Source: Limnochordaceae bacterium (GTDB lineage Bacteria > Bacillota > Limnochordia > Limnochordales > Geochordaceae). Taken from it: a stretch of 64,000 nt of DNA. The stretch covers positions 248,001-312,000 of the forward strand of contig JADBKR010000007.1 in assembly GCA_014896295.1 (NCBI GenBank), in the 5' to 3' direction. Shown here one piece after another: positions 1 to 64,000 of this stretch; positions within the stretch are counted from its first letter, which is position 1, and each line of letters begins with the position of its first letter. The notes under the pieces were generated by a model. It did not search any database and had not been told where the DNA came from. It was given only the letters and a program-made list of their open reading frames with translations. Made by a program: the position numbers and the translations under genes.

Positions 1-1
1 G

Positions 2-640
2 TTGGATCCGTTCGCCGGCACGGGCGCTACGTGCGTGGCGGCAGAGGCGTTGGGCAAGGTCGGGGTCGGCATCGAGCTGTCGCCGCAGTACTGCGCCGTG
101 GCCAGGCAGCGGCCGCCGTGCGCGCAGCCCCCCAGCGGAGAGCGGCGCATCCACTGCGACGACGCTCGCCACCTGCTGCGCTACGTCGCCCACGAAAGCG
201 TGGACCTGGTGGTCACCTCCCCGCCTTACTGGGACATCCTGCTGCAGCGGCGCACGGCCGACGGGAAGGCGATCCGCCACTACGGCGCGGCGGAGGCGGA
301 CCTCGGCAAGATCCGGGAGTATGACGCCTTCCTGGGCGCGCTCCGGGAGGTCTTCTCGGCCGTCTACGCTGCGCTCAAGGCCGGGCGCTACTGCATCGTC
401 GTGGTCATGGACCTGCGCAAGAAAGACCGCTTCTACCCCCTGCACGCCGACCTCGCCCGTGTGATGGAGTCCATCGGTTTCATCTGGGACGACCTGATCG
501 TCTGGGACCGTCGCCACGAGTACAACCACATGCGGCCCCTGGGATATCCGTGGCGCTTCCGGGTCAACAAGGCCCACGAGTTCGTCCTCATCTTCCAAAA
601 GCCGCCCCGGCGAACCGCCGGGGACGAACGGTCGGCCTGA
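2..640 (+). CDS. DNA methyltransferase (N4/N6 type), 5' truncated by window edge
   Basis: S-adenosylmethionine-dependent DNA base methyltransferase, partial: the reading frame is open at the window edge, so the natural start is upstream. The visible 212 residues begin inside the SAM-binding motif I (DPFAGTG, residues 2-8). A motif-III-like acidic stretch follows near residue 53, and then the catalytic motif IV, TSPPYW, at residues 72-77. SPPY favours N4-cytosine methylation but does not exclude N6-adenine. The end, with HEFVLIFQKP, is typical of this family. Motif I precedes motif IV here, so the motif order differs from that of beta-class enzymes. No restriction endonuclease follows; the next gene is a transporter. 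It could be a solitary methyltransferase or the tail of a restriction-modification locus lying to the left. Confidence 0.85.
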   Translation: MDPFAGTGATCVAAEALGKVGVGIELSPQYCAVARQRPPCAQPPSGERRIHCDDARHLLRYVAHESVDLVVTSPPYWDILLQRRTADGKAIRHYGAAEADLGKIREYDAFLGALREVFSAVYAALKAGRYCIVVVMDLRKKDRFYPLHADLARVMESIGFIWDDLIVWDRRHEYNHMRPLGYPWRFRVNKAHEFVLIFQKPPRRTAGDERSA

Positions 641-663
641 CGTTCGCCGATCCAGCCCTTTCC

Positions 664-692
664 TTGACCGTAATCGCTATCATCGCTACTAT
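664..692 (+). promoter_or_regulatory. Sigma-A-type promoter for the ABC transporter operon
   Basis: TTGACC (664-669), a 17-base spacer and TACTAT (687-692) match the housekeeping consensus at 5 of 6 positions in each box. It lies 24 bases after the methyltransferase stop and 32 bases before the start of the solute-binding protein, which has a GGGAGGG ribosome binding site at about 708-714. Confidence 0.75.
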
Positions 693-724
693 GGAGAAAA
701 ACGGCAGGGAGGGCGGGATCGAGC

Positions 725-2179
725 ATGGACCCCAAGGATACCAGTCCGGCCTTTTTCGCGTCCGATCGGGCCTCCGGCGGGCTCACCCGGCGCACGTTGA
801 TCACCCGGGCGGCCGCCGGCGCGCTGGCTTCGGCGGCGGCCGGGCCGTTCGTCTTCGTGCGCCGTGCGAGCGCCCAGGCAGCGCGCAGCCTCAAGATCCT
901 TCAGTGGAGCCATTTCGTGCCGGCCTACGACGCCTGGTTCGACCGGTGGGCCAGGGAATGGGGCCAAAAGCACGACCCGCCGGTCGACGTCACCGTCGAC
1001 CACATCTCCTTCGCCGACCTGGTGCCCAGGGCCAACGCCGAGGTAGCCGCCCAGCAGGGCCATGACCTTTTCATGTTCATTTCCCCGCCGGCCGCCTTCG
1101 AGCCCGAGGTCGTGGACATGGCGGACCTCGTCCGGGAAGCCGAGAAGCGCCACGGACCCATCCTGGACCTCGCCAAGCGCAGCACGTACAACCCGGTGAC
1201 GGGCAAGTGGTTCGGCTTTTCGGACAACTACGTGCCGGATCCCGGCAACTACCTCAAGTCGGTCTGGCAGGCCATCGGCATGCCCGACGGCCCGGACCGC
1301 TGGGAACAGCTCATCGAAGCGGGCCGGGCGATCCGGCAGAAGTTTCCCAACATCCAGATCCCCATCGGGATCGGCCTTTCCCAGGACATCGACTCCAACA
1401 TGGCCACCCGGGCCATCATGTGGTCGTTCGGCGCCTCGGTCCAGGACAAGGACGGCAAGGTGGTGCTCGATTCCCCCGAGACCGTACAGGCGGTCGCATT
1501 CGGCGTCCGCCTCTTCCGGGAGGCCATGAGCCCGGCCGTGCTGAGCTGGAACGCCTCGTCCAACAACCAGGCGTTCAACGCCGGCCAGACGGCCTACATC
1601 CTCAACTCCATCTCCGCGTACCGTACCGCCCAGGACAACAAGCTGCCCGTCGCCGACGACACGTTCTTCGTCGACGCCCTCAAGGGGCCTACCGGGCTGC
1701 AATGGGCGAGCGAGCACGTGATGGGCGTCTACGTCGTCTGGAAGTTCTCCAGGGCCCAGGAGCTGGCCAAGGAGTTCTTGCTCGCGCTGGTCGACAACTA
1801 TCGCGACGCCGTCATGGCGAGCAAGCTCTATAACTTCCCCTCCTTCCCCGGAAGCGTCGCCGACCCGGGCACGCCCGTGGCACAAAAGCCGGCGGCCGGC
1901 CAGCGGTGGATCGAGTCGGTCTGCGACAACGACCCGTTCGGGTCGAAGCCGGCCAACAAGCTCGCTCCCATCAAGACGGCCCTGAAGTGGTCCACCAACG
2001 TCGGGCATCCCGGCCCGGCCAACCCGGCGATCGGCGAGATCTTCGACACCTTCGTGTTGCCGGACATGTTCGCCAAGGCGGCCACCGGCCAGATGAGCGT
2101 GGCCGACGCGGTCAAAGAGGCGGACCGGCGGGCCAGGGAGATCTTCGCCAAGTGGCGCCAGCGGGGACTCGTAGCCTGA
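725..2179 (+). CDS. ABC transporter extracellular solute-binding protein, Tat-exported
   Basis: A 484-residue substrate-binding protein of the family-1 (sugar/oligosaccharide) type, expected to act outside the cytoplasmic membrane and deliver ligand to the two permeases encoded downstream. The N-terminus has a twin-arginine motif (LTRRTLIT, about residues 20-27), an alanine-rich hydrophobic stretch and an Ala-Gln-Ala cleavage region near residues 50-52. This indicates Tat rather than Sec export, and there is no lipobox cysteine. The long N-region is unusual. The body resembles MalE/UgpB-like proteins by order and length. The ATG start follows a good ribosome binding site and a clear promoter. 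The ligand cannot be read from the sequence; the transporter family and the GH130 gene nearby make a sugar likely. Confidence 0.85.
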   Translation: MDPKDTSPAFFASDRASGGLTRRTLITRAAAGALASAAAGPFVFVRRASAQAARSLKILQWSHFVPAYDAWFDRWAREWGQKHDPPVDVTVDHISFADLVPRANAEVAAQQGHDLFMFISPPAAFEPEVVDMADLVREAEKRHGPILDLAKRSTYNPVTGKWFGFSDNYVPDPGNYLKSVWQAIGMPDGPDRWEQLIEAGRAIRQKFPNIQIPIGIGLSQDIDSNMATRAIMWSFGASVQDKDGKVVLDSPETVQAVAFGVRLFREAMSPAVLSWNASSNNQAFNAGQTAYILNSISAYRTAQDNKLPVADDTFFVDALKGPTGLQWASEHVMGVYVVWKFSRAQELAKEFLLALVDNYRDAVMASKLYNFPSFPGSVADPGTPVAQKPAAGQRWIESVCDNDPFGSKPANKLAPIKTALKWSTNVGHPGPANPAIGEIFDTFVLPDMFAKAATGQMSVADAVKEADRRAREIFAKWRQRGLVA

Positions 2180-2189
2180 GTCGGGGGTT

Positions 2190-2221
2190 GCCGCGGGCGG
2201 GCGAGGCGGGCCGCCCGCGGC
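2190..2221 (+). repeat. Intercistronic hairpin after the solute-binding protein gene
   Basis: Perfect 11-base inverted repeat, GCCGCGGGCGG (2190-2200) and its complement (2211-2221), with a 10-base loop. It lies 10 bases after the binding-protein stop and 25 bases before the ATPase start, with no U tract. In many sugar operons such a hairpin protects the binding-protein mRNA or attenuates downstream genes; that role is inferred here. Confidence 0.6.
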
Positions 2222-2246
2222 GGCCTGGAAAGGTAGAGGCGAGGGC

Positions 2247-3309
2247 ATGGGGCGTGTCGAGACACGGGGGTTGCGCAAGGAGTTCGGTGGCGTGACGGCG
2301 GTCGACGGCGTCGACCTCGCCATCGAGGACGGAGAGCTGCTGGTGCTGCTGGGGCCATCGGGGTGTGGCAAGACCACCCTGATGCGGATGATCGCGGGGC
2401 TCGAGGCGCCGACGGCCGGAGAGATCTACATCGCAGGGCAACTGGTCGACCCGGACGTGCCGCCGAGAGCCCGAGGCGTGGCCATGGTCTTCCAGAGCTA
2501 CGCCCTGTACCCGCACAAGAGCGCCTTCGCCAACATCGCCTTTCCCTTGCAGGCCCGCCGCACCCCGGCGGCCGCCATCGCCCCGAGGGTACAGGAGGCG
2601 GCCCGGATGTTCGGCATCGGGGGGTTGCTCGACCGGCGCCCTCGCCAGCTCTCGGGCGGCGAGCGCCAGCGGGTGGCTCTGGCCCGGGCGGTGGTGCGGG
2701 ACCCGGAGGTCTTCCTGCTGGACGAACCCCTCTCCAACCTGGACGCCAAGCTGCGGGCCACGGCCCGCGACGAACTCAAGCAGTTCCAGCGCCAGATCGG
2801 CACGACCACCATCTACGTCACCCACGACCAGGTGGAGGCGATGGGCCTCGGCGACCGGATCGCGGTGATGAACGCCGGCAAGGTCCGCCAGGTCGGCACG
2901 CCGCAAGAGGTCTACGACGATCCGGCGGACACGTTCGTCGCCACCTTCCTCGGCTCCCCCGATGAACCTCGTCCCATGGGACGACGAGACGCTGCTCGGG
3001 TTCCGCCCGGAGCACTTCCTTCCTGCAGGCGTGGCCAACGGCCAGGTCGCCGGCGCCGGCAACGGCGACGCCCTGCGGCTTTCGCTCAGGGTGCGGCGCA
3101 TCGAGTATCTGGGGGCCGACCGGCTCTTGTACGGCGTGCTCGAGGAGTGGGGCAACCGGGCGGAGCCGCCGCGGGTCATCGCGCGGCTTCCGATTTCGGT
3201 GGCGGCCGACGTGCGCGAGGGCGAGGCGTATCCTTTCGCCGTCCCCAAACGGGCCCTCCGCTTTTTTGACCGGGCCACGGGAATGAGGAAACCGCATGGG
3301 CGCGCGTAG
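2247..3309 (+). CDS. ABC transporter ATP-binding protein (MalK/UgpC type), frameshifted
   Basis: Cytoplasmic ATPase energising the sugar-type importer. From 2247 the frame gives Walker A (GPSGCGKTT), the Q-loop (VFQSYALYPH), the signature LSGGERQR, Walker B (VFLLDEPLSNLD) and the H-loop (VTHDQ) in correct order, up to TFLGSP near residue 238. There the frame runs into unrelated sequence, while the frame starting at the ATG at 2962 continues with MNLVPWDDETLLGFRPEH and a regulatory OB-fold (TOBE) tail ending at 3309. Family members read GSPPMN at this junction. The shift therefore falls at the C run 2956-2960, where two missing C or one extra base would explain it. Either a sequencing indel or a real pseudogene; a coupled second polypeptide from 2962 is less likely. 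Confidence 0.8.
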
Positions 3310-4249
3310 AGACGTGGCACAGCTCGCCCCCCAGGCCGTCGGCCTGGGGGCGCGGTGGCGTTTCGTGGCGGACCAGGCGGGGGTGCTGGGATGGTTCATG
3401 CTCACTCCCGCCCTGCTGTACGTGAGCCTGCTGGTGGGAGTCCCGTTCGTCCTGGCCATCGTCCTGAGCTTCAGCGCGGCCACCGCCGGCAGCCTGTCGC
3501 TGTCGTGGGTGGGCTTGCGAAACTTCGCGATGGTGCTGGCCGACCCCATGTTTCACAGGGCGGTGGCCAACACGTTCCTCTTCACGTTCGTGTCGCAGGC
3601 GCTGGTGCTGGTGCTGGCCACCGTCCAGGCGCTGTTGCTCACCGTGGCGTTTCCCGGCAGGCGGGTCGTGCGCTTTCTCATGCTGCTGCCGTGGGCCGCG
3701 CCGGTGGCGCTGTCCAGCATGGCGTGGACCTGGATCTTCGACTCTACCTTCAGCGTGATCAACTGGACGGCGAGCGTGATCCACCTGTTGCGGCCGGGAC
3801 AGTGGTGGTACTGGCTCGGCACGCCGGATCTGGCCATGATCGCCATCATCACGGTGCACGTCTGGCGCATGCTTCCGTTCGGCACGGTGGTGCTGCTCGC
3901 CGGGATGACGGCCATTCCCCAGGACGTGCGGGAGGCCGCGCTCATCGACGGGGCGGGCTTCTGGCGTCGCCTGTTCCAGGTCGAGGTGCCCATGCTGCTG
4001 CCCATCGTGACCGTGGTGGTGCTCTTCGGCGTCGTCTTCACCTTCACCGACTTGAGCGTGGTGTGGCTCTTGACCCGGGGTGGGCCGTACAACACGACCC
4101 ACGTGCTGGCGAGCCTGGCGTTCCAGCGGGGCATCCTGGGGGGTAACCTCGGGGAAGGGGCCGCCATCGCCCTCTTCCTGTTCCCGGTGCTCGTGGTGGG
4201 CGCCGTGGTGATGCTGAGGATGGCCCGCCGGGCCGAGGTGGGAGCATGA
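3296..4249 (+). CDS. ABC sugar transporter permease, MalF/UgpA type
   Basis: A 317-residue inner-membrane permease with about six transmembrane segments and the EAA loop that contacts the ATPase (REAALIDGAGFWRRLFQVEVP, about residues 218-238, ending in the usual G-x-x-x-x-F-x-x-x-x-x-P pattern). It starts 14 bases inside the ATPase tail and ends in an ATGA overlap with the second permease, which indicates tight translational coupling. Together with the next gene it forms the membrane channel of the importer. The N-terminal 25 or so residues before the first membrane segment are longer than usual. Confidence 0.88.
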   Translation: MGARRDVAQLAPQAVGLGARWRFVADQAGVLGWFMLTPALLYVSLLVGVPFVLAIVLSFSAATAGSLSLSWVGLRNFAMVLADPMFHRAVANTFLFTFVSQALVLVLATVQALLLTVAFPGRRVVRFLMLLPWAAPVALSSMAWTWIFDSTFSVINWTASVIHLLRPGQWWYWLGTPDLAMIAIITVHVWRMLPFGTVVLLAGMTAIPQDVREAALIDGAGFWRRLFQVEVPMLLPIVTVVVLFGVVFTFTDLSVVWLLTRGGPYNTTHVLASLAFQRGILGGNLGEGAAIALFLFPVLVVGAVVMLRMARRAEVGA

Positions 4250-5106
4250 GCAAGCGGATGATACGGGCCCTCGAGTGGGCCGGGCTTTACTCCGGGGTCA
4301 CGATCTTCACGGTCTTCGCCGTCTTCCCTTTTTACTGGATGCTGATCACGGCCTTCAAGCAAAACCGGGACCTCTACGTCGGCGCCACGCAGCTCGGCCA
4401 CGTCCCGTGGATCTTCAACGACCCGCCGACCCTGGAGCACGTCCGGCTGTTGTTTCAATCCACCCCGTACGTCACCTGGCTTTCCAACACCGTCTGGGTC
4501 GGGGCGCTGGTCGTGCTCATCACCCTCGTCGTGGCGGTGCCGGCCGCGTACAGCCTCGCCCGCCTGGTCGGGGCCTGGGGGGAGCGGCTCGGCATCCTGG
4601 TCTTCCTGACCTACCTCGTGCCCCCCACGCTGCTGTTCATCCCGTTCAGCCGGGTCATCTCCCTGCTGGGGCTGCAAAACTCCCAGTGGGCCCTGGTGGT
4701 GGTCTACCCCACCTTCACGATCCCGTTCACGACGTGGCTCCTCATGGGCTTCTACCGGACCATCCCGCGAGATCTCGAAGAACAGGCGATGATCGATGGG
4801 TACAGCCGGCTGGGTGGCATCGTGCGGGTGGTGCTGCCGCTCTCGGTGCCGGGCGTGCTGACGGCCGTGATCTTCGCCTTCACGCTGGTGATGCAGGAGT
4901 TCGTCTACGCCCTCACCTTCATCAGCTCCGTCGGCCGCATGACCGTGAGCCTGGGCGTCCCCGTGGCGCTGGTGCGCGGCGACGTGTACTACTGGGGTTC
5001 GCTCATGGCGGCGGCGCTGTTCGCCAGCGTCCCCATCGCCATCGTCTACAACCTGTTCATGGACCGCTTCATCGGAGGTCTGACGGCAGGCGCCGTCAAG
5101 GGGTGA
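4246..5106 (+). CDS. ABC sugar transporter permease, MalG/UgpE type
   Basis: A 286-residue membrane permease, second half of the channel. Six hydrophobic segments are visible, with the EAA-type loop ([20 protein letters not shown], about residues 179-198). The first segment contains the characteristic [12 protein letters not shown] sequence of MalG-like proteins. The ATG overlaps the stop of the first permease (ATGA). It is the last gene of the operon; a separate promoter drives the next gene, ispG. No dedicated regulator or glycosidase lies inside the operon, so the substrate stays open. Confidence 0.88.
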
Positions 5107-5178
5107 CGGGGCGGGCAGGGGCGGGAGCGGAGCCGGGCAGCGCGGCAGGCGCCGGGAGGCCGGGGGCGGTCCCGGTCG

Positions 5179-5207
5179 TTGCACCCACCGCCGGCCTTGG
5201 CTAGACT
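5179..5207 (+). promoter_or_regulatory. Sigma-A-type promoter for ispG
   Basis: TTGCAC (5179-5184), a 17-base spacer and TAGACT (5202-5207). It lies 73 bases after the permease stop and 74 bases before the ispG start, in an otherwise gene-free stretch. The leader then contains a perfect 22-base GC palindrome. Confidence 0.65.
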
Positions 5208-5221
5208 GGGAGAGGTTCGAC

Positions 5222-5243
5222 GCGGCGCCGCCGGCGGCGCCGC
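5222..5243. repeat. 22-base perfect GC palindrome in the ispG leader
   Basis: GCGGCGCCGCC (5222-5232) is directly followed by its complement (5233-5243). It would sit within about 10 bases of the predicted transcription start and about 40 bases upstream of the ispG start codon. It may be an operator or simply GC-rich sequence; nothing else identifies it. Confidence 0.4.
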
Positions 5244-5281
5244 AGGCCAAGAGCAGGAGCGGGAGCGGGGTACCAACGGCC

Positions 5282-6577
5282 GTGCCGGCGACGTCTGACA
5301 AGACCACGGGACACGCGGGCGAGGGGCCTTGCGCGCGCAGGCGGTCGGTGCCGGTCCGCGTCGGCAACGTCGTGATGGGCGGCGGTCACCCGGTCGTGGT
5401 GCAATCCATGACCAACACGGAGACCGCCGACGTCGAGGCGACGGCCCGCCAGGTCATGGAGCTGGCGGAGGCGGGCAGCGAGCTGGTGCGCGTCACGGTC
5501 AACCACGAGGAGGCTGCTCGCGCCGTCCCGCACATCGTCGAGAAAGTGCGGGAGGCGGGCTACGAGACCCCGATCGTGGGCGACTTCCACTACAACGGGC
5601 ACCTGCTGCTCACCCGCTACCCGGATTGTGCCCGAGCCCTGGACAAGTATCGGATCAACCCGGGCAACGTCGGGCCAGGGGCGGCCCAGGACGACCATTT
5701 CCGCACCATCGTCGAGCAGGCCATCCGCTGGGGCAAGCCGGTGCGCATCGGCGTCAACTGGGGCTCGTTGGACAAGCAGCTGCTGGCCCGGCTGATGGAC
5801 GAAAACGCCCGGCTCCCCGAGCCCCGTTCGGCGCAGGACGTGGTGCTCGCGGCGATGGTCGAGAGCGCGCTCTCCTCGGCGCGGGCCGCGGAGTCGTACG
5901 GGCTTGCGCACGACCGGATCGTGCTCAGCGCCAAGGTCTCCAGCGTGCCGGAGCTCGTGACGGTCTATCGCAAGCTGGCGGCATCCTGCGATTACCCGCT
6001 CCACCTGGGGCTCACCGAGGCGGGGATGGGCACCAAGGGGATCGTGGCCAGCTCGGCGGCACTCGCGATCCTCCTCTGGGAAGGCATCGGCGACACCATC
6101 CGGGTCTCCCTCACCCCGCGGCCGGGCGAGCCGAGGAGCGAAGAGGTGCGCGTGGCTCAGCAGGTCCTGCAGTCGCTGGGCTTGCGTACCTTCACCCCTC
6201 AGGTGAGCGCCTGCCCCGGCTGCGGGCGCACCTCGAGCACCTTCTTCCAGGAAATGGCCCAGGCGGTCACGGAGCACATCCAGCGGCGCATGCCCGAGTG
6301 GCGCCGGCGCTACCCGGGGGTCGAGACCTTGCGGGTGGCCGTCATGGGTTGCGTGGTCAACGGCCCCGGCGAGAGCCGCCACGCCGACGTCGGCATCTCC
6401 CTGCCGGGCACCTTCGAAGAGCCCGCCGCGCCGGTCTACGTGGACGGCCGCCTGGTGACCACCCTGCGCGGCGAGCGCCTCGTGGACGATTTCCTGGCGA
6501 TCCTGCAACGCTACGTGGAGCAGCGCTACGGTGCCCAGCCCCGGCGGCCAGGGCCGGCCGGTCTTCCTTCCGGCTGA
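5282..6577 (+). CDS. ispG: 4-hydroxy-3-methylbut-2-enyl diphosphate synthase (IspG)
   Basis: Iron-sulfur enzyme of the non-mevalonate (MEP) isoprenoid pathway that converts methylerythritol cyclodiphosphate to HMBPP. The 431-residue product opens with the [20 protein letters not shown] block and has the TIM-barrel region to about residue 280. The [4Fe-4S] cysteines are in [11 protein letters not shown] (about residues 310-320) and [11 protein letters not shown]. Length is normal for the short bacterial form. A GTG start at 5282 is preceded by a GGAGCGGGG-like site, and an N-terminal extension of about 20 residues before the conserved core is unremarkable. Monocistronic or co-transcribed with the YitT-family gene 36 bases downstream. 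Confidence 0.95.
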
Positions 6578-6613
6578 ACGGCACGGCGGGCGTCGATCGA
6601 GGAGCAAACGGAC

Positions 6614-7486
6614 GTGGCAGCCAAGGTCGGGCGGGGGCGACGCGCCAGGGAGCTGGGTGCGCGCCTGTTGCCCTGGGCGCAGATCGCGTTGGGCTCGCTC
6701 ATCACCGCCCTGGCGGTCAACCTCTTCCTGGTCCCCTTCAAGCTGGCGGACGGCGGGATCGTGGGCATTGCCGTCATCCTGCACCACCGGCTCGGCCTGC
6801 CCGTCGCCCCGCTCGTGCTCGCCCTCAACGTGCCCATCTTCCTCGCCGGCTGGCGGGTGCTGGGCCTTGCCTTCATCGCCCGCACTTTCTTCGGTGTGGC
6901 GAGCCTCGGCTTTTTCATCCAACTGACGCGCACGATCGCGCCGTTGACCCACGACGTGCTGCTGGCCACCCTGTACGCGGGAGCCGTGCAGGGCATCGGC
7001 CTCGGGATCGTGCTGCGAGCCGGCGGATCCACCGGCGGCAACGACACGTTTGCCCGGATCGTGGCCCGCAAGACCCGGGCTCGGGTCGGCCAGATCATCC
7101 TGTACTTCGACCTCTTGGTGCTGGCGGCCGCGGCGGTCAGCTTCGGGCCGGAGCAGGCGCTGTACGCCGCGGTCACCCTCTTCCTCACGAGCCGGATCGT
7201 CGACTTCATCCTCGAAGGCCAGTACGCCGCCAGGGCCGTCATGATCGTCTCCGACCGGCACGCGGCCATCGCCGCCCGCATCCTCACCGAACTCGAGCGG
7301 GGAGCGACGCTCCTCGAGGCCCGGGGAGCCTACACCGGCGTGGAACGGCCCGTCGTCCTCTGCGTCGTCAGCCGCGACCAGGTGCCGAGGCTCCGGGCGA
7401 TCGTGCACGAGGAAGACGAGGCCGCCTTCATGGTGATGCACGAGGCGGCCGAGGTGCTGGGCGAGGGGTTCACCCGCCTTCCGTGA
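6614..7486 (+). CDS. YitT-family membrane protein (DUF161 plus DUF2179)
   Basis: A 290-residue integral membrane protein of unknown function. About five hydrophobic segments span residues 15-200, with the family hallmark GLGIVLRAGGSTGGND near residues 130-145. A soluble C-terminal DUF2179 domain of about 80 residues follows (starting near ARAVMIVSD, ending FTRLP). Members of the family are common in Bacillota; no transported substrate is established. GTG start at 6614, 36 bases after ispG. The gene converges with and overlaps the 3' end of the sensor kinase by 17 bases. Confidence 0.85.
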   Translation: MAAKVGRGRRARELGARLLPWAQIALGSLITALAVNLFLVPFKLADGGIVGIAVILHHRLGLPVAPLVLALNVPIFLAGWRVLGLAFIARTFFGVASLGFFIQLTRTIAPLTHDVLLATLYAGAVQGIGLGIVLRAGGSTGGNDTFARIVARKTRARVGQIILYFDLLVLAAAAVSFGPEQALYAAVTLFLTSRIVDFILEGQYAARAVMIVSDRHAAIAARILTELERGATLLEARGAYTGVERPVVLCVVSRDQVPRLRAIVHEEDEAAFMVMHEAAEVLGEGFTRLP

Positions 7487-9381
7487 CGGGGCCGTCCTCG
7501 GGGAGGCGGGCGAGCACGGCGGGGTCGATGCGCACTTCGAGCCGGGTACCCTTGCCCGGGGCGGTTGCGATCGAAAGCGTGCCGCCCAGGAGCTCTGCCC
7601 GCTCGCGCATGCCGGCCAGGCCCAGGGCAGGGTGGTCCCGGCGCCCCAGGACCTCGTGGAGGTCGAAGCCCCGGCCGTCGTCCTCGACCACCAGCTCCAG
7701 GGGCTGCCCCTCCGGACAGCTGAGGCGCACCCGCACGTGCCGGGCGCCCGAGTGGCGCAGGACGTTGGTCAGCGCCTCCTGGGCGATGCGGAAGACCGCC
7801 GTCTCGGCGGCCGGCGGCAGCCGCCGCTCGGGGCAGGCGTCGACCACGGCGTCGACGGCGATCCCGGCCGGCTCCAGACGGCTGCGGGCGAACCACACCA
7901 CCGCGGCGGCCAGGCTCAGGTCGTCCAGGGCCGCGGGGCGCAGGTCGTAGGTGATGCGCCGAACCTCGTCGAGGGTCGCCTCGCCCACTTCCCGGAGCTT
8001 TTCCAGAGCCTGGCGCGTTCCTTGGGGCACCTCTTCGCCGGACTGCAGCGCCATGTCGAGGTGCAGCATGAGCGCCGTCAGCGCCTGGCCGACCCCGTCG
8101 TGCAGCTTCGCGGGCAATGCGGCGGCGCTCGTCCTCCTGGGCGCCCATGATCCGGCCGAGCAGCTGGCCTCGCAGGCGCTCCTTCTCGCGCACCTCGTCG
8201 AAGAGGCGCACGTTCTCGACGGCGATGGCCACCAGGCTCGCAACCGCCTCGAGCATGGTGACGTCTTCCGGAGAGAAGGGGTTGCCGCCCCGACGGACGG
8301 CCAGCAGCACGCCGACGCGCCGCTCTTTGACGGCCAGCGGCAGCTCGGCACGGCAGACGGGGTGATCGACGGCGCCCGGCGCCGGCCGGCCGGTTTCGAG
8401 CGGGCGGGGCTCGGTCCCGGAAGCCAGTAGCTCCTCGGCACCCCACGCGTAGACGCGCCGGCTGCCGGCCGGAGCGTCGTGCAGGGCGATGCGGCACGCA
8501 TCCGCCCGCACCAGGCGCGCCGTCTCTTCCACCACCTCGGAGAGGGCCGCGTCGAGGCGCTGTCCCTCGGCCAGAGTGCGGCCGAAGAGGCGCAAATTGG
8601 ACAGCCACCGGGTCAGGCGCCCGATCTCCCGCTGCAAGCCCGCCGTGTACCGCTGGATACGCTCCGCCATGTCGTTGAAGGCGGCCGCCAGGATGCCGAG
8701 CTCGTCGCGGCTTTGCCACTGCACGCGGGCCTCGTAACGGCCCGACGCCAGCTGCTGGACGCCCGCCACCAGGATGGCGAGGGGCTTGAGCAGGAAGCGC
8801 CCCACGAGCAGGCCGAGGATCGCCAGCGCCAGCGCCACCGAAAGAGCCATCAACCCTGCCATCCAGAGGGCGCTCGAAGCGACCTGGGACGAGAGGCGGC
8901 GGGTATCCAGCGAGACCGAGACCGCCCCCAGGATCGGAGGATCCCCGGCGTGGCACGGGGCGCACGACGCCCGGTTGAAGATCGGCTGAAGGGCCAGGAG
9001 CTCACCCGTCGACGGCAGCTCCCGCACCACCGGCTCGCCGCGGCGCAACGCCAGCTCCAGCTCGGGGCGCGGCTTCTCGGTGCCGACGTCGGCCGGCTCC
9101 GACGAGGACCAGATCCGCCCGTCGGTGGTGAAGATGTCGACGCGACGCACCATCGGCTCTCCCCGCAAGTGGCGGACGATTTCCTGCGTCTCGTGCGGGT
9201 TGTTGCGGATCATGGAGCTTTCGAGGCCGTGATAGATGACGGAGGTGAGGGTCTGGGCGGCCAGCTCCACCTGGCGCACGCCCGCCGCCCGTTGCAGGTG
9301 GACGACGGTCGTGGCTGCCGTGCCGCCCACCACCAGCACCACCACGGCCACCGACATCAGGATCTTGCCGCTGAGGCCCAA
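7470..9381 (-). CDS. Sensor histidine kinase with periplasmic CxxCH domain, frameshifted at the H-box
   Basis: Membrane sensor kinase of the NarX/LiaS (HisKA_3) class, about 636 residues if repaired. Order: transmembrane segment (about 7-28); extracytoplasmic sensor domain with a c-type-haem motif CAPCH at residues 140-144; second transmembrane segment (about 172-195); HAMP linker; GAF domain (about 280-400); H-box; HATPase_c with DDGRGFD and GLAGMRERAELLGG. The upstream frame reads ERRRIARE and then shifts; the downstream frame resumes exactly with LHDGVGQALTALM, so one extra base lies near 8106-8109. The shift removes the phosphoacceptor histidine from the upstream frame. No response regulator is adjacent. 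TTG start at 9381 with a GGAG site about 10 bases upstream. Haem binding is inferred from the motif. Confidence 0.8.
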
Positions 9382-9450
9382 CCGACGCAGTCTCCGCTCG
9401 GGCGCCTCGCTCGGGAGAGAGCGCCGCCGAGGTGCCGCCTACCGACGCAA

Positions 9451-9478
9451 GAGGCCCGGAGTCACCGCTCCGGGCCTC
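9451..9478 (-). terminator. Hairpin terminator between the RRM gene and the sensor kinase
   Basis: A perfect 11-base inverted repeat, GAGGCCCGGAG and its complement, flanks a 6-base loop. It lies 21 bases past the stop of the RRM gene and before the kinase start, on the same strand. The U tract is weak (TTGCGT), so it could also be an attenuating or processing hairpin. Confidence 0.65.
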
Positions 9479-9499
9479 TCCCTGTCTTGCTCTGCGCTG

Positions 9500-9820
9500 T
9501 CAGAAGCTGCGGCGCGGGCCGCGGCGATCGCCGCCGAAGCGGCCACCGCGACCGCCGCCGTTGTCGCCGCGCTCGGGGCGGGGCTGCGCCTCGTTGACCG
9601 TCAGCTGCCGGCCGTTGAGGTCATAGCCGTTGAAGGTCTCGATGATCGACTCGGCGACCTCGTCAGGGACCTCGACGAAGCCGAAGCCCCGAGAGCGACC
9701 GGTCTCTCGATCGGTGATGACCCGTGCAGAAATGACCTCCGCGTGCTCCGAGATCAGGCGGGTGAGCTCCTCGCTCGTCACAGACCACGGCAGGTTGCCG
9801 AAAAAGAGGGTCTTAGCCAT
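9500..9820 (-). CDS. RNA-binding protein with a single RRM domain
   Basis: A 106-residue cytoplasmic RNA-binding protein. One RRM fold fills residues 1-80 with RNP2 (TLFFGNL, residues 3-9) and RNP1 (RGFGFVEV). A Gly/Arg-rich tail of about 25 residues follows (GGGRGGRFGG), a pattern seen in cyanobacterial and other bacterial cold-inducible Rbp proteins. The ATG at 9820 (MAKTLFF) is preferred over an upstream in-frame start because an AGGAGA site lies just upstream and the domain begins at once. It has its own promoter, a leader of about 120 bases and a terminator, so it is a single-gene unit. Role as an RNA chaperone is inferred from the family. Confidence 0.9.
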   Translation of the reverse strand: MAKTLFFGNLPWSVTSEELTRLISEHAEVISARVITDRETGRSRGFGFVEVPDEVAESIIETFNGYDLNGRQLTVNEAQPRPERGDNGGGRGGRFGGDRRGPRRSF

Positions 9821-9842
9821 CCAAACAGTCTCCTCTTGCAGA

Positions 9843-9862
9843 ATCCGGCCCCTCAACCGGAT
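9843..9862 (-). promoter_or_regulatory. Small hairpin just upstream of the RRM ribosome binding site
   Basis: ATCCGG and CCGGAT arms (9843-9848, 9857-9862) with an 8-base loop lie in the leader, ending a few bases before the AGGAGA site. It could influence translation, for example as part of a temperature-sensitive leader; this is inference. Confidence 0.35.
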
Positions 9863-9950
9863 CCCCTAGTGTAATCGCACGGAGGTTGCGCGGGACCGGA
9901 GCCTGCAAGCGGCGCCTGCCGCGGACCAACACTCACCGCGATCCACTCGC

Positions 9951-9979
9951 ACTATACGCCGGGCACCCGGGAAATGCAA
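9951..9979 (-). promoter_or_regulatory. Sigma-A-type promoter for the RRM gene
   Basis: On the minus strand TTGCAT (plus positions 9974-9979), a 17-base spacer and TATAGT (9951-9956). The predicted start near 9944 gives an untranslated leader of about 120 bases, long for a gene of this size. Confidence 0.72.
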
Positions 9980-10048
9980 TAGGTGGAACAGCGCAGGAGC
10001 CGGCAGGAAAATGCCCCTCATAGCGCGTATCCTGGGAGCGTTCGAACC

Positions 10049-10077
10049 TTGATCGGCTTGCACCCAGTCCCTACGCT
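10049..10077 (+). promoter_or_regulatory. Possible promoter for the GH130 gene
   Basis: TTGATC (10049-10054), a 17-base spacer and TACGCT (10072-10077). The -10 box is poor, so this is tentative. The 305-base interval 9821-10125 otherwise holds only the RRM leader and promoter. Confidence 0.35.
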
Positions 10078-10125
10078 AGCACGGGGAGTGCGCCCGGTAC
10101 GGGCCCCGGGAAAGGACGTTGCGCG

Positions 10126-11205
10126 GTGACGCTGGAATTGAAGCGCTACGAGCACAATCCTATCCTGTCGCCGGACAAGGTGATGCCCTCCCACCCCGAC
10201 CTGGAGGTGGTCGGGACGTTCAATGCGGGAGCCACCATGGTAGGGGACGAGGTCGTGTTGCTGGTCCGGGTGGCGGAGCGGCCGGTCTCGAGCGATGGCC
10301 AGCACGTAGGCATCCCGACCGTCCAGCTCTCCGGCGCGTCGCCGCGCATCGACGTGCAGTGGATCGCCCGCGACGACCCCGATCTGGACATCTCCGATCC
10401 CCGGGGGATCGTCTATCGCGGCCGGCGCTACCTCAGCAACCTGTCGCACCTGCGCCTGGCCCGGAGCCGGGACGGCTTCCACTTCGAGGTCGATCCCCAG
10501 CCGACCCTGGTGCCGGCCACGCCGTACGAGGTGTACGGCATGGAGGACCCGCGCATCACCCTCATCGAGGGGCAGTACTACGTGGCCTACACGTCGCCGT
10601 CCCCGTGGGGCGTGACGGTGTCGCTGATCCGGACGGCCGACTTCCGCACCTTCGAGCGGATGGGCGTCATCTTCGCGCCCGAGAACAAAGACGTGGTCCT
10701 CTTCCCCGGACGGGCGGGCGATCGCTTCGTGGCCCTGCACCGGCCCACGAGCCCGATGTTCGGCGACCCCGACATCTGGGTCGCTTACTCGCCGGATCTG
10801 GTGCACTGGGGCGACCATCGCCGTCTTTTCGGCATCCGGCCGGGGCTCTGGGACGGCGGCCGCATCGGGGGTGGGGCCGTGCCGATCGAGACACCGCAGG
10901 GGTGGCTCGAGATCTACCACGGCGCCGTGGGGCACCGGTACTGCCTGGGCACCGCCCTGCTGGACCGGGAGCAGCCGCACCGGCTGCTGGGGCGCTCCCG
11001 CGAACCGATCATGACCCCGCTCGAGCCGTACGAGCGCGCCGGCTTCTTCGGCGCCGTGGTCTTTTCGTGCGGGGCCGTGCAGCGACCGACCGGCGAGGTG
11101 CTGGTCTACTACGGGGCCGCCGACTCCACGCTGGGCGTCGCGGTCACCACGGTCGACGAGCTGTTGGGCTCCCTCGAGCCGGTCGGGGCCGTGACCGCTG
11201 CGTAG
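10126..11205 (+). CDS. GH130-family glycoside phosphorylase
   Basis: A 359-residue cytoplasmic protein with the five-bladed beta-propeller signature of glycoside hydrolase family 130: an N-terminal RYEHNPIL, then ATMVGDEVVLLVRV, DPRGIVYRG, EDPRITLIEG and the late GAADSTLGVA motif. Family members phosphorolyse beta-mannosides (for example mannosyl-glucose or beta-1,2-mannobiose) to mannose 1-phosphate. No secretion signal is present, so its substrate must be imported; the sugar-type ABC importer 5 kb away is a candidate partner but not an operon mate. GTG start at 10126 with a GGAAAGGA site. Exact linkage specificity cannot be read here. Confidence 0.88.
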   Translation: MTLELKRYEHNPILSPDKVMPSHPDLEVVGTFNAGATMVGDEVVLLVRVAERPVSSDGQHVGIPTVQLSGASPRIDVQWIARDDPDLDISDPRGIVYRGRRYLSNLSHLRLARSRDGFHFEVDPQPTLVPATPYEVYGMEDPRITLIEGQYYVAYTSPSPWGVTVSLIRTADFRTFERMGVIFAPENKDVVLFPGRAGDRFVALHRPTSPMFGDPDIWVAYSPDLVHWGDHRRLFGIRPGLWDGGRIGGGAVPIETPQGWLEIYHGAVGHRYCLGTALLDREQPHRLLGRSREPIMTPLEPYERAGFFGAVVFSCGAVQRPTGEVLVYYGAADSTLGVAVTTVDELLGSLEPVGAVTAA

Positions 11206-11214
11206 GCACCGGTC

Positions 11215-11649
11215 TCAGGCTCGCTCGTCGACCAGCAGGCCGACCAGCTGCCAGATCCGGGCAACCATGTCGAGGTACTTTTCCGGCGGGATCTCTTTGA
11301 CGACCTCCTGGGTCTCGGGGTTGATCACCTGGACCCAGATCCGGCCGGTCGCCTCGTGGACATGAAACCGCAGCTGCCGCCGGGCCTCTTCCAGCATGCG
11401 GTTGAGCAGCTCGGTGGTGGCGCCGACCAGCCGCCGGGAGAGCCGCCCGTCCTCTTCGTTGCCGCCGCCCGGCTCGGCGCCGCCCTGGAGGCGCCCCGGC
11501 GCGCCGGCGCCCGGGGCGACGGCGCCCCCTGGCTGATCGGCCGGCAGAGGGAGGGAGCCGTCGGCGGAGCCGGAACGTACGATGGGGGCCGGCCCATTGC
11601 TCTCGAGCCGCCACGCATCCACGCTCGCCAGCGGACTGAGTAGCATCAT
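11215..11649 (-). CDS. flaG: FlaG-family flagellar protein
   Basis: A 144-residue protein whose last 75 residues match FlaG: LRFHVHEATGRIWVQVINP, then EVVKEIPPEKYLDMVARI and LLVDERA. FlaG proteins are associated with flagellar filament length or cap function in other bacteria. The N-terminal 70 residues are Pro/Gly/Ala-rich and not conserved. The paired ATG codons at 11646-11649 follow a GGGGTAGAG site and are preferred over the longer open frame. It stands alone, away from the main motility run, but has its own sigma-D-like promoter just upstream. It is convergent with the GH130 gene, 9 bases apart. Confidence 0.85.
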   Translation of the reverse strand: MMLLSPLASVDAWRLESNGPAPIVRSGSADGSLPLPADQPGGAVAPGAGAPGRLQGGAEPGGGNEEDGRLSRRLVGATTELLNRMLEEARRQLRFHVHEATGRIWVQVINPETQEVVKEIPPEKYLDMVARIWQLVGLLVDERA

Positions 11650-11718
11650 GGTCTCTCTACCCCGCACTCGTCGAGGATACCCACCGACCCCCAGAGGCGG
11701 ACGCGGCTTCTCTCTCCC

Positions 11719-11746
11719 GGATCGGCGCCCGCTCGGCTACCCTTGA
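11719..11746 (-). promoter_or_regulatory. Sigma-D (FliA)-type promoter for flaG
   Basis: On the minus strand TCAA (plus 11743-11746), a 16-base spacer and GCCGATCC (11719-11726), resembling the flagellar consensus TAAA-N15-GCCGATAA. The same geometry occurs upstream of flgM. It lies immediately beyond the 3' end of the DNA glycosylase gene. Confidence 0.6.
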
Positions 11747-11750
11747 GCCG

Positions 11751-12410
11751 CTATGGTCGCCAAGAGGCACGGGGTGCCCGGCTCTTGCGGGGCGAACGGG
11801 AGACGAACGGAGAGCCTTCGACGAAAAAGCGCCAGGGCCAGTCGGCCGCCCTGCGAATCCCGATGCGGGGAGAGATGCCGACCTTCTCGCCTTCGCGTAA
11901 GGCCCCCCAGGCCAGGTAAAGAGGCTCACGGGTCAGGTCCCAGCCGTTGTGGGCCCCGGTGATACCCATGGCGACGGTGAGCTTGCCGGGCCCCGAGCAC
12001 AGCTCCCGCGGGTCGCCGACCCCTCGCCGGCTCCGCATGAGGTCGAGGCCGGCGACGGGCTCGAGCGCCCGGATCAGCACGGCGCCGGCCACGCCTTCCG
12101 TCTCGGTGACCACGTTGATGCAGAAGTGGTTGCCGTAGGTGAAGTAGACGTACGCCGTGCCGGGCCGGCCCCACATGACCCGGCTGCGTGCGGTGCGGCG
12201 ATAGGCGTGGCTCGCCGGGTCGTTGGGCCCGAGGTACGCCTCCGCCTCGACCACCCGGCCCGCCGTGAGACCCTCCGGCGTGCGGTGAACGAGGACGTGC
12301 CCCAACAGCTCCCGTGCCACGATCAGCGTGGGGCGGTCGAAAAAGGCCCGCTCGATGGGGCGCAGCGAACCGCCAGGGTCTTCCAGGCTCTCGCTTCCGA
12401 AGGTTGACAC
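11751..12410 (-). CDS. DNA-3-methyladenine glycosylase (AAG/MPG family)
   Basis: A 219-residue base-excision-repair enzyme that removes alkylated purines. Conserved blocks: AFFDRPTLIVARELLGHVLV (about residues 22-41), the catalytic VVEAEAYLGPNDPASHAY, then YVYFTYGNHFCINVVT and LCSGPGKLTVAMGI. These are the hallmarks of the monomeric AAG fold. The open frame extends further upstream, but the GTG at 12410 gives normal family length and lies opposite the promoter of the divergent permease. The C-terminal 15 residues are basic and variable. Acts on chromosomal DNA in the cytoplasm; no operon partner. Confidence 0.9.
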   Translation of the reverse strand: MSTFGSESLEDPGGSLRPIERAFFDRPTLIVARELLGHVLVHRTPEGLTAGRVVEAEAYLGPNDPASHAYRRTARSRVMWGRPGTAYVYFTYGNHFCINVVTETEGVAGAVLIRALEPVAGLDLMRSRRGVGDPRELCSGPGKLTVAMGITGAHNGWDLTREPLYLAWGALREGEKVGISPRIGIRRAADWPWRFFVEGSPFVSRSPRKSRAPRASWRP

Positions 12411-12432
12411 GCCTGAAAGCGACGGGTATCCT
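12404..12432 (+). promoter_or_regulatory. Sigma-A-type promoter for the permease
   Basis: A perfect TTGACA (12404-12409), a 17-base spacer and TATCCT (12427-12432). It overlaps the presumed start codon of the divergent glycosylase gene and lies 80 bases before the permease start. Confidence 0.7.
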
Positions 12433-12512
12433 GGGCTCGGTTCGTGCTGACCGGGGCGATTTCCGAGGGTTTTTGCGTGCTGCGCCTCCATCACGGAAGG
12501 GGACAGGCCTCC

Positions 12513-13958
12513 ATGCAGCGCGTCGCGGCGTTTTTCGCTCTCGTGGGCGCGGTCGCCCTCGTCACGTGGCAAACCGGCTTTACCCCATCTCAAGTGTTAT
12601 CGGTGACCGTCTTTGCCGCCTTCATCGTGGGCACCCTGCTCTACTGGCCGTTTCGCCTCGCGTTCGCCTTCGTCGGCGTGGCGATCCTGCTCGCCGCCCG
12701 GCTGGTCGATATCCCTCACCTCATTGAGTTCGCCAGCCTCGACGTCATCCTGTTCTTGATCGGCATGATGACGGTCATCGGGTTCCTCGAGGAGCGGCAC
12801 TTCTTCGAGGCGGCGGTGGAGAAGGCGCTGCCGTACGTCGGCGGCTCTGCCTACACCTTGATGGGCGCCATCATGCTGATGGCGTTCGTCTCGGCGGCCC
12901 TGGTCGACGAGGTCACGTCCATCCTGTTCATGTCGGCGATCGTGATTCGCATCGCCCGGCGCTTCCACCTCGACCCCGTCCCGTACATCATCATGACCGT
13001 CTTCGCCACCAACATCGGCAGCGCCGCCACCGTGGTCGGCAACCCTATCGGCGTCTTGATCGCCTTACGAGCGGGCCTGACCTTTCCCGACTTCCTGCGA
13101 TGGGCCACGCCGATTGCCCTGGCTGCCCTGCTCCTCACCATCGCGCTGAGCTTCCTCTACTACCGGCGCCACATGCACGATCTCCACGTGGCCATCCACC
13201 GGGAGGGCCTGGCGGGGGCAGCGACCCGGGGCGAGGCCGAGGAGCCGGCCGCAGCGGCCGAGGCGAGCGGCTCCGACGGCGAGGGCGGTGAGGGAGCTCA
13301 CGAGCGACGGGGCAGCCTGCTCTTCCCGTCGCTCTTGTTCCTCGGGACAGTGGCCGGCCTGATCCTGCACAAGCAGATCGAACACTGGCTCCACCTCGGC
13401 ACCAACACCATGCTGGTCGGGGTGGCGCTGGCTGCGGCCGGCATCGTGCTGTTCGTCGAGCGTCACCGGGCTCGGGAGCTGGTGGAGCGCCGGGTCGACT
13501 GGTGGACCCTGGCCTTCTTCCTGCTGCTGTTCGCTTCGGCCGGCACCTTGCGCTACGCGGGCGTCACCGAGCACATCGCACAGGGGATGGTCCGCCTCAC
13601 CGGAGGTGCGCTCACGCCGCTGCTCATCACCATCACCTGGAGCATCGGGGCCCTCACCTCGGTCATGGACAACGTGCTGGCCGTCGCGAGCTTCATCCCC
13701 ATCGTGGGCGACCTGGCCTCCCAGGGTATCCAGGTGGCTCCGCTGTGGTGGGGGATGCTCTTCGGCGGTACCATCCTGGGCAACCTGACCCTCATCGGCA
13801 GCACGGCCAACATCGTCGTGCTGGGGCTCCTGGAGCGCCACGAGCGGCGCAGCGTCGGGTTCATGGAGTGGTTCTGGCCGGGCGCGCTGACGTCCATCCC
13901 GTCGCTGGCACTGGCGACGCTCTTGTTGTGGCTGCAGCTGCCCTTGCTCACCCGCTAA
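12513..13958 (+). CDS. ArsB/NhaD-type ion transporter
   Basis: A 481-residue inner-membrane permease of the ion-transporter superfamily that includes ArsB, NhaD and CitM/SLC13. About 11 to 12 hydrophobic segments are visible. The two half-repeats show the expected re-entrant motifs, ALVDEVTSILFMSAIV with NIGSAATVVGNPIGVL in the first half and TSVMDNVLAVASFIP with GNLTLIGSTANIVVLG in the second. An acidic, alanine-rich cytoplasmic loop of about 50 residues separates the halves (near residues 235-290). The ATG at 12513 (MQRVAAFF), after an AAGGGGA site, is preferred over an upstream start at 12444. The ion cannot be assigned; arsenite or Na+/H+ exchange are both possible and no ars genes are adjacent. 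Confidence 0.8.
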   Translation: MQRVAAFFALVGAVALVTWQTGFTPSQVLSVTVFAAFIVGTLLYWPFRLAFAFVGVAILLAARLVDIPHLIEFASLDVILFLIGMMTVIGFLEERHFFEAAVEKALPYVGGSAYTLMGAIMLMAFVSAALVDEVTSILFMSAIVIRIARRFHLDPVPYIIMTVFATNIGSAATVVGNPIGVLIALRAGLTFPDFLRWATPIALAALLLTIALSFLYYRRHMHDLHVAIHREGLAGAATRGEAEEPAAAAEASGSDGEGGEGAHERRGSLLFPSLLFLGTVAGLILHKQIEHWLHLGTNTMLVGVALAAAGIVLFVERHRARELVERRVDWWTLAFFLLLFASAGTLRYAGVTEHIAQGMVRLTGGALTPLLITITWSIGALTSVMDNVLAVASFIPIVGDLASQGIQVAPLWWGMLFGGTILGNLTLIGSTANIVVLGLLERHERRSVGFMEWFWPGALTSIPSLALATLLLWLQLPLLTR

Positions 13959-14884
13959 GGGCGGGCGGACGAGGGACCGGGAGCAGGTGGGGCGTCGGCG
14001 GGCTTGCGGCGGTAGATGGAGTGCTCCACGCGCTCCAGGCCGTATTCGGCGGGCAGGGCGATCTGCTCCGGGCCCCCGACCACCAGGAAGCCCCCCGGCA
14101 TGAGGGAGCCGGCCAGCCGCCGGATGAGCGCGGCTTGCGACGGTTGGGTGAGGTAGATGAGCAGGTGCCGGCACAGCACCAGGTGAAAGCCCGCGGGCAA
14201 CGGGTCCCGCAGCAGGTCGTGGTGGCGAAACCAGACCCGCTCCCGGATCGCAGGATCGAGGCTCCAGCGGCCGGGGCCCGTCGGGCGGAAGTAGCGGCTT
14301 TTCGTCTCCACCGGCACGGTCGTCAGGTGGAGGTCGTGGTACTCCCCGGCCCTGGCCCGCTCCAGGGCGTCGTCGTCGATGTCCGTGCCGAGCAGGTAGT
14401 GGCCGGCGCCCTGTCCCATCTCGTCCAGGATGATGGCGATCGTGTAGGGCTCGGCGCCGATGCTGCAGCCGGCGCTCCAGATCCGCAGGCGGCCGGTCGC
14501 ATGCAGCAGCCCCGGCAGCACCCGGCGGCGCAGCGCCTCGAAGGTCGACGGGTCCCGGAAAAACTGGGACGTGTTGATCGTGAGGTAATCGAGGAACTCG
14601 CGGCGCAGCGACGCGTCCTGCCCGAGCTGGCGGGCCAGGGCGGCCATCGTCGGGATGCCCATGCGCTGCATCCACTGCCGGGTACGCCGTTCCATCTGCT
14701 CTCCTTTGTACTGCTCCAGGTCGAACCCGGCGATGGCCAGAAGCCTCCGCTTGAAGTGCTGGAACTCCAGCGTGCCGAGAGCGGAGGCCCCGGATGCCCT
14801 CTCCCCGGCGGCCGGCGCGGTGCCGGCGCCCGTGCCCGGCGCCGGCGCAGGCGGCAACTCCCCATGCGACAGCGTGAAGCTCAC
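13955..14884 (-). CDS. cheR: Chemotaxis protein methyltransferase CheR
   Basis: SAM-dependent enzyme that methylates glutamates of chemoreceptors. The 309-residue protein has an Ala/Pro-rich extension (about 1-40), the CheR N-terminal helical domain (about 40-100), then TINTSQFFRDP and the SAM-binding motif IWSAGCSIGAEPYTIA (usually CSxGEEPY; here Ala replaces the first Glu). The conserved LVLCRHLLIYL follows late in the protein. Start ATG overlaps the stop of the fapA-like gene (ATGA). It is the last gene of the long motility run and overlaps the convergent permease by 4 bases. The G-A-E-P variant does not remove a known catalytic residue. Confidence 0.9.
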   Translation of the reverse strand: MSFTLSHGELPPAPAPGTGAGTAPAAGERASGASALGTLEFQHFKRRLLAIAGFDLEQYKGEQMERRTRQWMQRMGIPTMAALARQLGQDASLRREFLDYLTINTSQFFRDPSTFEALRRRVLPGLLHATGRLRIWSAGCSIGAEPYTIAIILDEMGQGAGHYLLGTDIDDDALERARAGEYHDLHLTTVPVETKSRYFRPTGPGRWSLDPAIRERVWFRHHDLLRDPLPAGFHLVLCRHLLIYLTQPSQAALIRRLAGSLMPGGFLVVGGPEQIALPAEYGLERVEHSIYRRKPADAPPAPGPSSARP

Positions 14885-16965
14885 TCCCCCTCGGGCGGCT
14901 CGCCCACGGGGCCCAGCCCGACCCTCGGGCGTGGCCCCTGCTCGGGATCGGCGCGCAGGTGGTCCACGACCAGCTTCCCGTCATGGGAAAGAGAAGCCCG
15001 AAGCGAGCGCGCCCCGTCGTGGAACTGGTGCTTCTGCCCGCCGATGCTGATGGTGACGTGGGGATGCACCAGGGCCGCCGTCACCTTGCCGCGCCGCACC
15101 ACCGTGACGGTGGTCGGTACGCCGGTCGGCCCCCCGAGCTCCCGCACCACCACGTCGCCTTCCGTGACGGTCACCTGCCCGCCTCGCACGACACCGCGGC
15201 GAGCCTCGAAGCCGAGCGCCGCCACCATCACCGAGTTGAAACATCCCGAACCCCGCACGACGATGCGGCCGTTACACTCGATGTGGGAGTTTTGCACGCT
15301 GAACGCCTCCACGTTGGCCTGGCGCGCCTCGGAGCCGTCCAGCGTCGCCACGATCTCCTGCAGCTCAGCGCTGATCTCCGCCAGCTCCTGGAGGCCCGAC
15401 AGCCGCAAGGGCCCGGTACCCACGAGCAGAGCCGCCGTGCGTTCGGCAAGGCGATGGCCTCCCGCCCGGATCGCCTCCAGGCGCTCCCCCATCTTCGCGA
15501 GCTTGCGCGCCTGTTTGGGCAGGTCCCAGAACCGGCGCTCGAGCAGGCGCTTGAGCAGTTCGCCCTCGGGGACCCGGATGCCGGTCGCCGCCGCCTGGGC
15601 GCTCAGCTGGCGGACGTTTTCCAGCACTTCGTCGAGCTGCCGGGCAACGGCCGTGCAGACGGGAAGCACCTCGTGAGCCGCCGCCTCCGGCCCACCTGCC
15701 CGAATCCGGCTGCCGATGATGGAGCGGCCGACGCTCACGCCGCCGCCCGCCAGGATCTTCGCGTAGCTGACGAGCCCGCCGACGCGCACCTCGCCGCCGG
15801 CGGTCACCTCGAGGTTTTCCATCACGTCGCCCCGCACGTGGACGTCCCCGGCGAAGCGCACGTGCCCCGTCGCCACGTCCACGTTGCCCTGCACCTCGTA
15901 GACCGGCACCACGGAGATGACCGAGCCCGACAGCTGCGGCCGGCCCGCCTGCGTGGCGACGATGCGCGTGCCGTCCTCCGACGCCCGGCACCCCTTGCCG
16001 GCCTTGATCGAGGCGGCCTTGGCCCGGCGCACCGGCACCGTGCGGCCCAGAACGTTGGTGCCCGGGCGCCCCTCCTGGGGGAGCGTGATGACCGCCAGGA
16101 CCGTCTCCGGCTCCACCCAGGTGATGGCGCCCCGGTCGAACAGATCGATGCGCTCGGCCTGCAAGTTGACGCTCGCACGCGAGCGCTCCTCGAACTTGAG
16201 CTCGACCTTGCCGTCCACCGGTTCGACGGCCGGCTCACCCTGCGCGACGAGCACGGGCTCGCCCGGCGGCTCGGCGAGGGCACGCTGGATGGCCTGGCCG
16301 TCGATCCCGAAGCGCACCGAGGCCTTGCGCAGAGCCTCTTCCACTTCGGCCAGGGTCACCGGGGGCGGGGGCTCTTCCTCGGCGGGCCGGCCCTCCAGGC
16401 GCAGGTGCAACGTCGGCGCCACGTCGTCCAGCCGGTAGCGGACGCCGGGCGAGCGTTGGATGATCAGGTGCGCCTGCATCAGGTCCTGCGAGACCTGCAC
16501 CGTCACGGACGCCTGGGGAGGCGTGACGTCGGGTTGTACCTCCACCACGTCCGACGGATCCAGGCGGTACGGTCCGGTCACCGGCTTGCCGTTGACGCGC
16601 ACCGAGACGTGCGGGCCCGGTTCGATCACCGGGCGCGCCCCGTCAGGGTCGCCCGGCAGCACGCGCAAGGCGCCCCCCACGATCTCCACCAGCGTCGGCC
16701 GGGCGAGGTGCGTGCCGGCCCCCCCTCCGGATGCGGCCGCCGGCGCCGGGCCACCCTGAGCGGGACCGGTGCCTTGCTCCGGCGGCCGGGAAGAGGCAGG
16801 CGCCATTCCCTGCGAGGGAGTGGCCGCGGGACGGGCCAGCCGCTGGCGTTCCTCCGGGGTCAGGATGTCGTCGAGGCGGATGGAGCCGGGGTCGGGCGCA
16901 GGTGGTTCACGACCGGAGGAGCCCTCGGAGGAAGGGGGCGAGGGATGGGACGGTAACTCGCGCAC
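14881..16965 (-). CDS. FapA-like DUF342 protein
   Basis: A 694-residue cytoplasmic protein of the FapA (DUF342) family, which in other bacteria is tied to polar flagellar placement or is simply encoded in motility operons. The N-terminal 150 residues are Pro/Ala-rich. A FapA N-terminal region follows, then a right-handed beta-helix-like repeat (about residues 360-450, with VQGNVDVATGHVRFAGDV and ILAGGGVSVGRSIIG). A helical coiled-coil segment (about 465-540) precedes a second repeat region. It sits between cheB (2 bases away) and cheR (ATGA overlap). Motility involvement is inferred from this position and from the family. Confidence 0.8.
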   Translation of the reverse strand: MRELPSHPSPPSSEGSSGREPPAPDPGSIRLDDILTPEERQRLARPAATPSQGMAPASSRPPEQGTGPAQGGPAPAAASGGGAGTHLARPTLVEIVGGALRVLPGDPDGARPVIEPGPHVSVRVNGKPVTGPYRLDPSDVVEVQPDVTPPQASVTVQVSQDLMQAHLIIQRSPGVRYRLDDVAPTLHLRLEGRPAEEEPPPPVTLAEVEEALRKASVRFGIDGQAIQRALAEPPGEPVLVAQGEPAVEPVDGKVELKFEERSRASVNLQAERIDLFDRGAITWVEPETVLAVITLPQEGRPGTNVLGRTVPVRRAKAASIKAGKGCRASEDGTRIVATQAGRPQLSGSVISVVPVYEVQGNVDVATGHVRFAGDVHVRGDVMENLEVTAGGEVRVGGLVSYAKILAGGGVSVGRSIIGSRIRAGGPEAAAHEVLPVCTAVARQLDEVLENVRQLSAQAAATGIRVPEGELLKRLLERRFWDLPKQARKLAKMGERLEAIRAGGHRLAERTAALLVGTGPLRLSGLQELAEISAELQEIVATLDGSEARQANVEAFSVQNSHIECNGRIVVRGSGCFNSVMVAALGFEARRGVVRGGQVTVTEGDVVVRELGGPTGVPTTVTVVRRGKVTAALVHPHVTISIGGQKHQFHDGARSLRASLSHDGKLVVDHLRADPEQGPRPRVGLGPVGEPPEGE

Positions 16966-16968
16966 ACG

Positions 16969-18096
16969 TCAGCACTCCCTTCGTTCACGTTCCAGTGCCC
17001 AGCGGAGCATCTCCTTGGCGATCCGTTCGGGCGGGTACGCTCCGTCGGCCAGCCCCGCCCGCAACACCGAACCCGGCATGCCGGCCACGACGCAACTCCC
17101 CTCCTCCTGCACGATGCAGGCTCCCCCTGCCGCCTTGATGGCTCGCGCCCCATGGGCCCCATCGGATCCCATGCCCGTGAGGATGACCGCCAGCGACTCC
17201 TCCCCGAAGCGGGCGGCCACCGACTCCAACATCACGTCCACCGCCGGGCGCACGTGGTGCACCGGCGGCCCGTCGTCCAGGTGAACGTGCCGGTCCTCGT
17301 CCACCGTCAGGTGCAGCCCCCCGGGGGCCACGTACGCCACCCCTTCCTGCAGAGGCGCCCCTTCCCACGCCTCGTGGACGGGAAGGAGGCCCAGGCCGTC
17401 CAGGCGCCGGGCGAGCGATGCGGTAAACCCCGGCGGCATGTGCTGGGTGATCAGCACGGCCGCGGGCACGCCGGGGTCGAGTCCCGCCATGACGATCTCC
17501 AGCGTCCGCGGCCCGCCCGTCGACGCTCCGATGGCGATGACCCGCTGCGCCGGCCGGCGGGCTTGCGGCGATCGCTCCTCGCTCTGGCCGGCCGCCTTGC
17601 CGGAGGGCAGCGTGCGGGCCGCGAGCTCCTGGAGTGTCCGGGCCGGAGTGCGCGCCGCCTGCTCCAGGCGGACGACGAGGTCTTCCAGGAAGGTCGAGCC
17701 GGCCGTCACCGGCCGCTCCGGCTTCGGGACGAAGTCGACCGCGCCTGCGGAAAGGGCCTCCAGGGTGACGGCGCTCGAGCGGGTCGTGTGGGCGGAGAGC
17801 ATGACCACCGGGGTCGGGTACAGGCGCATCACGCGCCGCAAGCACTCGAGACCACCCATCCCGGGCATCTCCACGTCGAGCGTGACGACGTCGACGCTCA
17901 GCCCCGTGCCCAGGAGGTCGAGCAGCGCCTCGCCCGTGCCCACGGCGGCGACCACCTCGAAGCGGCCGCTCTGCTCGAGCAGCCGGGCCAGGTAGGCCCG
18001 CATGAACGGCGAGTCGTCCACGACCGCCACCCGGACTCGCCGGCCCCCGGGAGAGCGCAGGCCTGCCCTGCCCCTCCGCCCCGCCTGATCCCCCAA
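16969..18096 (-). CDS. cheB: Protein-glutamate methylesterase/deamidase CheB
   Basis: Response-regulator-controlled esterase that removes methyl groups from chemoreceptors. Receiver domain at about residues 20-145 with VAVVDDSPFMRAYL and the phosphoacceptor in VVTLDVEMPGMGGLE. A linker follows, then the CheB catalytic domain with Ser in IGASTGGPRTL, His in QHMPPGF and Asp in LTGMGSDGAHGA. The open frame continues upstream through cheD; the TTG at 18096 is chosen because GAGGGG lies 9 bases before it, overlapping the cheD stop. A GTG at 18030, directly at the receiver domain, is the alternative start. CheB and CheR close the methylation cycle with CheC/CheD. Confidence 0.92.
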   Translation of the reverse strand: MGDQAGRRGRAGLRSPGGRRVRVAVVDDSPFMRAYLARLLEQSGRFEVVAAVGTGEALLDLLGTGLSVDVVTLDVEMPGMGGLECLRRVMRLYPTPVVMLSAHTTRSSAVTLEALSAGAVDFVPKPERPVTAGSTFLEDLVVRLEQAARTPARTLQELAARTLPSGKAAGQSEERSPQARRPAQRVIAIGASTGGPRTLEIVMAGLDPGVPAAVLITQHMPPGFTASLARRLDGLGLLPVHEAWEGAPLQEGVAYVAPGGLHLTVDEDRHVHLDDGPPVHHVRPAVDVMLESVAARFGEESLAVILTGMGSDGAHGARAIKAAGGACIVQEEGSCVVAGMPGSVLRAGLADGAYPPERIAKEMLRWALERERREC

Positions 18097-18109
18097 CGCT
18101 GCCAGCCCC

Positions 18110-18610
18110 TCAGATTTCCCGGGCGCCCAGGCCCAGGGTGCTGACCAGGACCCGGCCGGTCTCCACGAAGAGCCGGATGCTCCGGCCCCGGTGGCCCCCC
18201 ACGTCCTCCCCGGCGATGGGGATGGCCAGCCGCGCGAGCGCCTCGCGCACCGCCTGCACGTTGCGGCGGCCGACGTCGAGCCCCGCTCCCTCGCTGCGCA
18301 AGAAGAGCTGGGCCCCGCCGGCGATGCGAGCCACCAGGCGGCGGCGGACGGCCCCCGCCTCTTCCATCCGCCGCACGAGGGCATCGACCCCGGTATCGGC
18401 GAAGCGGGCCGGCGGCTCCCCCTGCAGGTGGCCGTTGGGGCTGGAGGGCAGGAAGACGTGTGCGAGCCCGGCCACCCGGGTCGAGGGGTCGTAGAGGGCC
18501 ACGCCCACGCAGGATCCCAGACCGAGCGCCATCAGCACGCCGGTGAAGCGGGCCACCTCGATCTCGCCGATGCGCACGATGAGCCCGAGCGAGCCGGCAA
18601 CGTCCGTCAC
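18110..18610 (-). CDS. cheD: Chemoreceptor glutamine deamidase CheD
   Basis: A 166-residue deamidase that converts receptor glutamines to glutamates and, in Bacillus-type chemotaxis, exchanges partners with CheC. Catalytic cysteine in LGLGSCVGVALYD (about residues 29-41) and histidine in GLAHVFLPS are present, followed by KNI-like VGRRNVQAVREAL. Overlaps the end of cheC by 4 bases (start ATGA), so the two interacting proteins are translationally coupled. The presence of the CheC/CheD pair marks the adaptation system as Bacillus/Thermotoga-like rather than enteric. Confidence 0.93.
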   Translation of the reverse strand: MTDVAGSLGLIVRIGEIEVARFTGVLMALGLGSCVGVALYDPSTRVAGLAHVFLPSSPNGHLQGEPPARFADTGVDALVRRMEEAGAVRRRLVARIAGGAQLFLRSEGAGLDVGRRNVQAVREALARLAIPIAGEDVGGHRGRSIRLFVETGRVLVSTLGLGAREI

Positions 18611-19284
18611 GAAGATTCCTCGCCCGTCACGCCGAGGGCGTCGAGGAGACGAGTCAGGTGCCCCTCGGCGGGGAGGAAGATCATCTCGCCTCCGACGCTG
18701 GCCCCTTCAGTCTCGAAGTGGGTGTCGATGGTGAGCACCTGGTCGTCGGTCGGCGGGGACTCCGCCAGGATCGAGGCAATGAGGGCGTACACCATGTCGG
18801 TCGCCACCGAAGGGACCGACGGCACCAGCTTCAGCCCGGTGATCTCGCTCATCGCGTTGAGGTACGCGCTCACCACGATGTTGCCGACCTCCATGAGCGC
18901 CGACGCCGCCATGTCGCCAGGGGTGCGCTCGCCCATGGGGACGTCCTCGCGAATGGTCGCCGAAGCGCCTGGGAGATCCTCGGGCAGAATGGCCAGCAGC
19001 AGCGACCGAGCCGCAGCCTCCGGGATCACCAGCGCCATGGACCCCTTCAGGTCGCCGTCCAGGCGCACGTATACCGCCGCGGCCAGTTCGTCGGCAGGGC
19101 CCACGCGCTCGGGGAGGTGGGCCAGCGGCACGACCTCCACCCTCGGGGAGCTCATGCGGACGAGCCGATCCCCCAGCATCTGGGAGAGCGCGGTCGTCGC
19201 ACCCCCTGCCCCGATGGTGCCGAGCTCCGCCAGCGCATCCTTTTCAAGGTCCGATAACCCACCCCCGGATGATCGCTGCGACAA
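18607..19284 (-). CDS. cheC: CheY-P phosphatase CheC
   Basis: A 225-residue phosphatase and CheD partner. Two CheC active-site helices are visible: the LSDLEKDALAELGTIGAGGA region (about residues 10-29) and DMAASALMEVGNIVVSAYLNA (about residues 123-143), carrying the Glu and Asn of the D/S-x3-E-x2-N-x22-P pattern in the second. In the first helix Ala-Gly replaces the usual asparagine position (GTIGAGGA rather than GNIGxGNA), so one of the two catalytic sites may be inactive. Encoded between cheY and cheD. It lowers CheY-phosphate away from the motor, complementing FliY. Confidence 0.88.
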   Translation of the reverse strand: MSQRSSGGGLSDLEKDALAELGTIGAGGATTALSQMLGDRLVRMSSPRVEVVPLAHLPERVGPADELAAAVYVRLDGDLKGSMALVIPEAAARSLLLAILPEDLPGASATIREDVPMGERTPGDMAASALMEVGNIVVSAYLNAMSEITGLKLVPSVPSVATDMVYALIASILAESPPTDDQVLTIDTHFETEGASVGGEMIFLPAEGHLTRLLDALGVTGEESS

Positions 19285-19293
19285 GAGCCCTGC

Positions 19294-19659
19294 TTACCCC
19301 CCTACCTTCTGGATGGCTTCCAGGACCCGTTGCGGCTGGAACGGTTTGACCAGGAAGTCCTTGGCGCCCGCGTTGAGCGCCTCGATGACCATCGGCTTCT
19401 GGCCCATCGCGCTGCACACGATGATGCGAGCCTGGGGATCGATCTCCATAATCTTACGGATGGCGGTGATGCCGTCCATCTTGGGCATGGTGATGTCCAT
19501 GGTCACCACGTCGGGCTTGAGCTCGACGTACTTTTGCACCGCGTCCATGCCGTCCTCGGCCTCGCCGACCACCTCGAATCCGTTGCTCTCCAGCACCCGC
19601 CGTAGCGTCACCCGCATGAAGGCGGTGTCGTCGGTAATCAAAATCCGCTTGGCACCCAC
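19294..19659 (-). CDS. cheY: Chemotaxis response regulator CheY
   Basis: A 121-residue single receiver domain that carries the signal from CheA to the flagellar switch. Acidic pair in ILITDDTAF (residues 10-11), phosphoacceptor Asp55 in VVTMDITMPKMDG, the switch Ser in IVCSAMGQ and the conserved Lys in DFLVKPF. The GTG at 19659 is preferred: GAGGAGGG lies just upstream, whereas a GTG at 19704 has no site and lies inside cheA. The gap to cheA is 32 bases. Its targets FliM and FliY are encoded in the same run. Confidence 0.95.
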   Translation of the reverse strand: MGAKRILITDDTAFMRVTLRRVLESNGFEVVGEAEDGMDAVQKYVELKPDVVTMDITMPKMDGITAIRKIMEIDPQARIIVCSAMGQKPMVIEALNAGAKDFLVKPFQPQRVLEAIQKVGG

Positions 19660-19691
19660 CGGAAGCCTGCCCTCCTCGTCCGCACGCGCAT

Positions 19692-21683
19692 TTACACCAG
19701 CCACAGCGGGTCCAGGATGAGGGCAATGCGGCCGCTTCCCAGGATGGCCGCGCCCGCCACTCCCGGCACCTTCAGGTAGCCGCCCAGCGAACGGATCACC
19801 AGATCCTGCAAGCCCACCACCCGCGGCAGCAAGAGCGCCACGTAGCGGCTGCCGGTGCTGAGCACGACCGCCAGCCTACTCTTCTTATCGTCATCGGATG
19901 GGGCCAAATCCAACTTCTCCTGGAGGGAGACCAGCGGCACCAGCCGATCCCGGTAGCGCAAGACCCGCTGCCCGCGCACCGTCTCCGTGTGGGAGTCGTC
20001 GACGCTCTCGATGCTCTGGACCGCCTCGCTGGGAAGCCCCAAGAGCTGGCCGCCGGCCTCCACCAGGAGGGCCCGGATGATGGCCAGCGTCAGCGGCAGC
20101 CGCACGATGCAGCGGGTGCCGTACCCGCGCCGGGTCTCGACCACCAGCCGCCCTCCCAGCGACTCGATGACCGCCTTGGCCGCGTCCATCCCGACGCCCC
20201 TGCCGGAGACGTCCGTCACCTGCTTGGCCGTGCTGAAGCCGGGCTCGAAGATGAGCTGGATGAGCTGCTCGGCCGGCATGGAGGCCGCCTCCTGGGCGGA
20301 AAGCCGGCCAGAGTCGATGGCCTTGCGCCGGATGCGTTCCACGTCGATGCCGGCTCCGTCGTCCTCCAGCTCCACGATCACGCCGTTACCCTCGTGCCGG
20401 GCCGAAAGGCGGATCCTCCCCGAAGCCGGCTTCCCGGCCTTGCGGCGCTCCTCGGGCGGTTCGATGCCGTGGTCCACCGCGTTGCGGATGAGGTGGAGCA
20501 GCGGCTCCCCGATGGCATTGACGATGGAGCGGTCGAGCTCCGTCTCTTCTCCCTCGACGATGAACTCCACCTGCTTGCCCAGAGCTCGGGCCAGGTCTCG
20601 CACCGAGCGAGGGAACCGGCTGAACACCTGGCGAAGCGGCACCATCCGCAGCCTCATGACGGCGTGCTGCAAGTCGGCCGTCACCCGGCCCAGCTTGTCC
20701 ACGTGCGATTCCTCGGGCATCTGGCGCTGCTGGTAACGATCCTCGATCTGGCTCGCGCTCACGACCAGTTCGCCGACGAGCTCGACGAGCGCGTCGAGCC
20801 GCGCGGTCTCCACGCGCACCGTCGACTCCGGGGACAAAGCAGCGCCCGGCGACTTGGTCAGCCGGATCGCAGAGGACGCGCTGCCGTTGGTCGACGCCGA
20901 CACCTCGGTCACCACGGCCGCCCGCACTTCGCTCACGCCCAGCGCGGCCGCCTCGACGCGCGAGCGCGGCTCGTGGGTGGCCAGCAGCACGACGAACCGG
21001 TCGTCGAACTGTTCTGCCTCCAGCGCCTGGCGTGGCGGCTGCGTGGACACGATCGGGCCGAACGCCTCGAGCGCCCGCAGCACCGTGTAGGCCCGCGGGC
21101 CTTTCCACGAGCAGTGGGGATCCAGCCTGACCTCGACGGAGTACAACGTCGTGCCCGCCGGGACGGCGGTGTGGCCTACCTCCGCGGCCGCCCGGGCCGG
21201 CTGCGCGACGGCGACGGCCGCTCCTCGAGATCCCTGCCCGGCGGTCACCGGGGCCGCAGAAGACGGCACCGCGGTGCCCCCTGACCGGCTCGCCTGCCGC
21301 AGCGCCTGCGTGAGCGCCTGCCAGGAGGGATCGGGAGCGTCGAGGTTGCCCCCGCTCGCCACGGTCTCGACCATCGTCTCGAGCGCCGAAGCGGCCGAGA
21401 AGAGCAGGTCGAAGGTCTCCTCGGGCGGGCGCGCCGACGGAGCCGACCGCAGCTCGTCAAAGACGGATTCCAGGGCGTGGGAGAGCTCGACCATCGGCTC
21501 GTACCCCATCGTGCCCGCCATGCCCTTGATGGTGTGCACGGCCCGGAAGATCTCCTGCAGCACCGACGGGTCGTCGGCCGAGCCCCCTTCGTACTGCAGC
21601 AACCCTTCGTTGAGGGCTTGCACGCGCTCTCTCGCCTCGTCGACGAAGAGCGCCCGCATCTCCTCGGAGTTTTCGGCCGCCAT
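19692..21683 (-). CDS. cheA: Chemotaxis histidine kinase CheA
   Basis: A 663-residue cytoplasmic kinase with the full CheA domain order: HPt with the phosphorylated histidine in RAVHTIKGMAGT (about residue 50), a P2-like linker region (about 140-270), the dimerisation domain, HATPase_c with the N-box LLHLIRNAVDHGIE and G-boxes DDGAGID and GRGVGMDAAK, then a C-terminal CheW-like domain from about residue 540. The ATG at 21683 (MAAENSEEM) is the natural start; the open frame before it overlaps fliY and has no family similarity. CheY follows it and fliY precedes it by 7 bases. Confidence 0.95.
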   Translation of the reverse strand: MAAENSEEMRALFVDEARERVQALNEGLLQYEGGSADDPSVLQEIFRAVHTIKGMAGTMGYEPMVELSHALESVFDELRSAPSARPPEETFDLLFSAASALETMVETVASGGNLDAPDPSWQALTQALRQASRSGGTAVPSSAAPVTAGQGSRGAAVAVAQPARAAAEVGHTAVPAGTTLYSVEVRLDPHCSWKGPRAYTVLRALEAFGPIVSTQPPRQALEAEQFDDRFVVLLATHEPRSRVEAAALGVSEVRAAVVTEVSASTNGSASSAIRLTKSPGAALSPESTVRVETARLDALVELVGELVVSASQIEDRYQQRQMPEESHVDKLGRVTADLQHAVMRLRMVPLRQVFSRFPRSVRDLARALGKQVEFIVEGEETELDRSIVNAIGEPLLHLIRNAVDHGIEPPEERRKAGKPASGRIRLSARHEGNGVIVELEDDGAGIDVERIRRKAIDSGRLSAQEAASMPAEQLIQLIFEPGFSTAKQVTDVSGRGVGMDAAKAVIESLGGRLVVETRRGYGTRCIVRLPLTLAIIRALLVEAGGQLLGLPSEAVQSIESVDDSHTETVRGQRVLRYRDRLVPLVSLQEKLDLAPSDDDKKSRLAVVLSTGSRYVALLLPRVVGLQDLVIRSLGGYLKVPGVAGAAILGSGRIALILDPLWLV

Positions 21684-21690
21684 CGTCCGT

Positions 21691-22770
21691 TCAGGCCCCT
21701 CCCTGTGCGGTGTCGGGACGCACCAGCTCGGTGATGCGCACGCCGAAGCGCTCGCGTACCACGACCACCTCGCCGCGGGCCACCAGCGTGCCCGAGACGA
21801 GCACATCGACCGGCTGCCCCTCGGTGGCGTCCAGCGGGACGACGGCGCCCCGTGTAAGGCCCAATACCTCGTACAGGGAGAGACTGGCCTGGCCGAGCCG
21901 GACAGTGACCGGAACGGTCACCCGGCGGAGCACGTCGAAGGAGATGCGGTCCGGGTCCTCCTCGGGCACGCCTGCGGCCGGGCGAAGCGGCTCTCCCAGC
22001 GCCTGCGCCCGCCATGGGGTCGCGTCCTCCTGCGCCGCCTTGCGGGTAGGGCCCGCCGGAGCCGCCGCCGAAACCGGAGCCGGGGCGGCAGGAGCCGCGG
22101 GCCGGGCGTCCCTGGCCGGCTGAGCAGCCGGGGCCGCCGTGGCCGACGGGGCCTCTTTGGTGCTCAGGTACTCCCCGACCAGCTGCCGCACGAATGTCCC
22201 GGGAAACAGCTGGATCACCCGGGTCTCGATGGCGCCCACCGCGTCGTCCTCGATGTCCACCGGGAAGGTCACCCGTACGAGCCGCAGCCCCGGCTCGCCG
22301 TTGGGCAGCAGGGAAGCGGCATCCGGAGAGAGCGGCCGCAGGAGGGTCGCCGGCGGGCTGATCTCGATGCGCCGCTCGAGCAACTCCGACAGCGCCGTGG
22401 CCGCCGCCCCGACCATCTGGTTGACCGCCTCGGAGATGGCGCTCAGCCGCAGCTCGTCGAGCGGGGCGGCCACCGGCTGCTCTTCCCCCATCATCAAAGA
22501 GGCCATGCGGCTTGCGTCGTCGGGGCTCAGGAGCAGCAGGTTGCTGCCCAGCACGCCCGACAGGTACTGCACCCGGACCACGACCATCGGTTCCGGCGGT
22601 CCGACCGTGAGATCGTCCCAGGTGACGGCCTCCAGTTCGGGCTTGCCCAGGTGCGTGGTCCGCAACACGAGGTCGGACAGCGCGTCCACGGAGGCTCGCA
22701 TGGCGTGGCATACGACGGTTTCGAGCGCCTCGCGTTCTTCGTTCGTGAGGTCGAGTTCAGCGGGAGGCAT
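21691..22770 (-). CDS. fliY: Flagellar switch phosphatase FliY (CheC plus FliN domains)
   Basis: A 359-residue flagellar motor switch protein. The N-terminal two thirds resemble CheC-type phosphatase repeats (LSAISEAVNQMVGAAATALS near residues 110-130). A Pro/Ala-rich linker (about 210-250) connects to a C-terminal SpoA/FliN domain (VLRRVTVPVTVRLGQASLSL onwards, about 280-350). In Bacillus-type motors FliY both builds the C-ring and dephosphorylates CheY. The first phosphatase helix is poorly conserved. It overlaps fliM by 14 bases. No separate fliN is visible in the window. Confidence 0.92.
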   Translation of the reverse strand: MPPAELDLTNEEREALETVVCHAMRASVDALSDLVLRTTHLGKPELEAVTWDDLTVGPPEPMVVVRVQYLSGVLGSNLLLLSPDDASRMASLMMGEEQPVAAPLDELRLSAISEAVNQMVGAAATALSELLERRIEISPPATLLRPLSPDAASLLPNGEPGLRLVRVTFPVDIEDDAVGAIETRVIQLFPGTFVRQLVGEYLSTKEAPSATAAPAAQPARDARPAAPAAPAPVSAAAPAGPTRKAAQEDATPWRAQALGEPLRPAAGVPEEDPDRISFDVLRRVTVPVTVRLGQASLSLYEVLGLTRGAVVPLDATEGQPVDVLVSGTLVARGEVVVVRERFGVRITELVRPDTAQGGA

Positions 22771-23842
22771 CGTCGTCTCGTGCTCCTTCTCCTGGTTGTG
22801 CCGGTTCGGCTGCCTCGGGGTTGTCCAGGTCGAATGGTTCGGATGCCTCTCGGGCGGGCCCCGTCAACTGGACGGCCAGCCGCTCGCCGACCCGCCCGAC
22901 GAAGCCGCTGAACTTGGGCCGGTCTGCCACGTACAGGTGCACCTCGTCGTGGATTCCGGTGTCCAGTACCAATACGTCGCCCACCCGCAGGTCCAGCAAC
23001 TCTCGGATCTCCAGATCGACCTTCCCCAGCACCGCCTGCAGGGGCACCTTGGTGTCCCGGAGCAGCTGCTCGAGGCGCTCCCGGTCGCGGGCCTGCGGCT
23101 TACCCTGCGCCCGCAGCAAATACTCGTTGGACAGCTTGGGCAACAACGGCTCGAGAGCCGAGTACGGCAAGCACAAATTGATGGAGTCGGTCATCTGGTC
23201 GATCTGGACCTCGAGCGCGATCCAGAGCACGGTGTCCTGGTCGAGGACCAAATTGACGTAGGTCGGGTTGGTCTCCAGGTCCCGGATGGTCATCGGCATC
23301 GCCTGCAGCGTCGCCCACGCCTGGCGATAGGCGTCCGCCACGACCCCCATCACTTGCCGGCGCAGCACGTGGAGCTCGATGTCGGTCGGCTCCCGGCCGC
23401 TCACCGAGGGCGACGACCCCGAGCCTCCTGCCAGCCGCTCGTAGATCCCCAGGGCCATCTCCAGGCTGAGCTGCAGCACCACCCGGTCGCCGCTCTGCCC
23501 GAAGTCGAGTACCCCGAGCAACGACGGGTTGGGCACCGACCGGATGAACTCCCCGTACGTGAGCTGCTGTACCGACACCACCCGGGCCGAGAGGTCCGTG
23601 CGCAGCCGAGCGCCCAGCAGGATGCCCAGCAGCCGGCCGAACTGCTGGTGGATGCGCTCCACCGAGCGCAGCTGATCCCGGGAGAACTTGGAAGGCCTGC
23701 GGAAGTCGTAAGGCACCGCGCCCCCCGCGGAAGACGCCGGGAGGGTGCGGGCCACCTCCGCTTCGGCAGCGCCTTGCTCCGAGGCGAGATCCCGGATCAG
23801 CTCGTCGATTTCATGCTGGCTCAGGATCCGTTCGGCTGGCAT
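22757..23842 (-). CDS. fliM: Flagellar motor switch protein FliM
   Basis: A 361-residue C-ring protein that binds CheY-phosphate. The N-terminal CheY-binding peptide is recognisable (ILSQHEIDELI, residues 6-16, matching LSQ-x-EIDxLL). The FliM middle domain carries LGVLDFG and the GGSG-containing switch loop, and the C-terminal SpoA domain begins near residue 250. An ATG at 23842 follows GGAGGTGTCCC. It overlaps cheW by 32 bases upstream and fliY by 14 bases downstream. Length is slightly above the usual 330 residues because of a charged tail. Confidence 0.95.
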   Translation of the reverse strand: MPAERILSQHEIDELIRDLASEQGAAEAEVARTLPASSAGGAVPYDFRRPSKFSRDQLRSVERIHQQFGRLLGILLGARLRTDLSARVVSVQQLTYGEFIRSVPNPSLLGVLDFGQSGDRVVLQLSLEMALGIYERLAGGSGSSPSVSGREPTDIELHVLRRQVMGVVADAYRQAWATLQAMPMTIRDLETNPTYVNLVLDQDTVLWIALEVQIDQMTDSINLCLPYSALEPLLPKLSNEYLLRAQGKPQARDRERLEQLLRDTKVPLQAVLGKVDLEIRELLDLRVGDVLVLDTGIHDEVHLYVADRPKFSGFVGRVGERLAVQLTGPAREASEPFDLDNPEAAEPAQPGEGARDDDASR

Positions 23843-24431
23843 GGGACACCTCCGCGGCAGGCCGTGGCCCTTCCTGGGACGCCTGCGTGGCGACGTCCCC
23901 CTCCTGGTCGCCGTCTTCGATCCGGGCCTGGACCTGGTCGAGGGCTTTGACCTCGCTCGCCTTGAGCAGCTTCTCGAGATCGAGGAGGATGACCAGGCGC
24001 CCCTCCAGCTTGGCCACGCCCGAGACGAACGCCGAGTCGATGCCGGCCAGCACGCTGCCTGCCGGCTCGATGGCCCGCTCCTGCACCCTCAGCACCTCGT
24101 TGACCGCGTCCACCACCAGGCCCAGCGCGTGCGGGGAGACGTCCACCACCATGATCCGGGTGCGCCGGGGGTCGCTGGATGCAGGCAAGGCGAACCGCTT
24201 GCGCAGGTCGATCACGGGGATGACGTGGCCTCGCAGGTTGATGACTCCCTCGACGAAGTCGGGCGCTCCGGGGACACGGGTCACGTCCTGGAGCATGATG
24301 ATCTCCCGTACCCAACCGATCTCGACGCCGTACGACTCCGGGCCGAGCTGGAAGACCACCAGCTGGCGCTCCTCGTCCGGCTGCACCTTCTCCTTCGCCC
24401 CTGCTGCCGGCGTGCTCGTGCGGCCCGCCAT
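23811..24431 (-). CDS. cheW: Chemotaxis coupling protein CheW
   Basis: A 206-residue adaptor that joins CheA to chemoreceptors. One CheW domain spans about residues 20-165, with QLVVFQLGPESYGVEIGWVRE, the receptor-contact region TRVPGAPDFVEGVINLRG and the late VSGVAKLEGRLVILLDLEKLL. A hydrophilic C-terminal tail of about 35 residues is extra. The ATG at 24431 (MAGRTST) with AAAGGGTGGG upstream is preferred over a GTG at 24461. It precedes fliM with a 32-base overlap. Confidence 0.93.
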   Translation of the reverse strand: MAGRTSTPAAGAKEKVQPDEERQLVVFQLGPESYGVEIGWVREIIMLQDVTRVPGAPDFVEGVINLRGHVIPVIDLRKRFALPASSDPRRTRIMVVDVSPHALGLVVDAVNEVLRVQERAIEPAGSVLAGIDSAFVSGVAKLEGRLVILLDLEKLLKASEVKALDQVQARIEDGDQEGDVATQASQEGPRPAAEVSHASRTDPEPA

Positions 24432-24574
24432 CGCTAAACCCACCCTTTCGACACTTTCCACAGGATTCCTCGGAAGGCCGAGATTGGCTCCGGACCTCTA
24501 GTTGGCCGGGCCCGTCGTCGTCCCGGGCGCGCTCCGGCGCATCCTCGCATGATGGCGCTGGCGGTTGGCCGGGC

Positions 24575-24781
24575 TCAGGTAGTACCCCCGCCCCGGCCCC
24601 GCCGGACGCTGACCAGGCGATGGCGCCGGAGCACGCCTACCTGCTCGCGCACGTACGAGGGCGCCACGTTGAGCAGCCGCGCCAGCTCCCACGACGGCAT
24701 GGGCCGTGCGTAACTCGCGTCTTGCTGGAGCAGCACCTGGACGATCTCTTCGTGAATCGCCAGAAGCCGGTCGTCCTCCAC
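24575..24781 (-). CDS. Small winged-helix-like protein in the motility run
   Basis: A 68-residue protein I cannot assign to a named family. It has a helix-turn-helix-like pattern (WELARLLNVAPSYVREQVGVLRRHRLV, broken here at natural turns, about residues 31-57), as in MarR/GntR-type winged helices, and a Gly/Arg-rich tail. A GTG start at 24781 with GGGGTGA about 8 bases upstream. It lies in the 400-base gap between fliW and cheW on the same strand. A DNA-binding or RNA-binding role is inferred from the fold pattern only. A longer overlapping open frame in another phase looks like a shadow. Confidence 0.5.
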   Translation of the reverse strand: MEDDRLLAIHEEIVQVLLQQDASYARPMPSWELARLLNVAPSYVREQVGVLRRHRLVSVRRGRGGGTT

Positions 24782-24830
24782 CCTCCATCACCCCGACGAC
24801 CGCCCCGGCGCGCGCCGCCTCGGACTGACG

Positions 24831-25325
24831 TTAGTCGGTCGTCACCAGAGCCGGTTGGGTCTCCTTCTGGCTGGCCATGCGTGCGTCGTGCGGGAAAATG
24901 GGATGCCGGATGGCATACTCGGCGCCGTCGAGAATGACCTGAAGCCCCTGGCGGGTGGAAGGGTTGATCACCAGCGGCGCCTTCAAGTTGGCCGTCGCCT
25001 CCCTGGTGCCGGGCCGGAGCGTCACCAGCGCCAGCACCACGGCGCGATCCACGTCGTTGAGGCCGTCGATGCCGATCTCGGCGAGATGGGAGGCGGGTAC
25101 CCGGGCCACGTACCCCGGGTAGACGTGGCGGGGATCGACGACCACGAAGGCCAGGTCCGGATCCTCGGCCGACTGCAGCACCCAGAAGGGAGAGTCGCCG
25201 CCCGTGCCGTGGGGCAACAGCACGAACCGTCGCCACGAGGGAAACCCGATGAACCCCCGGGGAAAGGTGATGATCCGGGCCGGATCCACCTCGATGACCC
25301 CGAAACGCGTCGTGTTGAGCTCCAA
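24831..25325 (-). CDS. fliW: Flagellar assembly factor FliW
   Basis: A 164-residue protein that binds flagellin and sequesters CsrA, linking flagellin synthesis to filament assembly. Conserved features: RIITFPRGFIGFP (about residues 17-29), FWVLQSAEDPDLAFVVVDP and LVINPSTRQGLQVIL near the end. The TTG at 25325 is preceded by a GGGGTTGGGGAG stretch. It follows flgL by 61 bases, and csrA is two genes upstream, so both members of the regulatory pair are in the same run. The last 15 residues are variable. Confidence 0.95.
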   Translation of the reverse strand: MELNTTRFGVIEVDPARIITFPRGFIGFPSWRRFVLLPHGTGGDSPFWVLQSAEDPDLAFVVVDPRHVYPGYVARVPASHLAEIGIDGLNDVDRAVVLALVTLRPGTREATANLKAPLVINPSTRQGLQVILDGAEYAIRHPIFPHDARMASQKETQPALVTTD

Positions 25326-25386
25326 CTCCCCAACCCCCCATGCCCTGCCTGGCGCCTGGCGGATCGGTGGGGCACCGCCGGGCGGG

Positions 25387-26340
25387 TTACTTCAGGAAAT
25401 CCAACAGGGTCGGCTGGATGATCCGGGCCCCGGAGGCCAGGGCCAGCCGGTAGACGTTCTCCTGCATCTGGAGGTCCATGATGGCCTTGGGCACGTCCAG
25501 GTCCTCGGCCTTGGAGAGCAGATCCTGCAGGTTGACGTCCTGCCCCTGGAGCCGCTGTTGGATGAGCTGGAAGCCCTCCTGCCGCGCCCCGACCCGATCC
25601 AGGGCCTGGAGGACCTGTTCGAGAGCCTTGTCGAGGTTCTCCAGATCCGTACCTGAAAGCCTTGTCACGTCACCTGCTTCGAGGTCGTTTCGGGTATCGA
25701 TCAGAGCCGGGAAAAGACCCTGCGCGAGCGGGACCGCAGGGTTGATAGGCACTTCGTGCCCGAAGGCGAACGCACCTGACACGTTGACCCCGTGCTTAAC
25801 GCCCGCCCCTACCTCGTACGTGAACTCTTTGTCGTTCCCATAAAACCTCACAGCGTCCACAAAACCAGATGTTTCGTCAATCTCGTAAGGTTTGGAAGCC
25901 GGATCTGATGGCGCAAAGACAGTCTTTGTCCCCGCGAAGACATAGCGCCCGTCATGCGACGTGTTCGCTGCCTGGACGATATGGCGGATCAGCTGGTCCA
26001 TCTTCTCGGCGTAGGCCCTCCGAGCATCGTCCGGAAGGTCGCTGCGCGCGCCGGCGATGGTGATCTCCCGCGCCGAGTGAAGCGCCGAGACGATATCCTG
26101 CAGCGCCGCGTCGGTGGTCTCGAGCCACCCTATGGCTGCGTCGGTGTTCTTGATGTACTGCTGGTTGTCGAGCACCGCCGTGTGCAGCCGCATGGCGGTG
26201 GTGGCAGAGGCCGGATCGTCGGAGGGGAAGCTGACCCTCTTGCCGCTCGAGAGCTGCTGCTGCAGGCGATCCAGCCGCGCGTAGTTGCGCTGCAAGTTGA
26301 CCAGCACGTGGTCAACCAGGGTTCTGCTGCTGATTCTCAA
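25387..26340 (-). CDS. flgL: Flagellar hook-filament junction protein FlgL
   Basis: A 317-residue exported junction protein related to flagellin. The N-terminal coiled-coil motif ([20 protein letters not shown], residues 15-34, then PSDDPASA) and the C-terminal helix ([19 protein letters not shown], ending near LLDFLK) are typical. The central domain is variable. The start overlaps csrA by 29 bases. It would be secreted by the flagellar type III apparatus; its chaperone FlgN is encoded upstream. Confidence 0.95.
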
Positions 26341-26611
26341 GGGGTCGTCTCCCTTCGACCGGCGGAGCGCCCGGCGCGGGCCGCGGCGGCTTGAGCGCCT
26401 CGTCCAGGTCCTCGATCTTGCCGGCTCCGGCCAGGGCCGCCCGGCGGTTCTCCTCCTGGATCTCCCGGTAAACCTCTTCCCGATGCACGGGCACCGAACG
26501 CGGCGCCTCGATGCCCAGCTTCACCTGCTCGCCTCTCACCTCGACGACGAGGATCCGGATGTCGTCGCCGATCATGATGCTTTCGTCGACCCTCCTGGTC
26601 AGCACCAGCAT
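26312..26611 (-). CDS. csrA: Carbon storage regulator CsrA with extended tail
   Basis: RNA-binding translational repressor. Residues 1-60 are canonical: [18 protein letters not shown], then [26 protein letters not shown]. The total of 99 residues exceeds the usual 60 to 75, because of a charged/proline-rich tail (about residues 62-99) that reaches into flgL. The tail may be real or may reflect a lost stop. Located between flgK (41 bases upstream) and flgL. In Bacillus CsrA represses flagellin translation and is antagonised by FliW; the neighbouring genes support the same circuit here. Confidence 0.95.
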
Positions 26612-26651
26612 CGCGTCGCCGTCCCTCCCTGGACTGCGGTCTCCGTGGTTC

Positions 26652-28157
26652 CTACCGCCCCACCAACCCCGTCCGGTGGATTAGGGTGTCCAAAACCTCG
26701 TCCATGGCGGTCATGGCCCGGGCGGCCGCCCCGTAGGCGTGCTCGAACCGCACGAGATCGGCCATCTCCTCGTCGAGCGAGACCCCGGAGATCGACTCGC
26801 GCACGCCCTTGAGGTGATTCACCAGAAGCTCCTGGTTTTGGGTCATGGTCTGGGCTTCCTGGGTTGCGACACCGAGCCGGCCGACCATGGCGCCCAGGTA
26901 GTCCATGGGGCTCACGTCACCGAGCCCCGTGATAGGCTGCGACTTCAGCGCCGCCAACAGTAAGGCGTTGCCGTTGTCGCCAGGGACGCCATCTTGCGAT
27001 GCAGAGGCAGCAATGCCTTGAGCAGTGAGACCGTCGTCCAAGCCTATCGTCGGCGCGTACCAGTCCGGCGGGTTATTCGTCGGCGTGGCTGTGAAGAACG
27101 GGCCGGCCGGTTGTCCGTCGAGGTCCCAACCCTTCGTGTGCTGGTCATTGAACGCTGCAACAAATTCCCGTGCCCATCGATCGAACGTGGCCATTAATGT
27201 GGGTAGATACCCTCCGGTAGTGGGCGCCTCCGGGCTTGCCCCCCGAGTACCGCGCATCTCCAGCAGGGCCCCGATCTCGCCGCCCGTGGGGGTTACCTGC
27301 AGGCCTGAACTCAGGTCCTCCCAGAAGATCTGCCGGTTGAACTGCCCACCAGGGGTATCGGGCCCCATCACCAGCTTGTGGAACACGTCCCCGTCGACCA
27401 GCGACAGGCCGCCGATGCTGACCGCCACCTGTTCGCCGCTCACCGAGTCGTCCGCCGGCGGGCGGATGACGACCTGCACCGGGGCCAGGCGCGACATCTC
27501 CTCCAGGATGGCGTCGCGCTCGTCCATCAGGTCGTTGGGGTGCTGCCCGCTGGCGCTCACCTGGCCGATCTGGCGGTTGAGCTGGGCGAGCCGCTCCGAG
27601 AGGCTGTTGAGCCGATCCACTTTGAGCCCGATGGAGTAATCGAGGTTGCCCCGCAGCGCCTCCAGCTCCCGGTAGACCCCGGCGATGCTGTCGGCCAGCA
27701 CCCGCCCGCGCTGCAGCACGACCTCGCGTACCGCGACGCTCTCCGGGTGCAGGCTCAGCTCCTGCAGCGACTCCCAAAACCGGTCGAACGCGACCCGCAC
27801 CCCGTTTTCGGACGGCTCGTTGAACAGCTTCTCGACCTGCTCGAGCACGTCCTGGCGCACCTGCCACCGGCCGGCGAGCTGGTTTTGCGCGCGGATGCGC
27901 CCGTCCAGGAAGGCGTCTCGCAGCCTCACGATCTCCTGCACCCAGACGCCGGTGCCGACCTGACCGGCGACCCCTGCCGGCATCATGCCGGGGGGCGCGT
28001 ACGGGGCGGTCGCCACCATCTCCGCCCGCTGCCGGGAGTAGGCCGGATTGTTGGCGTTGGCGATGTTGTGGGAGGCGACGTCCATGGCCCGCTGCTGCGA
28101 AAAGAGGGCACGCCGGGCCAGCTCGATGCCGAAAAAGGTACTGCGCACGCCGCTCAA
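26652..28157 (-). CDS. flgK: Flagellar hook-associated protein FlgK
   Basis: A 501-residue exported hook-filament junction protein. The N-terminal signature [24 protein letters not shown] is split here as [15 protein letters not shown] and [17 protein letters not shown] (residues 9-43). The C-terminal ending [21 protein letters not shown] and [10 protein letters not shown] is also diagnostic. The start overlaps flgN by 4 bases (ATGA). It belongs to the flgM-flgN-flgK-flgL order conserved in Bacillus, here with csrA inserted between flgK and flgL. Confidence 0.95.
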
Positions 28158-28591
28158 ACCCTCCGATCCACGGATCTGGGGCCGGCTCCTGACCGTGCGG
28201 CCTCGCCGAGTGCGCCCGCCCGCTCGCCGGGCGGCGCGTACACGACCCCGTCCGTCGTCGAGCCGGCCGTCATGAGGTGCAGGAGCTCGAGCGCGGTGCG
28301 ATGGGCGTGCTCGAGGAGCATGCGGTTTTGCCGATGCAGGCGCAGCACGGCTTCGACCCGGGCCTTGAGTTCACTGGCCGGCCGCTCGACGGCTCCGCCG
28401 TCCTCGCCGCCCGCCGCCGCACCCGCCGGCCGCTCCTGGCCCAGAGCCCGGAGCTCCTGAGCCAGGGCCTGCTCCTGGGCGATGGCCTCGCCGAGTGCCC
28501 CAACGTCGCCGGCAACGACGAGCCCGCGCACCCGCTCCTCCAGGGACTGCAGGGCGTCCAGCAACCGGAGCGCCTGGCCTTGCCACTCCAC
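28154..28591 (-). CDS. flgN: FlgN-like flagellar export chaperone
   Basis: A 145-residue helical cytoplasmic protein. The N-terminal ALRLLDALQSLEERVRGLVV and the mid LKARVEAVLRLHRQNRMLLE helix are consistent with FlgN, the chaperone of FlgK and FlgL. Sequence conservation is low in this family, so position carries much weight: it lies between flgM and flgK with a stop-start overlap to flgK. A GTG start at 28591 follows GGTGAGG. The C-terminal 30 residues are Gly/Ala-rich and probably disordered. Confidence 0.82.
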   Translation of the reverse strand: MEWQGQALRLLDALQSLEERVRGLVVAGDVGALGEAIAQEQALAQELRALGQERPAGAAAGGEDGGAVERPASELKARVEAVLRLHRQNRMLLEHAHRTALELLHLMTAGSTTDGVVYAPPGERAGALGEAARSGAGPRSVDRRV

Positions 28592-28625
28592 TCGACCTCA
28601 CCTGCCCCTCCTGAGCCCCGGAAGG

Positions 28626-28916
28626 CTAGCGGGCGTGCGGCCGCAGCACCCGCGCCAGCCGGCGCGCGATCTCCGCCGCCGAAGGGTGATACTGTCCCTG
28701 CTCGATCTCCTTGCGCAACCGGGCGACGAGCCCTTCTCTCACGTCGGGTGCCTCGTCGATGCGCCGGCGCGCCGCCACGATCTCCTGGCCCGCCGTCGAG
28801 AGGGCCACCTCATCCGAGGCAGAGGGGGCCTCCTGTGGCCGCCTCGCGGCGGCAGGTCGGCTCGGCCCGACGGGCGCCGGCCGGCCGATTGGCGAGATAT
28901 CCTTGGGCGGCTCCAT
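28626..28916 (-). CDS. flgM: Anti-sigma-D factor FlgM
   Basis: A 96-residue negative regulator that binds flagellar sigma factor until the hook is finished and FlgM is exported. The C-terminal half is the FlgM domain: VALSTAGQEIVAARRRIDEAPDVRE with a break, then LRKEIEQGQYHPSAAEIARRL. The N-terminal 35 residues are Pro/Ala-rich and disordered-looking, as expected for export. ATG at 28916 follows GGAGGTGATGGC. It is the first gene after the sigma-D-like promoter at 29004-29031, so a feedback loop on its own sigma factor is likely. Confidence 0.9.
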   Translation of the reverse strand: MEPPKDISPIGRPAPVGPSRPAAARRPQEAPSASDEVALSTAGQEIVAARRRIDEAPDVREGLVARLRKEIEQGQYHPSAAEIARRLARVLRPHAR

Positions 28917-29003
28917 GGGCCGCCATCACCTCCGAACCCCGATCGATCCAAAAACCCCGCTTCCCGTCGCTCGCGACTGCAGCGGGCCGCAAGTCCACCC
29001 TAA

Positions 29004-29031
29004 TACTCGGCAACGCCGCACACCTGCTTGA
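29004..29031 (-). promoter_or_regulatory. Sigma-D (FliA)-type promoter upstream of flgM
   Basis: On the minus strand TCAA (plus 29028-29031), a 16-base spacer and GCCGAGTA (29004-29011). It lies just past the yvyF-like stop and about 90 bases upstream of flgM. Same spacing as the flaG promoter. In Bacillus the flgM operon also has a sigma-D promoter. Confidence 0.5.
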
Positions 29032-29033
29032 GG

Positions 29034-29483
29034 TTACGTGAACCGCCGCCGCACGTCGTCGGCCGTGTGCACCTTGGGCGGCCTGCGGCTCTTCGGCTCG
29101 GCAGGCCGGGGCGCTCGCGGCTCCACCGGGGCCCGCGGCTCCGGCTCCTTCTGGACGGCCTGGCGCAGCGACTGCCTGATCTCGCTCAGGCACTTGGGGC
29201 AAAACCGCCCCGTGTCGATGGGCGCCCCACAGCGTTCGCACCGCAGCGCGCCCTCGAGCTGCTCGAGCGTCATGCGCAGCCGCCCCGAACGCACCCAGCG
29301 GTAGATCTCCCGCACCTCCACCTGCGTCTGCAAGCTGACCTCCGCTACCATGGCGGCGGGATGATCGGCGAGGTACGCGCGCACGCGCTCGAACTCTTCC
29401 TCTTCCCGGCTCGTACAGGCCGGACACACCACGTCCACTCCCGTGAACACTCGGCCACAGCGCTCGCAGTTACGGATGCCCAC
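29034..29483 (-). CDS. YvyF-like flagellar operon zinc-finger protein
   Basis: A 149-residue protein resembling Bacillus YvyF (the TIGR03826 flagellar operon family). It has two pairs of CxxC motifs for zinc: CERCGRVF with CPACTSRE in the first 26 residues, and CERCGAPID with CPKCLSEI near residues 80-105. A MerR/LysM-like helical segment (VREIYRWVRSGRLR) lies between, and a basic Pro-rich tail follows. The start overlaps comFC by 14 bases. Encoded exactly where yvyF is in Bacillus, between comFC and flgM. A regulatory role is inferred from context; no biochemical function is known to me. Confidence 0.85.
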   Translation of the reverse strand: MGIRNCERCGRVFTGVDVVCPACTSREEEEFERVRAYLADHPAAMVAEVSLQTQVEVREIYRWVRSGRLRMTLEQLEGALRCERCGAPIDTGRFCPKCLSEIRQSLRQAVQKEPEPRAPVEPRAPRPAEPKSRRPPKVHTADDVRRRFT

Positions 29484-30262
29484 GGCCGTCTCCCCCCTCC
29501 GGCCCCCCGTCGGCCAGGTCGAGGTCCGTCAGCCCCACCGCCGCCACCAACCCCAGCACTTCCCGGGCCCCCGCCCGCAACAAGGCCCTCGACGCGGCGT
29601 CCAGGGTCGCGCCCGTCGTGTAGACGTCGTCCACGACGACCAGGGTGAGGCCCTCGACGAGCGCCGGCTCCCAGGCCACGAAGGCGCCCCGCATGCTGCG
29701 ACGCCGGGCGACGGCCTGCCGCAAGCTCTGGGTGCCGCCGGGCTCCCGGGTCCTCGCCAGCGCCTCCACCACGGGCACGCCGGTCCTCTCCCTTACCTGT
29801 ATCGCCAGTTCGAGGGCCTGGTTGTACCCCCGCCGCTCGAGCCGGCGTGGGTGCAACGGGACGGGCACCAGGGCGTGGGCCCGTTCCCGGATGCCCCAGC
29901 GCATGGCCGTCCCGGCCATCCACCAGCCGAGCGGGCGGGCCAGCTCGCGCCGCCCGTAGAACTTGAACTGCAGGATCAGTTCCTTCCAGATCCCGTCGTA
30001 GACGGCCACCGCCCGGCTAAACGCAAACGGCACCGGCCGGCGGGAGCAGTCGGCGCAGGGCCCGTCCCTGCCGTGCAGGGGCTTGCCGCAGCGGGGGCAG
30101 ACCTCCCCCTGGACCCACACTATCCGATCCTGGCAGGCCAGGCACAGGCCGGGCTCCTGCTCTCGTCGGTACTGAAGGGGGCGGCCGCAAAAGAGGCACC
30201 CCGGGACTCGATAGCTCCATGGCCTCGTAGAGCGAGCGCAGCCACCGCCGCACGGCGTTCAT
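29470..30262 (-). CDS. comFC: Late competence protein ComFC (phosphoribosyltransferase-like), frameshifted
   Basis: Cytoplasmic competence protein of the ComF family, needed for DNA uptake in transformable bacteria. The N-terminus starts at ATG 30262 (MNAVRRWLRSLYEAMEL) and then the sequence switches frame at the C run 30199-30202 to GCLFCGRPL, a second cysteine pair, VCPRCGKPL and CADCSRRP. These are the zinc-ribbon cysteines expected in ComFC. The phosphoribosyltransferase domain follows with LVPVPLHPRRLERRGYN and the PRPP loop VVVDDVYTTGATLD. A single extra G explains the shift. A GTG at 30120 opens the downstream frame alone but would lose the zinc ribbon. Followed by the yvyF-like gene with overlap. 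Confidence 0.85.
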
Positions 30263-30572
30263 CGTCGCCCCCGGGGCTTCTTTGGTCGCTCGCCGCGCTC
30301 CGGGTGCGCCGGGGTCGAAGGAATTCGAGTCGTCTCGACGAATGAGCGAAAGCGTGGCGGGCGCCCGGGCCCACACGGCAGGGACGGGACCAACGGCTTT
30401 CTACGAGTCGCCCTGGAAGCGCACCATCGTACCCGGCGAGCTTCACACCTCCTACCCGTTCTTCGCAGCACCGAGCGACGACGCGCACACCTCCAGCGCC
30501 GGCACCCCACGACACGGGCAAGACCTGGACGGGCCCGGGCGCTCGCACGGTTGGGCAGGCCGCCGGCCCGCC
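30263..30572. other. 310-base interval without a supported gene
   Basis: Between comFC and the cysteine synthase. I see no promoter, hairpin with a U tract or convincing coding frame. A minus-strand open frame runs from about 30548 with a GGAGGTG site, but its product has no pattern and merges into comFC out of frame. Confidence 0.5.
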
Positions 30573-31499
30573 TCAGGCGTCGCGCCAGATGGCCGTGCTC
30601 AGGTAGCGGCTCCCGCTGTCGGGCAAGACGGTCACGACGACGCCGCGGCTGAGGCCGGAGGCGACCCGCAGCGCTGCCACGACCGCCGCTCCTCCCGATC
30701 CGCCGGCCAGGATCCCCTCCTCCCGGGCCAGCCGGTGGACCATCCGGTAGCCCTCCTCGGTCGGGATCTCCATCCGGCCGTCCAGGCGCAAAGGGTCGAA
30801 GATGGCCGGCACCTCGGAGGCGTCCATGCGCTTGAGCCCCTCGAGCCCGTGCAAAGTCTCCAGCGGCTCCACCCCGATGACCTGGATGGAAGGGTTGCGG
30901 GCCTTGAGGTACTGGCCGACCCCCATGACGGTGCCGCTCGTACCGATGCCGGCCACGAAGTGGGTGACGGTGCCCGCGGTCTGCTCCCAGATCTCGGGCC
31001 CCGTGGTCTCGACGTGGGCACGTACGTTGGCGGCGTTGCTGTACTGATCGGCGAGCCAGTAGCGCTCCGGCTCCTCCTGGGCTAGCTGCCGGGCGACGTG
31101 GCGCGCCCCCTCGGTCCCCTCCAGGGGATCGGTCAGGATGATTTCGGCTCCGTAGGCCTTCAGCGTGCGCTGCCGCTCCAACGAGGCGTTGGACGGCATG
31201 CAGACGGTGACCCCCAGGCCGAGCGCGGCGCCGATCATGGCGTAGGCGATCCCCGTGTTGCCCGACGTCGCATCCAGGATGCGCCTCCCGCCCTGGAGCA
31301 GGCCGCGCTCCACCGCGTCGCCGACGATGTAGAGCGCCGGGCGATCCTTCACGGATCCGCCGGGGTTGAACCCCTCGACCTTCACGTACACCGCCACCGG
31401 CGCATCTTCCGGCCATACCCGCCGCAGGCGGACGAGCGGCGTGCCCCCGATGAGGTCGAGCCACGGGTGGCCGGCGAAAGGACGCCTTGCTGGCATCAT
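30573..31499 (-). CDS. Cysteine synthase (O-acetylserine sulfhydrylase, CysK/CysM family)
   Basis: A 308-residue PLP enzyme forming cysteine from an activated serine. The PLP lysine is in FNPGGSVKDRPAL (about residues 45-57), the substrate loop TSGNTGIAYAMIG near residue 80, and the PLP-phosphate glycine loop AGIGTSGTVMGVG near residue 180. The late motif is GGSGGAAVVAA. LEGFNP-type wording (KVEGFNPGGS) and lack of long inserts fit either CysM or CysK. Start ATG pair at 31496-31499, 39 bases after comFA. It lies between comFA and comFC, which are adjacent or nearly so in Bacillus. Confidence 0.92.
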   Translation of the reverse strand: MMPARRPFAGHPWLDLIGGTPLVRLRRVWPEDAPVAVYVKVEGFNPGGSVKDRPALYIVGDAVERGLLQGGRRILDATSGNTGIAYAMIGAALGLGVTVCMPSNASLERQRTLKAYGAEIILTDPLEGTEGARHVARQLAQEEPERYWLADQYSNAANVRAHVETTGPEIWEQTAGTVTHFVAGIGTSGTVMGVGQYLKARNPSIQVIGVEPLETLHGLEGLKRMDASEVPAIFDPLRLDGRMEIPTEEGYRMVHRLAREEGILAGGSGGAAVVAALRVASGLSRGVVVTVLPDSGSRYLSTAIWRDA

Positions 31500-31538
31500 A
31501 GGCTGGGCGCAGGCTCCACTCGAAGTCTGGCTGACGCA

Positions 31539-33515
31539 TTATACCATGCCCCCGCCGCAAAGCAGGCCCTCCCGGCGAGCCTGCCGGTTCATGGAACGGA
31601 TGTGCTCGACGGCCTGGCGCATCGCGGCCGTGCGGCGCGCCGCGACGAACAGCACGCGCCCTTCCGGCCGCTCGACGCTGCGCCCTGCCCGGCCCGCCAT
31701 CTGCACCAGCGCCGCCTCGTCGAAGATGGCCTCGTAGTCGGCAAAGGCCACGAGCACGTCGAGCCCGGAGAAGGTCAGGCCCCGTTCGAGGAGAGTGCTC
31801 GCCACGAGGACCCCGTCCCGAGAGGTCGAGAAGGCATCGAGCACCGCCTGACGCCTTGGGTGGCGGCTATGGCATGCGGGTGCGCCCAGGGCGGCCGCGA
31901 CCGCCTCGACGTGGCGGATCGTGGGGCAAAAGACCAACAGCCGCGTGGCCGGTCTGCGTGCCTCCATCCACCGGCGCACGGGGGCGGGCACCCGGGATGC
32001 ATCCTGGGGCGCCTGCTGCCAGCGCGCCACGTCGCGCCCGGCGTATACGCTCGGCTCCGGGAGCGGGTACCCGTGGTGGCGGGCGGCGATGGTCACGACC
32101 TCCCAGTGTCCGGCCCGTACCCTGTCTCGGGTGCGGCGGTCGGGAGTGGCCGACATCCAGACCGTATACCCTTTCGGATGGGTCGCCCGGTCGACCGCCA
32201 GGTGGAGCATGTCGGACCCGGCGTAAGGAAACGCGTCCACCTCGTCCAGCACCACCAGGGAAAAGGCCTGGTAGAAGCGCAGCGCCTGGTGCGTGGTGGC
32301 CACCACGAGCCGGCAGCCGGGGGTCAGCGACGTCGCCGGGGTCGCTGCCGCATGCCCGCCCGCAAGGCCGTCGCGATCCGAATCCGGCCGGCAACGCCCG
32401 ACGAGCAAGGCAAAGCCCTCCCCGCCGAATGCCTCCCATGCCCGGCGGGCGATGTCGACGGCGACCTCACGGCGCGGCGCCGCGAAGAGCACCGCCCCTC
32501 CCATCTCCAGCGCGACCTGCACCGCGCCGAACGCCACCTCGGTCTTGCCGGCGCCCGTCACCGCCCAGACCAGGCACCCCCTCGGCCCTGCCCCGGACCC
32601 GTCCTCCGAAGCCCCGGGTTGCCCCACTCCCGTTGCCAGGCTGCTCAAACCCCGGCGGACGGCCCCCGTGAGCCTCTCGGCGGCTCGGGCTTGAGCCGCC
32701 GAGAGCGCATGCGGGAGGGCGAGCGGAACGGCCGGAGCTCCTGCTCCGCCGGGCACGAGAGGTCCCGGGATCAGGTAGAGGGGCTCGCAGCCCCGGGCCA
32801 CTCCCATCCCCGCGCAACGGCTGCACCTCGGGCAGAAGGGGGATCCGCAGGCGCCGCACATCTCGGGGTAGATCCCCTCGGCCGAGCCGCAGCGCCGGCA
32901 GGTGGCCCCACCGCGTCCATCGAGCTCCACGGCCGCCACCCTGCGAGCCCTCCCCATGGCCACCAGGGTCTCCATCCCCATTAGCGTTTCGCCCGGCGTC
33001 AGGCCGGTGGCCCTGGCTGCCCGCACCACCTCGGTCCCCAGGAGGCAACGGCCCCGTACCAGCAGCTCCAGCAACTCCGCCCAGCCCTGCGCCTCCCTCG
33101 CCACGTCCTGCGAGAGGTCCCAGGGCCCCGCCCCCGTGTCTTGCCCGGCCGCCGCCGGCTCCGGCAGGCAGAGCCCGGCAGCCGGGAGGCCCATGGCCTC
33201 GAGCTGGTCCATGAGGTAGCTCCGCAGGCGCCGCCAGCGCCACCGGCCCAACCAGCGGGGGCGATGGGGCCCGTGCAGGCTCCAGGCCGCCAGTACGGCC
33301 TGGACCCATCGGGCCGCGTAAAGCGGCAGCCCGCCAGCAGCCGGCCACGCTAGCATCTCTAACCTCTCGCCCACGCCCGCAGGCACGGCGGCCGGCACGA
33401 CGAGGGGCATCAGCCCCGCTCCGTCGCCGGCCCACGCGACCCGGTAGCGCAACGGCACCGGACGGCACCTCCCGGTGGCGGGCTCCGTTAGCCCTACTAG
33501 CGTCCAGCCTACCAT
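31539..33515 (-). CDS. comFA: ComFA-like competence DNA helicase
   Basis: Membrane-associated or cytosolic DEAD-box-type translocase that helps pull single-stranded DNA in during transformation. The 658-residue protein has a variable N-terminal 210 residues, a four-cysteine zinc finger (CRRCGSAEG, then CGACGSPFCPRC, about residues 215-240) and a helicase core. The core shows Walker A AVTGAGKTE, DEVD in LVVLDEVDAFPY, MSATP, then the C-terminal motifs STLLERGLTF and QMAGRAGRS. These are the ComFA hallmarks. The N-terminus is longer than in Bacillus. The ATG at 33515 is the first in the frame. Presence with comFC suggests competence, but no comE or type IV pilus genes are in the window. Confidence 0.88.
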   Translation of the reverse strand: MVGWTLVGLTEPATGRCRPVPLRYRVAWAGDGAGLMPLVVPAAVPAGVGERLEMLAWPAAGGLPLYAARWVQAVLAAWSLHGPHRPRWLGRWRWRRLRSYLMDQLEAMGLPAAGLCLPEPAAAGQDTGAGPWDLSQDVAREAQGWAELLELLVRGRCLLGTEVVRAARATGLTPGETLMGMETLVAMGRARRVAAVELDGRGGATCRRCGSAEGIYPEMCGACGSPFCPRCSRCAGMGVARGCEPLYLIPGPLVPGGAGAPAVPLALPHALSAAQARAAERLTGAVRRGLSSLATGVGQPGASEDGSGAGPRGCLVWAVTGAGKTEVAFGAVQVALEMGGAVLFAAPRREVAVDIARRAWEAFGGEGFALLVGRCRPDSDRDGLAGGHAAATPATSLTPGCRLVVATTHQALRFYQAFSLVVLDEVDAFPYAGSDMLHLAVDRATHPKGYTVWMSATPDRRTRDRVRAGHWEVVTIAARHHGYPLPEPSVYAGRDVARWQQAPQDASRVPAPVRRWMEARRPATRLLVFCPTIRHVEAVAAALGAPACHSRHPRRQAVLDAFSTSRDGVLVASTLLERGLTFSGLDVLVAFADYEAIFDEAALVQMAGRAGRSVERPEGRVLFVAARRTAAMRQAVEHIRSMNRQARREGLLCGGGMV

Positions 33516-33561
33516 AAAAGCGGCTTCCTGCCAAGCCGCTGCGGCTCTCCCATCCCGGTGC

Positions 33562-34266
33562 TCAGCGAGGCCCTTGCGGCCGCTCGAGGGGTACGGCCTC
33601 GATCGCCTGGCGCAGCTTGACGACGTGGCCGGCCGGCACGAACCCCCGCACCACCACGTTGGCGTACACCTGCGCGCGCGGCCCGATCAAGGCTCCGGGG
33701 CTCGTGACCGCGTTGCAGCCGATGGCCACTCCGTCGCCCACGACGGCCCCCAGCTTGCGCATCCCCGTGGGGATCCGCTCGCCGCCGGGGCCACGCACGA
33801 CCACTTCGGTGCCGTCGTTCTTGAGGTTGGAGAGCTTGGTGCCGGCGCCGAGGTTAGCCCGCCGGCCGAGGATGGAGTCTCCCACGTAGTTGAAGTGCGG
33901 CGCCTGCGCCCCGTCGAGCAGGATGGATCCCTTCACCTCCGTGGCGTGCCCGACCACGCACCCTGCGCCGACCACGACGTACTCCCGGATGTAGGCGCCC
34001 TGCCGGATCACGCTGCCGGGCCCGATGATCGCAGGCCCCTTGATCATCGCCCCGGGCTCCACCACCGCGCCGTCACCCAGCCAGACCTCATCGGACACGA
34101 ACGCACCCGGCATCACCGTGCCGCCCAGGGAAGGCTCCAGGCGAGCATCGACATATTCGCGCAGCCGCGCGAGCGCCTCCCAGACCCGCTCGACCCCGTC
34201 GAACAGCGCGCGGTGCTCGAAGCCGTCGAGCTGGAAGAAGTACTCGGGCCGCCACCACTCTCCCAC
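33562..34266 (-). CDS. Left-handed beta-helix (hexapeptide repeat) protein, GlmU-C-like
   Basis: A 234-residue protein with about eight hexapeptide repeats (VMPGAFVSDEVWLGDGAVVE, then GPAIIGPGSVIRQG and AYIREYVVVGAGCVVG), giving a left-handed beta-helix as in sugar-nucleotide acyltransferases. The mid region HFNYVGDSILGRRANLGAGTK matches the active-site part of GlmU C-terminal and related acetyltransferase-like domains, including HFNYVGDS. A helical segment (about residues 1-45) precedes it and there is no uridylyltransferase domain. Likely an acetyltransferase or regulatory homologue in cell-envelope sugar metabolism. It lies 69 bases after the oxidoreductase gene on the same strand. Confidence 0.75.
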   Translation of the reverse strand: MGEWWRPEYFFQLDGFEHRALFDGVERVWEALARLREYVDARLEPSLGGTVMPGAFVSDEVWLGDGAVVEPGAMIKGPAIIGPGSVIRQGAYIREYVVVGAGCVVGHATEVKGSILLDGAQAPHFNYVGDSILGRRANLGAGTKLSNLKNDGTEVVVRGPGGERIPTGMRKLGAVVGDGVAIGCNAVTSPGALIGPRAQVYANVVVRGFVPAGHVVKLRQAIEAVPLERPQGPR

Positions 34267-34335
34267 GTGCCATCCCTACCGCTGACGCCGGCGCACGCCC
34301 CAGATCCCCGCCGCTGGCCAGGAGACGCTGCGGGT

Positions 34336-35452
34336 TCACTTGGCGCTCCGGGCCGGCAGCGTCATCTCGTCGAACATCACGGTGCGCCCGGTCTGCCCTG
34401 ACTCCAGCACCGCCATGGCCACCTGCAGGGCGGCCACGGCCTCGCGCCCCCCCACGGCAGTGGGCCGGTCCTCCCGCACCGCCTGGACGAAGGCGATCAG
34501 CTCTTCCTCGACCATATCGTTACGCTGGTACACCACGGGCTGCGCCTCGGCCTGCCCCGGCCGCACTGAGCCACAGGTACCCGAGATTGCCGGGATCGGC
34601 ACCGTTGGCATGCCCGCCGTTTTCCTTGCGATGGTCGTGGTCGACGAAGACGGCGGCATCGGAGATCTTCTCCTGCTGGCGAGGTCGCATGCTCAGCGCG
34701 CCCTCCGGCCCCAACACCTCGTGCAGCTCGTCCACCTTGACCCCGGGCGGAAGTCCCCAGCTCCACATGAGCTGGAGCTCGTCGCCGCTCACGAAGCGCA
34801 CGCTCACGATCCCGGTGTCCGGCGCCGTGCGGCCCGGGCGCATGATACGGGTGGCAGCCTGGACGCTCTCCACCTCGCCGAACAAGAACCGGCCGAAGTC
34901 GTACCAGTGGATGGCCCCGTCCACGAACGGGCCTCCACCCAGCTCCCGGTCGAAAAACCACGGCTGCGGAGCCCCCGAGGTACCCGTGGCATGCCGCCAG
35001 ACGACGGGCCGCCCGAGTGCTCCCGAACGGATGACCTCCGCGGCGGCCAGCCACCCGTTGTCGAACCGGCGGCAAAAGCCGACCTGCAGCTTGACGCCGG
35101 CATCCTCGCAAGCCCTGGCGGCCCGCTCCGCGTCTTCTGCCCGCAAGGCCAGGGGCTTTTCGCAAAAGACGTGGCGCCCGTGCCGGGCGGCCCCCTCCAC
35201 GGCCTGCGCGTGGAGGAAGGTCGGCAGGCAGACGTCCACCACGTCGACGCCCGGCCACGCCAGGGCCTCCCGGAAGTCGGCCGTAAAAGAAGGAACCCCG
35301 AACCTGAAAGCGGTTTGCCGGGCTCGGGGTTCGTCGATGTCGGCCACCACCAGTACCCGTACGTCAGGGAGCCGGTTGAGCACTTCCAGGTGGCGCTGCC
35401 CGAAGCGTCCGCAACCCAGAAGCGCCACGGTTACTTCTTTCGAAGCCTGCAT
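34336..35452 (-). CDS. Gfo/Idh/MocA-family oxidoreductase, frameshifted
   Basis: NAD(P)-dependent sugar or inositol dehydrogenase, about 371 residues if repaired. Rossmann motif VALLGCGRFGQRHL (about residues 9-22), then the CEKPLAL motif that supplies the catalytic lysine, and a C-terminal mixed sheet (DGAIHWYDFGRFLFG). Near 34540-34575 the long frame turns into a run ending at 34520, while another frame continues with VVYQRNDMVEEELIAFVQAV and the family-typical end. This places one indel there. ATG at 35452 (MQASKEVTVALLG) follows AGGAGATACGAAGAG and replaces a longer open start. Substrate unknown; pairing with the beta-helix protein hints at sugar-nucleotide chemistry. Confidence 0.82.
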
Positions 35453-35669
35453 CTCTTCGTATCTCCTCTTGCGGCCGGCGGCGGCGCGACCCGGCGGCGG
35501 CCCACGACGGTGCCCCGGCACTGGTTGTCAGGATACTCCCTCAGCTCATACATCGGAAGGCCGACCGGCACGAAACAGCCCCGTTCGCCTCGGTGACGAC
35601 GGTTCGCCGGTAGACGAGACAATCCTGCACGATGGCTCCAGGAGCTAAGGTCGGCCGCCCCGGCCCCCC

Positions 35670-38021
35670 TCATGCAATGCGCTGCAAGCGCCGGGCGAGC
35701 ATCGAGTACCGCTGAGCCACCGAGGCGTTGCGAACATACGCATGGACGGCCTTCCTGTCCCCCACCAGGACCACCAGCCGTCGTCCTCGGGTGACCGCGG
35801 TGTACAGGAGGTGACGGGTCATGAGCGCAGGCATCGTCCAGACCACGGGCATGACCACGCACGGAAACTCGTTGCCCTGGCTCTTGTGCACCGTGATGGC
35901 GTAAGCCAGCTGGAGCTGGTGCCATTTCTCCTCGTCGTATTCAATGAGCCGCCCGTCGTCGAAACGCACGTGCACCACCCGTTCGTCGGGGTCGACCCGC
36001 CAGACGGTGCCGATCTCTCCGTTGAACACCCCCACCTCTCCACCCTCGCCGTCTCGTGACGGGCCGGAGCCGTCCTCCGGCACCAGGCGCGCCTGGTAGT
36101 CGTTGCGGACCTGCATGACCCGGTCCCCCTGGCGCACCACCCGCTGGCCCAGCTGCAGCTCCGCCTTCCCTCGTCCCGCCGGGTTGAGCGCCTCCTGGAG
36201 CAGCCGGTTGAGCGCGTCCGAGCCGGCCGGGCCCCGGTGTGAGGCAGTCAGCACCTGGATCTCCTCGACGGGGCGCAAGCCGAACTGCTGTGGAATGCTG
36301 GTGGTGACCAGCTCCCGCACTTTCCAGGCGACCCTCTGCGGGTCCGGCTCCTCGAAGAAGCGCAAACTCCCCTCTTCTCGGGCCGCGGCGCGCCTCTCCT
36401 GGGAGGCCGGCCGGACCGCCGCCTGCGCTCTCGAAGGGCCCGCATGGACCACGCTGCGCCCGGCCAGGATCTGGTGGGCGCCGACCACGATGCGGCTGCG
36501 GGCCGCCTGCCGGAACAGGTGAACCAGCCGTACCAGCGGCACGACGCCCGATTGAATGAGGTCCCTCAGCACCTGCCCGGGTCCCACCGACGGGAGCTGG
36601 TCGACGTCGCCCACCAGCACCAGCCGGCTCTCCGGACCCAGCGCCGCCACCAAATGGTAGGCAAGGGAGATGTCAAGCATCGAAGCCTCGTCTACGATGA
36701 CCAGTTCGGCATCGATCGGGTTTTTCGGACCCCTTGCGAACCGGGAAGCACTGGACGATCCGGGCCGCACTTCCAGGAGGCGATGGACGGTGGACGCTTG
36801 AACGCTCGGCTCCTCTTCCGGCGCCCCGCACCGCACCGCCTCCTGCAGGCGCTGGGCCGCCCGGCCGGTCGGGGCCGCCAGGGCGATGCGAATGCCGGCT
36901 CGCCTCGCCAGGTATACGATGAAGCGGACGAGCGTCGTCTTGCCGGTGCCCGGTCCCCCCGTCACCACCAGAAGCCCGCTCTCCATCGCACGGCGCACGG
37001 CCTGGAGTTGCTCGGGGGCGAGCCGGGTGCCGAGCCGGGCCTGGGCAGCCTGCAGCTCTTGCTCGAGCCGGGCCGGCAGCCACGGCTGATACGCCTGCCG
37101 GGCCAGTTCAAGAAGGCGGCCCGCCAGCTCCGTCTCGTAGCGATGGAAGGCGGCCGGATACACCGCGCCGTCTTCTTCCACCAGCTGGCCGCCCGCCACG
37201 AGCGCTCCCAGCGCCGCCCCCAGCATCTCGTCGGGATAGGCGTGACCGGCGCCACGCCCCCCGCCGAGAACCGCCCGTACCCTCTGGAAGAGGACCTCAC
37301 GAGGCAGGTAGACGTGCCCCTCCTCGCCGGCCTCGCGCATGACGTGCCACAGCGCGGCTTCCACCCGGCGCGGCGAGTCGGGCGCGATCTGGAAACGCTC
37401 GGCCAGGTCGTCCGCCCTTCGAAAGCCGATCCCATCCACCTCGAGAGCAAGCGCATACGGGTCGGCCCGGACTGCGGCCGGCGCCTGGGTGCCGTAGCGC
37501 TGCAGGATGCGCCGGGAAAGGCCCGGGCCCAAGCCGAGGCCGTGCAGGAAGACGAGGGCTTCCTGGGTTTCCTTGCGCAGGTGCAAACGCTCGGCGATCC
37601 ACCGGGCCTTGCGCGGCCCGATGCCCGGTACCGAGGCGAGACGCTGGGGATCGGAGGCGATCACGTCGAGCGCGCGCTCCCCGAACGCAGCCACCAGCCG
37701 CCGGGCGGTCGCCGGGCCCACCCCTTTGATGACACCGGAGGCGAGCAAGCGCTCGACCCCCTCCCGGGTAGCCGGCGTCACCGGCTGGTAGGCCTCCGCC
37801 TCGAACTGGCGCCCGTAGGTGGGATGGAGGGCCCAGCGGCCGACGACGCGGATCTCCTCTCCGGGTGCCGGCAAGGGGGTCCAATGCCCCACGACGGTCA
37901 GAGGTGGCCGGTTCGGACGCTGTTCGAGGCGGATGACCGCGTACTGGGTGCCCGGATCATGGAACGTGATGCGACGCACGACGCCCTGAACTACGTCCGA
38001 CGGCCTCGCCTGGTCGTCCAT
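35670..38021 (-). CDS. recD2: RecD2-type ATP-dependent DNA helicase
   Basis: A 783-residue superfamily 1B helicase (5' to 3') of the RecD2/YrrC type, found in bacteria without the RecBCD partners. The N-terminal region contains helix-hairpin-helix motifs (GVIKGVGPATARRLV and SVPGIGPRKARWIA, about residues 97-150). The motor has Walker A VVTGGPGTGKTTL, DEAS in IVDEASMLD, GDVDQLPSVGPG, and the late AITVHKSQGNEF plus LLYTAVTRGRRLVV. It contains an insertion of about 35 residues (around residues 535-570, rich in Ala/Arg) before GSLRFFEEPD. Acts in DNA repair in the cytoplasm. It starts 12 bases after the orphan HTH frame. Confidence 0.93.
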   Translation of the reverse strand: MDDQARPSDVVQGVVRRITFHDPGTQYAVIRLEQRPNRPPLTVVGHWTPLPAPGEEIRVVGRWALHPTYGRQFEAEAYQPVTPATREGVERLLASGVIKGVGPATARRLVAAFGERALDVIASDPQRLASVPGIGPRKARWIAERLHLRKETQEALVFLHGLGLGPGLSRRILQRYGTQAPAAVRADPYALALEVDGIGFRRADDLAERFQIAPDSPRRVEAALWHVMREAGEEGHVYLPREVLFQRVRAVLGGGRGAGHAYPDEMLGAALGALVAGGQLVEEDGAVYPAAFHRYETELAGRLLELARQAYQPWLPARLEQELQAAQARLGTRLAPEQLQAVRRAMESGLLVVTGGPGTGKTTLVRFIVYLARRAGIRIALAAPTGRAAQRLQEAVRCGAPEEEPSVQASTVHRLLEVRPGSSSASRFARGPKNPIDAELVIVDEASMLDISLAYHLVAALGPESRLVLVGDVDQLPSVGPGQVLRDLIQSGVVPLVRLVHLFRQAARSRIVVGAHQILAGRSVVHAGPSRAQAAVRPASQERRAAAREEGSLRFFEEPDPQRVAWKVRELVTTSIPQQFGLRPVEEIQVLTASHRGPAGSDALNRLLQEALNPAGRGKAELQLGQRVVRQGDRVMQVRNDYQARLVPEDGSGPSRDGEGGEVGVFNGEIGTVWRVDPDERVVHVRFDDGRLIEYDEEKWHQLQLAYAITVHKSQGNEFPCVVMPVVWTMPALMTRHLLYTAVTRGRRLVVLVGDRKAVHAYVRNASVAQRYSMLARRLQRIA

Positions 38022-38033
38022 GGCACCATTGTA

Positions 38034-38290
38034 TCATTCGATGCGCACCAGTCCCGCCCGGATGGCGGTGAGAGCGGCCCGGGTCCGGTCGGCCGTCTGG
38101 AGCTTGCGGTAGATGCTGCTCACGTGGTTCTTGACGGTGTGCTCACTGATGACCAGCCGGCGGGCGATCTCCTGGTTGCTCAACCCGAGCCCGATGAGCG
38201 CGAGCACTTCCCGCTCGCGCGGCGTGAGTTGAACGATGGCATCCGTTTGCCCTCGTCGTTGGTCCGGAGCGTCGACGTGCGGCTGCGGGA
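38034..38290 (-). pseudogene. Orphan LuxR/NarL-type HTH domain without a start codon
   Basis: Reading minus-strand codons from about 38287 down to the TGA at 38034-38036 gives a complete LuxR-type [19 protein letters not shown], then [20 protein letters not shown] and [18 protein letters not shown]. It resembles the C-terminal domain of the neighbouring DegU. No ATG, GTG or TTG precedes the domain in this frame. An ATG in another phase at about 38292 (after GGGGAGGG) would join it with a one-base shift, giving a stand-alone regulator of about 85 residues, as in GerE. Either a frameshifted small regulator or a truncated degU duplicate. It ends 12 bases before recD2. Confidence 0.7.
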
Positions 38291-38430
38291 TGGCTCATCC
38301 CTCCCCGCTGTTGCCCATCACCACCCAACCCTCCGGAGGCAGCACGGGACCGTGCTGTCACGCCATGGTATGCACCAGGTACGGAGAGGGACCAGCCATT
38401 CAGCCTGCCCGCCCCTGCAGGGCAACGCAA

Positions 38431-38462
38431 AACCCGCCGTCCGGGATTTCCGAACGGCGGGT
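38431..38462 (-). terminator. Terminator-like hairpin downstream of degU
   Basis: Inverted repeat with arms AACCCGCCGTCCGG and CCGAACGGCGGGTT (one mismatch) and a 5-base loop. On the minus strand it is followed by TTTTGCGTTG. It lies about 210 bases past the degU stop, separating degU from the HTH remnant and recD2. The rest of the 382-base interval 38291-38672 shows no coding frame that I trust. Confidence 0.65.
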
Positions 38463-38672
38463 TCACTTTCGATGGAGGCGGCGGGCCGGGCATCCGGGGG
38501 TTGGGGGTTTTCCTTTTTGCGTGCCGCCCCAGCCTGCCGCTCCACGCCTGGGTCCCGGCATCGGCCTCGTAGCCTCAGCCTGGCTTTATCGTATCAGGGG
38601 AGCTGGAAACGGTGTATCCACCCGTAGTCTCATCTTTCGTGCCCTTGCTTGGGCCCTGGGTCCTAAGCTGGC

Positions 38673-39479
38673 TCACGGGATCCAGCCGGAACGGATGGCC
38701 CAGATGGCCGCCTGGGTCCGATCCTTCAGGCGGAGCTTGCGCAGGATGCTCGTCACGTGGTTTTTGACGGTCTTCTCGCTGACCACCAGCGCCTCGGCGA
38801 TCTGCCGATTGGTGCGGCCATGGGCGATGAGCGACAGCACCTCCACCTCGCGTCCGGTGAGCTGCGGCCATGACGGCTGCTCGGGAGCCGGCACCGACGC
38901 GGCGTCACCACCGGCGGCCGTGCCCACCTCGATCCCATGCTGCTCCTGGTCCTGCGGGGCCGAAGCGCCCGTCACCGGGCCATAGACGGCCGCCGTCTCC
39001 TCAGCCGCCGGCGTCCACGGCGTCTCCGGAGGGCGCTCGCGCAGCGCCCTCACCAGGCTGCCTACCAGTTTCGCCGAGATGTAGACCTCCCCCTGCGCCA
39101 CCCGCCGGATGGCGGTCACCACCGCGCCCGGATCCTCGTCCTTGATGAGATAGCCCCAGGCCCCCGCCCGGGCCATCTCCACCACGTACTGATCATCGGT
39201 GTGGATGGTGAGCGCCACGACCCGAGACGCCGGCGCCCGCACCCGCAGCAGCCGGGTGGCTTCGAGCCCGTTGACCCGCGGCATGCTGACGTCCATCAAC
39301 ACGACGTCGGCCTGGGTTTCGCACGCTTTTTCCACCGCCTCGGCACCGTCGACGGCCTCTCCGACCACCTGGAGGTCCGGCTCGAGCTCGAGGATGCGAC
39401 GCAATCCCGCCCGCACCACTGCGTGGTCGTCGGCGATCAGGACCCGGATGGGGCGGGACAGCGACCCTGCATCTATCAC
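38673..39479 (-). CDS. degU: Two-component response regulator DegU-like
   Basis: A 268-residue NarL-family regulator paired with the kinase upstream. Receiver domain at about residues 10-130 with IRVLIADDHAVVRAGL, phosphoacceptor Asp63 in VVLMDVSMPRVNG and Lys in GYLIKDEDPG. A Pro/Ala-rich linker of about 60 residues (about 140-200) is much longer than in Bacillus. The C-terminal LuxR HTH has LTGREVEVLSLIAHGRTNRQ, split here, followed by VVSEKTVKNHVTSILRKL. Located 33 bases after degS. In Bacillus DegU controls secreted enzymes, motility and competence, all relevant to this window. Confidence 0.9.
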   Translation of the reverse strand: MIDAGSLSRPIRVLIADDHAVVRAGLRRILELEPDLQVVGEAVDGAEAVEKACETQADVVLMDVSMPRVNGLEATRLLRVRAPASRVVALTIHTDDQYVVEMARAGAWGYLIKDEDPGAVVTAIRRVAQGEVYISAKLVGSLVRALRERPPETPWTPAAEETAAVYGPVTGASAPQDQEQHGIEVGTAAGGDAASVPAPEQPSWPQLTGREVEVLSLIAHGRTNRQIAEALVVSEKTVKNHVTSILRKLRLKDRTQAAIWAIRSGWIP

Positions 39480-39512
39480 GGCACGGCTCCTTTCCTCACG
39501 GTCCTGACCGGC

Positions 39513-40790
39513 TCACCCGGCCTTGGACGGATCGGCAGGCGGCGTCGCCTCGATGGGGAACCGCGCCACCACCCTGCTGCCGTGGCCGGGTGTGGAATGG
39601 ATGGAAAAGCGCCCGCCGAACAACTTGACCCGCTCCTCCATGCTGATGAGCCCGATGGAACCGCGTTGCCTGGCCTCCTCGCGTACCCGTTCCACATCGA
39701 AGCCTCGCCCGTCGTCACGAACGGTAACGTTGAGGTAGGTTCCCCCGACCTCCATGTACACCCAGATGTGGGAGGCCCCGGCATGACGGCGGGCGTTGTG
39801 GATCGCCTCCTGGATCACCCGAAATGCGGCCACCTCCATGGCCGGGTCGAAGCGCCTTTCCGGTCCATGTACGACGACCTCGATGGGGGGTCCTCCGAGG
39901 GCAGAGAGCCGGTCGGCATGGCGACGGACGGCCGAGATGACCCCCAGTTCGTCGAGGGCCATCGGGCGCAGGTCCGAAATGACCCGCCGGACCTCGGTGA
40001 GGCTCTCCTTGACCAGCGTTCGCAACCTATCGAGCTGCCGCCGGACCCCCTCGGGGCCTCCGTCGACCATGCGTTCGGCGAGCTCGAGCTCGACGGCGAT
40101 GCCGGCCAGGCTCTGCGCGGTGCCGTCGTGGAGTTCCCGGGCGAGGCGCCGGCGCTCCTCCTCCTGCGCCGTGATGATGCGCCGGCTCAGCTCCTGGCGG
40201 GCTTGCCAGGAGCCCAGCGACTCCGAGACGCCCGAGTAGTGGCCGTGCAGCGCCTGAAGCGCCGCCCGCATGTTGGTCTCCGTCGTCTCGGCCTGACGCA
40301 CCAGATCGCCCAGGCGGGCCACGGTACGCTCCAGCTCGGCCCGCCGTTCCTTCAAGAACCGCTCGCGTTCTCGGGCCTCCCCCAGGAGGATCTGGATACG
40401 CTCCGCGGCCTCGTAAGCCTGGCGGACGTCTTGCTCGGTGTGGTTTTGGAAGTCGCGGCTGACCCGGAAGAGGTCGAAGCGGGCGACCCGGCTCTTCGCC
40501 TCCAGGTCGTCGACCTGCTCGACCTGTCGGAGGACCTCTTGCTTGACCTGCTCGAGGGCGGAGCAGGCGCGCTCGTACTCCGAGCGTACGACCTGCACCA
40601 GTTCGGACAGCCGCCGGTGACCATCCTCGACGGCCCGAAGGGTGGCGTCAAAAATGCGGGCGATTTCGGCCGCGCCGGGTAAGGCCGCGTCCTGCGACGT
40701 TGCCGTCCACCCCCGCTGGCCGCTATTCGTGGGCAGGGGGCGGCTCCCTGCCGCCCCCGAAAGGAAAGACGCCGGGGCCTTTTCGGGCAC
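39513..40790 (-). CDS. degS: Sensor histidine kinase DegS-like
   Basis: A 425-residue soluble kinase. An N-terminal DegS-type coiled-coil region (about residues 45-200, rich in Glu, Arg and Gln) precedes the HisKA_3 box RLARELHDGTAQSLAGI (His near 221) and a HATPase_c domain with RVIQEAIHNARRHA, DDGRGFD and GLISMEERV. No membrane segment is present, in line with DegS being cytoplasmic. This HisKA_3 box is intact, unlike the frameshifted kinase at 7470-9381. The GTG at 40790 is the only usable start in frame; it lies in the loop edge of a strong hairpin (see 40763-40803). Confidence 0.9.
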   Translation of the reverse strand: MPEKAPASFLSGAAGSRPLPTNSGQRGWTATSQDAALPGAAEIARIFDATLRAVEDGHRRLSELVQVVRSEYERACSALEQVKQEVLRQVEQVDDLEAKSRVARFDLFRVSRDFQNHTEQDVRQAYEAAERIQILLGEARERERFLKERRAELERTVARLGDLVRQAETTETNMRAALQALHGHYSGVSESLGSWQARQELSRRIITAQEEERRRLARELHDGTAQSLAGIAVELELAERMVDGGPEGVRRQLDRLRTLVKESLTEVRRVISDLRPMALDELGVISAVRRHADRLSALGGPPIEVVVHGPERRFDPAMEVAAFRVIQEAIHNARRHAGASHIWVYMEVGGTYLNVTVRDDGRGFDVERVREEARQRGSIGLISMEERVKLFGGRFSIHSTPGHGSRVVARFPIEATPPADPSKAG

Positions 40791-40803
40791 CCGGCGCCTT
40801 TCC
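40763..40803 (-). promoter_or_regulatory. Hairpin enclosing the degS ribosome binding site and start codon
   Basis: Arms CCCGGCGCCTTTCC (40790-40803) and GGAAAGACGCCGGG (40763-40776) pair with one mismatch across a 13-base loop. On the minus strand the first arm contains GGAAAGG, the apparent ribosome binding site, and the GTG start begins at its inner edge. It may hide the start site, or it may be a terminator of the MTA phosphorylase gene upstream; the following bases (TTTCCTTTC) allow either. Confidence 0.5.
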
Positions 40804-40893
40804 GGTGGGGTTTGGGGGGTTGTGGCCTTAACATGGGCCGCAACCCGCCCGTTTATGCGTGCGGTGGGGCCGGCAGGATTACCAGTTTCTGGA

Positions 40894-41730
40894 TTACTGC
40901 CGGCCTCCGGGGACCTCGGGCTCGCCGCGCGCCTCCTGGACGGCGCGCCCGCAGCTGCAGCGCCGCTCCCGGGGTATCGCCGGAACGAGCTCCCACAAGA
41001 ACGTACGCAGGTGCTCCAGGTTGGCGTTGAACACCCGCAGCACCTCCTGGTGGCTCACCGGATGCACCTCTGGATGCCCTTCGAGGCCCACGTCGTAGTC
41101 CGTCACCAACGAGACGTTGAGGTAGCACATCCCGAGCTCCCGCGCCAGGATCACCTCGGGATACTGGGTCATGTTGATGACGTGCCAGCCATGCTCCCTG
41201 AACTCCCGGCTCTCGGCCCGGGTGGAGAAGCGAGGGCCCTGGACGACCACCACGGTCCCACCGGTGCGGTGGGGGATGCCGAGGCGCGCCAGCACCCCGG
41301 CAGCGGCCTGGCGCATCTCGGGGCAGTAGGGGTCTGCAGCGCCGATGTGCGTCACGACCGGCCCCTCGAAGTAGGTATCCTCCCGCCCCCACGTCCGGTT
41401 GACGAACTGGTCGCACAGCACGAACGTGCCGGGCGGGATGTCGGGCTGCAGACTGCCGGCGGCGCAGGGCCCGACGATACGGCTCACCCCCAGGCTCTTC
41501 ATGGCCCAGAGGTTGGCCCGGTACGGCACCCGGTGGGGCGGGTAGCGGTGGTCCCTGCCGTGGCGCGGCAGGAAGGCCACTTTCCGCCCGCCGATGGTCA
41601 GCACCGAGATCTTGTCGCTGGGAGGCCCGTAGGGCGTCTCGACCCACAGCTCTTCCACGTCGTCGGCAATCTGGTAGAATCCGGAGCCCCCGAAGACTCC
41701 GATTTCGGCTCGCGGCCCGGGATCCGTCAT
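40894..41730 (-). CDS. mtnP: S-methyl-5'-thioadenosine phosphorylase
   Basis: A 278-residue purine nucleoside phosphorylase-type enzyme that splits methylthioadenosine into adenine and methylthioribose 1-phosphate, for methionine salvage. It begins with IGVFGGSGFYQI, followed by the phosphate site PRHGRDHRYPPHRVPYRANL, then VGPCAAGSLQPDIPPG and the late purine-site region NMTQYPEVILARELGMCY. VTDYDVGL is also typical. ATG at 41730 (MTDPGPRAEIGV) follows GGAAGGAC; the upstream open frame is not similar to the family. A short inverted repeat overlaps the stop. No mtnA or mtnB is adjacent; metK and ahcY lie 11 kb away. Confidence 0.92.
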   Translation of the reverse strand: MTDPGPRAEIGVFGGSGFYQIADDVEELWVETPYGPPSDKISVLTIGGRKVAFLPRHGRDHRYPPHRVPYRANLWAMKSLGVSRIVGPCAAGSLQPDIPPGTFVLCDQFVNRTWGREDTYFEGPVVTHIGAADPYCPEMRQAAAGVLARLGIPHRTGGTVVVVQGPRFSTRAESREFREHGWHVINMTQYPEVILARELGMCYLNVSLVTDYDVGLEGHPEVHPVSHQEVLRVFNANLEHLRTFLWELVPAIPRERRCSCGRAVQEARGEPEVPGGRQ

Positions 41731-41757
41731 GGGCGAATGTCCTTCCTCTCCCTCAAC

Positions 41758-41786
41758 TTGCCCCGCCAGGGCGGGCCGGTTAGAAT
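41758..41786 (+). promoter_or_regulatory. Sigma-A-type promoter for the small plus-strand gene
   Basis: TTGCCC (41758-41763), a 17-base spacer and TAGAAT (41781-41786). It lies divergent from mtnP and 88 bases upstream of the small open frame at 41874. Confidence 0.6.
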
Positions 41787-41873
41787 GGTTTTGCGCCTGC
41801 CGGGCGCCACCTTCTCCGCAAGTAGGATGGCGTTTGGGCGGGCGCCTGTTGCCTTGGAAAGGGGGCGCGAGCC

Positions 41874-42167
41874 ATGGCGGACGGCTCCTTCCGGAGGGTG
41901 ATCCAGGATGAGGAGCACCGCCGGGAAGAGTTCCTGGACCGGCAACTCGAGGTCGGTTGGGAGGAAAACCCCGCCGACCAAGCTCTGGAGCCCCGGGACC
42001 AGTTGACCACGGATCGGCTGGTCGAGGTGCAGCAGGAGGAGATGGGTGAGCCACCGAGGCTGTGGCGTCACGGGTGGCCGCGCAGCGGCGCGTCACCGGC
42101 GCACGGGGCGAGGCGGCGCCCGCTGATCGCCTCTTCGATGGCCCGCCGCAACAGGAGCGGGTCGTAG
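41874..42167 (+). CDS. Small charged hypothetical protein
   Basis: A 97-residue protein that I do not recognise. The first 60 residues are strongly charged and helix-prone (RRVIQDEEHRREEFLDRQLE and TTDRLVEVQQEEMGE), unlike the Pro/Ala/Arg look of shadow frames. The last 35 residues are Arg/Pro/Ser-rich and overlap the 3' end of the convergent gene by 100 bases, so the true product may be shorter or the tail may be incidental. ATG follows AAAGGGGGC, and a good promoter lies upstream. It is the only plus-strand gene between 14 and 60 kb. Function unknown. Confidence 0.5.
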   Translation: MADGSFRRVIQDEEHRREEFLDRQLEVGWEENPADQALEPRDQLTTDRLVEVQQEEMGEPPRLWRHGWPRSGASPAHGARRRPLIASSMARRNRSGS

Positions 42168-43807
42168 AAAAAGACCGGGTATCCCCGAAAGTCCGAGGCC
42201 TGCCGCTCGAGCACGGCGACCGTCGCCTGCCGGAGGCGGGCCTCGATGTTTACGCGGACCCCTTCCAGCCGTTCGGACAGCGCGGCGTTGACCTGCTCGA
42301 TCTGCCGCGTCAGCGCACGCCGGGGAGCTCCCGGCTGCTGGATGGCCCAGACGAGCCGCCTCTTCTCATCGGCAAGCCGCGCCAGCGTGTCGTCCGCTTC
42401 GCCGGGAGCCACCCACCGTTGCGGATTGAAGCGCAGGTCGCGCAGCTGCCGGCGCAGCTGATCCGGCGGCTCCGCGATTTCGGGCCGCGGCAGGTCGGCC
42501 AGCGCCAGGCTCATGGAAGCCACGGCGTAAGGGGGCGGCTCGATGCCGTAGAACCGCCGGGCCACGGCGTCCGTCACCCGGTCGTAGCGGGCTCCCCCCA
42601 CCCCGTGCACGAACAGGTCGGCCAGGAACAGCCTCAAGAACAGGGTCAGCGTCACCGCCCGGGGGCGGATGGCCAATCCCGCCCGCTCCAGGGCCTCGGC
42701 GAGCTCCCGGGCGTCACCCGGCCGGGAGAGGGGCAGCTCTGCCACCGGGCCATCCACCGTCGATAGCTCCAGGGCGTCCCGGCGGGAGCGGTCCTGCCTC
42801 GCATAGAGCTTGCGCCGGCGGACGCCCGGCGTCAGTACCCAGAAGGGCAGTTCCACCCGCCCGCCGGCCGGCTCGACCAGCAGGTCCGGGAAGGGATTGG
42901 CCCTGGAACGGATGTGATGCTGCGACCGGTACGCCGCCAGCGTCTCGTTGTGAATGAGGGCGAACTCCCGAGCCCGTAGCGCCACGTCGGCGAAGAAGAG
43001 CCGGAACGGCCAGGTCGAGGTCAGCTCTCCTGCCGGTACCTCGAGGTACTCCGCGTAAGCCCCGAGCGCCATGGCCTCGAAGCGGTGGCGGGCAGCGGTC
43101 ACCCACTCGGCCAGGCTGGCGGGCGCCTCCCGGTCGCCGCCCGTCGGCGAAGGGGCGGCGGCGAGCCGCATGAACTCCAGGAACCGGCGGATGAGGCTCT
43201 CGCCGGGCTGCCCCAGGGTAGCGAGCCGCTCCACCACGCCCGAGGCGAACGCGTCGAGCTCGCTCGCCCCGGGCGCCGGCACCTGGCAGAAGGGATACCC
43301 GTAGCCCACCGGGGCAAGCGTGACCGGCTCTACGGTGAGGCGCCCGTCCTTGCGAACGGGGACCGGCGCCGCCATCTGGGCCGCGGTGTCGTAGTCCACG
43401 ACCACGTTGAGGGCGACCGCGCCGGGCACGGTGCGTGCGAGGGCCCCGACCAGCGCGTTCTTGACCACGATGCCCGGGTGGGCCAGGATCGGCTGGTGTC
43501 CGGTGACCATCCAGCGCAAGGGCCGGACGGGCCCGTGGATCGCGTGGTGGCCTGCGCTCGGGCCTTCCCACCACCCGTAGCGGCGAGCCTGCCTGGCGCC
43601 TATGGCCAGCGCCGCCTGCCGTAGCGCTCCCCGCAGCTCGGCGGCCGGGACTCCCCCTACGTCGAACCGCTCCGCCTCCAGCGCTTCCGCGTTGCGGGCG
43701 GCGAGCTCCGCCAGCGCAGGCGCCGGCGGGTCCACCAGGGCCTCCCCGAGAGGCGGCAGGGTCCATGGCCGGCGGGATGGATGTGGCGCCAACGAGACCG
43801 TCCCCAC
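42068..43807 (-). CDS. Conserved protein, distantly BshC-like
   Basis: A 579-residue cytoplasmic protein. It has an N-terminal Rossmann-like part with MVTGHQPILAHPGIVVKNAL (about residues 99-118) and LNVVVDYDTA. A distinctive late block follows, LFLRLFLADLFVHGVGGARYDRVTD, given here in parts as FLADLFVHGVGG and ARYDRVTDAVARRFYGIEPP. The GHQ..hPG..VKN motif parallels TGQQ..L.TGPLYTIYKA of BshC, the cysteine-adding bacillithiol enzyme, but the rest is divergent, so I treat BshC as a lead only. The gene follows an LmbE-type deacetylase by 11 bases; the bacillithiol genes bshB and bshC encode exactly such a pair. ATG at 43807. Confidence 0.55.
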   Translation of the reverse strand: MGTVSLAPHPSRRPWTLPPLGEALVDPPAPALAELAARNAEALEAERFDVGGVPAAELRGALRQAALAIGARQARRYGWWEGPSAGHHAIHGPVRPLRWMVTGHQPILAHPGIVVKNALVGALARTVPGAVALNVVVDYDTAAQMAAPVPVRKDGRLTVEPVTLAPVGYGYPFCQVPAPGASELDAFASGVVERLATLGQPGESLIRRFLEFMRLAAAPSPTGGDREAPASLAEWVTAARHRFEAMALGAYAEYLEVPAGELTSTWPFRLFFADVALRAREFALIHNETLAAYRSQHHIRSRANPFPDLLVEPAGGRVELPFWVLTPGVRRRKLYARQDRSRRDALELSTVDGPVAELPLSRPGDARELAEALERAGLAIRPRAVTLTLFLRLFLADLFVHGVGGARYDRVTDAVARRFYGIEPPPYAVASMSLALADLPRPEIAEPPDQLRRQLRDLRFNPQRWVAPGEADDTLARLADEKRRLVWAIQQPGAPRRALTRQIEQVNAALSERLEGVRVNIEARLRQATVAVLERQASDFRGYPVFFYDPLLLRRAIEEAISGRRLAPCAGDAPLRGHP

Positions 43808-43818
43808 CCTTTCTCATC

Positions 43819-44589
43819 TCAAACGAGCGCCGATGGGTCCGCCACGCCGGCGAGCTCCCGGGCGATGAGCGGCTCGGCGTACCGGCAGCCAATCAGGTCG
43901 CCGTAGTAGCGATCCCGGGTGCGCAACCGCTCGGGCACGGCGCGGCCCGCCTCGTTGACCCCGAATTGCGACGTGTACGCCTCGACGGCGGGTAGCTTGC
44001 GCTCTTCCCAGAAGGCGGAGACGTCCACCGCCAGCGAGGCGGGCGCGTGCAGGCGCAGGTGGGTCGCGACGAAGTAAAGGGCGCGAGGCACCAGGTACGG
44101 CTCTCCCGGCATCGAGGTGCGAGTCAGCTTGCCGTAAAAGCGCGCCGCGTCGGTCAACGCCGACGCCGCTACGTGATCGGGGTGCAGGTCCTCCCAGTAG
44201 TGTCCGAGCAACAGCTTGGGCCGGAGCAGGCGGAGCACCGAGGCCACGGCCGCGCGGCCGTCGATGGTGTCCTGCAGGGCGCGATTGGGAAGTGCCAGCG
44301 TGACGCGGGTCTGCACCCCCAGGATGCGAGCGGCTTCATGGCTCTCCGCCCGCCGCCGCTCGGGGCTGCCGAACGGCGTCGGCTCGCCGTTGGTCAGGTC
44401 CAGGATGCCCACCGAAAGGCCGCGGCCGACGAAGGCAGCCACCGTGCCTCCGATGGCCAGTTCCACGTCGTCCGGATGGGCTCCGACGGCAAGCACGTCG
44501 ACGGGACGATCCAGTCCGGTCCCGTACAGCGCCTCGATGGGCAGCGAGGGGGGCGACCCCGGCGCGCCGGCAGGGTCGCTCAGCAACAC
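43819..44589 (-). CDS. LmbE/PIG-L-family deacetylase (BshB-like)
   Basis: A 256-residue zinc-dependent deacetylase of N-acetylglucosaminyl conjugates. Zinc ligands in VGAHPDDVELAIGG (His, Asp, Asp; about residues 34-47) and HPDHVAASAL, with LDLTNGEPTPFGSPERR between. The family includes BshB1 (bacillithiol), MshB (mycothiol) and PIG-L. The GTG at 44589 is chosen because GGAGG lies 8 bases upstream and it overlaps the glycosyltransferase stop by 10 bases. The open frame further upstream lies inside that gene. Downstream is the BshC-like gene. The substrate is probably a GlcNAc-conjugate made by a glycosyltransferase. Confidence 0.85.
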   Translation of the reverse strand: MLLSDPAGAPGSPPSLPIEALYGTGLDRPVDVLAVGAHPDDVELAIGGTVAAFVGRGLSVGILDLTNGEPTPFGSPERRRAESHEAARILGVQTRVTLALPNRALQDTIDGRAAVASVLRLLRPKLLLGHYWEDLHPDHVAASALTDAARFYGKLTRTSMPGEPYLVPRALYFVATHLRLHAPASLAVDVSAFWEERKLPAVEAYTSQFGVNEAGRAVPERLRTRDRYYGDLIGCRYAEPLIARELAGVADPSALV

Positions 44590-45332
44590 CCGGCCTGCCT
44601 CCTGGCGACCGCCGGACAGCCATCGGCCCGGACGGCCCTGCGCCACACGTCGTCGTAGTAACGCCGTCGCGCCGAGGGGTCGTCGAGCCCCCGACCGAAA
44701 CGGCGCTCGAAGTTGGGCTTGTAGATGAGGGGCACCGGAAGCTCTACGATGCTCAGCCCGTGCCGCCACGCCTCCACCCAAACCTCCAGCGGCATCGCAT
44801 ATCCGTCCTCCGAGAGGTGCAAGCGCCGTAAGGCGCTTACCTGGTATCCCTTGAAGCCGCAAAACGCATCCGTGATCCCGAAACCCGTCAGCGCATTGAC
44901 GCGGGCCGTGAACTCCCGGTTGATCGCCAGCCGGTCGAGCGGCACCTCGCCCTCGCTCCCGGCCACGCGCGCCAGGTAGCGGCTCCCGGAGACGATGTCC
45001 CATCCCTCCTCCAGGCGCCGGAAGAAGGCAGGGATCAGGGCCGGCTCGTGCTGCTCGTCGCAGTCCATGGTCACCAGCTGATCGAACCCGTAGGATTGGG
45101 CCCAATCGAAAGCGTCCCGTAGAGCGCGGCCATACCCCAGGTTGCGGGGATGCCGGAGTACCGCGATCCCGGGTATGCCCGCCAGCACCGAAGCCGTGCC
45201 GTCGGTAGAGCCGTCGTCCACGACCAGCACGACGGCCTGCGGTGCGACCTCCCGCACTCGCTCGAGCACCTGCCTGGCGGACCGCTCCTCGTTGAAGACG
45301 GGGATGGCGACTATCTGGCGCCGTAAGCTCAA
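44580..45332 (-). CDS. Family 2 glycosyltransferase (dolichyl-phosphate-mannose-synthase-like)
   Basis: A 250-residue GT-A-fold glycosyltransferase. The nucleotide-sugar site is VAIPVFNEERSARQVLERV (about residues 7-25) with VVDDGSTDGT; the DxD-type motif is TMDCDEQHEP; GSRYLARV follows. It has no transmembrane helices. The TTG at 45332, with GGAAGGGG 9 bases upstream, is the only start consistent with family length, and it lies 24 to 30 bases after the predicted promoter. First gene of the operon with the deacetylase and the BshC-like protein. The classic bacillithiol glycosyltransferase BshA belongs to a different family (GT4), so this GT2 either is unrelated or replaces it. Confidence 0.85.
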   Translation of the reverse strand: MSLRRQIVAIPVFNEERSARQVLERVREVAPQAVVLVVDDGSTDGTASVLAGIPGIAVLRHPRNLGYGRALRDAFDWAQSYGFDQLVTMDCDEQHEPALIPAFFRRLEEGWDIVSGSRYLARVAGSEGEVPLDRLAINREFTARVNALTGFGITDAFCGFKGYQVSALRRLHLSEDGYAMPLEVWVEAWRHGLSIVELPVPLIYKPNFERRFGRGLDDPSARRRYYDDVWRRAVRADGCPAVARRQAGCC

Positions 45333-45362
45333 AGCGAAATGCCCCTTCCGGTATCCCGCGAT

Positions 45363-45391
45363 ATTGTAACGGGGATGCCTGCCGGGGTCTA
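45363..45391 (-). promoter_or_regulatory. Sigma-A-type promoter for the glycosyltransferase operon
   Basis: On the minus strand TAGACC (plus 45386-45391), a 17-base spacer and TACAAT (45363-45368). It overlaps the 3' end of the large secreted-protein gene and leaves a short leader before the TTG start. Confidence 0.6.
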
Positions 45392-48300
45392 CCGGCCACC
45401 GGCACCGCCGGGGTCCGAGCTCCACCACCCGGTCGTCCGCACGAAAAGACCCGGGCGCATGGAAGCGGGGACGTCGCCCGGCCGCATCGGCTTCCCCGGC
45501 GCTTTCACCAGGCGCCATCCCATCTCGAGCAGGCCCTCGGGGCTCACCACGAAAAGGCCGGCGCCGAAGGAGGCGCTCCGGTGCAGCGACCAGCCGCCCG
45601 GCTCCAGGGTCAGGGAAGCGGCCCCACCCTCTGCGAACCATCCCCACCGCTCCGCCAGCAGGCCCCGGATGCCTGCATGCCCCATCCACGTCCAGGCCCG
45701 GTAGCCCTCCCCAGCAGGCGTGACGCGAACGTCGCCCCGCAGGTACCGGCCAGGGGAGGCCCGCAGCCAGCGCCCTGCCTCGGAGGGAGGGCCGGGATGG
45801 TCCCCGATTGAGGCCGACCATTCGGCCACCTCGCCCTCGAAGCGCGCACAGACCGAGGCCGCCATGCGCTCGCTCCCGTACAGGAGGCGTCCCTCGGCGA
45901 CCAACGCTGTCTGGTCCTCCTCCACCGCCCCGCCGGAACGGCGCCGCAGGGAGAACGCTCCGGACCACCGCTGGACGGCTCCGGTTGCATCGGTCTGTTC
46001 GGGTGCAGGGCCGGCGCGGGTCCACGAGAGCTCGGCCTGTTCGGGAGTGAGCCGAAGCGCCACCGTGCCCCACCGGGGGTTGTACTCGATCGCGAGATGG
46101 GACGGCCGCAGCCTTTCCGGACGGGCCTCGAGCCCTGTGGCCAGCCGCACCCCGCTCGAAGGCTGCAAAGCCCCTTCCACCCGGGTCCCCGGGGTCAGGC
46201 GAAGGCCATGGGCCGAAAAAGTTGCCTCCACCCTGCCCTGCAAGCGCAGGTCCAGCTTCCGGGAGAGCGAAGCGGCAAGATCGACCCAGGCGGTAGCAGG
46301 CGCCCCGTCTTGCCCCTCGAGGAGAGTCCTGGCATCCACCCCCAGGGACCAGCGTCCCCTCGGCGCGGCCGGGCCTGCCGCGGCTGCAGTGAGGCGGGCG
46401 ACGGGATAGACCCGGGGATCGGCCTCGCACCCGCCCTCGCCCTGCCCGACTGCCAGGCCTGCTTGGGCATCCAACCGGACCGCGCCCGCGAGGGAGCTCG
46501 GGAGCGAGGAGCCTTCGGCCGTGGCGGCTACCGCCAGGGCCTGCCGCAACCTGGCGGGATCCCGCGCGTCGTCGGCGGAGTGCCACAGCAGGCTGCCCAT
46601 CCCGTACAGCTGGGTGAAGCGCCCCATGTCGGCACCGAGCCCCAAACGGTGGGCCAGACCGCCGCTCGCGAGCCGGGCCGCGCTCCACTCCACCGTGGTG
46701 CGGCCGCCCCCCGCTCCGGGGCCTGCGAGCCCCGTCTCCCCGCCCGCTTCCCACGTCTGCCACGCGGTATCCCTCCCTCCTGCCCATGGAGTGACGAGCC
46801 TGGCCGTCCACGCGCTTGGCGGCAGCCCGTCGACCGGGCCCGGGTATCCGGCCGGGTCCATGGGCCGGCCCGGATCAAGGCTCATCCGGTACTCCACTTG
46901 AGCCTCGCTCGTGTCCTCGTCGCTACGCCGCCACCCTGCGTGCAGAGCCGGGCCTTGCCCCCTCTGCCCCAAGGCCATGGGGCCCGTAACGGTCAGCCAG
47001 GTCGTTTGCTTCTCGTCCCGCCGGTCGACGGCCTGTACGAAGCTCTGTCCGCCGTCGAGCCGCCACGTAGCCACCCATCCGGACCCCCTGGCATCGCTCG
47101 CTCCCCACTCCCACGCAACCCCCGGAACCAGGCCCCCGCCATGCCCGCCTCCGGAAGAGGGAGGCTGCAGCAGGCTCCCGTCCACTGCCGGAGGCTGCAC
47201 GCGATCCCCCCTGGCCGGGTCGAGCAGCCCTGCCGTCACCTCGTGGAGGGCCGTCCCCCACTCCAGCCGGGCCGGCAAGCGGCCATCCGGCCCTGCAGCA
47301 ACGACCAGCTGCCCCCTCGCTTCTCCGGCACCGACCGTGACCAAAAGCGAGCCGTTGCCGTCCGGTGCCGCGCCGGAGGTCCACTCCATCCGGCCTGCCG
47401 CGTCGACGCGCCACGCCGGCGACCCTCCTGCCGGTCGAGCCCCGGGAGAAGGAGCGGCGAGCACCGCGGGCACACTCACACCCGGCCGGACGACGAGGAT
47501 GGCCGGCTCGCCCCGGGGTATCCGGACTGGCTCATGATCCCCCCGCACCGCCGCCGGGTGCTCGACCCACAGCATGTGCACGCCTGCCGGCAGCGCCATG
47601 CGGAAAAAGCCCGACCGGTCGACCCCGGCCGACACGCCGAGGCTCGAAGCCACCACCCATTCGTCCTGCCCGCCCGCGGGCTCCACGCGGCCAACGACCA
47701 CCCCGTGCCCTTCCACCAGCTCCCGGGACAAGGGCAAGGAGATGGAGGCGGGCGCAAGAGACGCCTCGAAACGCCCGTGGCGCATCGTCCCTCGGGCGAT
47801 CACCTCCACCTCGCCTCGCCCCGCCGCTTCGGGCGTCACCACCGCCCGCACCGACAGCGACGAGGTCGCGCTCCCGGGAGCAACGCCCACTGGCCACAGC
47901 AGCCTCCCTTCGTTCCACCCGATCGTCTGACGGTAACGATCCTCGCCTCCTCTCGGCGATGGCCGCCACGAATCGGGGAGGACCTGCAGACCGGAAGGAA
48001 AGCGGAGCTCCACGAGGACCGGCGGCTCGCCCCCCGGCACGAGATCCGGCAGGCCCCGCGCAAACTCCACGCTGGCGTCGATCTCGACGACGTCGCCGAC
48101 CCATAGGGCCCGCCGCCCGGCAAGGTTGCGCATCGCCAGCCGGATAGAGGGCGTGTCAGCGGGCCGGAGCAACAGTTCGGCCTTACCGGCGCTTTGCGTC
48201 CGTGCATCGGCAGGCGGCACCCGGACCTCCCCGGCCGCTCCCCGGTAGCCCGGCGCTTCGGCTTCCACCCGGTAGACGCCGGCATCCAGACCGGAGAAAG

Positions 48301-49243
48301 TCAGGCTCCCCTGCCCGTTGGAGCGGCCTGACCGCCCCGGCGGTCCCCCCGGGCGCCTCAAGGTCACCAGAGCCCCGTTGACCGGCCTGCCGTCCAGGGC
48401 GTCGCGGACCTGGACCTCGAGCGCCTGGGCGGCCGCCCCGCCCTCGACGAGCAGGACCGTCGTGCCTCCAATCCGCCGCCGGGCCTGTCCCCGCTGCCAG
48501 AAATCCACCACCACGCAATAGAGACCCACGGGCAGGCCGGTGACCTTGGAGGCCGGGACCTCCAGCATCTGCCACCCGGACCCTACCGGCCCGGCCAACA
48601 CGTCCCACGGCGTCAAGACGCTGCAGTGGGTGCCCGGCGCGGCCGGGCCCAGTCTGACCCAGATCGCGCCCTGGCCCGGGACGTCCGCGTAGACCTGTAA
48701 CGGCTGCGTAGAGCCTTTGACGTAAGGGTTGGGCCATGCCAGGACCGGGTCGAGGGTCACCCCGCTCGGTTGCAGCGTGTAGCGTACGGGAACGGAGTAA
48801 GGAGCGGAGGCGGCCCGATCCGTCCACTCGGGCCGGAACCTCCACTCGATGTGGGCGACGGTCTCGGCAGGCAGGTTCACCTGCCGCCCCGTACCCGGGT
48901 ACGTCAGCGGAATAAAGTCCGGCACCTGGCCTTCGTACCAGCGCAGGCCCCACTGCAGCCGGTTCAAGGGAAGCCGAAACGTCCCGTCGGGACCCTGGCT
49001 GACCAGTTCGGGCGCCTGGGGCTCGGGAATGATCGAGACCAGCCCCTTCGGCACCAGGAATCCGACGTGTCCCACGACGGCGCCCGTGCCGGGCCGCACC
49101 GGATCGGCCGGCAAGAGCACGGGAGCACCTCCCGGGGGCAGGTCCACCTCCCATGCACGGACCGGGACGGCCGCAAACGAGAGCCCAAGCAGCGCGCAAA
49201 GCACGAAGCGCCCCAGAACGGCCCTACCGCCCGTGGGGCTCAT
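45389..49243 (-). CDS. Large secreted protein: Ig-like and regulatory-like domains plus a barrel-like C-terminal half
   Basis: A 1284-residue exported protein with no close match that I can name. An N-terminal Sec signal (VLGRFVLCALLGLSFAAVPV, ending near ARAW, residues 9-31) is followed by beta-rich domains. One is a carboxypeptidase-regulatory-like domain near residues 275-345 (VRDALDGRPVNGALVTLRRP). A DUF11-like or cohesin-like beta domain lies near 380-490, and a second regulatory-like domain near 510-590. From about residue 700 to the end the sequence alternates hydrophobic and polar residues with many Trp/Tyr and Gly, as in an outer-membrane beta-barrel. ATG at 49243 overlaps the preceding stop (ATGA). 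Usher-like placement is inferred. Confidence 0.6.
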   Translation of the reverse strand: MSPTGGRAVLGRFVLCALLGLSFAAVPVRAWEVDLPPGGAPVLLPADPVRPGTGAVVGHVGFLVPKGLVSIIPEPQAPELVSQGPDGTFRLPLNRLQWGLRWYEGQVPDFIPLTYPGTGRQVNLPAETVAHIEWRFRPEWTDRAASAPYSVPVRYTLQPSGVTLDPVLAWPNPYVKGSTQPLQVYADVPGQGAIWVRLGPAAPGTHCSVLTPWDVLAGPVGSGWQMLEVPASKVTGLPVGLYCVVVDFWQRGQARRRIGGTTVLLVEGGAAAQALEVQVRDALDGRPVNGALVTLRRPGGPPGRSGRSNGQGSLTFSGLDAGVYRVEAEAPGYRGAAGEVRVPPADARTQSAGKAELLLRPADTPSIRLAMRNLAGRRALWVGDVVEIDASVEFARGLPDLVPGGEPPVLVELRFPSGLQVLPDSWRPSPRGGEDRYRQTIGWNEGRLLWPVGVAPGSATSSLSVRAVVTPEAAGRGEVEVIARGTMRHGRFEASLAPASISLPLSRELVEGHGVVVGRVEPAGGQDEWVVASSLGVSAGVDRSGFFRMALPAGVHMLWVEHPAAVRGDHEPVRIPRGEPAILVVRPGVSVPAVLAAPSPGARPAGGSPAWRVDAAGRMEWTSGAAPDGNGSLLVTVGAGEARGQLVVAAGPDGRLPARLEWGTALHEVTAGLLDPARGDRVQPPAVDGSLLQPPSSGGGHGGGLVPGVAWEWGASDARGSGWVATWRLDGGQSFVQAVDRRDEKQTTWLTVTGPMALGQRGQGPALHAGWRRSDEDTSEAQVEYRMSLDPGRPMDPAGYPGPVDGLPPSAWTARLVTPWAGGRDTAWQTWEAGGETGLAGPGAGGGRTTVEWSAARLASGGLAHRLGLGADMGRFTQLYGMGSLLWHSADDARDPARLRQALAVAATAEGSSLPSSLAGAVRLDAQAGLAVGQGEGGCEADPRVYPVARLTAAAAGPAAPRGRWSLGVDARTLLEGQDGAPATAWVDLAASLSRKLDLRLQGRVEATFSAHGLRLTPGTRVEGALQPSSGVRLATGLEARPERLRPSHLAIEYNPRWGTVALRLTPEQAELSWTRAGPAPEQTDATGAVQRWSGAFSLRRRSGGAVEEDQTALVAEGRLLYGSERMAASVCARFEGEVAEWSASIGDHPGPPSEAGRWLRASPGRYLRGDVRVTPAGEGYRAWTWMGHAGIRGLLAERWGWFAEGGAASLTLEPGGWSLHRSASFGAGLFVVSPEGLLEMGWRLVKAPGKPMRPGDVPASMRPGLFVRTTGWWSSDPGGAGGR

Positions 49244-50414
49244 GGGACATCGACCCCGCTCGGATGGAGGGCCAGGGCCGGTTCGACGGTGACCACGAGA
49301 TCGTCCCGGGCGACCTCCCGCTCGCCGTGGATCCAGCGTACCCCCGCCCGATAGGCCCCCGGGGCCAGGGGGCCCGGCCAGGGCAGGCGAGCTACCCTCA
49401 CTTCTCCGCGTCCACCGGCCCCAGCAGGACCGGGTCTTGCGCCGTCCGGGCCCCATCCCGCTCGATGTACCACTCGAGCTGCGGCGCAAGCGTATGAGGA
49501 CTCCGGTTGTGCACCGAGGCCACGAGCGCCATGCTGCCGTCCCGGGAGGGCCTGAGTTGCAGGCTCACGGCACCGTCGACCCCGGCGAGGCGATACGGTG
49601 CATCGACCGTCAGGCTCGCGGTGGCTCCGGCGGCCTTTCCTGCACCCCGGGTGCCGGCCAGGCTCGCCGATACGCGGTAGACCCCGGCAGGGAGCAGGTC
49701 GGGCTGCCAGCGGGCCCGGACGAGCCGCACCGCGCCGGGGTAGACCGTCGCGGGACCCATCAAGAGCGCCGCCTGAGGTCCTCTTCCTGCCCCAGGCCCC
49801 GACTCGGCCGTGATCACGCTCTCGATCACCGCCTCGGCGTCCGTCCCGCCGTCGTTGCGCACTCGGGCAACGATCTCCACCGGGTCCCCCTCTCTGCTCT
49901 GCTCCGCCCACACCGCCTCGATGGAGAGCTGCGGGCCGCGCGCGGGACGGGCACGGCGCACGCCGACCAGCACGACCACCCGGAAGGTACCCAGGGGAGC
50001 CGGCACCTGTACCAGCACCGCGCTGTAGATGGCCGACTCCGGCACCCGCCGCACCGAAAGCCACAGCGTCTCCTGCTGGCCGGGGCCAAGGACGCGCTCG
50101 GTCCACTCCGGCCCGAGGTACTCCTGGGCGCGGGCCAGGTGCCCGGGCTCCTCCAGGACGACCGGCCGCCCTTCAGGGGAATGCGTTAGCATAGCTATCC
50201 CCACGCGCACGGGTAGCGGCGCCTCCCCCCGGTTACCCACGAAGATGGGCCCGACTCGCTCCCCGGCATGTTCCACGACCGCCGTCACCGTCAACGGAGT
50301 GACCCTCAGCAAGGCCCGGCAGGGCTGCTCGATCCCCATCACCAGGCCAGCGGCCGCCAGGAGCGTCACACAGAGCCACCATGGGCACCTTCCGGCCAAC
50401 CGGTACGGCATCAT
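49240..50414 (-). CDS. Secreted Ig-like, chaperone-like protein, frameshifted near its end
   Basis: Exported protein of about 390 residues when repaired. Signal peptide with WWLCVTLLAAAGLVMG (about residues 12-27). The first domain reads VTPLTVTAVVEHAGERVGPI with FVGNRGEAPLPVRVGIAML, resembling periplasmic pilus chaperones and other Ig-like fibrillar-assembly proteins. Two further Ig-like domains follow (IVARVRNDGGTDAEAV and LVASVHNRSPHTLAP). The main frame stops at 49398, but another frame continues with VRVARLPWPGPLAPGAYRAG and ends at 49240 in an ATGA overlap with the next gene, so I place a one-base shift near 49398-49420. The ATG at 50414 follows GGAGGGCACGGGGC. Chaperone function is inferred from order and pattern. 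Confidence 0.6.
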
Positions 50415-50443
50415 GTTGCCCCGTGCCCTCCTTCCCAGAGCCC

Positions 50444-50995
50444 TCACGGGACGGGTCGCGCCAGGGTGAACGTCACGTCCATCGTGAGCGTCTCGCCCAC
50501 CCTGTCCTCGTAGGACGGCACGTACACGAAGGTCACGCCGACCTGCCTCCCCCCGCTCCCGGTCGGCAGATCGCCTCGAGCGACCCCTTGTGCCGAGGCG
50601 GTCAGCGTCCTGGCCTCTCCGCCGTCCACGCGGAACTGCATCGAGCCCGTGGCCGGGACCCCGTCGGCGGTCTTCGGCCTGTCGCTGTGGCCCTTTACCG
50701 TAAGATCCCAGGGTACGTTGGACCTCACCACCACCTGGAGGGTACCGCCCCCCGGGGAGGGGGAGCCCGGCGCCACCGCCCACGCAATCGGGCCTTGTGG
50801 GCTCACCTCGAGCTCCATCGCCTCCTGAATCGTTACCTGGAGCTGGACCTGCCGATCCATCGCGAGAGCACCCCCCGTCGCTGCTGCCAGGGCCGCCAGG
50901 ACGGCCACGCCGGCCAGCGCCACGACGGTCGTGCACCGGTCGAGTGACGGCCTTGCGCCTCCTGTTGGATGAGCGGATGCCCGTACGGGCCCCAT
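50444..50995 (-). CDS. Small secreted subunit-like protein
   Basis: A 183-residue exported protein. An N-terminal signal (TTVVALAGVAVLAALAAATG, residues 22-41, ending near GALAMD) is followed by a beta-rich domain of about 135 residues. VQLQVTIQEAMELEV opens it and LTMDVTFTLARP closes it, an alternation seen in fimbrial, spore-coat-U-like and WxL-type subunits. I cannot assign a family. The ATG at 50995 with GGTGAGG is preferred over a GTG at 51007. First gene of the three-gene cassette; 29 bases separate it from the chaperone-like gene. Confidence 0.6.
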   Translation of the reverse strand: MGPVRASAHPTGGARPSLDRCTTVVALAGVAVLAALAAATGGALAMDRQVQLQVTIQEAMELEVSPQGPIAWAVAPGSPSPGGGTLQVVVRSNVPWDLTVKGHSDRPKTADGVPATGSMQFRVDGGEARTLTASAQGVARGDLPTGSGGRQVGVTFVYVPSYEDRVGETLTMDVTFTLARPVP

Positions 50996-51066
50996 GGGCC
51001 TCACCACCCCGTCTTATCGTTGCCTGCCGGCTCGGGCTCCGCCCGCAGGCACGGGAGAACGTGTAT

Positions 51067-51096
51067 AGTCTATCTGACCGATCGCAGGACTGTCAC
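51067..51096 (-). promoter_or_regulatory. Possible promoter of the secreted three-gene cassette
   Basis: On the minus strand GTGACA (plus 51091-51096), an 18-base spacer and TAGACT (51067-51072), about 70 bases upstream of the subunit-like gene. An overlapping CTATAC gives an alternative -10. Confidence 0.4.
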
Positions 51097-51113
51097 CCGC
51101 CCTACAACACGAC

Positions 51114-51142
51114 GGCCGGGAACCCCCCTCGGGTCCCCGGCC
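51114..51142 (-). terminator. Hairpin terminator after ahcY
   Basis: Arms GGCCGGGAACCC and GGGTCCCCGGCC (one mismatch) with a 5-base loop lie about 135 bases past the ahcY stop on the same strand, upstream of the cassette promoter. The following bases (GTCGTGTTGT) form only a weak U-rich tract. Confidence 0.5.
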
Positions 51143-51276
51143 CTCATCGTCACCACGCACCCTTGCTTTGCCCCGGCCTCATCCGGCCGATCGGGGCCGG
51201 CCGTTCGCCCCCTCGAACGCCCCCGCCGCGCCTCTCTGCGCCCCGGGCCCGAACGCCACCTCCGAAGCGGGACGGT

Positions 51277-52527
51277 TCAGGTACCCTGCTCCCACCCCGA
51301 GAGGTAGCGCCGCTGCTCCTCGCTGAGCGTGTCGATGCGCACGTGGAGGCTTTCCAGTTTGAGCCGCGCCACCTCCCGGTCGATCGCCTCCGGCACCGGG
51401 TAGACGCCCGGCCGGGGCATCTCTACCTGCCGGGCCAACCACTCGATCGACAGCGCCTGGTTGGCGAAGCTCATGTCCATGACCTGCGCCGGGTGCCCCT
51501 CGGCAGCGGCGAGGTTGACCAGCCTGCCTTCCCCGATCACCCGGATGCGCTTGCCGCCCGGCAGCTCCCATTCGTCTACCGACGGCCGGACCGGCCTCGG
51601 CCCCTTCGCCATCTGGCGCAGGGTCCGGACGTCCACTTCCACGTCGAAGTGGCCGGCATTGGCCAGGATGGCGCCGTCTTTCATGCGCAGGAAATGCGGC
51701 TCCGTGATGACCTGAGTATCGCCCGTGGCGGTGATGAAGAGGTCCCCTTCTGCCGCCGCCTCCAGCATCGGTTTGACCTCGTAACCGTCCATGACGGCCT
51801 CGAGGGCCCGGAGCGGATCCACTTCGGTCACGATGACCCGAGCTCCCATGCCCCTGGCCCGCATGGCGATCCCCCGGCCGCACCATCCGTACCCTGCCAC
51901 CACCACCGTGCTGCCTGCCAGCAGCAGGTTGGTCGCCCTCAAGACGCCGTCGATGGCGGACTGGCCCGTGCCGTACCGGTTGTCGAAGAGGTACTTGGTA
52001 CGGGCATCGTTGACCGCCACGATGGGGTACCGGAGCTTCCCCTCCTCCGCCATCGCCCGCAGGCGGATGACGCCGGTCGTGGTCTCCTCCGTGCCGCCCC
52101 GTACCCCTGCCAGAAACGCCGTCTGGTGAGTATGCAGGGTCGTCACCAGGTCGGCCCCGTCGTCCATGGTCAGGGTAGGCCCGTGCTCCAGGGCCTGGTG
52201 GATGTGCGCGTAGTACTCCTCCTGGCCCACGCCGCGCCGGGCGAACGTGGGAATCCCGTACACCTCGTTGAGTGCCGCGACCACGTCGTCCTGGGTCGAC
52301 AGCGGATTGGAGGCGCTGAGACGCACCTCGGCGCCCCCGGCCGCCAGGGTTCTCACCAGATTGGCCGTCTCGGTCGTCACGTGCAGGCAGGCCGAGATGC
52401 GCATCCCTGCCAGGGGCCGCCTCTCGGCCCATTGGGCCCGGATTCGCGCCAGCACCGGCATGAACGAATCCGCCCACTCGATGCGACGCCGTCCGAGCTC
52501 TACTTGCTCCGCGGGGAACGATGGCAT
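51277..52527 (-). CDS. ahcY: Adenosylhomocysteinase
   Basis: A 416-residue NAD-dependent enzyme that hydrolyses S-adenosylhomocysteine, the by-product of SAM-dependent methylation. Substrate-domain motifs: [18 protein letters not shown] and [14 protein letters not shown] near residues 45-85. The NAD Rossmann motif is [19 protein letters not shown] (about 210-228), and [13 protein letters not shown] and [15 protein letters not shown] are diagnostic. Length is slightly below the plant/animal form, as in other bacteria and archaea. The ATG at 52527 follows AAGGAAAGAGG and overlaps the metK tail by 28 bases, so the two genes are one unit under the S-box riboswitch. Confidence 0.95.
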
Positions 52528-53920
52528 GGCTGCCGGCAGCCTCTTTCCTTGCTGGTTTGGGGCGGCTCCTGGCCTCCTGGCGGCCTCCGGTTGCGGCCAG
52601 CTAACGCCCGGCACCTGGCTTCGTCTGCTGCGGCGGCGGCCGCCCGGGCCGGGGCCGCAGCCTGGCGTTCGTACTCCGCCGCCGCCCTGCGCAGAGCATC
52701 CACCAGGTCGATGCGTTCCCACGGCAGGTCGAGATCGACGCGACCGAAATGCCCATACGCTGCCAATGGCCGGTAGATCGGCCGCCTCAGGTCGAAGCGC
52801 TCGATGAGCGCCGCCGGGCGCAGGTCGACGAGCTGCTTCAGCCGCTCTTCCAGCAGTGCGTCGGGCAGCCGCCCGGTCCCGAACGTATCCACTCCCACCG
52901 AGATGGGCCGGGCCACGCCGATGACGTACGCGATCTGGACCTCGCACCGCCGCGCCAGCCCGGCGGCCACGACGTTCTTGGCCAGGTAGCGGGCCGCGTA
53001 GCTCGCCGTACGGTCGACCTTGGTGGCGTCCTTGCCCGAAAAGGCGCCGCCCCCGTGGCGGCTCATGCCGCCGTACGTGTCGACGATCAGCTTGCGCCCG
53101 GTCATCCCGGTGTCGGCCTGCGGGCCGCCCACCACGAAACGGCCCGTCGGGTTGATGAAGATCCGGGCCTGCGCCGACAGCAGCCCGGCCGGGATGACCG
53201 CGTCGATGACGTGCCGGCGGATGTCCGACCGCAGCCGCTCCAGAGCGACGTCGGGCTCGTGCTGCGCCGAGACCACCACTGCCGTCACAGCCACCGGGCG
53301 GTCGTCCTCGTAAGCGACGGTGACCTGGGTCTTGCCGTCGGGACGCAAGTACGGGAGCACCCCTTCCTTGCGCACCCGGCTCAACTGCCGCGCCAGCCGG
53401 TGGGCGAGCACCGTGGGAAGGGGCATGTACTCCGGCACCGTCTCGTCGGTCGCATAGCCGAACATGATGCCCTGGTCGCCGGCCCCAGCGCCCCGTACGG
53501 GTCGGCGCCCGCCGCTCCGGCCCCGTCTCGGGAGGCTCCCTCTTCTCGGCTCTCCCAGGGCTGGTCGACGCCCTGGCGAATGTCCGGCGACTGCTCCTCC
53601 ACGGCCAACAAGACGCTGCAGGTCGCCCCGTCGAGCCCGTAGCGCCCATCGTCGTAACCGATGTCCAGGATGGTCTTCCGGGCGATCCGGGGCATGTCGA
53701 CCCGGGCTCGGGTCGTGATCTCTCCCATGATGAGAACCATCCCGGTCTTCGTGGCCACCTCGCAGGCGACCCGGGCGTCGGGATCCTGCTCGTAGATGGC
53801 GTCCAGGATCGCGTCGGCGATCTGGTCGCAGACCTTGTCGGGGTGTCCTTCCGTCACCGATTCCGACGTGAACTCCCGGCGGCGGGGCGCCTGAGCGGCG
53901 CCGCCACCCTGCGTCTGCAT
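52500..53920 (-). CDS. metK: S-adenosylmethionine synthetase, frameshifted
   Basis: Makes SAM from methionine and ATP. The N-terminal frame (from ATG 53920) has [20 protein letters not shown] (about residues 17-36), [10 protein letters not shown] and the PDIRQGVD region, then a low-complexity run. Near 53480-53500 the frame must shift by one base to resume with [15 protein letters not shown], followed by [18 protein letters not shown] and [13 protein letters not shown], and the normal C-terminus with an extra Ala/Arg-rich tail of about 60 residues overlapping ahcY. Nothing else in the window could supply SAM synthetase, and the enzyme is usually essential, so a sequencing indel is the likeliest cause. 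Regulated by the SAM-I riboswitch upstream. Confidence 0.9.
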
Positions 53921-54001
53921 GGCGCGTGCCTCCCTTGCCTCGCGCGTGCTCCGGGCGAAGTGCTCCGGTGCTTGGTACGACGGTCACGGCGCACCGAAGG
54001 C

Positions 54002-54038
54002 AAAAAAAAGCGCCTCTGCTCCATTACAGGAAGAGGCA
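54002..54038 (-). terminator. Intrinsic terminator of the SAM-I riboswitch
   Basis: On the minus strand GCCTCT, a 14-base loop and AGAGGC are followed, after GC, by eight uridines (A run at plus 54002-54009). It is the off-state structure of the expression platform, about 80 bases before metK. Confidence 0.85.
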
Positions 54039-54171
54039 AGAGCTTGGAAGCTCTCATCTCCCAGAATGGAACACCATTCTGCGGGAATTGGCACCGCACG
54101 CCGCCCCGACCCGGCGACGCCGGTTGCCGGGCTTCATCGGGCCCGTCCCTCCGCCGCTCTCGATAAGAGCC
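54039..54171 (-). ncRNA. SAM-I (S-box) riboswitch controlling metK-ahcY
   Basis: Minus-strand leader with the S-box core: CTTATCGAGAG at the 5' end, GGAGGGACGGGCCCGATGA, GCCCGGCAACCGGC and GGTGCCAATTCC, in the consensus order. The P1 helix is formed by GCTCTTATC (plus 54162-54170) and GATGAGAGC (plus 54050-54058) with one G-U pair. The P1 3' strand overlaps a possible antiterminator hairpin (AGAGCTT/AAGCTCT), which competes with the terminator at 54002-54038. When SAM is bound, P1 forms and transcription stops before metK. Known for sulfur-metabolism genes in Bacillota; assignment here is by sequence pattern. Confidence 0.93.
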
Positions 54172-54204
54172 AGAAGCACGCTTTTTCGCTTTTTCAGCTG
54201 GATC

Positions 54205-54234
54205 ATGTTAGCATGGCCTTTCGAAGCCCGTCAA
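54205..54234 (-). promoter_or_regulatory. Sigma-A-type promoter of the riboswitch-metK-ahcY unit
   Basis: On the minus strand TTGACG (plus 54229-54234), an 18-base spacer and TAACAT (54205-54210). The predicted start lies about 25 bases before the riboswitch. It overlaps the stop of the M20 peptidase gene. Confidence 0.65.
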
Positions 54235-55637
54235 GGAGCATGGGCGAGCCGCTCGAAAAGACGGGCCCAGGCGACCATCCCACGACGCAGGCTCGAGATG
54301 CGGAAGAACTCGTCGGGTGCGTGCACCGGCTCATCGGGAAGCCCGAAGGCGAAGGTCACCGTGTAGGTGCCCAGCTCCCGCAGGAAGATGTCGTACAGCG
54401 GCACGGTCCCTCCCGACCACAGCAACAGCGGCTCACGCCCGTAGACCTCCTGGAGCACGTCCGAAGCGGCCCGATTGCCCCAGTGGTCGACCGGCATGGC
54501 GTAAGGGCGCGCCAGGCCCTCCATCCGGCTCACCCGCACCTCGACTCCCCGGGGCGCGTGGCGCTCCACGTGCGCCTCGATCCGCCGCTGGATCTCCACC
54601 GGATCCTGGTCCTTCACGAGCCGGCACGTGAGCTTGGCGTGCGCCTCCGAAGGGAGGACCGTCTTGACCCCTTCGCCCGTGAACCCGCCCCAGATGCCGT
54701 TGATCTCCAGCGTCGGCCGGGCGCCTTGCCGCTCCAACGTAGAGTACCCGGGCTCGCCGAAAAGCTCCCGCACGCCGATGGCCTGGCGATACGCCCCGTC
54801 GTCGTGCGGCACCATGGCCATGTAGCGCCGCTGCTCCGCGGAAAGGGGCTGCACCCGGTCGTAGAACCCCTCCACCAGGACGTGCCCGTCCGGAGCCCGC
54901 ATCGAGGCCAGGAGTTCGACGAGGGCGTGGATGGGGTTTTGGATCGTGCCCCCGTACGTCCCCGAATGCAGGTCGCGGGCCGGTCCCTTCACGTCGATTT
55001 GCACGGCACAAAGCCCTCGGGTACCCAGCGTGAGCGAGGGTCGTTCCTCCGAGAACTGGCCCCCGTCCGCGCTCAGCACCAGGTCGCAGGCCAGACGGTC
55101 CCGCCGCCCGGCGACGAACTCGGCCAGGTGGGGGCTGCCGACCTCCTCCTGCCCCTCGAAGATGAACCGCACGTTGACCGGCAGCCCCTGCCCGCCCTGC
55201 AGCCACGCCTGGGCGGCCAGGATCGGGACCATCATGTTGCCCTTGTCGTCGGAGGCGCCCCGGGCGTAAATCCGGTCCCCTTCCACCCACGGTTCGAAAG
55301 GAGGCCGCGTCCACAGCTCCACCGGGTCGGCCGGCTGCGTGTCGAAGTGCCCGTAGACGAGCACCGTCGGCCGCCCGGCGGGCGCGTGCAGCCAGTCGCC
55401 GACGACCACCGGGTGGAGAGGGGTCGGCAGCACCTCCACGTGCTCGATGCCGGCTCGTTGCATCCGCCGGGCCACCCACTCGGCCGCGCGGCGCACGTCG
55501 TCGCGGTGCTCGCTCAGCGCGCTCACGCTCGGTATGCGCAGGAAATCGATGAGCTCATGGACGGCCTGCTCTCCGAGCCGCTCCAGGTGCGCTCGCACCC
55601 CGTCCGGGATCCGTGCGGGTCTCTCCATCGTCGCCAC
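54231..55637 (-). CDS. M20-family metallopeptidase (dipeptidase-type)
   Basis: A 468-residue zinc peptidase of the M20/M25/M40 family. First metal ligands in VYGHFDTQPADP (His, Asp; about residues 94-105) and ARGASDDKGN (bridging Asp), then the catalytic Glu pair in EGQEEVGSP and a lid domain with HSGTYGG. The late WSGGTVPLYDIF is near the final conserved region. Length and motifs fit cytosolic dipeptidases such as CNDP-like or DapE/ArgE relatives. ATG at 55637. It precedes the metK promoter and follows the hydroxyacid dehydrogenase by 56 bases. Actual substrate unknown. Confidence 0.88.
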   Translation of the reverse strand: MATMERPARIPDGVRAHLERLGEQAVHELIDFLRIPSVSALSEHRDDVRRAAEWVARRMQRAGIEHVEVLPTPLHPVVVGDWLHAPAGRPTVLVYGHFDTQPADPVELWTRPPFEPWVEGDRIYARGASDDKGNMMVPILAAQAWLQGGQGLPVNVRFIFEGQEEVGSPHLAEFVAGRRDRLACDLVLSADGGQFSEERPSLTLGTRGLCAVQIDVKGPARDLHSGTYGGTIQNPIHALVELLASMRAPDGHVLVEGFYDRVQPLSAEQRRYMAMVPHDDGAYRQAIGVRELFGEPGYSTLERQGARPTLEINGIWGGFTGEGVKTVLPSEAHAKLTCRLVKDQDPVEIQRRIEAHVERHAPRGVEVRVSRMEGLARPYAMPVDHWGNRAASDVLQEVYGREPLLLWSGGTVPLYDIFLRELGTYTVTFAFGLPDEPVHAPDEFFRISSLRRGMVAWARLFERLAHAP

Positions 55638-55693
55638 CCCTTCGACCGCTGCCTTTGTCGCCTCACGTCAGGCTACACGGGCCACCTCGCCAC

Positions 55694-56659
55694 TCAGCCC
55701 AGCACCTCGGGATTGACGACGTGCGCGGGGCGGCCGCCGCCGAGGGCCGTGACGAGGTTGGTGGCCGCCATCTCGGCCATACGGGAGCGGGTCTCCTTGC
55801 TGGCGCTCGCGATATGGGGTAACACCACCACGTTGGGAAGCTTGGCCAGCCCCGGCGCCATGGCCGGCTCGTTTTCGAAGACGTCGAGACCGGCGCCCGC
55901 CAGCCGCCCTTCCTCGAGCGCCCGCACCAGGGCCGCCTCGTCGACCACCGGCCCCCGCGACGTGTTGATCAGGAAGGCGGTGGGCTTCATGAGCGAGAGG
56001 GCCCGGGCATCGATGAGGTGGTGCGTCCTGGGGTTGAGGTCCACGTGCAAGGTGACGAAGTCGCTTTCGGACAGGAGCTCGTCGAGCGGGCGGTACGCGA
56101 CGCCGAGGCGCGCCTCCTCCTCGCCCGGCCTGCGCGCGACGTCGTGGTACAAGACCCGCATGCCGAAACCCGACGCGCGGCGAGCCACCGCCTGGCCGAT
56201 CCGGCCGAAGCCCACGATGCCCAGCGTCTTGCCGTAGACGTCGGTGCCGAGGAAAAGCGTGGGGGACCATCCGTTGTACTTGCCCGCCCGCATGAAGGCG
56301 TCCGCTTCCACGACGCGGCGGGCGACCGCCATGAGCAAGGCCCAGGCCAGGTCGGCCGTCGTCTCGGTCAACACCCCCGGGGTGTTGGTGACCACGATCC
56401 GCCGGCGGGTCGCCTCCTGCACGTCGACGTTGTTGAAGCCCACGGCGTAATTGGAGACGACGCGCAACTGCGGCCCCGCCGCATCCATGACCTCGGCGTC
56501 GATGCGGTCCGTGAGCAAGGTGACCAGGCCGTCCCGCCCCCGGACCGCCCGGAGCAGCTCCTCCCGGGTGAGCGGGCGGTCGTGCGGGTTGACCTCCATG
56601 CGGCAATGCTGCTCGATGATCGACATGCCCGGCTCCGGGAGCCGGCGCGTCACGTACAC
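55694..56659 (-). CDS. D-2-hydroxyacid dehydrogenase (glyoxylate/hydroxypyruvate reductase type)
   Basis: A 321-residue NAD(P)-dependent dehydrogenase. NAD motif GIVGFGRIGQAVARR (about residues 146-160), catalytic Arg in LINTSRGPVVDE, Glu in VFENEPAM and His in LPHIASASKETR. N-terminal VYVTRRLPEPGM matches the gyaR/ghrB-like start. A GTG at 56659 is used; a second GTG at 56653 is equally possible. The open frame continues upstream into the aldolase gene. The aldolase that precedes it, separated by 38 bases, can produce the aldehydes or oxoacids that such an enzyme reduces, suggesting one pathway. Confidence 0.9.
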   Translation of the reverse strand: MYVTRRLPEPGMSIIEQHCRMEVNPHDRPLTREELLRAVRGRDGLVTLLTDRIDAEVMDAAGPQLRVVSNYAVGFNNVDVQEATRRRIVVTNTPGVLTETTADLAWALLMAVARRVVEADAFMRAGKYNGWSPTLFLGTDVYGKTLGIVGFGRIGQAVARRASGFGMRVLYHDVARRPGEEEARLGVAYRPLDELLSESDFVTLHVDLNPRTHHLIDARALSLMKPTAFLINTSRGPVVDEAALVRALEEGRLAGAGLDVFENEPAMAPGLAKLPNVVVLPHIASASKETRSRMAEMAATNLVTALGGGRPAHVVNPEVLG

Positions 56660-56697
56660 GTCGTACTGCGCCCATATCCTGCACCCGCCCCTTCGCC

Positions 56698-57468
56698 TCA
56701 ACGTGCTGGCCCCCGGGCCTGCTCGAAGGCTCCAGAAGCCGCCTGCAGGAGCAGCCCCAGGTCGGTCGTCACCGAGACCAAGGCGAACCCTTCCCGCACC
56801 CGCCGTTGAGCCTCCTCCGGCCCCCTGGCCATGTAGCCTGCCGCGATCCCGGCAGCCTTCGCCGCGTCCAGGATGCGCGCCACGGCTGCCCGGTAGTGAG
56901 GGTGTTCCCACTGCCGGAAGAGCCCCAGGCCGGCCGAGAGGTCGTTGGGCCCGATGAAGAGGAGGTCGACCCCAGGGGTCGAGGCGATCGCCTCGACGGC
57001 CTCGAGGGCTGCCGGCGTCTCCACCTGGACCCCGACGAGCACCTCCCGGTTCCAGGAGGCAAAGTACCGATCCATGTCGAGCCCGTACCGGCTCGCCCGG
57101 GTGCCCGCCACGCCCCGGATCCCATCCGGAGGGTAGCGGCAGGCCGCCACCGCCCGGCGGGCCTCTTCGGCGCTGTTGACCAGGGGCACGAGCACTCCCA
57201 TCGCTCCCCGGTCGAGGGCCTTCTTGATCAACGCCGGATCGTTGGCGGCCACCCGCACCAGGGGCACCACCGTCGAGGAGGCGGCGCGGATGGCCCGGAT
57301 CATCTCCTCCACCGTCTGCTCGTCGATGGCCCCGTGCTCGGTGTCGATCAGGAGCCAATCCGGCTCGAGGCCGGCCAGAGCTTCGGCCACCACGGGCGAC
57401 GGGATGCTGAGCCACGTCCCTATCGCGGGCAAACCTTGCCGGAGACGCTCCTTGACAGGGTTGGGCAA
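56698..57468 (-). CDS. HpcH/HpaI-family class II aldolase
   Basis: A 256-residue metal-dependent aldolase of the HpaI/2-keto-3-deoxy-L-rhamnonate aldolase family, which cleaves 2-keto-3-deoxy sugar acids to pyruvate and an aldehyde. Start motif IGTWLSIPSPVVAEALAGLE (about residues 16-35), LIDTEHGAIDEQT with the base His, metal ligand Glu in VQVETPAALEAVEAI and Asp in LLFIGPNDLSAGLG. The TTG start at 57468 follows GAGGAGGC. It lies between the DapB-like dehydrogenase and the hydroxyacid dehydrogenase on one strand. Which sugar acid it cleaves is not evident. Confidence 0.9.
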   Translation of the reverse strand: MPNPVKERLRQGLPAIGTWLSIPSPVVAEALAGLEPDWLLIDTEHGAIDEQTVEEMIRAIRAASSTVVPLVRVAANDPALIKKALDRGAMGVLVPLVNSAEEARRAVAACRYPPDGIRGVAGTRASRYGLDMDRYFASWNREVLVGVQVETPAALEAVEAIASTPGVDLLFIGPNDLSAGLGLFRQWEHPHYRAAVARILDAAKAAGIAAGYMARGPEEAQRRVREGFALVSVTTDLGLLLQAASGAFEQARGPAR

Positions 57469-57510
57469 GGATCCAGCCTCCTCTCTCTCATCCGGGCGAT
57501 CCCCGCCGCG

Positions 57511-58590
57511 TCACGCGACGACCAGGCGGCCGCCCCACCAGCGTACGGGGGGGAGGTCCCTCACGGACAACAGCCCGGGCGGAGCCTCCATCACGGCAGG
57601 GATGGCGTTGGTCACGGCGGCGACGGTGGCGGTGTCGCCAGAGATGCCCTCGGGGATGACCACGTGCACGGGAGGCTCCCCTTCGACCCGCACCTCGTCG
57701 AAGGAGGCGGACTCGACCGGGGAGGGCGCCAGGTGTTGGGGCCGCAGCGCCATCCACAGCTCCAGCCGCACCCGTTCGCGCCCGTCCTGGTAGCCTGCCG
57801 CGGTCTGGAAAAGCCCCTGGACCTGGCCCGGCTGCACGTGCACGTGCTCGGTGACGATGGGCTCGTGGGCGACGATCGGCTCGACCTGTTGCTCGATCCG
57901 GTCGAGCCTCCATCCCAACCCGGCCGCCACGAGAGCCACCGACTCGGGCAGGCCGACGTGGCCCATCCGGCTTTCTTGCACGAGCCGGCGGAACTGCTCG
58001 GGGCTCGTGCCGGACCCGATCTTCCGCTGCAACGGCTCACGCCGCCGGGAGGCGTCCACCACCCGCCGGGCAACGACGCGGTCGACCCGGGTGCAGACCC
58101 CGGTCAGCAAGAGGGGCAGCAGATCCATCACGAACCCCGGATTGACGCCGGTGCCGAGGACGGCGACCCCGGCGTGGCGCGCCGCCCGGTCCAGCGCACG
58201 GGCGGCCTCGGGATGGTGAAACCACGGCCAGGCCAGCTCCTCGCACGTCGAGACCACGTGCAGTCCGCTCTCCACCAACCCGACGAGCTGGGGCAGCACC
58301 TGCTCGAGATGCGAGAGGGTGGAATGGAGCGCTACCGAGGCGCCCCGGGCGTCCTCCTGGCGCAACTCGGGCACGACCTTCACGCCGAGGGGGCGAGTGC
58401 CCGCCACCTCCCCCGCGTCGCGCCCCTGCAACTCCGGCGCCGGGTCGACCGCGGCCACCACGTGTACGCCGTCCAGCACGGCCAGGCGCCGCACGATGGC
58501 TCTGCCGATGTGGCCCAGCCCGACCTGCACTACGCCGATCGACGGCCCGGGGGACGGCCGCCCGGCCGGTTGCCCTTCCGTCATCTGCAT
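57511..58590 (-). CDS. DapB-like NAD(P)-dependent dehydrogenase (diaminopentanoate dehydrogenase type)
   Basis: A 359-residue Rossmann enzyme. IGVVQVGLGHIGRAIVRRL (about residues 18-36) is the nucleotide site; ALHSTLSHLEQVLPQLV, VVSTCEELAWP and GTGVNPGFVMDLLPLLL follow. This pattern matches the family of 2,4-diaminopentanoate dehydrogenase and related dihydrodipicolinate-reductase-like proteins, not classical DapB, which is shorter. ATG at 58590 (with a second at 58584) follows GGGAGGC. First gene of the run toward the aldolase and hydroxyacid dehydrogenase. Its substrate is uncertain; amino acid or ketoacid degradation is possible. Confidence 0.72.
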   Translation of the reverse strand: MQMTEGQPAGRPSPGPSIGVVQVGLGHIGRAIVRRLAVLDGVHVVAAVDPAPELQGRDAGEVAGTRPLGVKVVPELRQEDARGASVALHSTLSHLEQVLPQLVGLVESGLHVVSTCEELAWPWFHHPEAARALDRAARHAGVAVLGTGVNPGFVMDLLPLLLTGVCTRVDRVVARRVVDASRRREPLQRKIGSGTSPEQFRRLVQESRMGHVGLPESVALVAAGLGWRLDRIEQQVEPIVAHEPIVTEHVHVQPGQVQGLFQTAAGYQDGRERVRLELWMALRPQHLAPSPVESASFDEVRVEGEPPVHVVIPEGISGDTATVAAVTNAIPAVMEAPPGLLSVRDLPPVRWWGGRLVVA

Positions 58591-58667
58591 CTGCGTTCGG
58601 TGCCTCCCTTGCGTGGAGCCGGAGCACTCCCGGACGCTGTTTCGGCGCCTGCGGGAAAGCCCCTGCA

Positions 58668-59897
58668 CTACCGCAGGCGCCCGTTCACGAGGAGTCTCGC
58701 CCTCCCGCCGGCGGAGATGGAGAGATCGCCACGCACGTGGCGTCCCACGGAGAACCTGGCTCCGGCCTCCCACACGGAGCGCGACGAAGGGCCGCCTGCG
58801 GCGGCGCTCGCCACCTCGAACTCGGGGATGCCGTCGACGAGGGCAGACCAGCGGCTCGCCTGCTCGACGTGCCCCGTCCACACCGAGAGCCCCACGCGTA
58901 CCTCCGCCCACGGCGCTGCCTGCCAGCTGACGAAAGCGGGCACCACCACTCCGCTCCACCGATCGCAGACCTGGCGCCTCTCGCCCGCAGGCTCCGGACC
59001 CATCGGAAGCGGCGCCACGTTCTCCCGGTACAAGGAGATCTGCCCTGGGGCCATCACCTCTTCGAACCACGCCTCTCGCCTCACCCAGCCGGCGCCTATC
59101 CGGGCCTGCCACGCCGGGGCCGGTCGCCAGACCAGCGCGGCGCCGAGGTCGACGTGGGAGGCCGAGGCCCTCAGGTTGCCGTTCCGTTCCACGACGCGCA
59201 CGTCGATGCCGTCGACGATGCGTTCCACCTCCGATGACGGGCCTCTCTGGTGCTGCCAGCCGGCCATCGAAGAGACCAGCACCTGCAACGAAGCGGAAGA
59301 CCCTCCGGGCCACCCGCACGCGACGCCCGCCCGGGCGGCGGTCCCGGACGTCGACCACCCGTGGTGCACCTCCCGGAGACCCTCCCCCGGCAGGGCAGAT
59401 GCGGAGCCGGTCAGGCGGACCGATGTGCCGTCGGCTCCGCCCGTCTCCAAGGCGAGGTGCAGCGACGTGCCGAAGCGCGGCGCTCCCGCCGCCACCGTGG
59501 CGCCCAGCAAGGTCGCCTGCCGGGCCTGCCGGCCGGACTGCAGGACTGGCGACTCACCCTGCACCGGGGGAGGCGCAAGCCAGGGCAACTCCCCGATCCC
59601 GCCGGTGCTGCCCAGGAGGGCCCCGGCTTCCCACACGAGGGTTGCCTCCGCGCTGCCGGCCTGCGGCGCCAAGGGTAGCGCTGCCTCGATGCCCAGGCCG
59701 AGCGGCGGGGAGGCCAGCCACGCTGCTGCCGGCGATCCAGGCGGGGCTTCGCCCGCCATCGTCCACGACGAGCCGTGCCAGGGCGTGAGCCCTTGCGCGA
59801 GGCTGCCGCCGGGTCCGAGCCCGATCGAGGCCAGGGCCAACCCCAGCATCGTGGCGCGCACGCGAACCGCGAAAGAGGGTGGAAAGAGGGATGGCAT
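58668..59897 (-). CDS. Secreted, beta-barrel-like protein
   Basis: A 409-residue exported protein without a family that I recognise. Signal peptide: basic start, hydrophobic TMLGLALASIGLGPG (about residues 16-30) and a cleavage-like SLAQG near 32-36. The remainder shows alternating hydrophobic and polar residues with many Gly, Trp and Arg and no long helix, for example IGAGWVRREAWFEEV and WAEVRVGLSVWTGHVE. This suggests an outer-membrane beta-barrel, but the C-terminus ends in Arg rather than Phe. ATG at 59897 follows GGAAGGAGC. The stop is 77 bases before the DapB-like gene. Confidence 0.5.
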   Translation of the reverse strand: MPSLFPPSFAVRVRATMLGLALASIGLGPGGSLAQGLTPWHGSSWTMAGEAPPGSPAAAWLASPPLGLGIEAALPLAPQAGSAEATLVWEAGALLGSTGGIGELPWLAPPPVQGESPVLQSGRQARQATLLGATVAAGAPRFGTSLHLALETGGADGTSVRLTGSASALPGEGLREVHHGWSTSGTAARAGVACGWPGGSSASLQVLVSSMAGWQHQRGPSSEVERIVDGIDVRVVERNGNLRASASHVDLGAALVWRPAPAWQARIGAGWVRREAWFEEVMAPGQISLYRENVAPLPMGPEPAGERRQVCDRWSGVVVPAFVSWQAAPWAEVRVGLSVWTGHVEQASRWSALVDGIPEFEVASAAAGGPSSRSVWEAGARFSVGRHVRGDLSISAGGRARLLVNGRLR

Positions 59898-60012
59898 GGT
59901 GGATGGCGAGCTCCTTCCAGGTATGGTAGGGCGTACCAGTCTGCCTACCTGGATACGGCGCTCCCTCCCTGACGTCCTCCCGTCGCTCCCCGGAGCACGG
60001 ACCCACGAAGAT

Positions 60013-60048
60013 AGGGCGAGGGCCGGTGCCGGCACCGGCCCTCGCCCT
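60013..60048 (-). terminator. 36-base perfect palindrome, probable terminator of the Spo0E-like gene
   Basis: AGGGCGAGGGCCGGTGCC (60013-60030) is immediately followed by its exact complement (60031-60048). It lies 44 bases past the Spo0E-like stop, before the barrel-like gene on the same strand. The U tract after it is weak (ATCTTCGT). Without a loop it would fold with a short apical loop. Confidence 0.55.
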
Positions 60049-60092
60049 GCTCGTCTTGACCTGTCCGCTGCCACCGGAGCGACCTGGCGTCG

Positions 60093-60293
60093 TCAGGTAA
60101 TGGCTGCCTTCCTGCCCCGCCGGCTCAGCTGAATGTATCGTAGAATCAACCGATCCAGCTCATCGTGCAACTGGGGGTTCTCCTCGTAGGTGACCCCCAC
60201 CCCAGCGTAAAGACGTGTCCTGAGTTCCTCGATCCGTCGCTTCACTGACTCCGCTTCGCTCAGCCTCTCTTCGCTGCGGTCGCTTGCAGTCAC
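60093..60293 (-). CDS. Spo0E-like aspartyl-phosphate phosphatase
   Basis: A 66-residue helical protein. Two helices are evident: VKRRIEELRTRLYAGV and the signature HDELDRLILRYIQL, matching the SQELDxLIxxYxxL motif by which Spo0E-type phosphatases dephosphorylate Spo0A. These proteins delay sporulation in Bacillus. The GTG start at 60293 forms a GTGA overlap with the stop of the short upstream frame. Alone it implies a Spo0A-type phosphorelay in the organism; no spo0A lies in the window. Confidence 0.72.
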   Translation of the reverse strand: MTASDRSEERLSEAESVKRRIEELRTRLYAGVGVTYEENPQLHDELDRLILRYIQLSRRGRKAAIT

Positions 60294-60439
60294 CCCAACC
60301 CCTGCCCTTTCAGAGCCACGGGGCAGAGCGAGGACCGCCAGCCATGCCGGGGCAGCAGAAGGTCAACAACCGGCCGTCCCTCCGTGTGGACGCAGTCGGC
60401 CCACATCCCCCCATCCTGTTGCTTGATACTCTTTTGCAT
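60290..60439 (-). CDS. Possible 49-residue leader protein coupled to the Spo0E-like gene
   Basis: ATG at 60439, with GGAAAGAG about 10 bases upstream; stop TGA lies in the GTGA overlap with the Spo0E-like start. The first residues use AAA, CAA and ATC codons (MQKSIKQQDGG), and it is less Pro/Ala-rich than shadow frames. The product has no known motif. The overlap is the main evidence that it is translated. Confidence 0.4.
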   Translation of the reverse strand: MQKSIKQQDGGMWADCVHTEGRPVVDLLLPRHGWRSSLCPVALKGQGLG

Positions 60440-60463
60440 CAACTTGCTCTTTCCTCTCTTCTT

Positions 60464-60495
60464 CGACGAGAGCCCTCCCGACAGGAGGGTCGTCG
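60464..60495. repeat. Bulged hairpin in the divergent region
   Basis: Outer arms CGACGA and TCGTCG and inner arms CCCTCC and GGAGGG with a 5-base loop, lying in the 107-base interval 60440-60546 between the small frame and the barrel-protein gene. No U tract follows on either strand, so I do not call it a terminator. No clear promoter is visible in this interval. Confidence 0.4.
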
Positions 60496-60546
60496 ACCGG
60501 CGCGGAAGTGGCAAATACCGGGTGATCGCATTCCTCCGGGGAAAGG

Positions 60547-61605
60547 GTGACCCCTTTGACCGCTTCCCGACACATGGAGCGCGCCGTCGCCCTTGCGGTC
60601 GTCACGCTCGTTACGATACTTGCGATCACGGGATCCGCCCGCTGCGCAGCGCCGGCCGATGCCTTCCTCCGCTCCCCTTCCCCCAGTCCCCGGGCCGAGG
60701 CCATGGGAAGTACGGGGGCGCCAGGCGACGATCGGCTGGCCGCCCTCTACTTCAACCCCGCCGCCCTGGCCGGCGGAGGATTCGCCGTGACGGTGGCCAC
60801 CGGGGCGGCCGCCCTCACCACTCCTTCCGGTCCCTCGTGGGATCCGGCCGGTCAGCTGCAGCAGATCCAGCGCCTCCTCGACCGGCCCGACACGACCGCG
60901 ACCCCGCTGGCGGCGCGCCTTTCCACCATGGCGGGCATCGGCTGGCAGGGGTCGGCGCTGGCCCTGATGGGCCAGGGCACCGCCCGGGTGGAGGATGGCC
61001 CTTCGGGTCTTTGGGGGCAGGTGCGGGTCCTGTCGGCCATCGGCCTGGGCGCCGGGTGGCAGGTGGACGCTCCGTGGCTTCCGGCCCGCGGCCTCGAAGG
61101 GTTCGTGGGGACGGCGCTGCGGGTGCTGCAGGTGCGCCAGGCCCGAAAGGAGACCGGCGATGCGGCCTGGCAGGCTCTCACGGGGTACGGGTACGCCTCC
61201 GACCTCGGGCTGCTCGTGCGCTGGCGCCGTTTTCTCGAACTGGGCCTCGCGGCTCGGGACGCGGCAGGCAGCGTGGCCTGGCAGGGCGCCGGGGGAGCGA
61301 GCGTCGGCACGACGAGCTGGCTTTTCCCGGCTGAAGGCCTGACCGTGGACGTGGCCCTCATCGGCCCCCCCGTCGCGGCTGCCCGCTGGCAGGGGGACGG
61401 CTCTTGGGGGGTCGGGGTCGAGCAGTCCGTCTTCGGAGGGGTTGTGGCGCTGCGGGCCGGTTACCGCAAGGACGCCGTGCTCGGCCGCGCGAGCTCGGCC
61501 GGCGTGGGCCTGCGAGCCGGGCCTGTGCGGGCAGACGTCGCCGTGGTCATCCCCGAGACCGGCTCGGACCTCACGCTGACGGCGGGGGCTGGTCTGAAGT
61601 TTTGA
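60547..61605 (+). CDS. Putative outer-membrane beta-barrel protein ending in Phe
   Basis: A 352-residue exported protein. Signal peptide with ALAVVTLVTILAITGSAR (about residues 14-31). After it AALYFNPAALAGGG resembles the NPA motif of FadL/PorV-type barrels. The rest alternates in short amphipathic strands with Gly and Arg/Trp, and the final residues are TLTAGAGLKF. A terminal Phe is the classical recognition signal for outer-membrane assembly. The start is either GTG 60547 (GGGGAAAGG directly before it) or ATG 60574, which has no site. It overlaps the convergent GGDEF gene by 35 bases. Function unknown. Confidence 0.65.
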   Translation: MTPLTASRHMERAVALAVVTLVTILAITGSARCAAPADAFLRSPSPSPRAEAMGSTGAPGDDRLAALYFNPAALAGGGFAVTVATGAAALTTPSGPSWDPAGQLQQIQRLLDRPDTTATPLAARLSTMAGIGWQGSALALMGQGTARVEDGPSGLWGQVRVLSAIGLGAGWQVDAPWLPARGLEGFVGTALRVLQVRQARKETGDAAWQALTGYGYASDLGLLVRWRRFLELGLAARDAAGSVAWQGAGGASVGTTSWLFPAEGLTVDVALIGPPVAAARWQGDGSWGVGVEQSVFGGVVALRAGYRKDAVLGRASSAGVGLRAGPVRADVAVVIPETGSDLTLTAGAGLKF

Positions 61606-63148
61606 CGGGCGGCGGAGCGCCGCGCGGCTTGGAGCAGGTGATGCGCCCCTTGCCGGCCTGCTTCGAGGCGTACAGGGCCCGATCCACGCTCCACATGAGA
61701 TCGGTGCCCGTCTCGGCGCACTCGGGATAGCTCGCCACGCCGGCGCTGATGGTCGTGTACACCTTCTCGCCCGACTCCGTCACCAGGGGGGTGGATGCGA
61801 CCGCCGAGACGATGCGCTCGGCGACGCGCGTCGCTTCGTCCATGCGGGCCTCCGGCAGGATGACCACGAACTCGTCGCCGGCGTAACGGGTCACCACGTC
61901 CCCTGCCCGTACGCGGGTGCGGATGATGTCGGCGAGCAGGTTGAGGAACCGATCGCCCACCAGGTGCCCGTAGCGGTCGTTGACCTGTTTGAGGTCGTCC
62001 GAGTCGAACATGATCAGGCTCAACGGTCGCCCGGAGCGCCTGCAGCGGGCCAGCTCCTGCTCCAGGGTCTGCTGCAGCATCCGGGCATTGCCCAGGCCGG
62101 TCATCGGGTCGGTCAGGGCCAGCTCTGCCGTACGCTCGTACAGGCGGGCGTTTTGGACGTAGACCGCGGCCTGCCCGGCGATGGTGGCCAGGAGCTCGAA
62201 ATCTTCGGTCGTATAGGCCCGGGGCCGGTAAGACTGGGCGGAGATGGTGCCCAGCACCTTCCCCTCGAGCGTCATGGGAACGATGATGACGGACAGTGGC
62301 TCCTCCGGCGCGCCGATGATCCGCTTGCCCGGCACCGGGCGGGCCATCTCCTCCGGGCCACGGTTGAGGAACAGGGGCTTACCGGTCCGCACCACCTCCG
62401 CGGTGGGGCCCTCGTCGGCCGGGTACCGCTGGGCCGGGTACCGCATCCCTTTGTCGTAGATGAACGCCGCATGCAGCAGCTGGTGCTCTGCCTCGTAGAG
62501 CGCAATGATGAACGCGTCCGCGGACATGACCCGGGAGACCTCCCGGTGGATCGTCTCGAACAGCGGCTCCAGCTGCATGGGGCGCGCCATGGCCCGCGTG
62601 ATCTCGTGGAGGGTCGCCAGGTGCCGGGCTCGCTGGCGGCTCTGCGCCTCGGTCCTGGACGCCAGACGGCCGGCGAGCCACGCCTGCAGGACGGCGGCCC
62701 CCGTCCACAGCCCCAGGTGGAGCCCTCGGTAGTGAGCCACGGCCGTCCCGTTGCCGGCTCCCAACCACGCCTCCAGCCCCAGGAGCATCCATGCCCCGAG
62801 CACGGGCCCCCACGGGCGGGCGGGACTCAAGCGCAGCCCCCACGTGACGCCCCACAGCATCAGCCCGAGGGCCGCAGCCTCCGGGGCAAACGAGGCGGGC
62901 ACGAGGCGGGCGCCGCCGAGGATGCCAGCCAGGCTCGCGGCGGCGGCTCCCCATTCCCACGCGGCGTTCCTGGTGCGAATGCCCGCCCACGCCAGCAGAC
63001 CCGCCAGCGCGTATCCGGCGGCTACCACCAGCGGTGCAGGTCGCCCCTGGGCGGCCACCAGGAAGAGGGCCAGCACCGCCGTCGCCTCGCCCGCCAGGGC
63101 GCGCCAGTGCTCACGCCTCGTCCGGTGGGGACGAGCGCCCGCCAGCAC
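61571..63148 (-). CDS. Diguanylate cyclase with membrane and GAF domains
   Basis: A 525-residue signalling enzyme that would make cyclic di-GMP. The N-terminal 170 residues contain five to six hydrophobic segments. A GAF domain (about residues 180-330, VMSADAFIIALYEAEHQLL) is followed by the GGDEF domain with LTDPMTGLGNARML, the catalytic RYAGDEFVVILPEARM and a canonical inhibitory RxxD site (RAGD) five residues before. The active motif is AGDEF rather than GGDEF, a variant known to be functional. GTG start at 63148. It lies 23 bases after the HD-domain gene and may be cotranscribed. No EAL or HD-GYP partner is seen. Confidence 0.9.
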   Translation of the reverse strand: MLAGARPHRTRREHWRALAGEATAVLALFLVAAQGRPAPLVVAAGYALAGLLAWAGIRTRNAAWEWGAAAASLAGILGGARLVPASFAPEAAALGLMLWGVTWGLRLSPARPWGPVLGAWMLLGLEAWLGAGNGTAVAHYRGLHLGLWTGAAVLQAWLAGRLASRTEAQSRQRARHLATLHEITRAMARPMQLEPLFETIHREVSRVMSADAFIIALYEAEHQLLHAAFIYDKGMRYPAQRYPADEGPTAEVVRTGKPLFLNRGPEEMARPVPGKRIIGAPEEPLSVIIVPMTLEGKVLGTISAQSYRPRAYTTEDFELLATIAGQAAVYVQNARLYERTAELALTDPMTGLGNARMLQQTLEQELARCRRSGRPLSLIMFDSDDLKQVNDRYGHLVGDRFLNLLADIIRTRVRAGDVVTRYAGDEFVVILPEARMDEATRVAERIVSAVASTPLVTESGEKVYTTISAGVASYPECAETGTDLMWSVDRALYASKQAGKGRITCSKPRGAPPPVKTSDQPPPSA

Positions 63149-63171
63149 AACGAGTTGATCCCCCGGCCGCT

Positions 63172-64000
63172 TCAGCGTTCATCGGCCAGGATCCGGTCGG
63201 CGACCGCCTGCCTGCACTCCTCGGGGACGTACAGGTTCATCGCGCTGCGAGGCCTGGTGGCGACAGCACGAATGATCGCGCTCATCCGCGAGATCTCTTG
63301 GAGACGTCCAAACTCGTCCAGCGCGTAAATCGGCGCCTTGGCCGGCGGCTCACCTCCTTCGGTGTAGAAGTCGTACGCTACGTCCGACGTCCGGTCCACC
63401 AGGCAGTAGTAGTGGGGATTCCATCCTTTGCCTGCCACCACCTGCCTCGCCTGTCGCAGGCACTCGGGGTCGATGGCGGGCCGGGCCTGGCGAAAGACCG
63501 GCTTGAGCAAGCGCCGGTGCAAGAAGCGTGAGGCCATGTCCGACAGGATGGGGTCCGGATGCCGTGCCCACGTCTTGAGGGCGAAGAAGACGTCCACGTC
63601 GTCGACGGCCAGGTACTCGCCCAGGTCTGGCCGGCCTTCGAAGAAGGGCACCAGGGCGTCCGGCACGTCCCTGCCTGCCTCCAGGCGACCTGCGGCCCAT
63701 AGCTCCCGGGCACGATCCCAGGCCGCCCGCAGCACCAGGTCCTGCGCCCGGGTAGTCTTGTGGAAGTAGACCTGCCAGTACATGTAGTGGCGGGCCAGTA
63801 CGTATTCCTCGGCCGTGGGGATCCCTTTGTAGGAGAAGACCACCTGCCCCTGCGCCCAGGTCAGGGTGCTGATGAGCCGCTCGAGGTCGAATCGCCCGTA
63901 GAAGGCGCCTGTGTACAGCGCGTCTCGCAGCAGGTAGTCCATCCGGTCGACGTCGAGCTGGCTTGCCACCAGATGGTGCAGCCATCGGAGATCCCCGGGG
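63172..64000 (-). CDS. HD-superfamily phosphohydrolase, partial (YwfO-like)
   Basis: C-terminal part of a nucleotide phosphohydrolase related to Bacillus YwfO and other HD proteins of that group. The frame is open at the window edge; the first visible codons read LRWLHHLVASQLDVDRMDYL, typical of the conserved core of YwfO-like proteins and carrying a metal-binding Asp. RDALYTGAFYGRFDLERLI and a helical C-terminal domain follow, ending ECRQAVADRIL. The catalytic HD pair would lie beyond the right edge. A GTG at 63969 is internal and not the true start. Confidence 0.85.
   Translation of the reverse strand, partial: PGDLRWLHHLVASQLDVDRMDYLLRDALYTGAFYGRFDLERLISTLTWAQGQVVFSYKGIPTAEEYVLARHYMYWQVYFHKTTRAQDLVLRAAWDRARELWAAGRLEAGRDVPDALVPFFEGRPDLGEYLAVDDVDVFFALKTWARHPDPILSDMASRFLHRRLLKPVFRQARPAIDPECLRQARQVVAGKGWNPHYYCLVDRTSDVAYDFYTEGGEPPAKAPIYALDEFGRLQEISRMSAIIRAVATRPRSAMNLYVPEECRQAVADRILADER

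Follow-up and report, generated by a model that had tools for sequence, protein, structure and literature searches.

The window, a stretch of 64,000 nucleotides, carries three closely packed genes on the minus strand. The first (44580..45332) starts with TTG and encodes a GT2 glycosyltransferase of 250 aa (PF00535, E 3.7e-25), which bears out its assignment in the initial annotation to GT2 and not to GT4, the family of BshA. The end of this gene overlaps by 10 nt the GTG start, at 44589, of a gene for a BshB1-like LmbE/PIG-L deacetylase of the EPTP type (43819..44589; PF02585, E 6.2e-20). The stop codon of the latter is followed after 11 nt by the GTG start of a gene for a 579-aa protein (42068..43807), which was modelled by AlphaFold with a pLDDT of 86.3 and is predicted to be a ligase of class I aaRS/BshC fold. 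These coordinates agree with the three-gene operon, overlapping or nearly so, that had been described. The promoter of its own that had been ascribed to the operon fared less well: a sigma-70-like candidate, TAGACC-17-TACAAT (45363..45391, minus strand, 9/12 matches), lies about 30 bases upstream of the GT2 start, and two such sites occur in 7.5 kb, where shuffled sequence averages 0.3, but a gene on the same strand ends at 45389, which weakens the case. Also encoded on the minus strand are an S-methyl-5'-thioadenosine phosphorylase (40894..41730; TIGR01694, 286.7 bits), a DegS-like histidine kinase (39513..40790; PF05384, E 1.2e-34) and, adjoining the kinase, a LuxR-type response regulator (38673..39479; PF00072 and PF00196). 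The phosphorylase and the kinase are kept beside the trio within the order only, and a link of the phosphorylase to the pathway is putative. Rfam and tRNA scans gave no matches.

The 579-aa protein is a member of a widespread, unannotated family, with 226 loci in one genome collection, 80 of which were kept. The GT2, LmbE and ligase genes were adjacent in 56 of the 80, and five more loci were cut by contig ends. Since the adjacent genes occur in several phyla, among them Limnochordales, Coriobacteriia/Actinobacteria, Armatimonadota and Nitrospinota/Nitrospirae, the trio represents more than a chance arrangement. The parts of the trio are partly or wholly dispersed in Planctomycetes and spirochaetes. 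No further neighbours recurred across phyla, recurrent ones being confined to single clades. A GT2 orthologue was present in all 13 genomes of the order, in none of the 47 genomes of the class, which lack the ligase, and in 14 of 15 other ligase-bearing genomes, in nine of which it is unlinked (these nine genes lie outside alignment A3).

The deacetylase scored 190.1 bits against the NCBI BshB1 model TIGR04001, above the equivalog cut-off of 182.5, and matched PDB entry 1uan with an E value of 3.9e-39, in line with the earlier proposal of a deacetylation step of bacillithiol type. The trio deacetylases share an EPTP signature that is absent from four reference BshB1 proteins. In a tree, the EPTP deacetylases (71 rows) formed one clade with support of 100/99, with the four references outside it. 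Alignment A2 included five of the unlinked planctomycete deacetylases, which had first been found by TIGR04001. Strong EPTP deacetylases were detected in 10 of the 13 order genomes (plus one cut at a contig end), in 12 of the 15 other ligase genomes and in none of the 47 class genomes without the ligase. Two order genomes have GT2 and the ligase but no EPTP deacetylase.

The ligase itself had no match over cut-off in Pfam or NCBIfam and no sequence match in the PDB, so that no firm assignment to another family emerged. Neither it nor any of 11 family members (alignment A1) matched the BshC model PF10079. With hhalign, the ligase scored 30.1 against the BshC profile (E 0.0089), compared with 21.7 for the best of 30 shuffles and with 28.1 for an unrelated GT2 profile; homology to BshC is not proven by sequence profiles alone. 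Foldseek placed BshC (4wbd) first for the AlphaFold model (E 3.4e-11, probability 1.00), and VIA-align superimposed the two over 443 residues (Z 22.4, 6.2 A). Both programs rank BshC highest, and no other match covers most of the chain; the model has both the Rossmann, class I aaRS-like core and the coiled coil of 4wbd. The matches listed by VIA-align comprised BshC, MshC and aminoacyl-tRNA synthetases, which does not prove the absence of other folds. The distant resemblance to BshC noted in the initial annotation holds for the predicted fold. The motifs MVTGHQP and FVHGVGGARYD, which had been called unusual, are present but are signatures of the widespread family. A scan with the single ligase protein found no relatives, whereas a scan with an alignment did retrieve them. 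Retrieval used the motifs GHQP and DLFxHG, so that their conservation in the 78-row alignment (P0001 and 77 stretches that are 400 aa or longer) is partly by construction. We found no ligase in plasmids and no BshC in viral contigs.

Considering gene order, protein families, predicted folds, conservation and co-occurrence, we lean towards the view that the trio constitutes a dedicated pathway of bacillithiol/mycothiol type, with GT2 as the proposed substitute for BshA and the ligase as a remote relative of BshC. From these observations we infer which substrates and aglycone are used, in what order the steps proceed, which amino acid is added and what redox role the product has. GT2 would transfer GlcNAc from UDP-GlcNAc to a small acceptor X, giving GlcNAc-X, which the EPTP-type LmbE would deacetylate to GlcN-X. 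The 579-aa ligase would then couple an amino acid, which is most likely cysteine, to this amine, and the resulting aminoacyl-GlcN-X would probably be a low-molecular-weight thiol. Because the family of the glycosyltransferase is not that of BshA and the deacetylase clade has its own signature, X is probably unlike the malate of bacillithiol in identity or linkage. Where a variant thiol or glycoconjugate pathway had been suggested, a bacillithiol-like reading is well supported by the ligase fold and the BshB1-like LmbE, but the thiol nature of the product is putative.

The scheme shares its three-step logic with bacillithiol synthesis (BshA-BshB1-BshC), from which it differs in that the trio genes form one operon and the ligase falls outside PF10079. 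It also resembles the mycothiol pathway (MshA-MshB-MshC-MshD) in combining a glycosyltransferase, an LmbE deacetylase and a class I aaRS-like ligase, and in two planctomycete loci a GNAT gene lies directly 3' of the ligase gene. MshA is a GT4 glycosyltransferase. Unlike in the case of BshC, MshC structures ranked lower against the ligase model (Z about 10), and no inositol gene was seen beside the trio in the window.

The main rival, which we regard as unlikely, is that GT2 makes polyprenyl-phosphate-GlcNAc, which is deacetylated by LmbE and aminoacylated by the ligase, so that the product is an aminoacyl-aminosugar that modifies the envelope and no soluble thiol is formed. The GT2 model (pLDDT 92.0) is indeed nearest among solved folds to dolichyl-phosphate mannose synthase (Z 25.1, 3.0 A, 234 residues), ArnC, GpgS and also GtrB, and its sub-threshold NCBIfam matches include polyprenyl and dolichyl enzymes. 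However, GpgS and mannosylglycerate synthase, which use small hydroxy acid acceptors, are also close (Z about 18-21). All of these enzymes have a GT-A fold close to that of the window GT2, and identities are 18-24% to GpgS, DPM synthase, ArnC and GtrB and 11-18% to mannosylglycerate-type synthases. By eye, no membrane anchor domain was seen in the 250-aa protein. Moreover, across phyla the trio is not accompanied by any recurrent flippase or envelope transferase, and the deacetylase is nearest to BshB1 and not to a lipid-linked enzyme.

It is also improbable, in our estimate, that the same chemistry proceeds with an amino acid other than cysteine and leads to a non-thiol metabolite. Class I lysyl-tRNA synthetase (1irx) is the second-best fold, its fit to the model being almost equal to that of BshC (Z 20.4, 3.6 A), and the ligase has no counterpart of the cysteine-rich metal site of CysRS and MshC, its best cysteine column being occupied in 37 of 78 rows. 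The match to 1irx, however, extends over only 280 residues at 15% identity in the aligned part, compared with the 443 residues covered by BshC, and the ligase, unlike the synthetase, sits in the trio. The deacetylase and the gene logic likewise agree with known Cys-GlcN pathways.

That bacillithiol itself is made here by enzymes of other families, as the score of the deacetylase over the BshB1 cut-off might imply, is very improbable given the separate EPTP clade, a YpdA score below cut-off in the window's own genome (TIGR04018, best 50.7 bits against 339.9; controls over cut-off, 3/14) and the stereochemistry of the first step, canonical GT2 enzymes inverting the anomeric centre and the GT4 enzyme BshA retaining it. 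A canonical bshA-bshB-bshC set elsewhere in this genome was ruled out, since PF10079 had no match (controls positive, 3/14) and the best BshA score (TIGR03999) was 101.6 bits against a cut-off of 273.7. BshC over cut-off was likewise found in none of 60 related genomes (12 with the ligase), 50 other ligase-bearing genomes and 43 genomes of one Armatimonadota-type phylum. We do not count mutual exclusion of ligase and BshC as evidence, because non-carriers also lack BshC and offer no contrast. Bacilliredoxin was detected in one of 63 genomes, and the controls Thermus and Deinobacterium were also without it.

In the literature searched, which comprised few subscription papers and no preprints, no description of the trio operon was found. 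According to a 2018 survey, low-molecular-weight thiols are neither documented nor predicted in Planctomycetes, Spirochaetes and other major lineages (PMC6282198), and the trio provides a concrete candidate gene set for a thiol in members of these groups. More tentatively, a new class of glucosamine thiol, with a new aglycone and made by GT2, the EPTP deacetylase and the new ligase, might serve as the main redox buffer in Planctomycetota, Coriobacteriia-type Actinobacteria, Armatimonadota, Nitrospinota and Limnochordales; some of these five groups have no known thiol, and the class might then be a third, unrecognised one. A 2015 review states that no in vitro activity of BshC had been demonstrated up to then (PMC4360819); judging by its predicted fold, the ligase family may be a new relative of BshC. 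Finally, the NCBI BshB1 model would name the trio deacetylases as bacillithiol enzymes despite the missing matches to BshA and BshC, so that predictions from bshB alone would mislead.

Three genes lie head-to-tail on the minus strand: a GT2 glycosyltransferase gene (45332-44580, TTG start, 250 residues), an LmbE/PIG-L deacetylase gene (44589-43819, GTG start) and a gene for a 579-residue protein, the putative ligase (43807-42068, GTG start). The initial annotation described them as overlapping or nearly so, and indeed the first two overlap by 10 nt and the third begins 11 nt past the deacetylase stop; the GT2 assignment was likewise borne out by a PF00535 match. The proposal that the trio has its own promoter gains weak support. 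A promoter-like site precedes the GT2 gene (45391-45363, minus strand), but a gene on the same strand, encoding a 1366-residue protein with a carboxypeptidase-regulatory-like domain (45389-49489), lies directly upstream and ends at 45389, so that read-through into the trio is possible. A relative of this protein (33% identity) occupies the equivalent position only in a genome of the same family. Downstream of the trio are a methylthioadenosine phosphorylase (MTAP) gene (41730-40894, with a manually counted start) and, beyond it, profile matches to a DegS-type kinase and a LuxR-type regulator. With regard to this segment (38673-41730), MTAP matches adjoin the trio in the window and in 11 further Limnochordales loci; the corresponding count for DegS-like kinase matches is eight.

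The enzymes of bacillithiol synthesis were sought in the same genome. The BshC family (PF10079) gave no match there, nor in the ligase or its 11-member alignment, and no protein exceeded the cut-off for BshA (best 101.6 bits against 273.7) or YpdA (50.7 against 339.9). Bacilliredoxin (PF06491) was found in one of 63 genomes, a scarcity that carries no weight because Thermus and Deinobacterium, the bacillithiol-type controls, have none either.

The ligase had no above-threshold match in Pfam, NCBIfam or PDB sequences, the 11 alignment members had none in Pfam or NCBIfam, and its profile retrieved only coiled-coil proteins from the PDB. An AlphaFold model was built from the 11-sequence alignment (mean pLDDT 86.3, pTM 0.85). 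The top Foldseek match of this predicted structure in the PDB was BshC (4wbd, E 3.4e-11), followed by class I lysyl-tRNA synthetase (E 6.4e-5); the remainder were mostly class I aminoacyl-tRNA synthetases and MshC (E >0.01). VIA-align gave Z scores of 22.4 for BshC (6.2 A over 443 residues, 12% identity), 20.4 for LysRS (3.6 A over 280 residues) and about 10 for MshC. Since BshC and the class I synthetases have related folds, the amino acid cannot be told from the fold alone. Visual comparison, with similar pairing by hhalign, places the family motifs GHQPxxxHPGxxxK, VDxD and DLFxHGxGGxxYD opposite GQQAGLLTGPLYTIHK, EDHD and LAFIAGPGEINYW of BshC, respectively. The hhalign profile match itself was weak (score 30.1, E 0.0089): 30 column shuffles reached at most 21.7 and a reversed profile 20.0, but an unrelated GT2 profile scored 28.1. 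The profile score thus speaks clearly neither for nor against homology with BshC, and it is structure and context that suggest the distant kinship noted initially. No cysteine is conserved family-wide (best column 37 of 78 alignment rows).

The deacetylase scored 190.1 bits against the BshB1 model TIGR04001 (cut-off 182.5). Its closest relatives of known structure are 1uan, 2ixd and 6p2t; of these, 6p2t is designated the bacillithiol deacetylase. A second BshB1-like LmbE of the same genome (L135, 3283-4035), lacking EPTP, scored 167.8 bits, under the cut-off. The signature EPTP, mostly within a DLT[N/D]GEPTPxG-type motif, occurs in 58 of 60 ligase-linked deacetylases, the exceptions being one gene broken over two frames and another cut by a contig end, and in all 11 unlinked ones sampled from ligase-bearing genomes, mostly planctomycetes. 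It is absent from the window genome's two other LmbE proteins, from one each in G004 and G007 (genomes of the same order) and from six LmbE genes of the class; reference BshB1 proteins carry GEMGSKGT, ADLSSNGT, AELSSNGT or GELGTRGS at this site. In a maximum-likelihood tree of 85 rows the EPTP deacetylases formed one clade of 71 (support 100/99), which excludes the four BshB1 references and whose sole member without the motif is the gene broken over two frames. The corresponding loop in MshB lines the substrate pocket, making a different aglycone or linkage plausible for the EPTP enzymes. A Coriobacteriia MAG has its deacetylase split over two frames (L079, 7094-7985), through sequencing error or as a broken gene.

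Of 60 related genomes, 12 carry the ligase, and all 12 belong to the 13 from the order Limnochordales; the thirteenth has GT2 and the beginning of an LmbE that a contig end truncates. An alignment-based scan of genomes from 84,980 species identified 226 loci encoding ligase relatives, of which 80 were kept. Neighbourhood conservation extends over several phyla: the trio is adjacent in 56 of the 80 (55 by script plus L048, a locus missed there through a stop-to-stop frame), and five more are cut by contig ends. Grouped by record title, which for MAGs may be wrong in places, adjacency was found in 6/8 loci of Limnochordales, 26/28 of Coriobacteriia/Actinobacteria, 12/13 of Armatimonadota/ANGP1, 8/8 of Nitrospinota/Nitrospirae, 0/14 of Planctomycetota, 0/2 of spirochaetes and 4/7 of others. 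No further neighbour family was conserved in every one of these groups.

Co-occurrence persists where linkage is lost. Alignment searches of 75 genomes found GT2 orthologues (E <= 1e-45) in 13/13 genomes of the order, 0/47 others of the class, which lack the ligase, and 14/15 further ligase-bearing genomes, largely from planctomycetes and spirochaetes. Of these 14 orthologues, nine are unlinked to the ligase and lie outside the query alignment. Strong deacetylase matches numbered 10/13 (a further one being truncated by a contig end), 0/47 (best E 3.0e-33) and 12/15 (of the other three, one reached 2.9e-59 and two had none), respectively. The contrast between order and class is a single phylogenetic event, and the planctomycetes and spirochaetes provide more independent cases.

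These data suggest a pathway in which GT2 would transfer GlcNAc from UDP-GlcNAc to an acceptor X, the EPTP enzyme would deacetylate GlcNAc-X to GlcN-X, and the ligase would join an amino acid to GlcN-X at the expense of ATP, by the adenylation mechanism of class I synthetases and MshC. Our best guess for the amino acid is cysteine, by analogy, since Cys-GlcN compounds are the products of the two known pathways whose enzymes follow this order. The logic would be that of bacillithiol and mycothiol synthesis, although the first enzyme belongs to another family (GT2), the deacetylase to a clade separate from BshB1 and the ligase to an unannotated family. Our literature searches found no description of the trio or the ligase family; a survey from 2010 on ligases resembling class I synthetases deals, in the part consulted, with other families. 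As for X, the nearest folds to the GT2 model (pLDDT 92.0) are enzymes of polyprenyl phosphates or small hydroxy acids. Dolichyl-phosphate mannose synthase (Z 25.1) and ArnC come first, as expected if the product were lipid-linked rather than soluble, but GpgS (about 20.9) and mannosylglycerate synthase (about 18.5) follow, and we consider a lipid-linked product rather unlikely.

Several loci vary the proposed GlcN-X pathway. In L104 and L116 an amidohydrolase, which may be a replacement deacetylase, directly precedes the ligase at the deacetylase's place: in L104 (1375-2463) it matches PF04909 and nothing more than a 105-codon remnant of GT2 is matched upstream, and in L116 (4211-5299) a similar protein without a Pfam match lies between GT2 and ligase. 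G004 and G007 are the two order genomes without an EPTP deacetylase, and there an alpha/beta hydrolase gene and a pseudouridine-phosphate-glycosidase-like gene sit between ligase and phosphorylase (L035, 10227-11987, the one locus scanned for the PsuG-like family PF04227). In two planctomycetes a GNAT acetyltransferase immediately follows the ligase (L093, 9566-11029; L102, 9567-10928), recalling MshD of mycothiol synthesis. In an anammox planctomycete a beta-eliminating lyase (PF01212) takes that position (L086, 9695-11149).

Follow-up and report, generated by a model that had tools for sequence, protein, structure and literature searches.

The usher of chaperone-usher pili is a 24-stranded barrel with an inserted plug and with N- and C-terminal periplasmic domains, and the pilins carry an N-terminal donor extension, absent from the subunit at the chain end, which is the mark of strand donation. 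WxLIP, the DUF916-DUF3324 protein of WxL clusters in monoderm Bacillota, has a C-terminal transmembrane helix. WxL clusters typically comprise a small and a large protein with a common WxL domain, plus one WxLIP (PMC10599100).

Whether the Firmicutes descend from an ancestor with two membranes is a question in which diderm Bacillota play a central part, and the equipment of their outer membranes is poorly known. Limnochordia, an early-branching class among them, have been shown by microscopy to be diderm; filamentous envelope structures have been reported in cultured members of the class, and an S-layer was observed in strain L945T, in the genome of which no S-layer protein was found (PMC11456536).

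The locus considered here is a cassette of three genes, A, B and C, in a Limnochordaceae bacterium; "the window" denotes the whole stretch that was analysed, 64,000 nt of contig JADBKR010000007.1 (GCA_014896295.1; positions 248,001–312,000, forward strand), and all coordinates are given in its numbering. In the literature library searched, no paper was found to describe the cassette. With the chaperone-usher systems of archaic or alternative type (those of CsuC, CfaA and CupB2) it has in common the order subunit, chaperone, outer-membrane protein; with WxL clusters it has in common two secreted proteins, one small and one large, which share a domain and are encoded beside an Ig-fold partner. 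It appears to work like one or the other, though membership is shown for neither: of the defining traits, it lacks the usher profile of the chaperone-usher systems, and both the WxL domain and the WxLIP helix of the WxL systems. Together this suggests a so far undescribed route to surface structures, akin to but distinct from chaperone-usher pili. If true, Limnochordia gain a class-wide, chaperone-linked and so far nameless surface-assembly system, which might explain reported surface layers or filaments lacking a known gene, and the link of WxL/WxLIP clusters with chaperone-usher pili becomes testable.

The A-B-C unit and its genomic setting

The three genes are co-directional on the minus strand and all have signal-like N termini, as the first-pass annotation had read them. 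Gene A (50444..50995) encodes a secreted beta-rich protein of 183 aa, read from its open reading frame and from the alignment of its family (28 aligned relatives); gene B as deposited (49398..50414) encodes 338 aa of a two-Ig-domain chaperone-like protein, its fold predicted from a relative in family f13; and gene C (45389..49243) encodes a large secreted protein of 1284 aa, a long-C family member and probable outer-membrane protein, the signal of which closes with VRA ahead of WEVDL. Upstream lie ahcY (Pfam) and metK, downstream a glycosyltransferase, a PIG-L protein (Pfam) and genes which, from reading their translations, resemble bshC, mtnP and degS. The stretch behind C at 42068–45405, with the glycosyltransferase, the PIG-L deacetylase and the BshC-like gene, looks like bacillithiol biosynthesis when taken together with gene order in relatives.

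The middle gene, previously taken as whole, is frameshifted in the deposited sequence. Its reading frame stops at 49398, and some 53 residues continue in another frame (49240..49400, minus strand). Compared with the genome of the same species, G072, which is 97.3% identical across the cassette stretch, the window is one G short in a G run at about 49407 (minus strand); intact B of G072 has 391 aa and ends in an ATGA overlap with C, and B is likewise intact, with ATGA into C, in G001 and G002. In the window the TGA that overlaps the ATG of C in the ATGA at 49243–49240 is in a frame other than that of the deposited ORF, so that the overlap of the last two genes described earlier holds for intact B and not for B as deposited. 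The metK gene of the window has the same type of one-G gap relative to G072 (at about 53486), which makes a fault of assembly or sequencing the likeliest cause of the frameshift in B; that B is a genuine pseudogene is less likely, given the metK gap of the same kind and the intact relatives. Since the metK gap disrupts a presumably essential gene, other reading frames of this assembly need care as well, and a further one-base gap relative to G072 is found at 45374. The dN/dS ratios against G072 are below 1 for the cassette (A 0.38, B 0.30, C 0.38) and lower for its neighbours (metK 0.07, ahcY 0.16).

Across Limnochordia, A, B and C are kept together as one unit, which as a rule adjoins metK. 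A profile search located B in 43 of the class's 73 genomes, and where the contig was long enough to tell (38 loci, the window included), the gene immediately upstream of B belongs to the A family in 36; both figures are far above chance. The two exceptions, G004 and G025, are both divergent. The order A-B-C is kept in relatives, mostly straight behind metK, and in families f1 and f2 behind metK-ahcY, while most f13 loci have 4-bp overlaps among the three genes; in G016 and G027, B has no neighbouring C. Outside the class, A-B-C occurs in G247 and G158, B-C-A in G163 and A-B in G425. A single-sequence search with C returned its close family and one partial match only, and C-related matches in further families appeared once profiles were used; likewise, the f13 B profile finds the B of the window (E 1.6e-7). 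The neighbourhood survey within Limnochordia that the first-pass annotation had proposed thus reveals a cassette spread more broadly than first seen.

The position beside metK throughout the class would also suit a housekeeping structure, in which A forms an envelope coat or S-layer-like layer on C, and an S-layer does occur in strain L945T (PMC11456536), which need not be among the genomes compared here. Such a coat is nevertheless quite improbable, as A is small and Pfam revealed no SLH domain in any of the three proteins.

Protein B and its structural relatives

None of the three proteins had been recognisable as a member of a known family, and this is borne out: Pfam/NCBIfam scans of A (28 members) and of B gave no family above cut-off, C matches no usher profile, and the profile search against FimC-like, WxL and usher families, earlier proposed as a check, found nothing above cut-off in A, B or C. 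PapD_N (PF00345) is absent from the window's own genome and matches 2 of 28 B members weakly (best E 0.031); WxLIP_PGBD (PF06030) matches 3 of the 28, also weakly (best E 9.9e-4), both being among the weak Pfam matches of B members to Ig/ASH-type families. The SCPU profile matched nothing above cut-off and was equally silent in control genomes, and is hence uninformative. A profile of B had no significant relatives among PDB sequences.

An AF2 model of the f13 relative (205 aa, 12 sequences; pLDDT 88.1, pTM 0.78) consists of two beta-sandwich (Ig) domains, and the B family is thereby predicted to have the two-domain PapD-type chaperone fold, the absence of which had been named as refuting the analogy with chaperone-usher systems. 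In a Foldseek search of the PDB, WxLIP was the best match (1.4e-8), ahead of the chaperones CfaA (3.4e-8) and CsuC (8.6e-8) and, more weakly, CupB2 (6.5e-7), FimC in its usher complex (2.6e-6) and Caf1M (6.3e-6), with TM-scores of about 0.5–0.6; that WxLIP ranks ahead of the chaperone-usher chaperones had escaped the first-pass annotation. By hhalign, the class-wide B alignment is related to six E. coli K-12 chaperones with E 1.4e-4 (probability 53%, 157 columns), whereas the f13 set alone gave nothing (E 0.13) and B against ushers gave E 0.096; apart from the first, such hhalign comparisons yielded E 0.08–0.4 or short alignments. All 13 sequences compared, that of the window included, have an arginine at one position in the final strand of domain 1. 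On the model, B would stand structurally between WxLIP and the chaperone-usher chaperones, which makes a common ancestor of both conceivable.

WxLIP as the best match of B raises the possibility that the cassette is the two-membrane counterpart of a WxL cluster, in which A and C are surface proteins sharing a domain, B stays bound to them and stabilises them, no fibre is formed and C serves only as an anchor. The weak WxLIP_PGBD matches and the domain shared between A and C, as between the small and large WxL proteins, agree with this. However, a WxL domain was found neither in the 28 members of the A family (no match with E up to 5) nor in C, long or short (Pfam); in C the shared domain sits at the N terminus and not at the C terminus; the modelled B finishes with strands and a short disordered tail, without the C-terminal transmembrane helix of WxLIP; and C, unlike the components of a WxL cluster, has a C-terminal region which is rich in beta-strands and would suit an outer membrane. 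We regard a WxL counterpart as rather unlikely.

Protein A and the domain it shares with C

The A family (alignment of 28 sequences) aligns with the long-C family over 116 columns at the N terminus of C (hhalign E 4e-13, probability 98%), and with the lineage of the window's own C alone at E 1e-4; moreover, the A HMM matches long-C N termini in f9, f12, f2 and f6 with E-values of about 1e-5 to 1e-15. By these profile comparisons an A-type domain is common to A and to the N terminus of long C, where in the window it would occupy residues 31–161 approximately (48761..49153, minus strand); none was detected in short C by the same comparison. This domain was not seen in the first-pass annotation, and ushers have no counterpart of it.

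In A/C pairs from the same genome (cleavage sites of the signals placed by eye), the shared part of A is preceded by an additional strand, which the copy in C lacks. In the window, A reads MDRQVQLQVTIQEA and then MELEVSPQGPIAWAVAPG, and the counterpart in C is WEVDLPPGGAPVLLPADPVRPG. The strand MDRQVQLQVTIQEA (residues 46–59; 50819..50860, minus strand) is donor-strand-like, with a presumed donor function: three alternating positions are hydrophobic in 28 of 28 family members, and the intervening positions in 4–11%. The last strand of A alternates too, and its final residue is aromatic in several families. Judging from these alignments, we infer that A may engage in strand donation, the extra strand, present in A and absent from C, mirroring the donor extension of pilins. 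Against this, alternating strands are also found in ordinary beta-sandwiches. No significant similarity to known pilins was found for A (an E. coli pilin profile aligned over 13 columns only and was not counted), nor did an A profile find significant relatives among PDB sequences. The description of A as a subunit is strengthened by its pilin-like terminal strands, while fibre formation by it stays conjectural.

Protein C as a candidate assembly platform

Protein C comes in a long form of about 1070–1480 aa (f1, f2, f6, f9, f12) and a short form of about 666–716 aa (f8, f13, f16), which hhalign connects with each other (E 2.2e-5, probability 76%, 312 columns). The only Pfam domain in long C is CarboxypepD_reg (PF13620; in the window residues 275–350, 48194..48421, minus strand, E 5.8e-15), with DUF11 in addition in an f9 relative. 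For the collection scan and the structure models the short-C lineage was used, the mixed long-C alignment being too divergent for the scan.

The model of short C (668 aa, 12 sequences; pLDDT 81.5, pTM 0.63) shows beta-sandwich domains up to about residue 350, followed by 26 consecutive strands (residues 356–655), of which the first are short and less sure and the last seven 8–15 residues long. Its best Foldseek matches in the PDB are the ushers FimD (1.4e-5) and PapC (5.1e-5), then porins, at TM-scores of about 0.16, which is very low. In contrast to an usher, the strand series contains no plug-sized insertion, and extra domains are N-terminal only, none being C-terminal. The short-C profile retrieved only beta-barrels from the PDB (OmpX/Ail/TMB, at its C-terminal end), at values of 0.025–0.29, which are weak and not significant. 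Usher PF00577 is absent from the window's own genome and scored above cut-off in 0 of 398 genomes of the phylum, and C has no profile similarity to six E. coli ushers (hhalign E 0.39 and 0.12). Hydrophobicity autocorrelation, tried as a test for a barrel, is not diagnostic: the first and the second half of the window's C both alternate.

A C-terminal barrel in C, which had been named as a point on which the analogy would stand or fall, is supported, not proven, by the modelled meander, which may or may not close and whose strand number is provisional. By homology transfer from the short-C model, the C of the window is a probable outer-membrane protein; judging from that model and from the weak PDB barrel matches, the proposed membrane barrel would be its beta-rich region from about residue 690 to 1284 (45392..47176, minus strand; boundary approximate). 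In sum, the chaperone-usher analogy stands in part: the fold of B and the strands of A speak for it, whereas the usher matches of C are at a TM-score of about 0.16 with no usher profile. In addition, no separate tip adhesin is seen in the cassette.

A signal, a series of domains and a C-terminal strand region make up a type V-like layout, and adhesins often contain Ig-like and CarboxypepD_reg domains; C could therefore be read as an autotransporter-like adhesin whose own C-terminal barrel carries the N-terminal domains to the surface or lets them pass, A and B being accessories. The autotransporter beta-domain family is, however, missing from the Pfam matches of long and short C, the run of predicted strands by far exceeds the 12 of an autotransporter barrel, and the conserved partner with a chaperone fold would be left without explanation, which renders this reading distinctly improbable.

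Our preferred reading, to which we assign a probability of roughly 0.5, is the chaperone-assisted assembly of an A-type protein on the outer-membrane platform C by strand donation. A, B and C would be exported through their signal sequences; B, as a periplasmic two-Ig-domain chaperone, would hold and protect A-type domains, both free A and the N terminus of C; and C would be inserted into the outer membrane via its C-terminal beta-region by the Bam machinery and act as a platform, perhaps as an exit pore. There, A would dock on the A-type domain of C by donating its own N-terminal alternating strand, and further A could be added onto A in the same way, so that a fibre or patch held by C would arise. 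In this scheme, the chaperone activity of B, the donation of strands, polymerisation and the surface location are what we infer. It is favoured by the A-B-C order conserved across the class, by the matches of modelled B to both WxLIP and chaperone-usher chaperones together with the hhalign relationship and the invariant arginine, by the A-type domain in C and the alternating strands of A, and by the usher- and porin-like meander of C; of the 73 class genomes, 71 encode Omp85/BamA, and that of the window has it too. Against it stand the low TM-score of C to ushers, its missing usher profile similarity and plug-like insertion, the lack of significant pilin similarity in A, and the absence of C beside B in G016 and G027.

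A bolder scheme, which we hold to be doubtful, is an assembly of the pilus type with no separate usher, in which platform C brings its own pilin-type acceptor domain and the fibre stands on the pore, and which could go back to an ancestor common to WxL and chaperone-usher systems that diderm Bacillota retained.

A locus of another Bacillota lineage (G262; L148 3143–8173) also lends weight to assembly on C, as a B relative (HMM E 3.7e-11 within the locus) adjoins a weakly usher-like protein there. Like the cassette, it combines the B relative with small beta-proteins and with a large protein that is beta-rich; in contrast, that large protein resembles ushers weakly (E 1.6e-4, below cut-off), and no relationship between it and C could be detected. 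The locus itself may be a distant chaperone-usher operon.

Some divergent or extended loci were observed besides. In f13 loci (L084, L092 and others) a large cytoplasmic protein, conserved in position and reading like an alpha-amylase-type glycosidase, follows C. In G004 (L082 3985–9947), away from metK, a B relative lies between genes for a 712-aa and a 981-aa protein, neither recognisable as A or C. In G025 (L106 3181–7779), near flagellar genes, a B relative is accompanied by an A-like small protein and two more secreted proteins, one of which reads like the end of a secretin.
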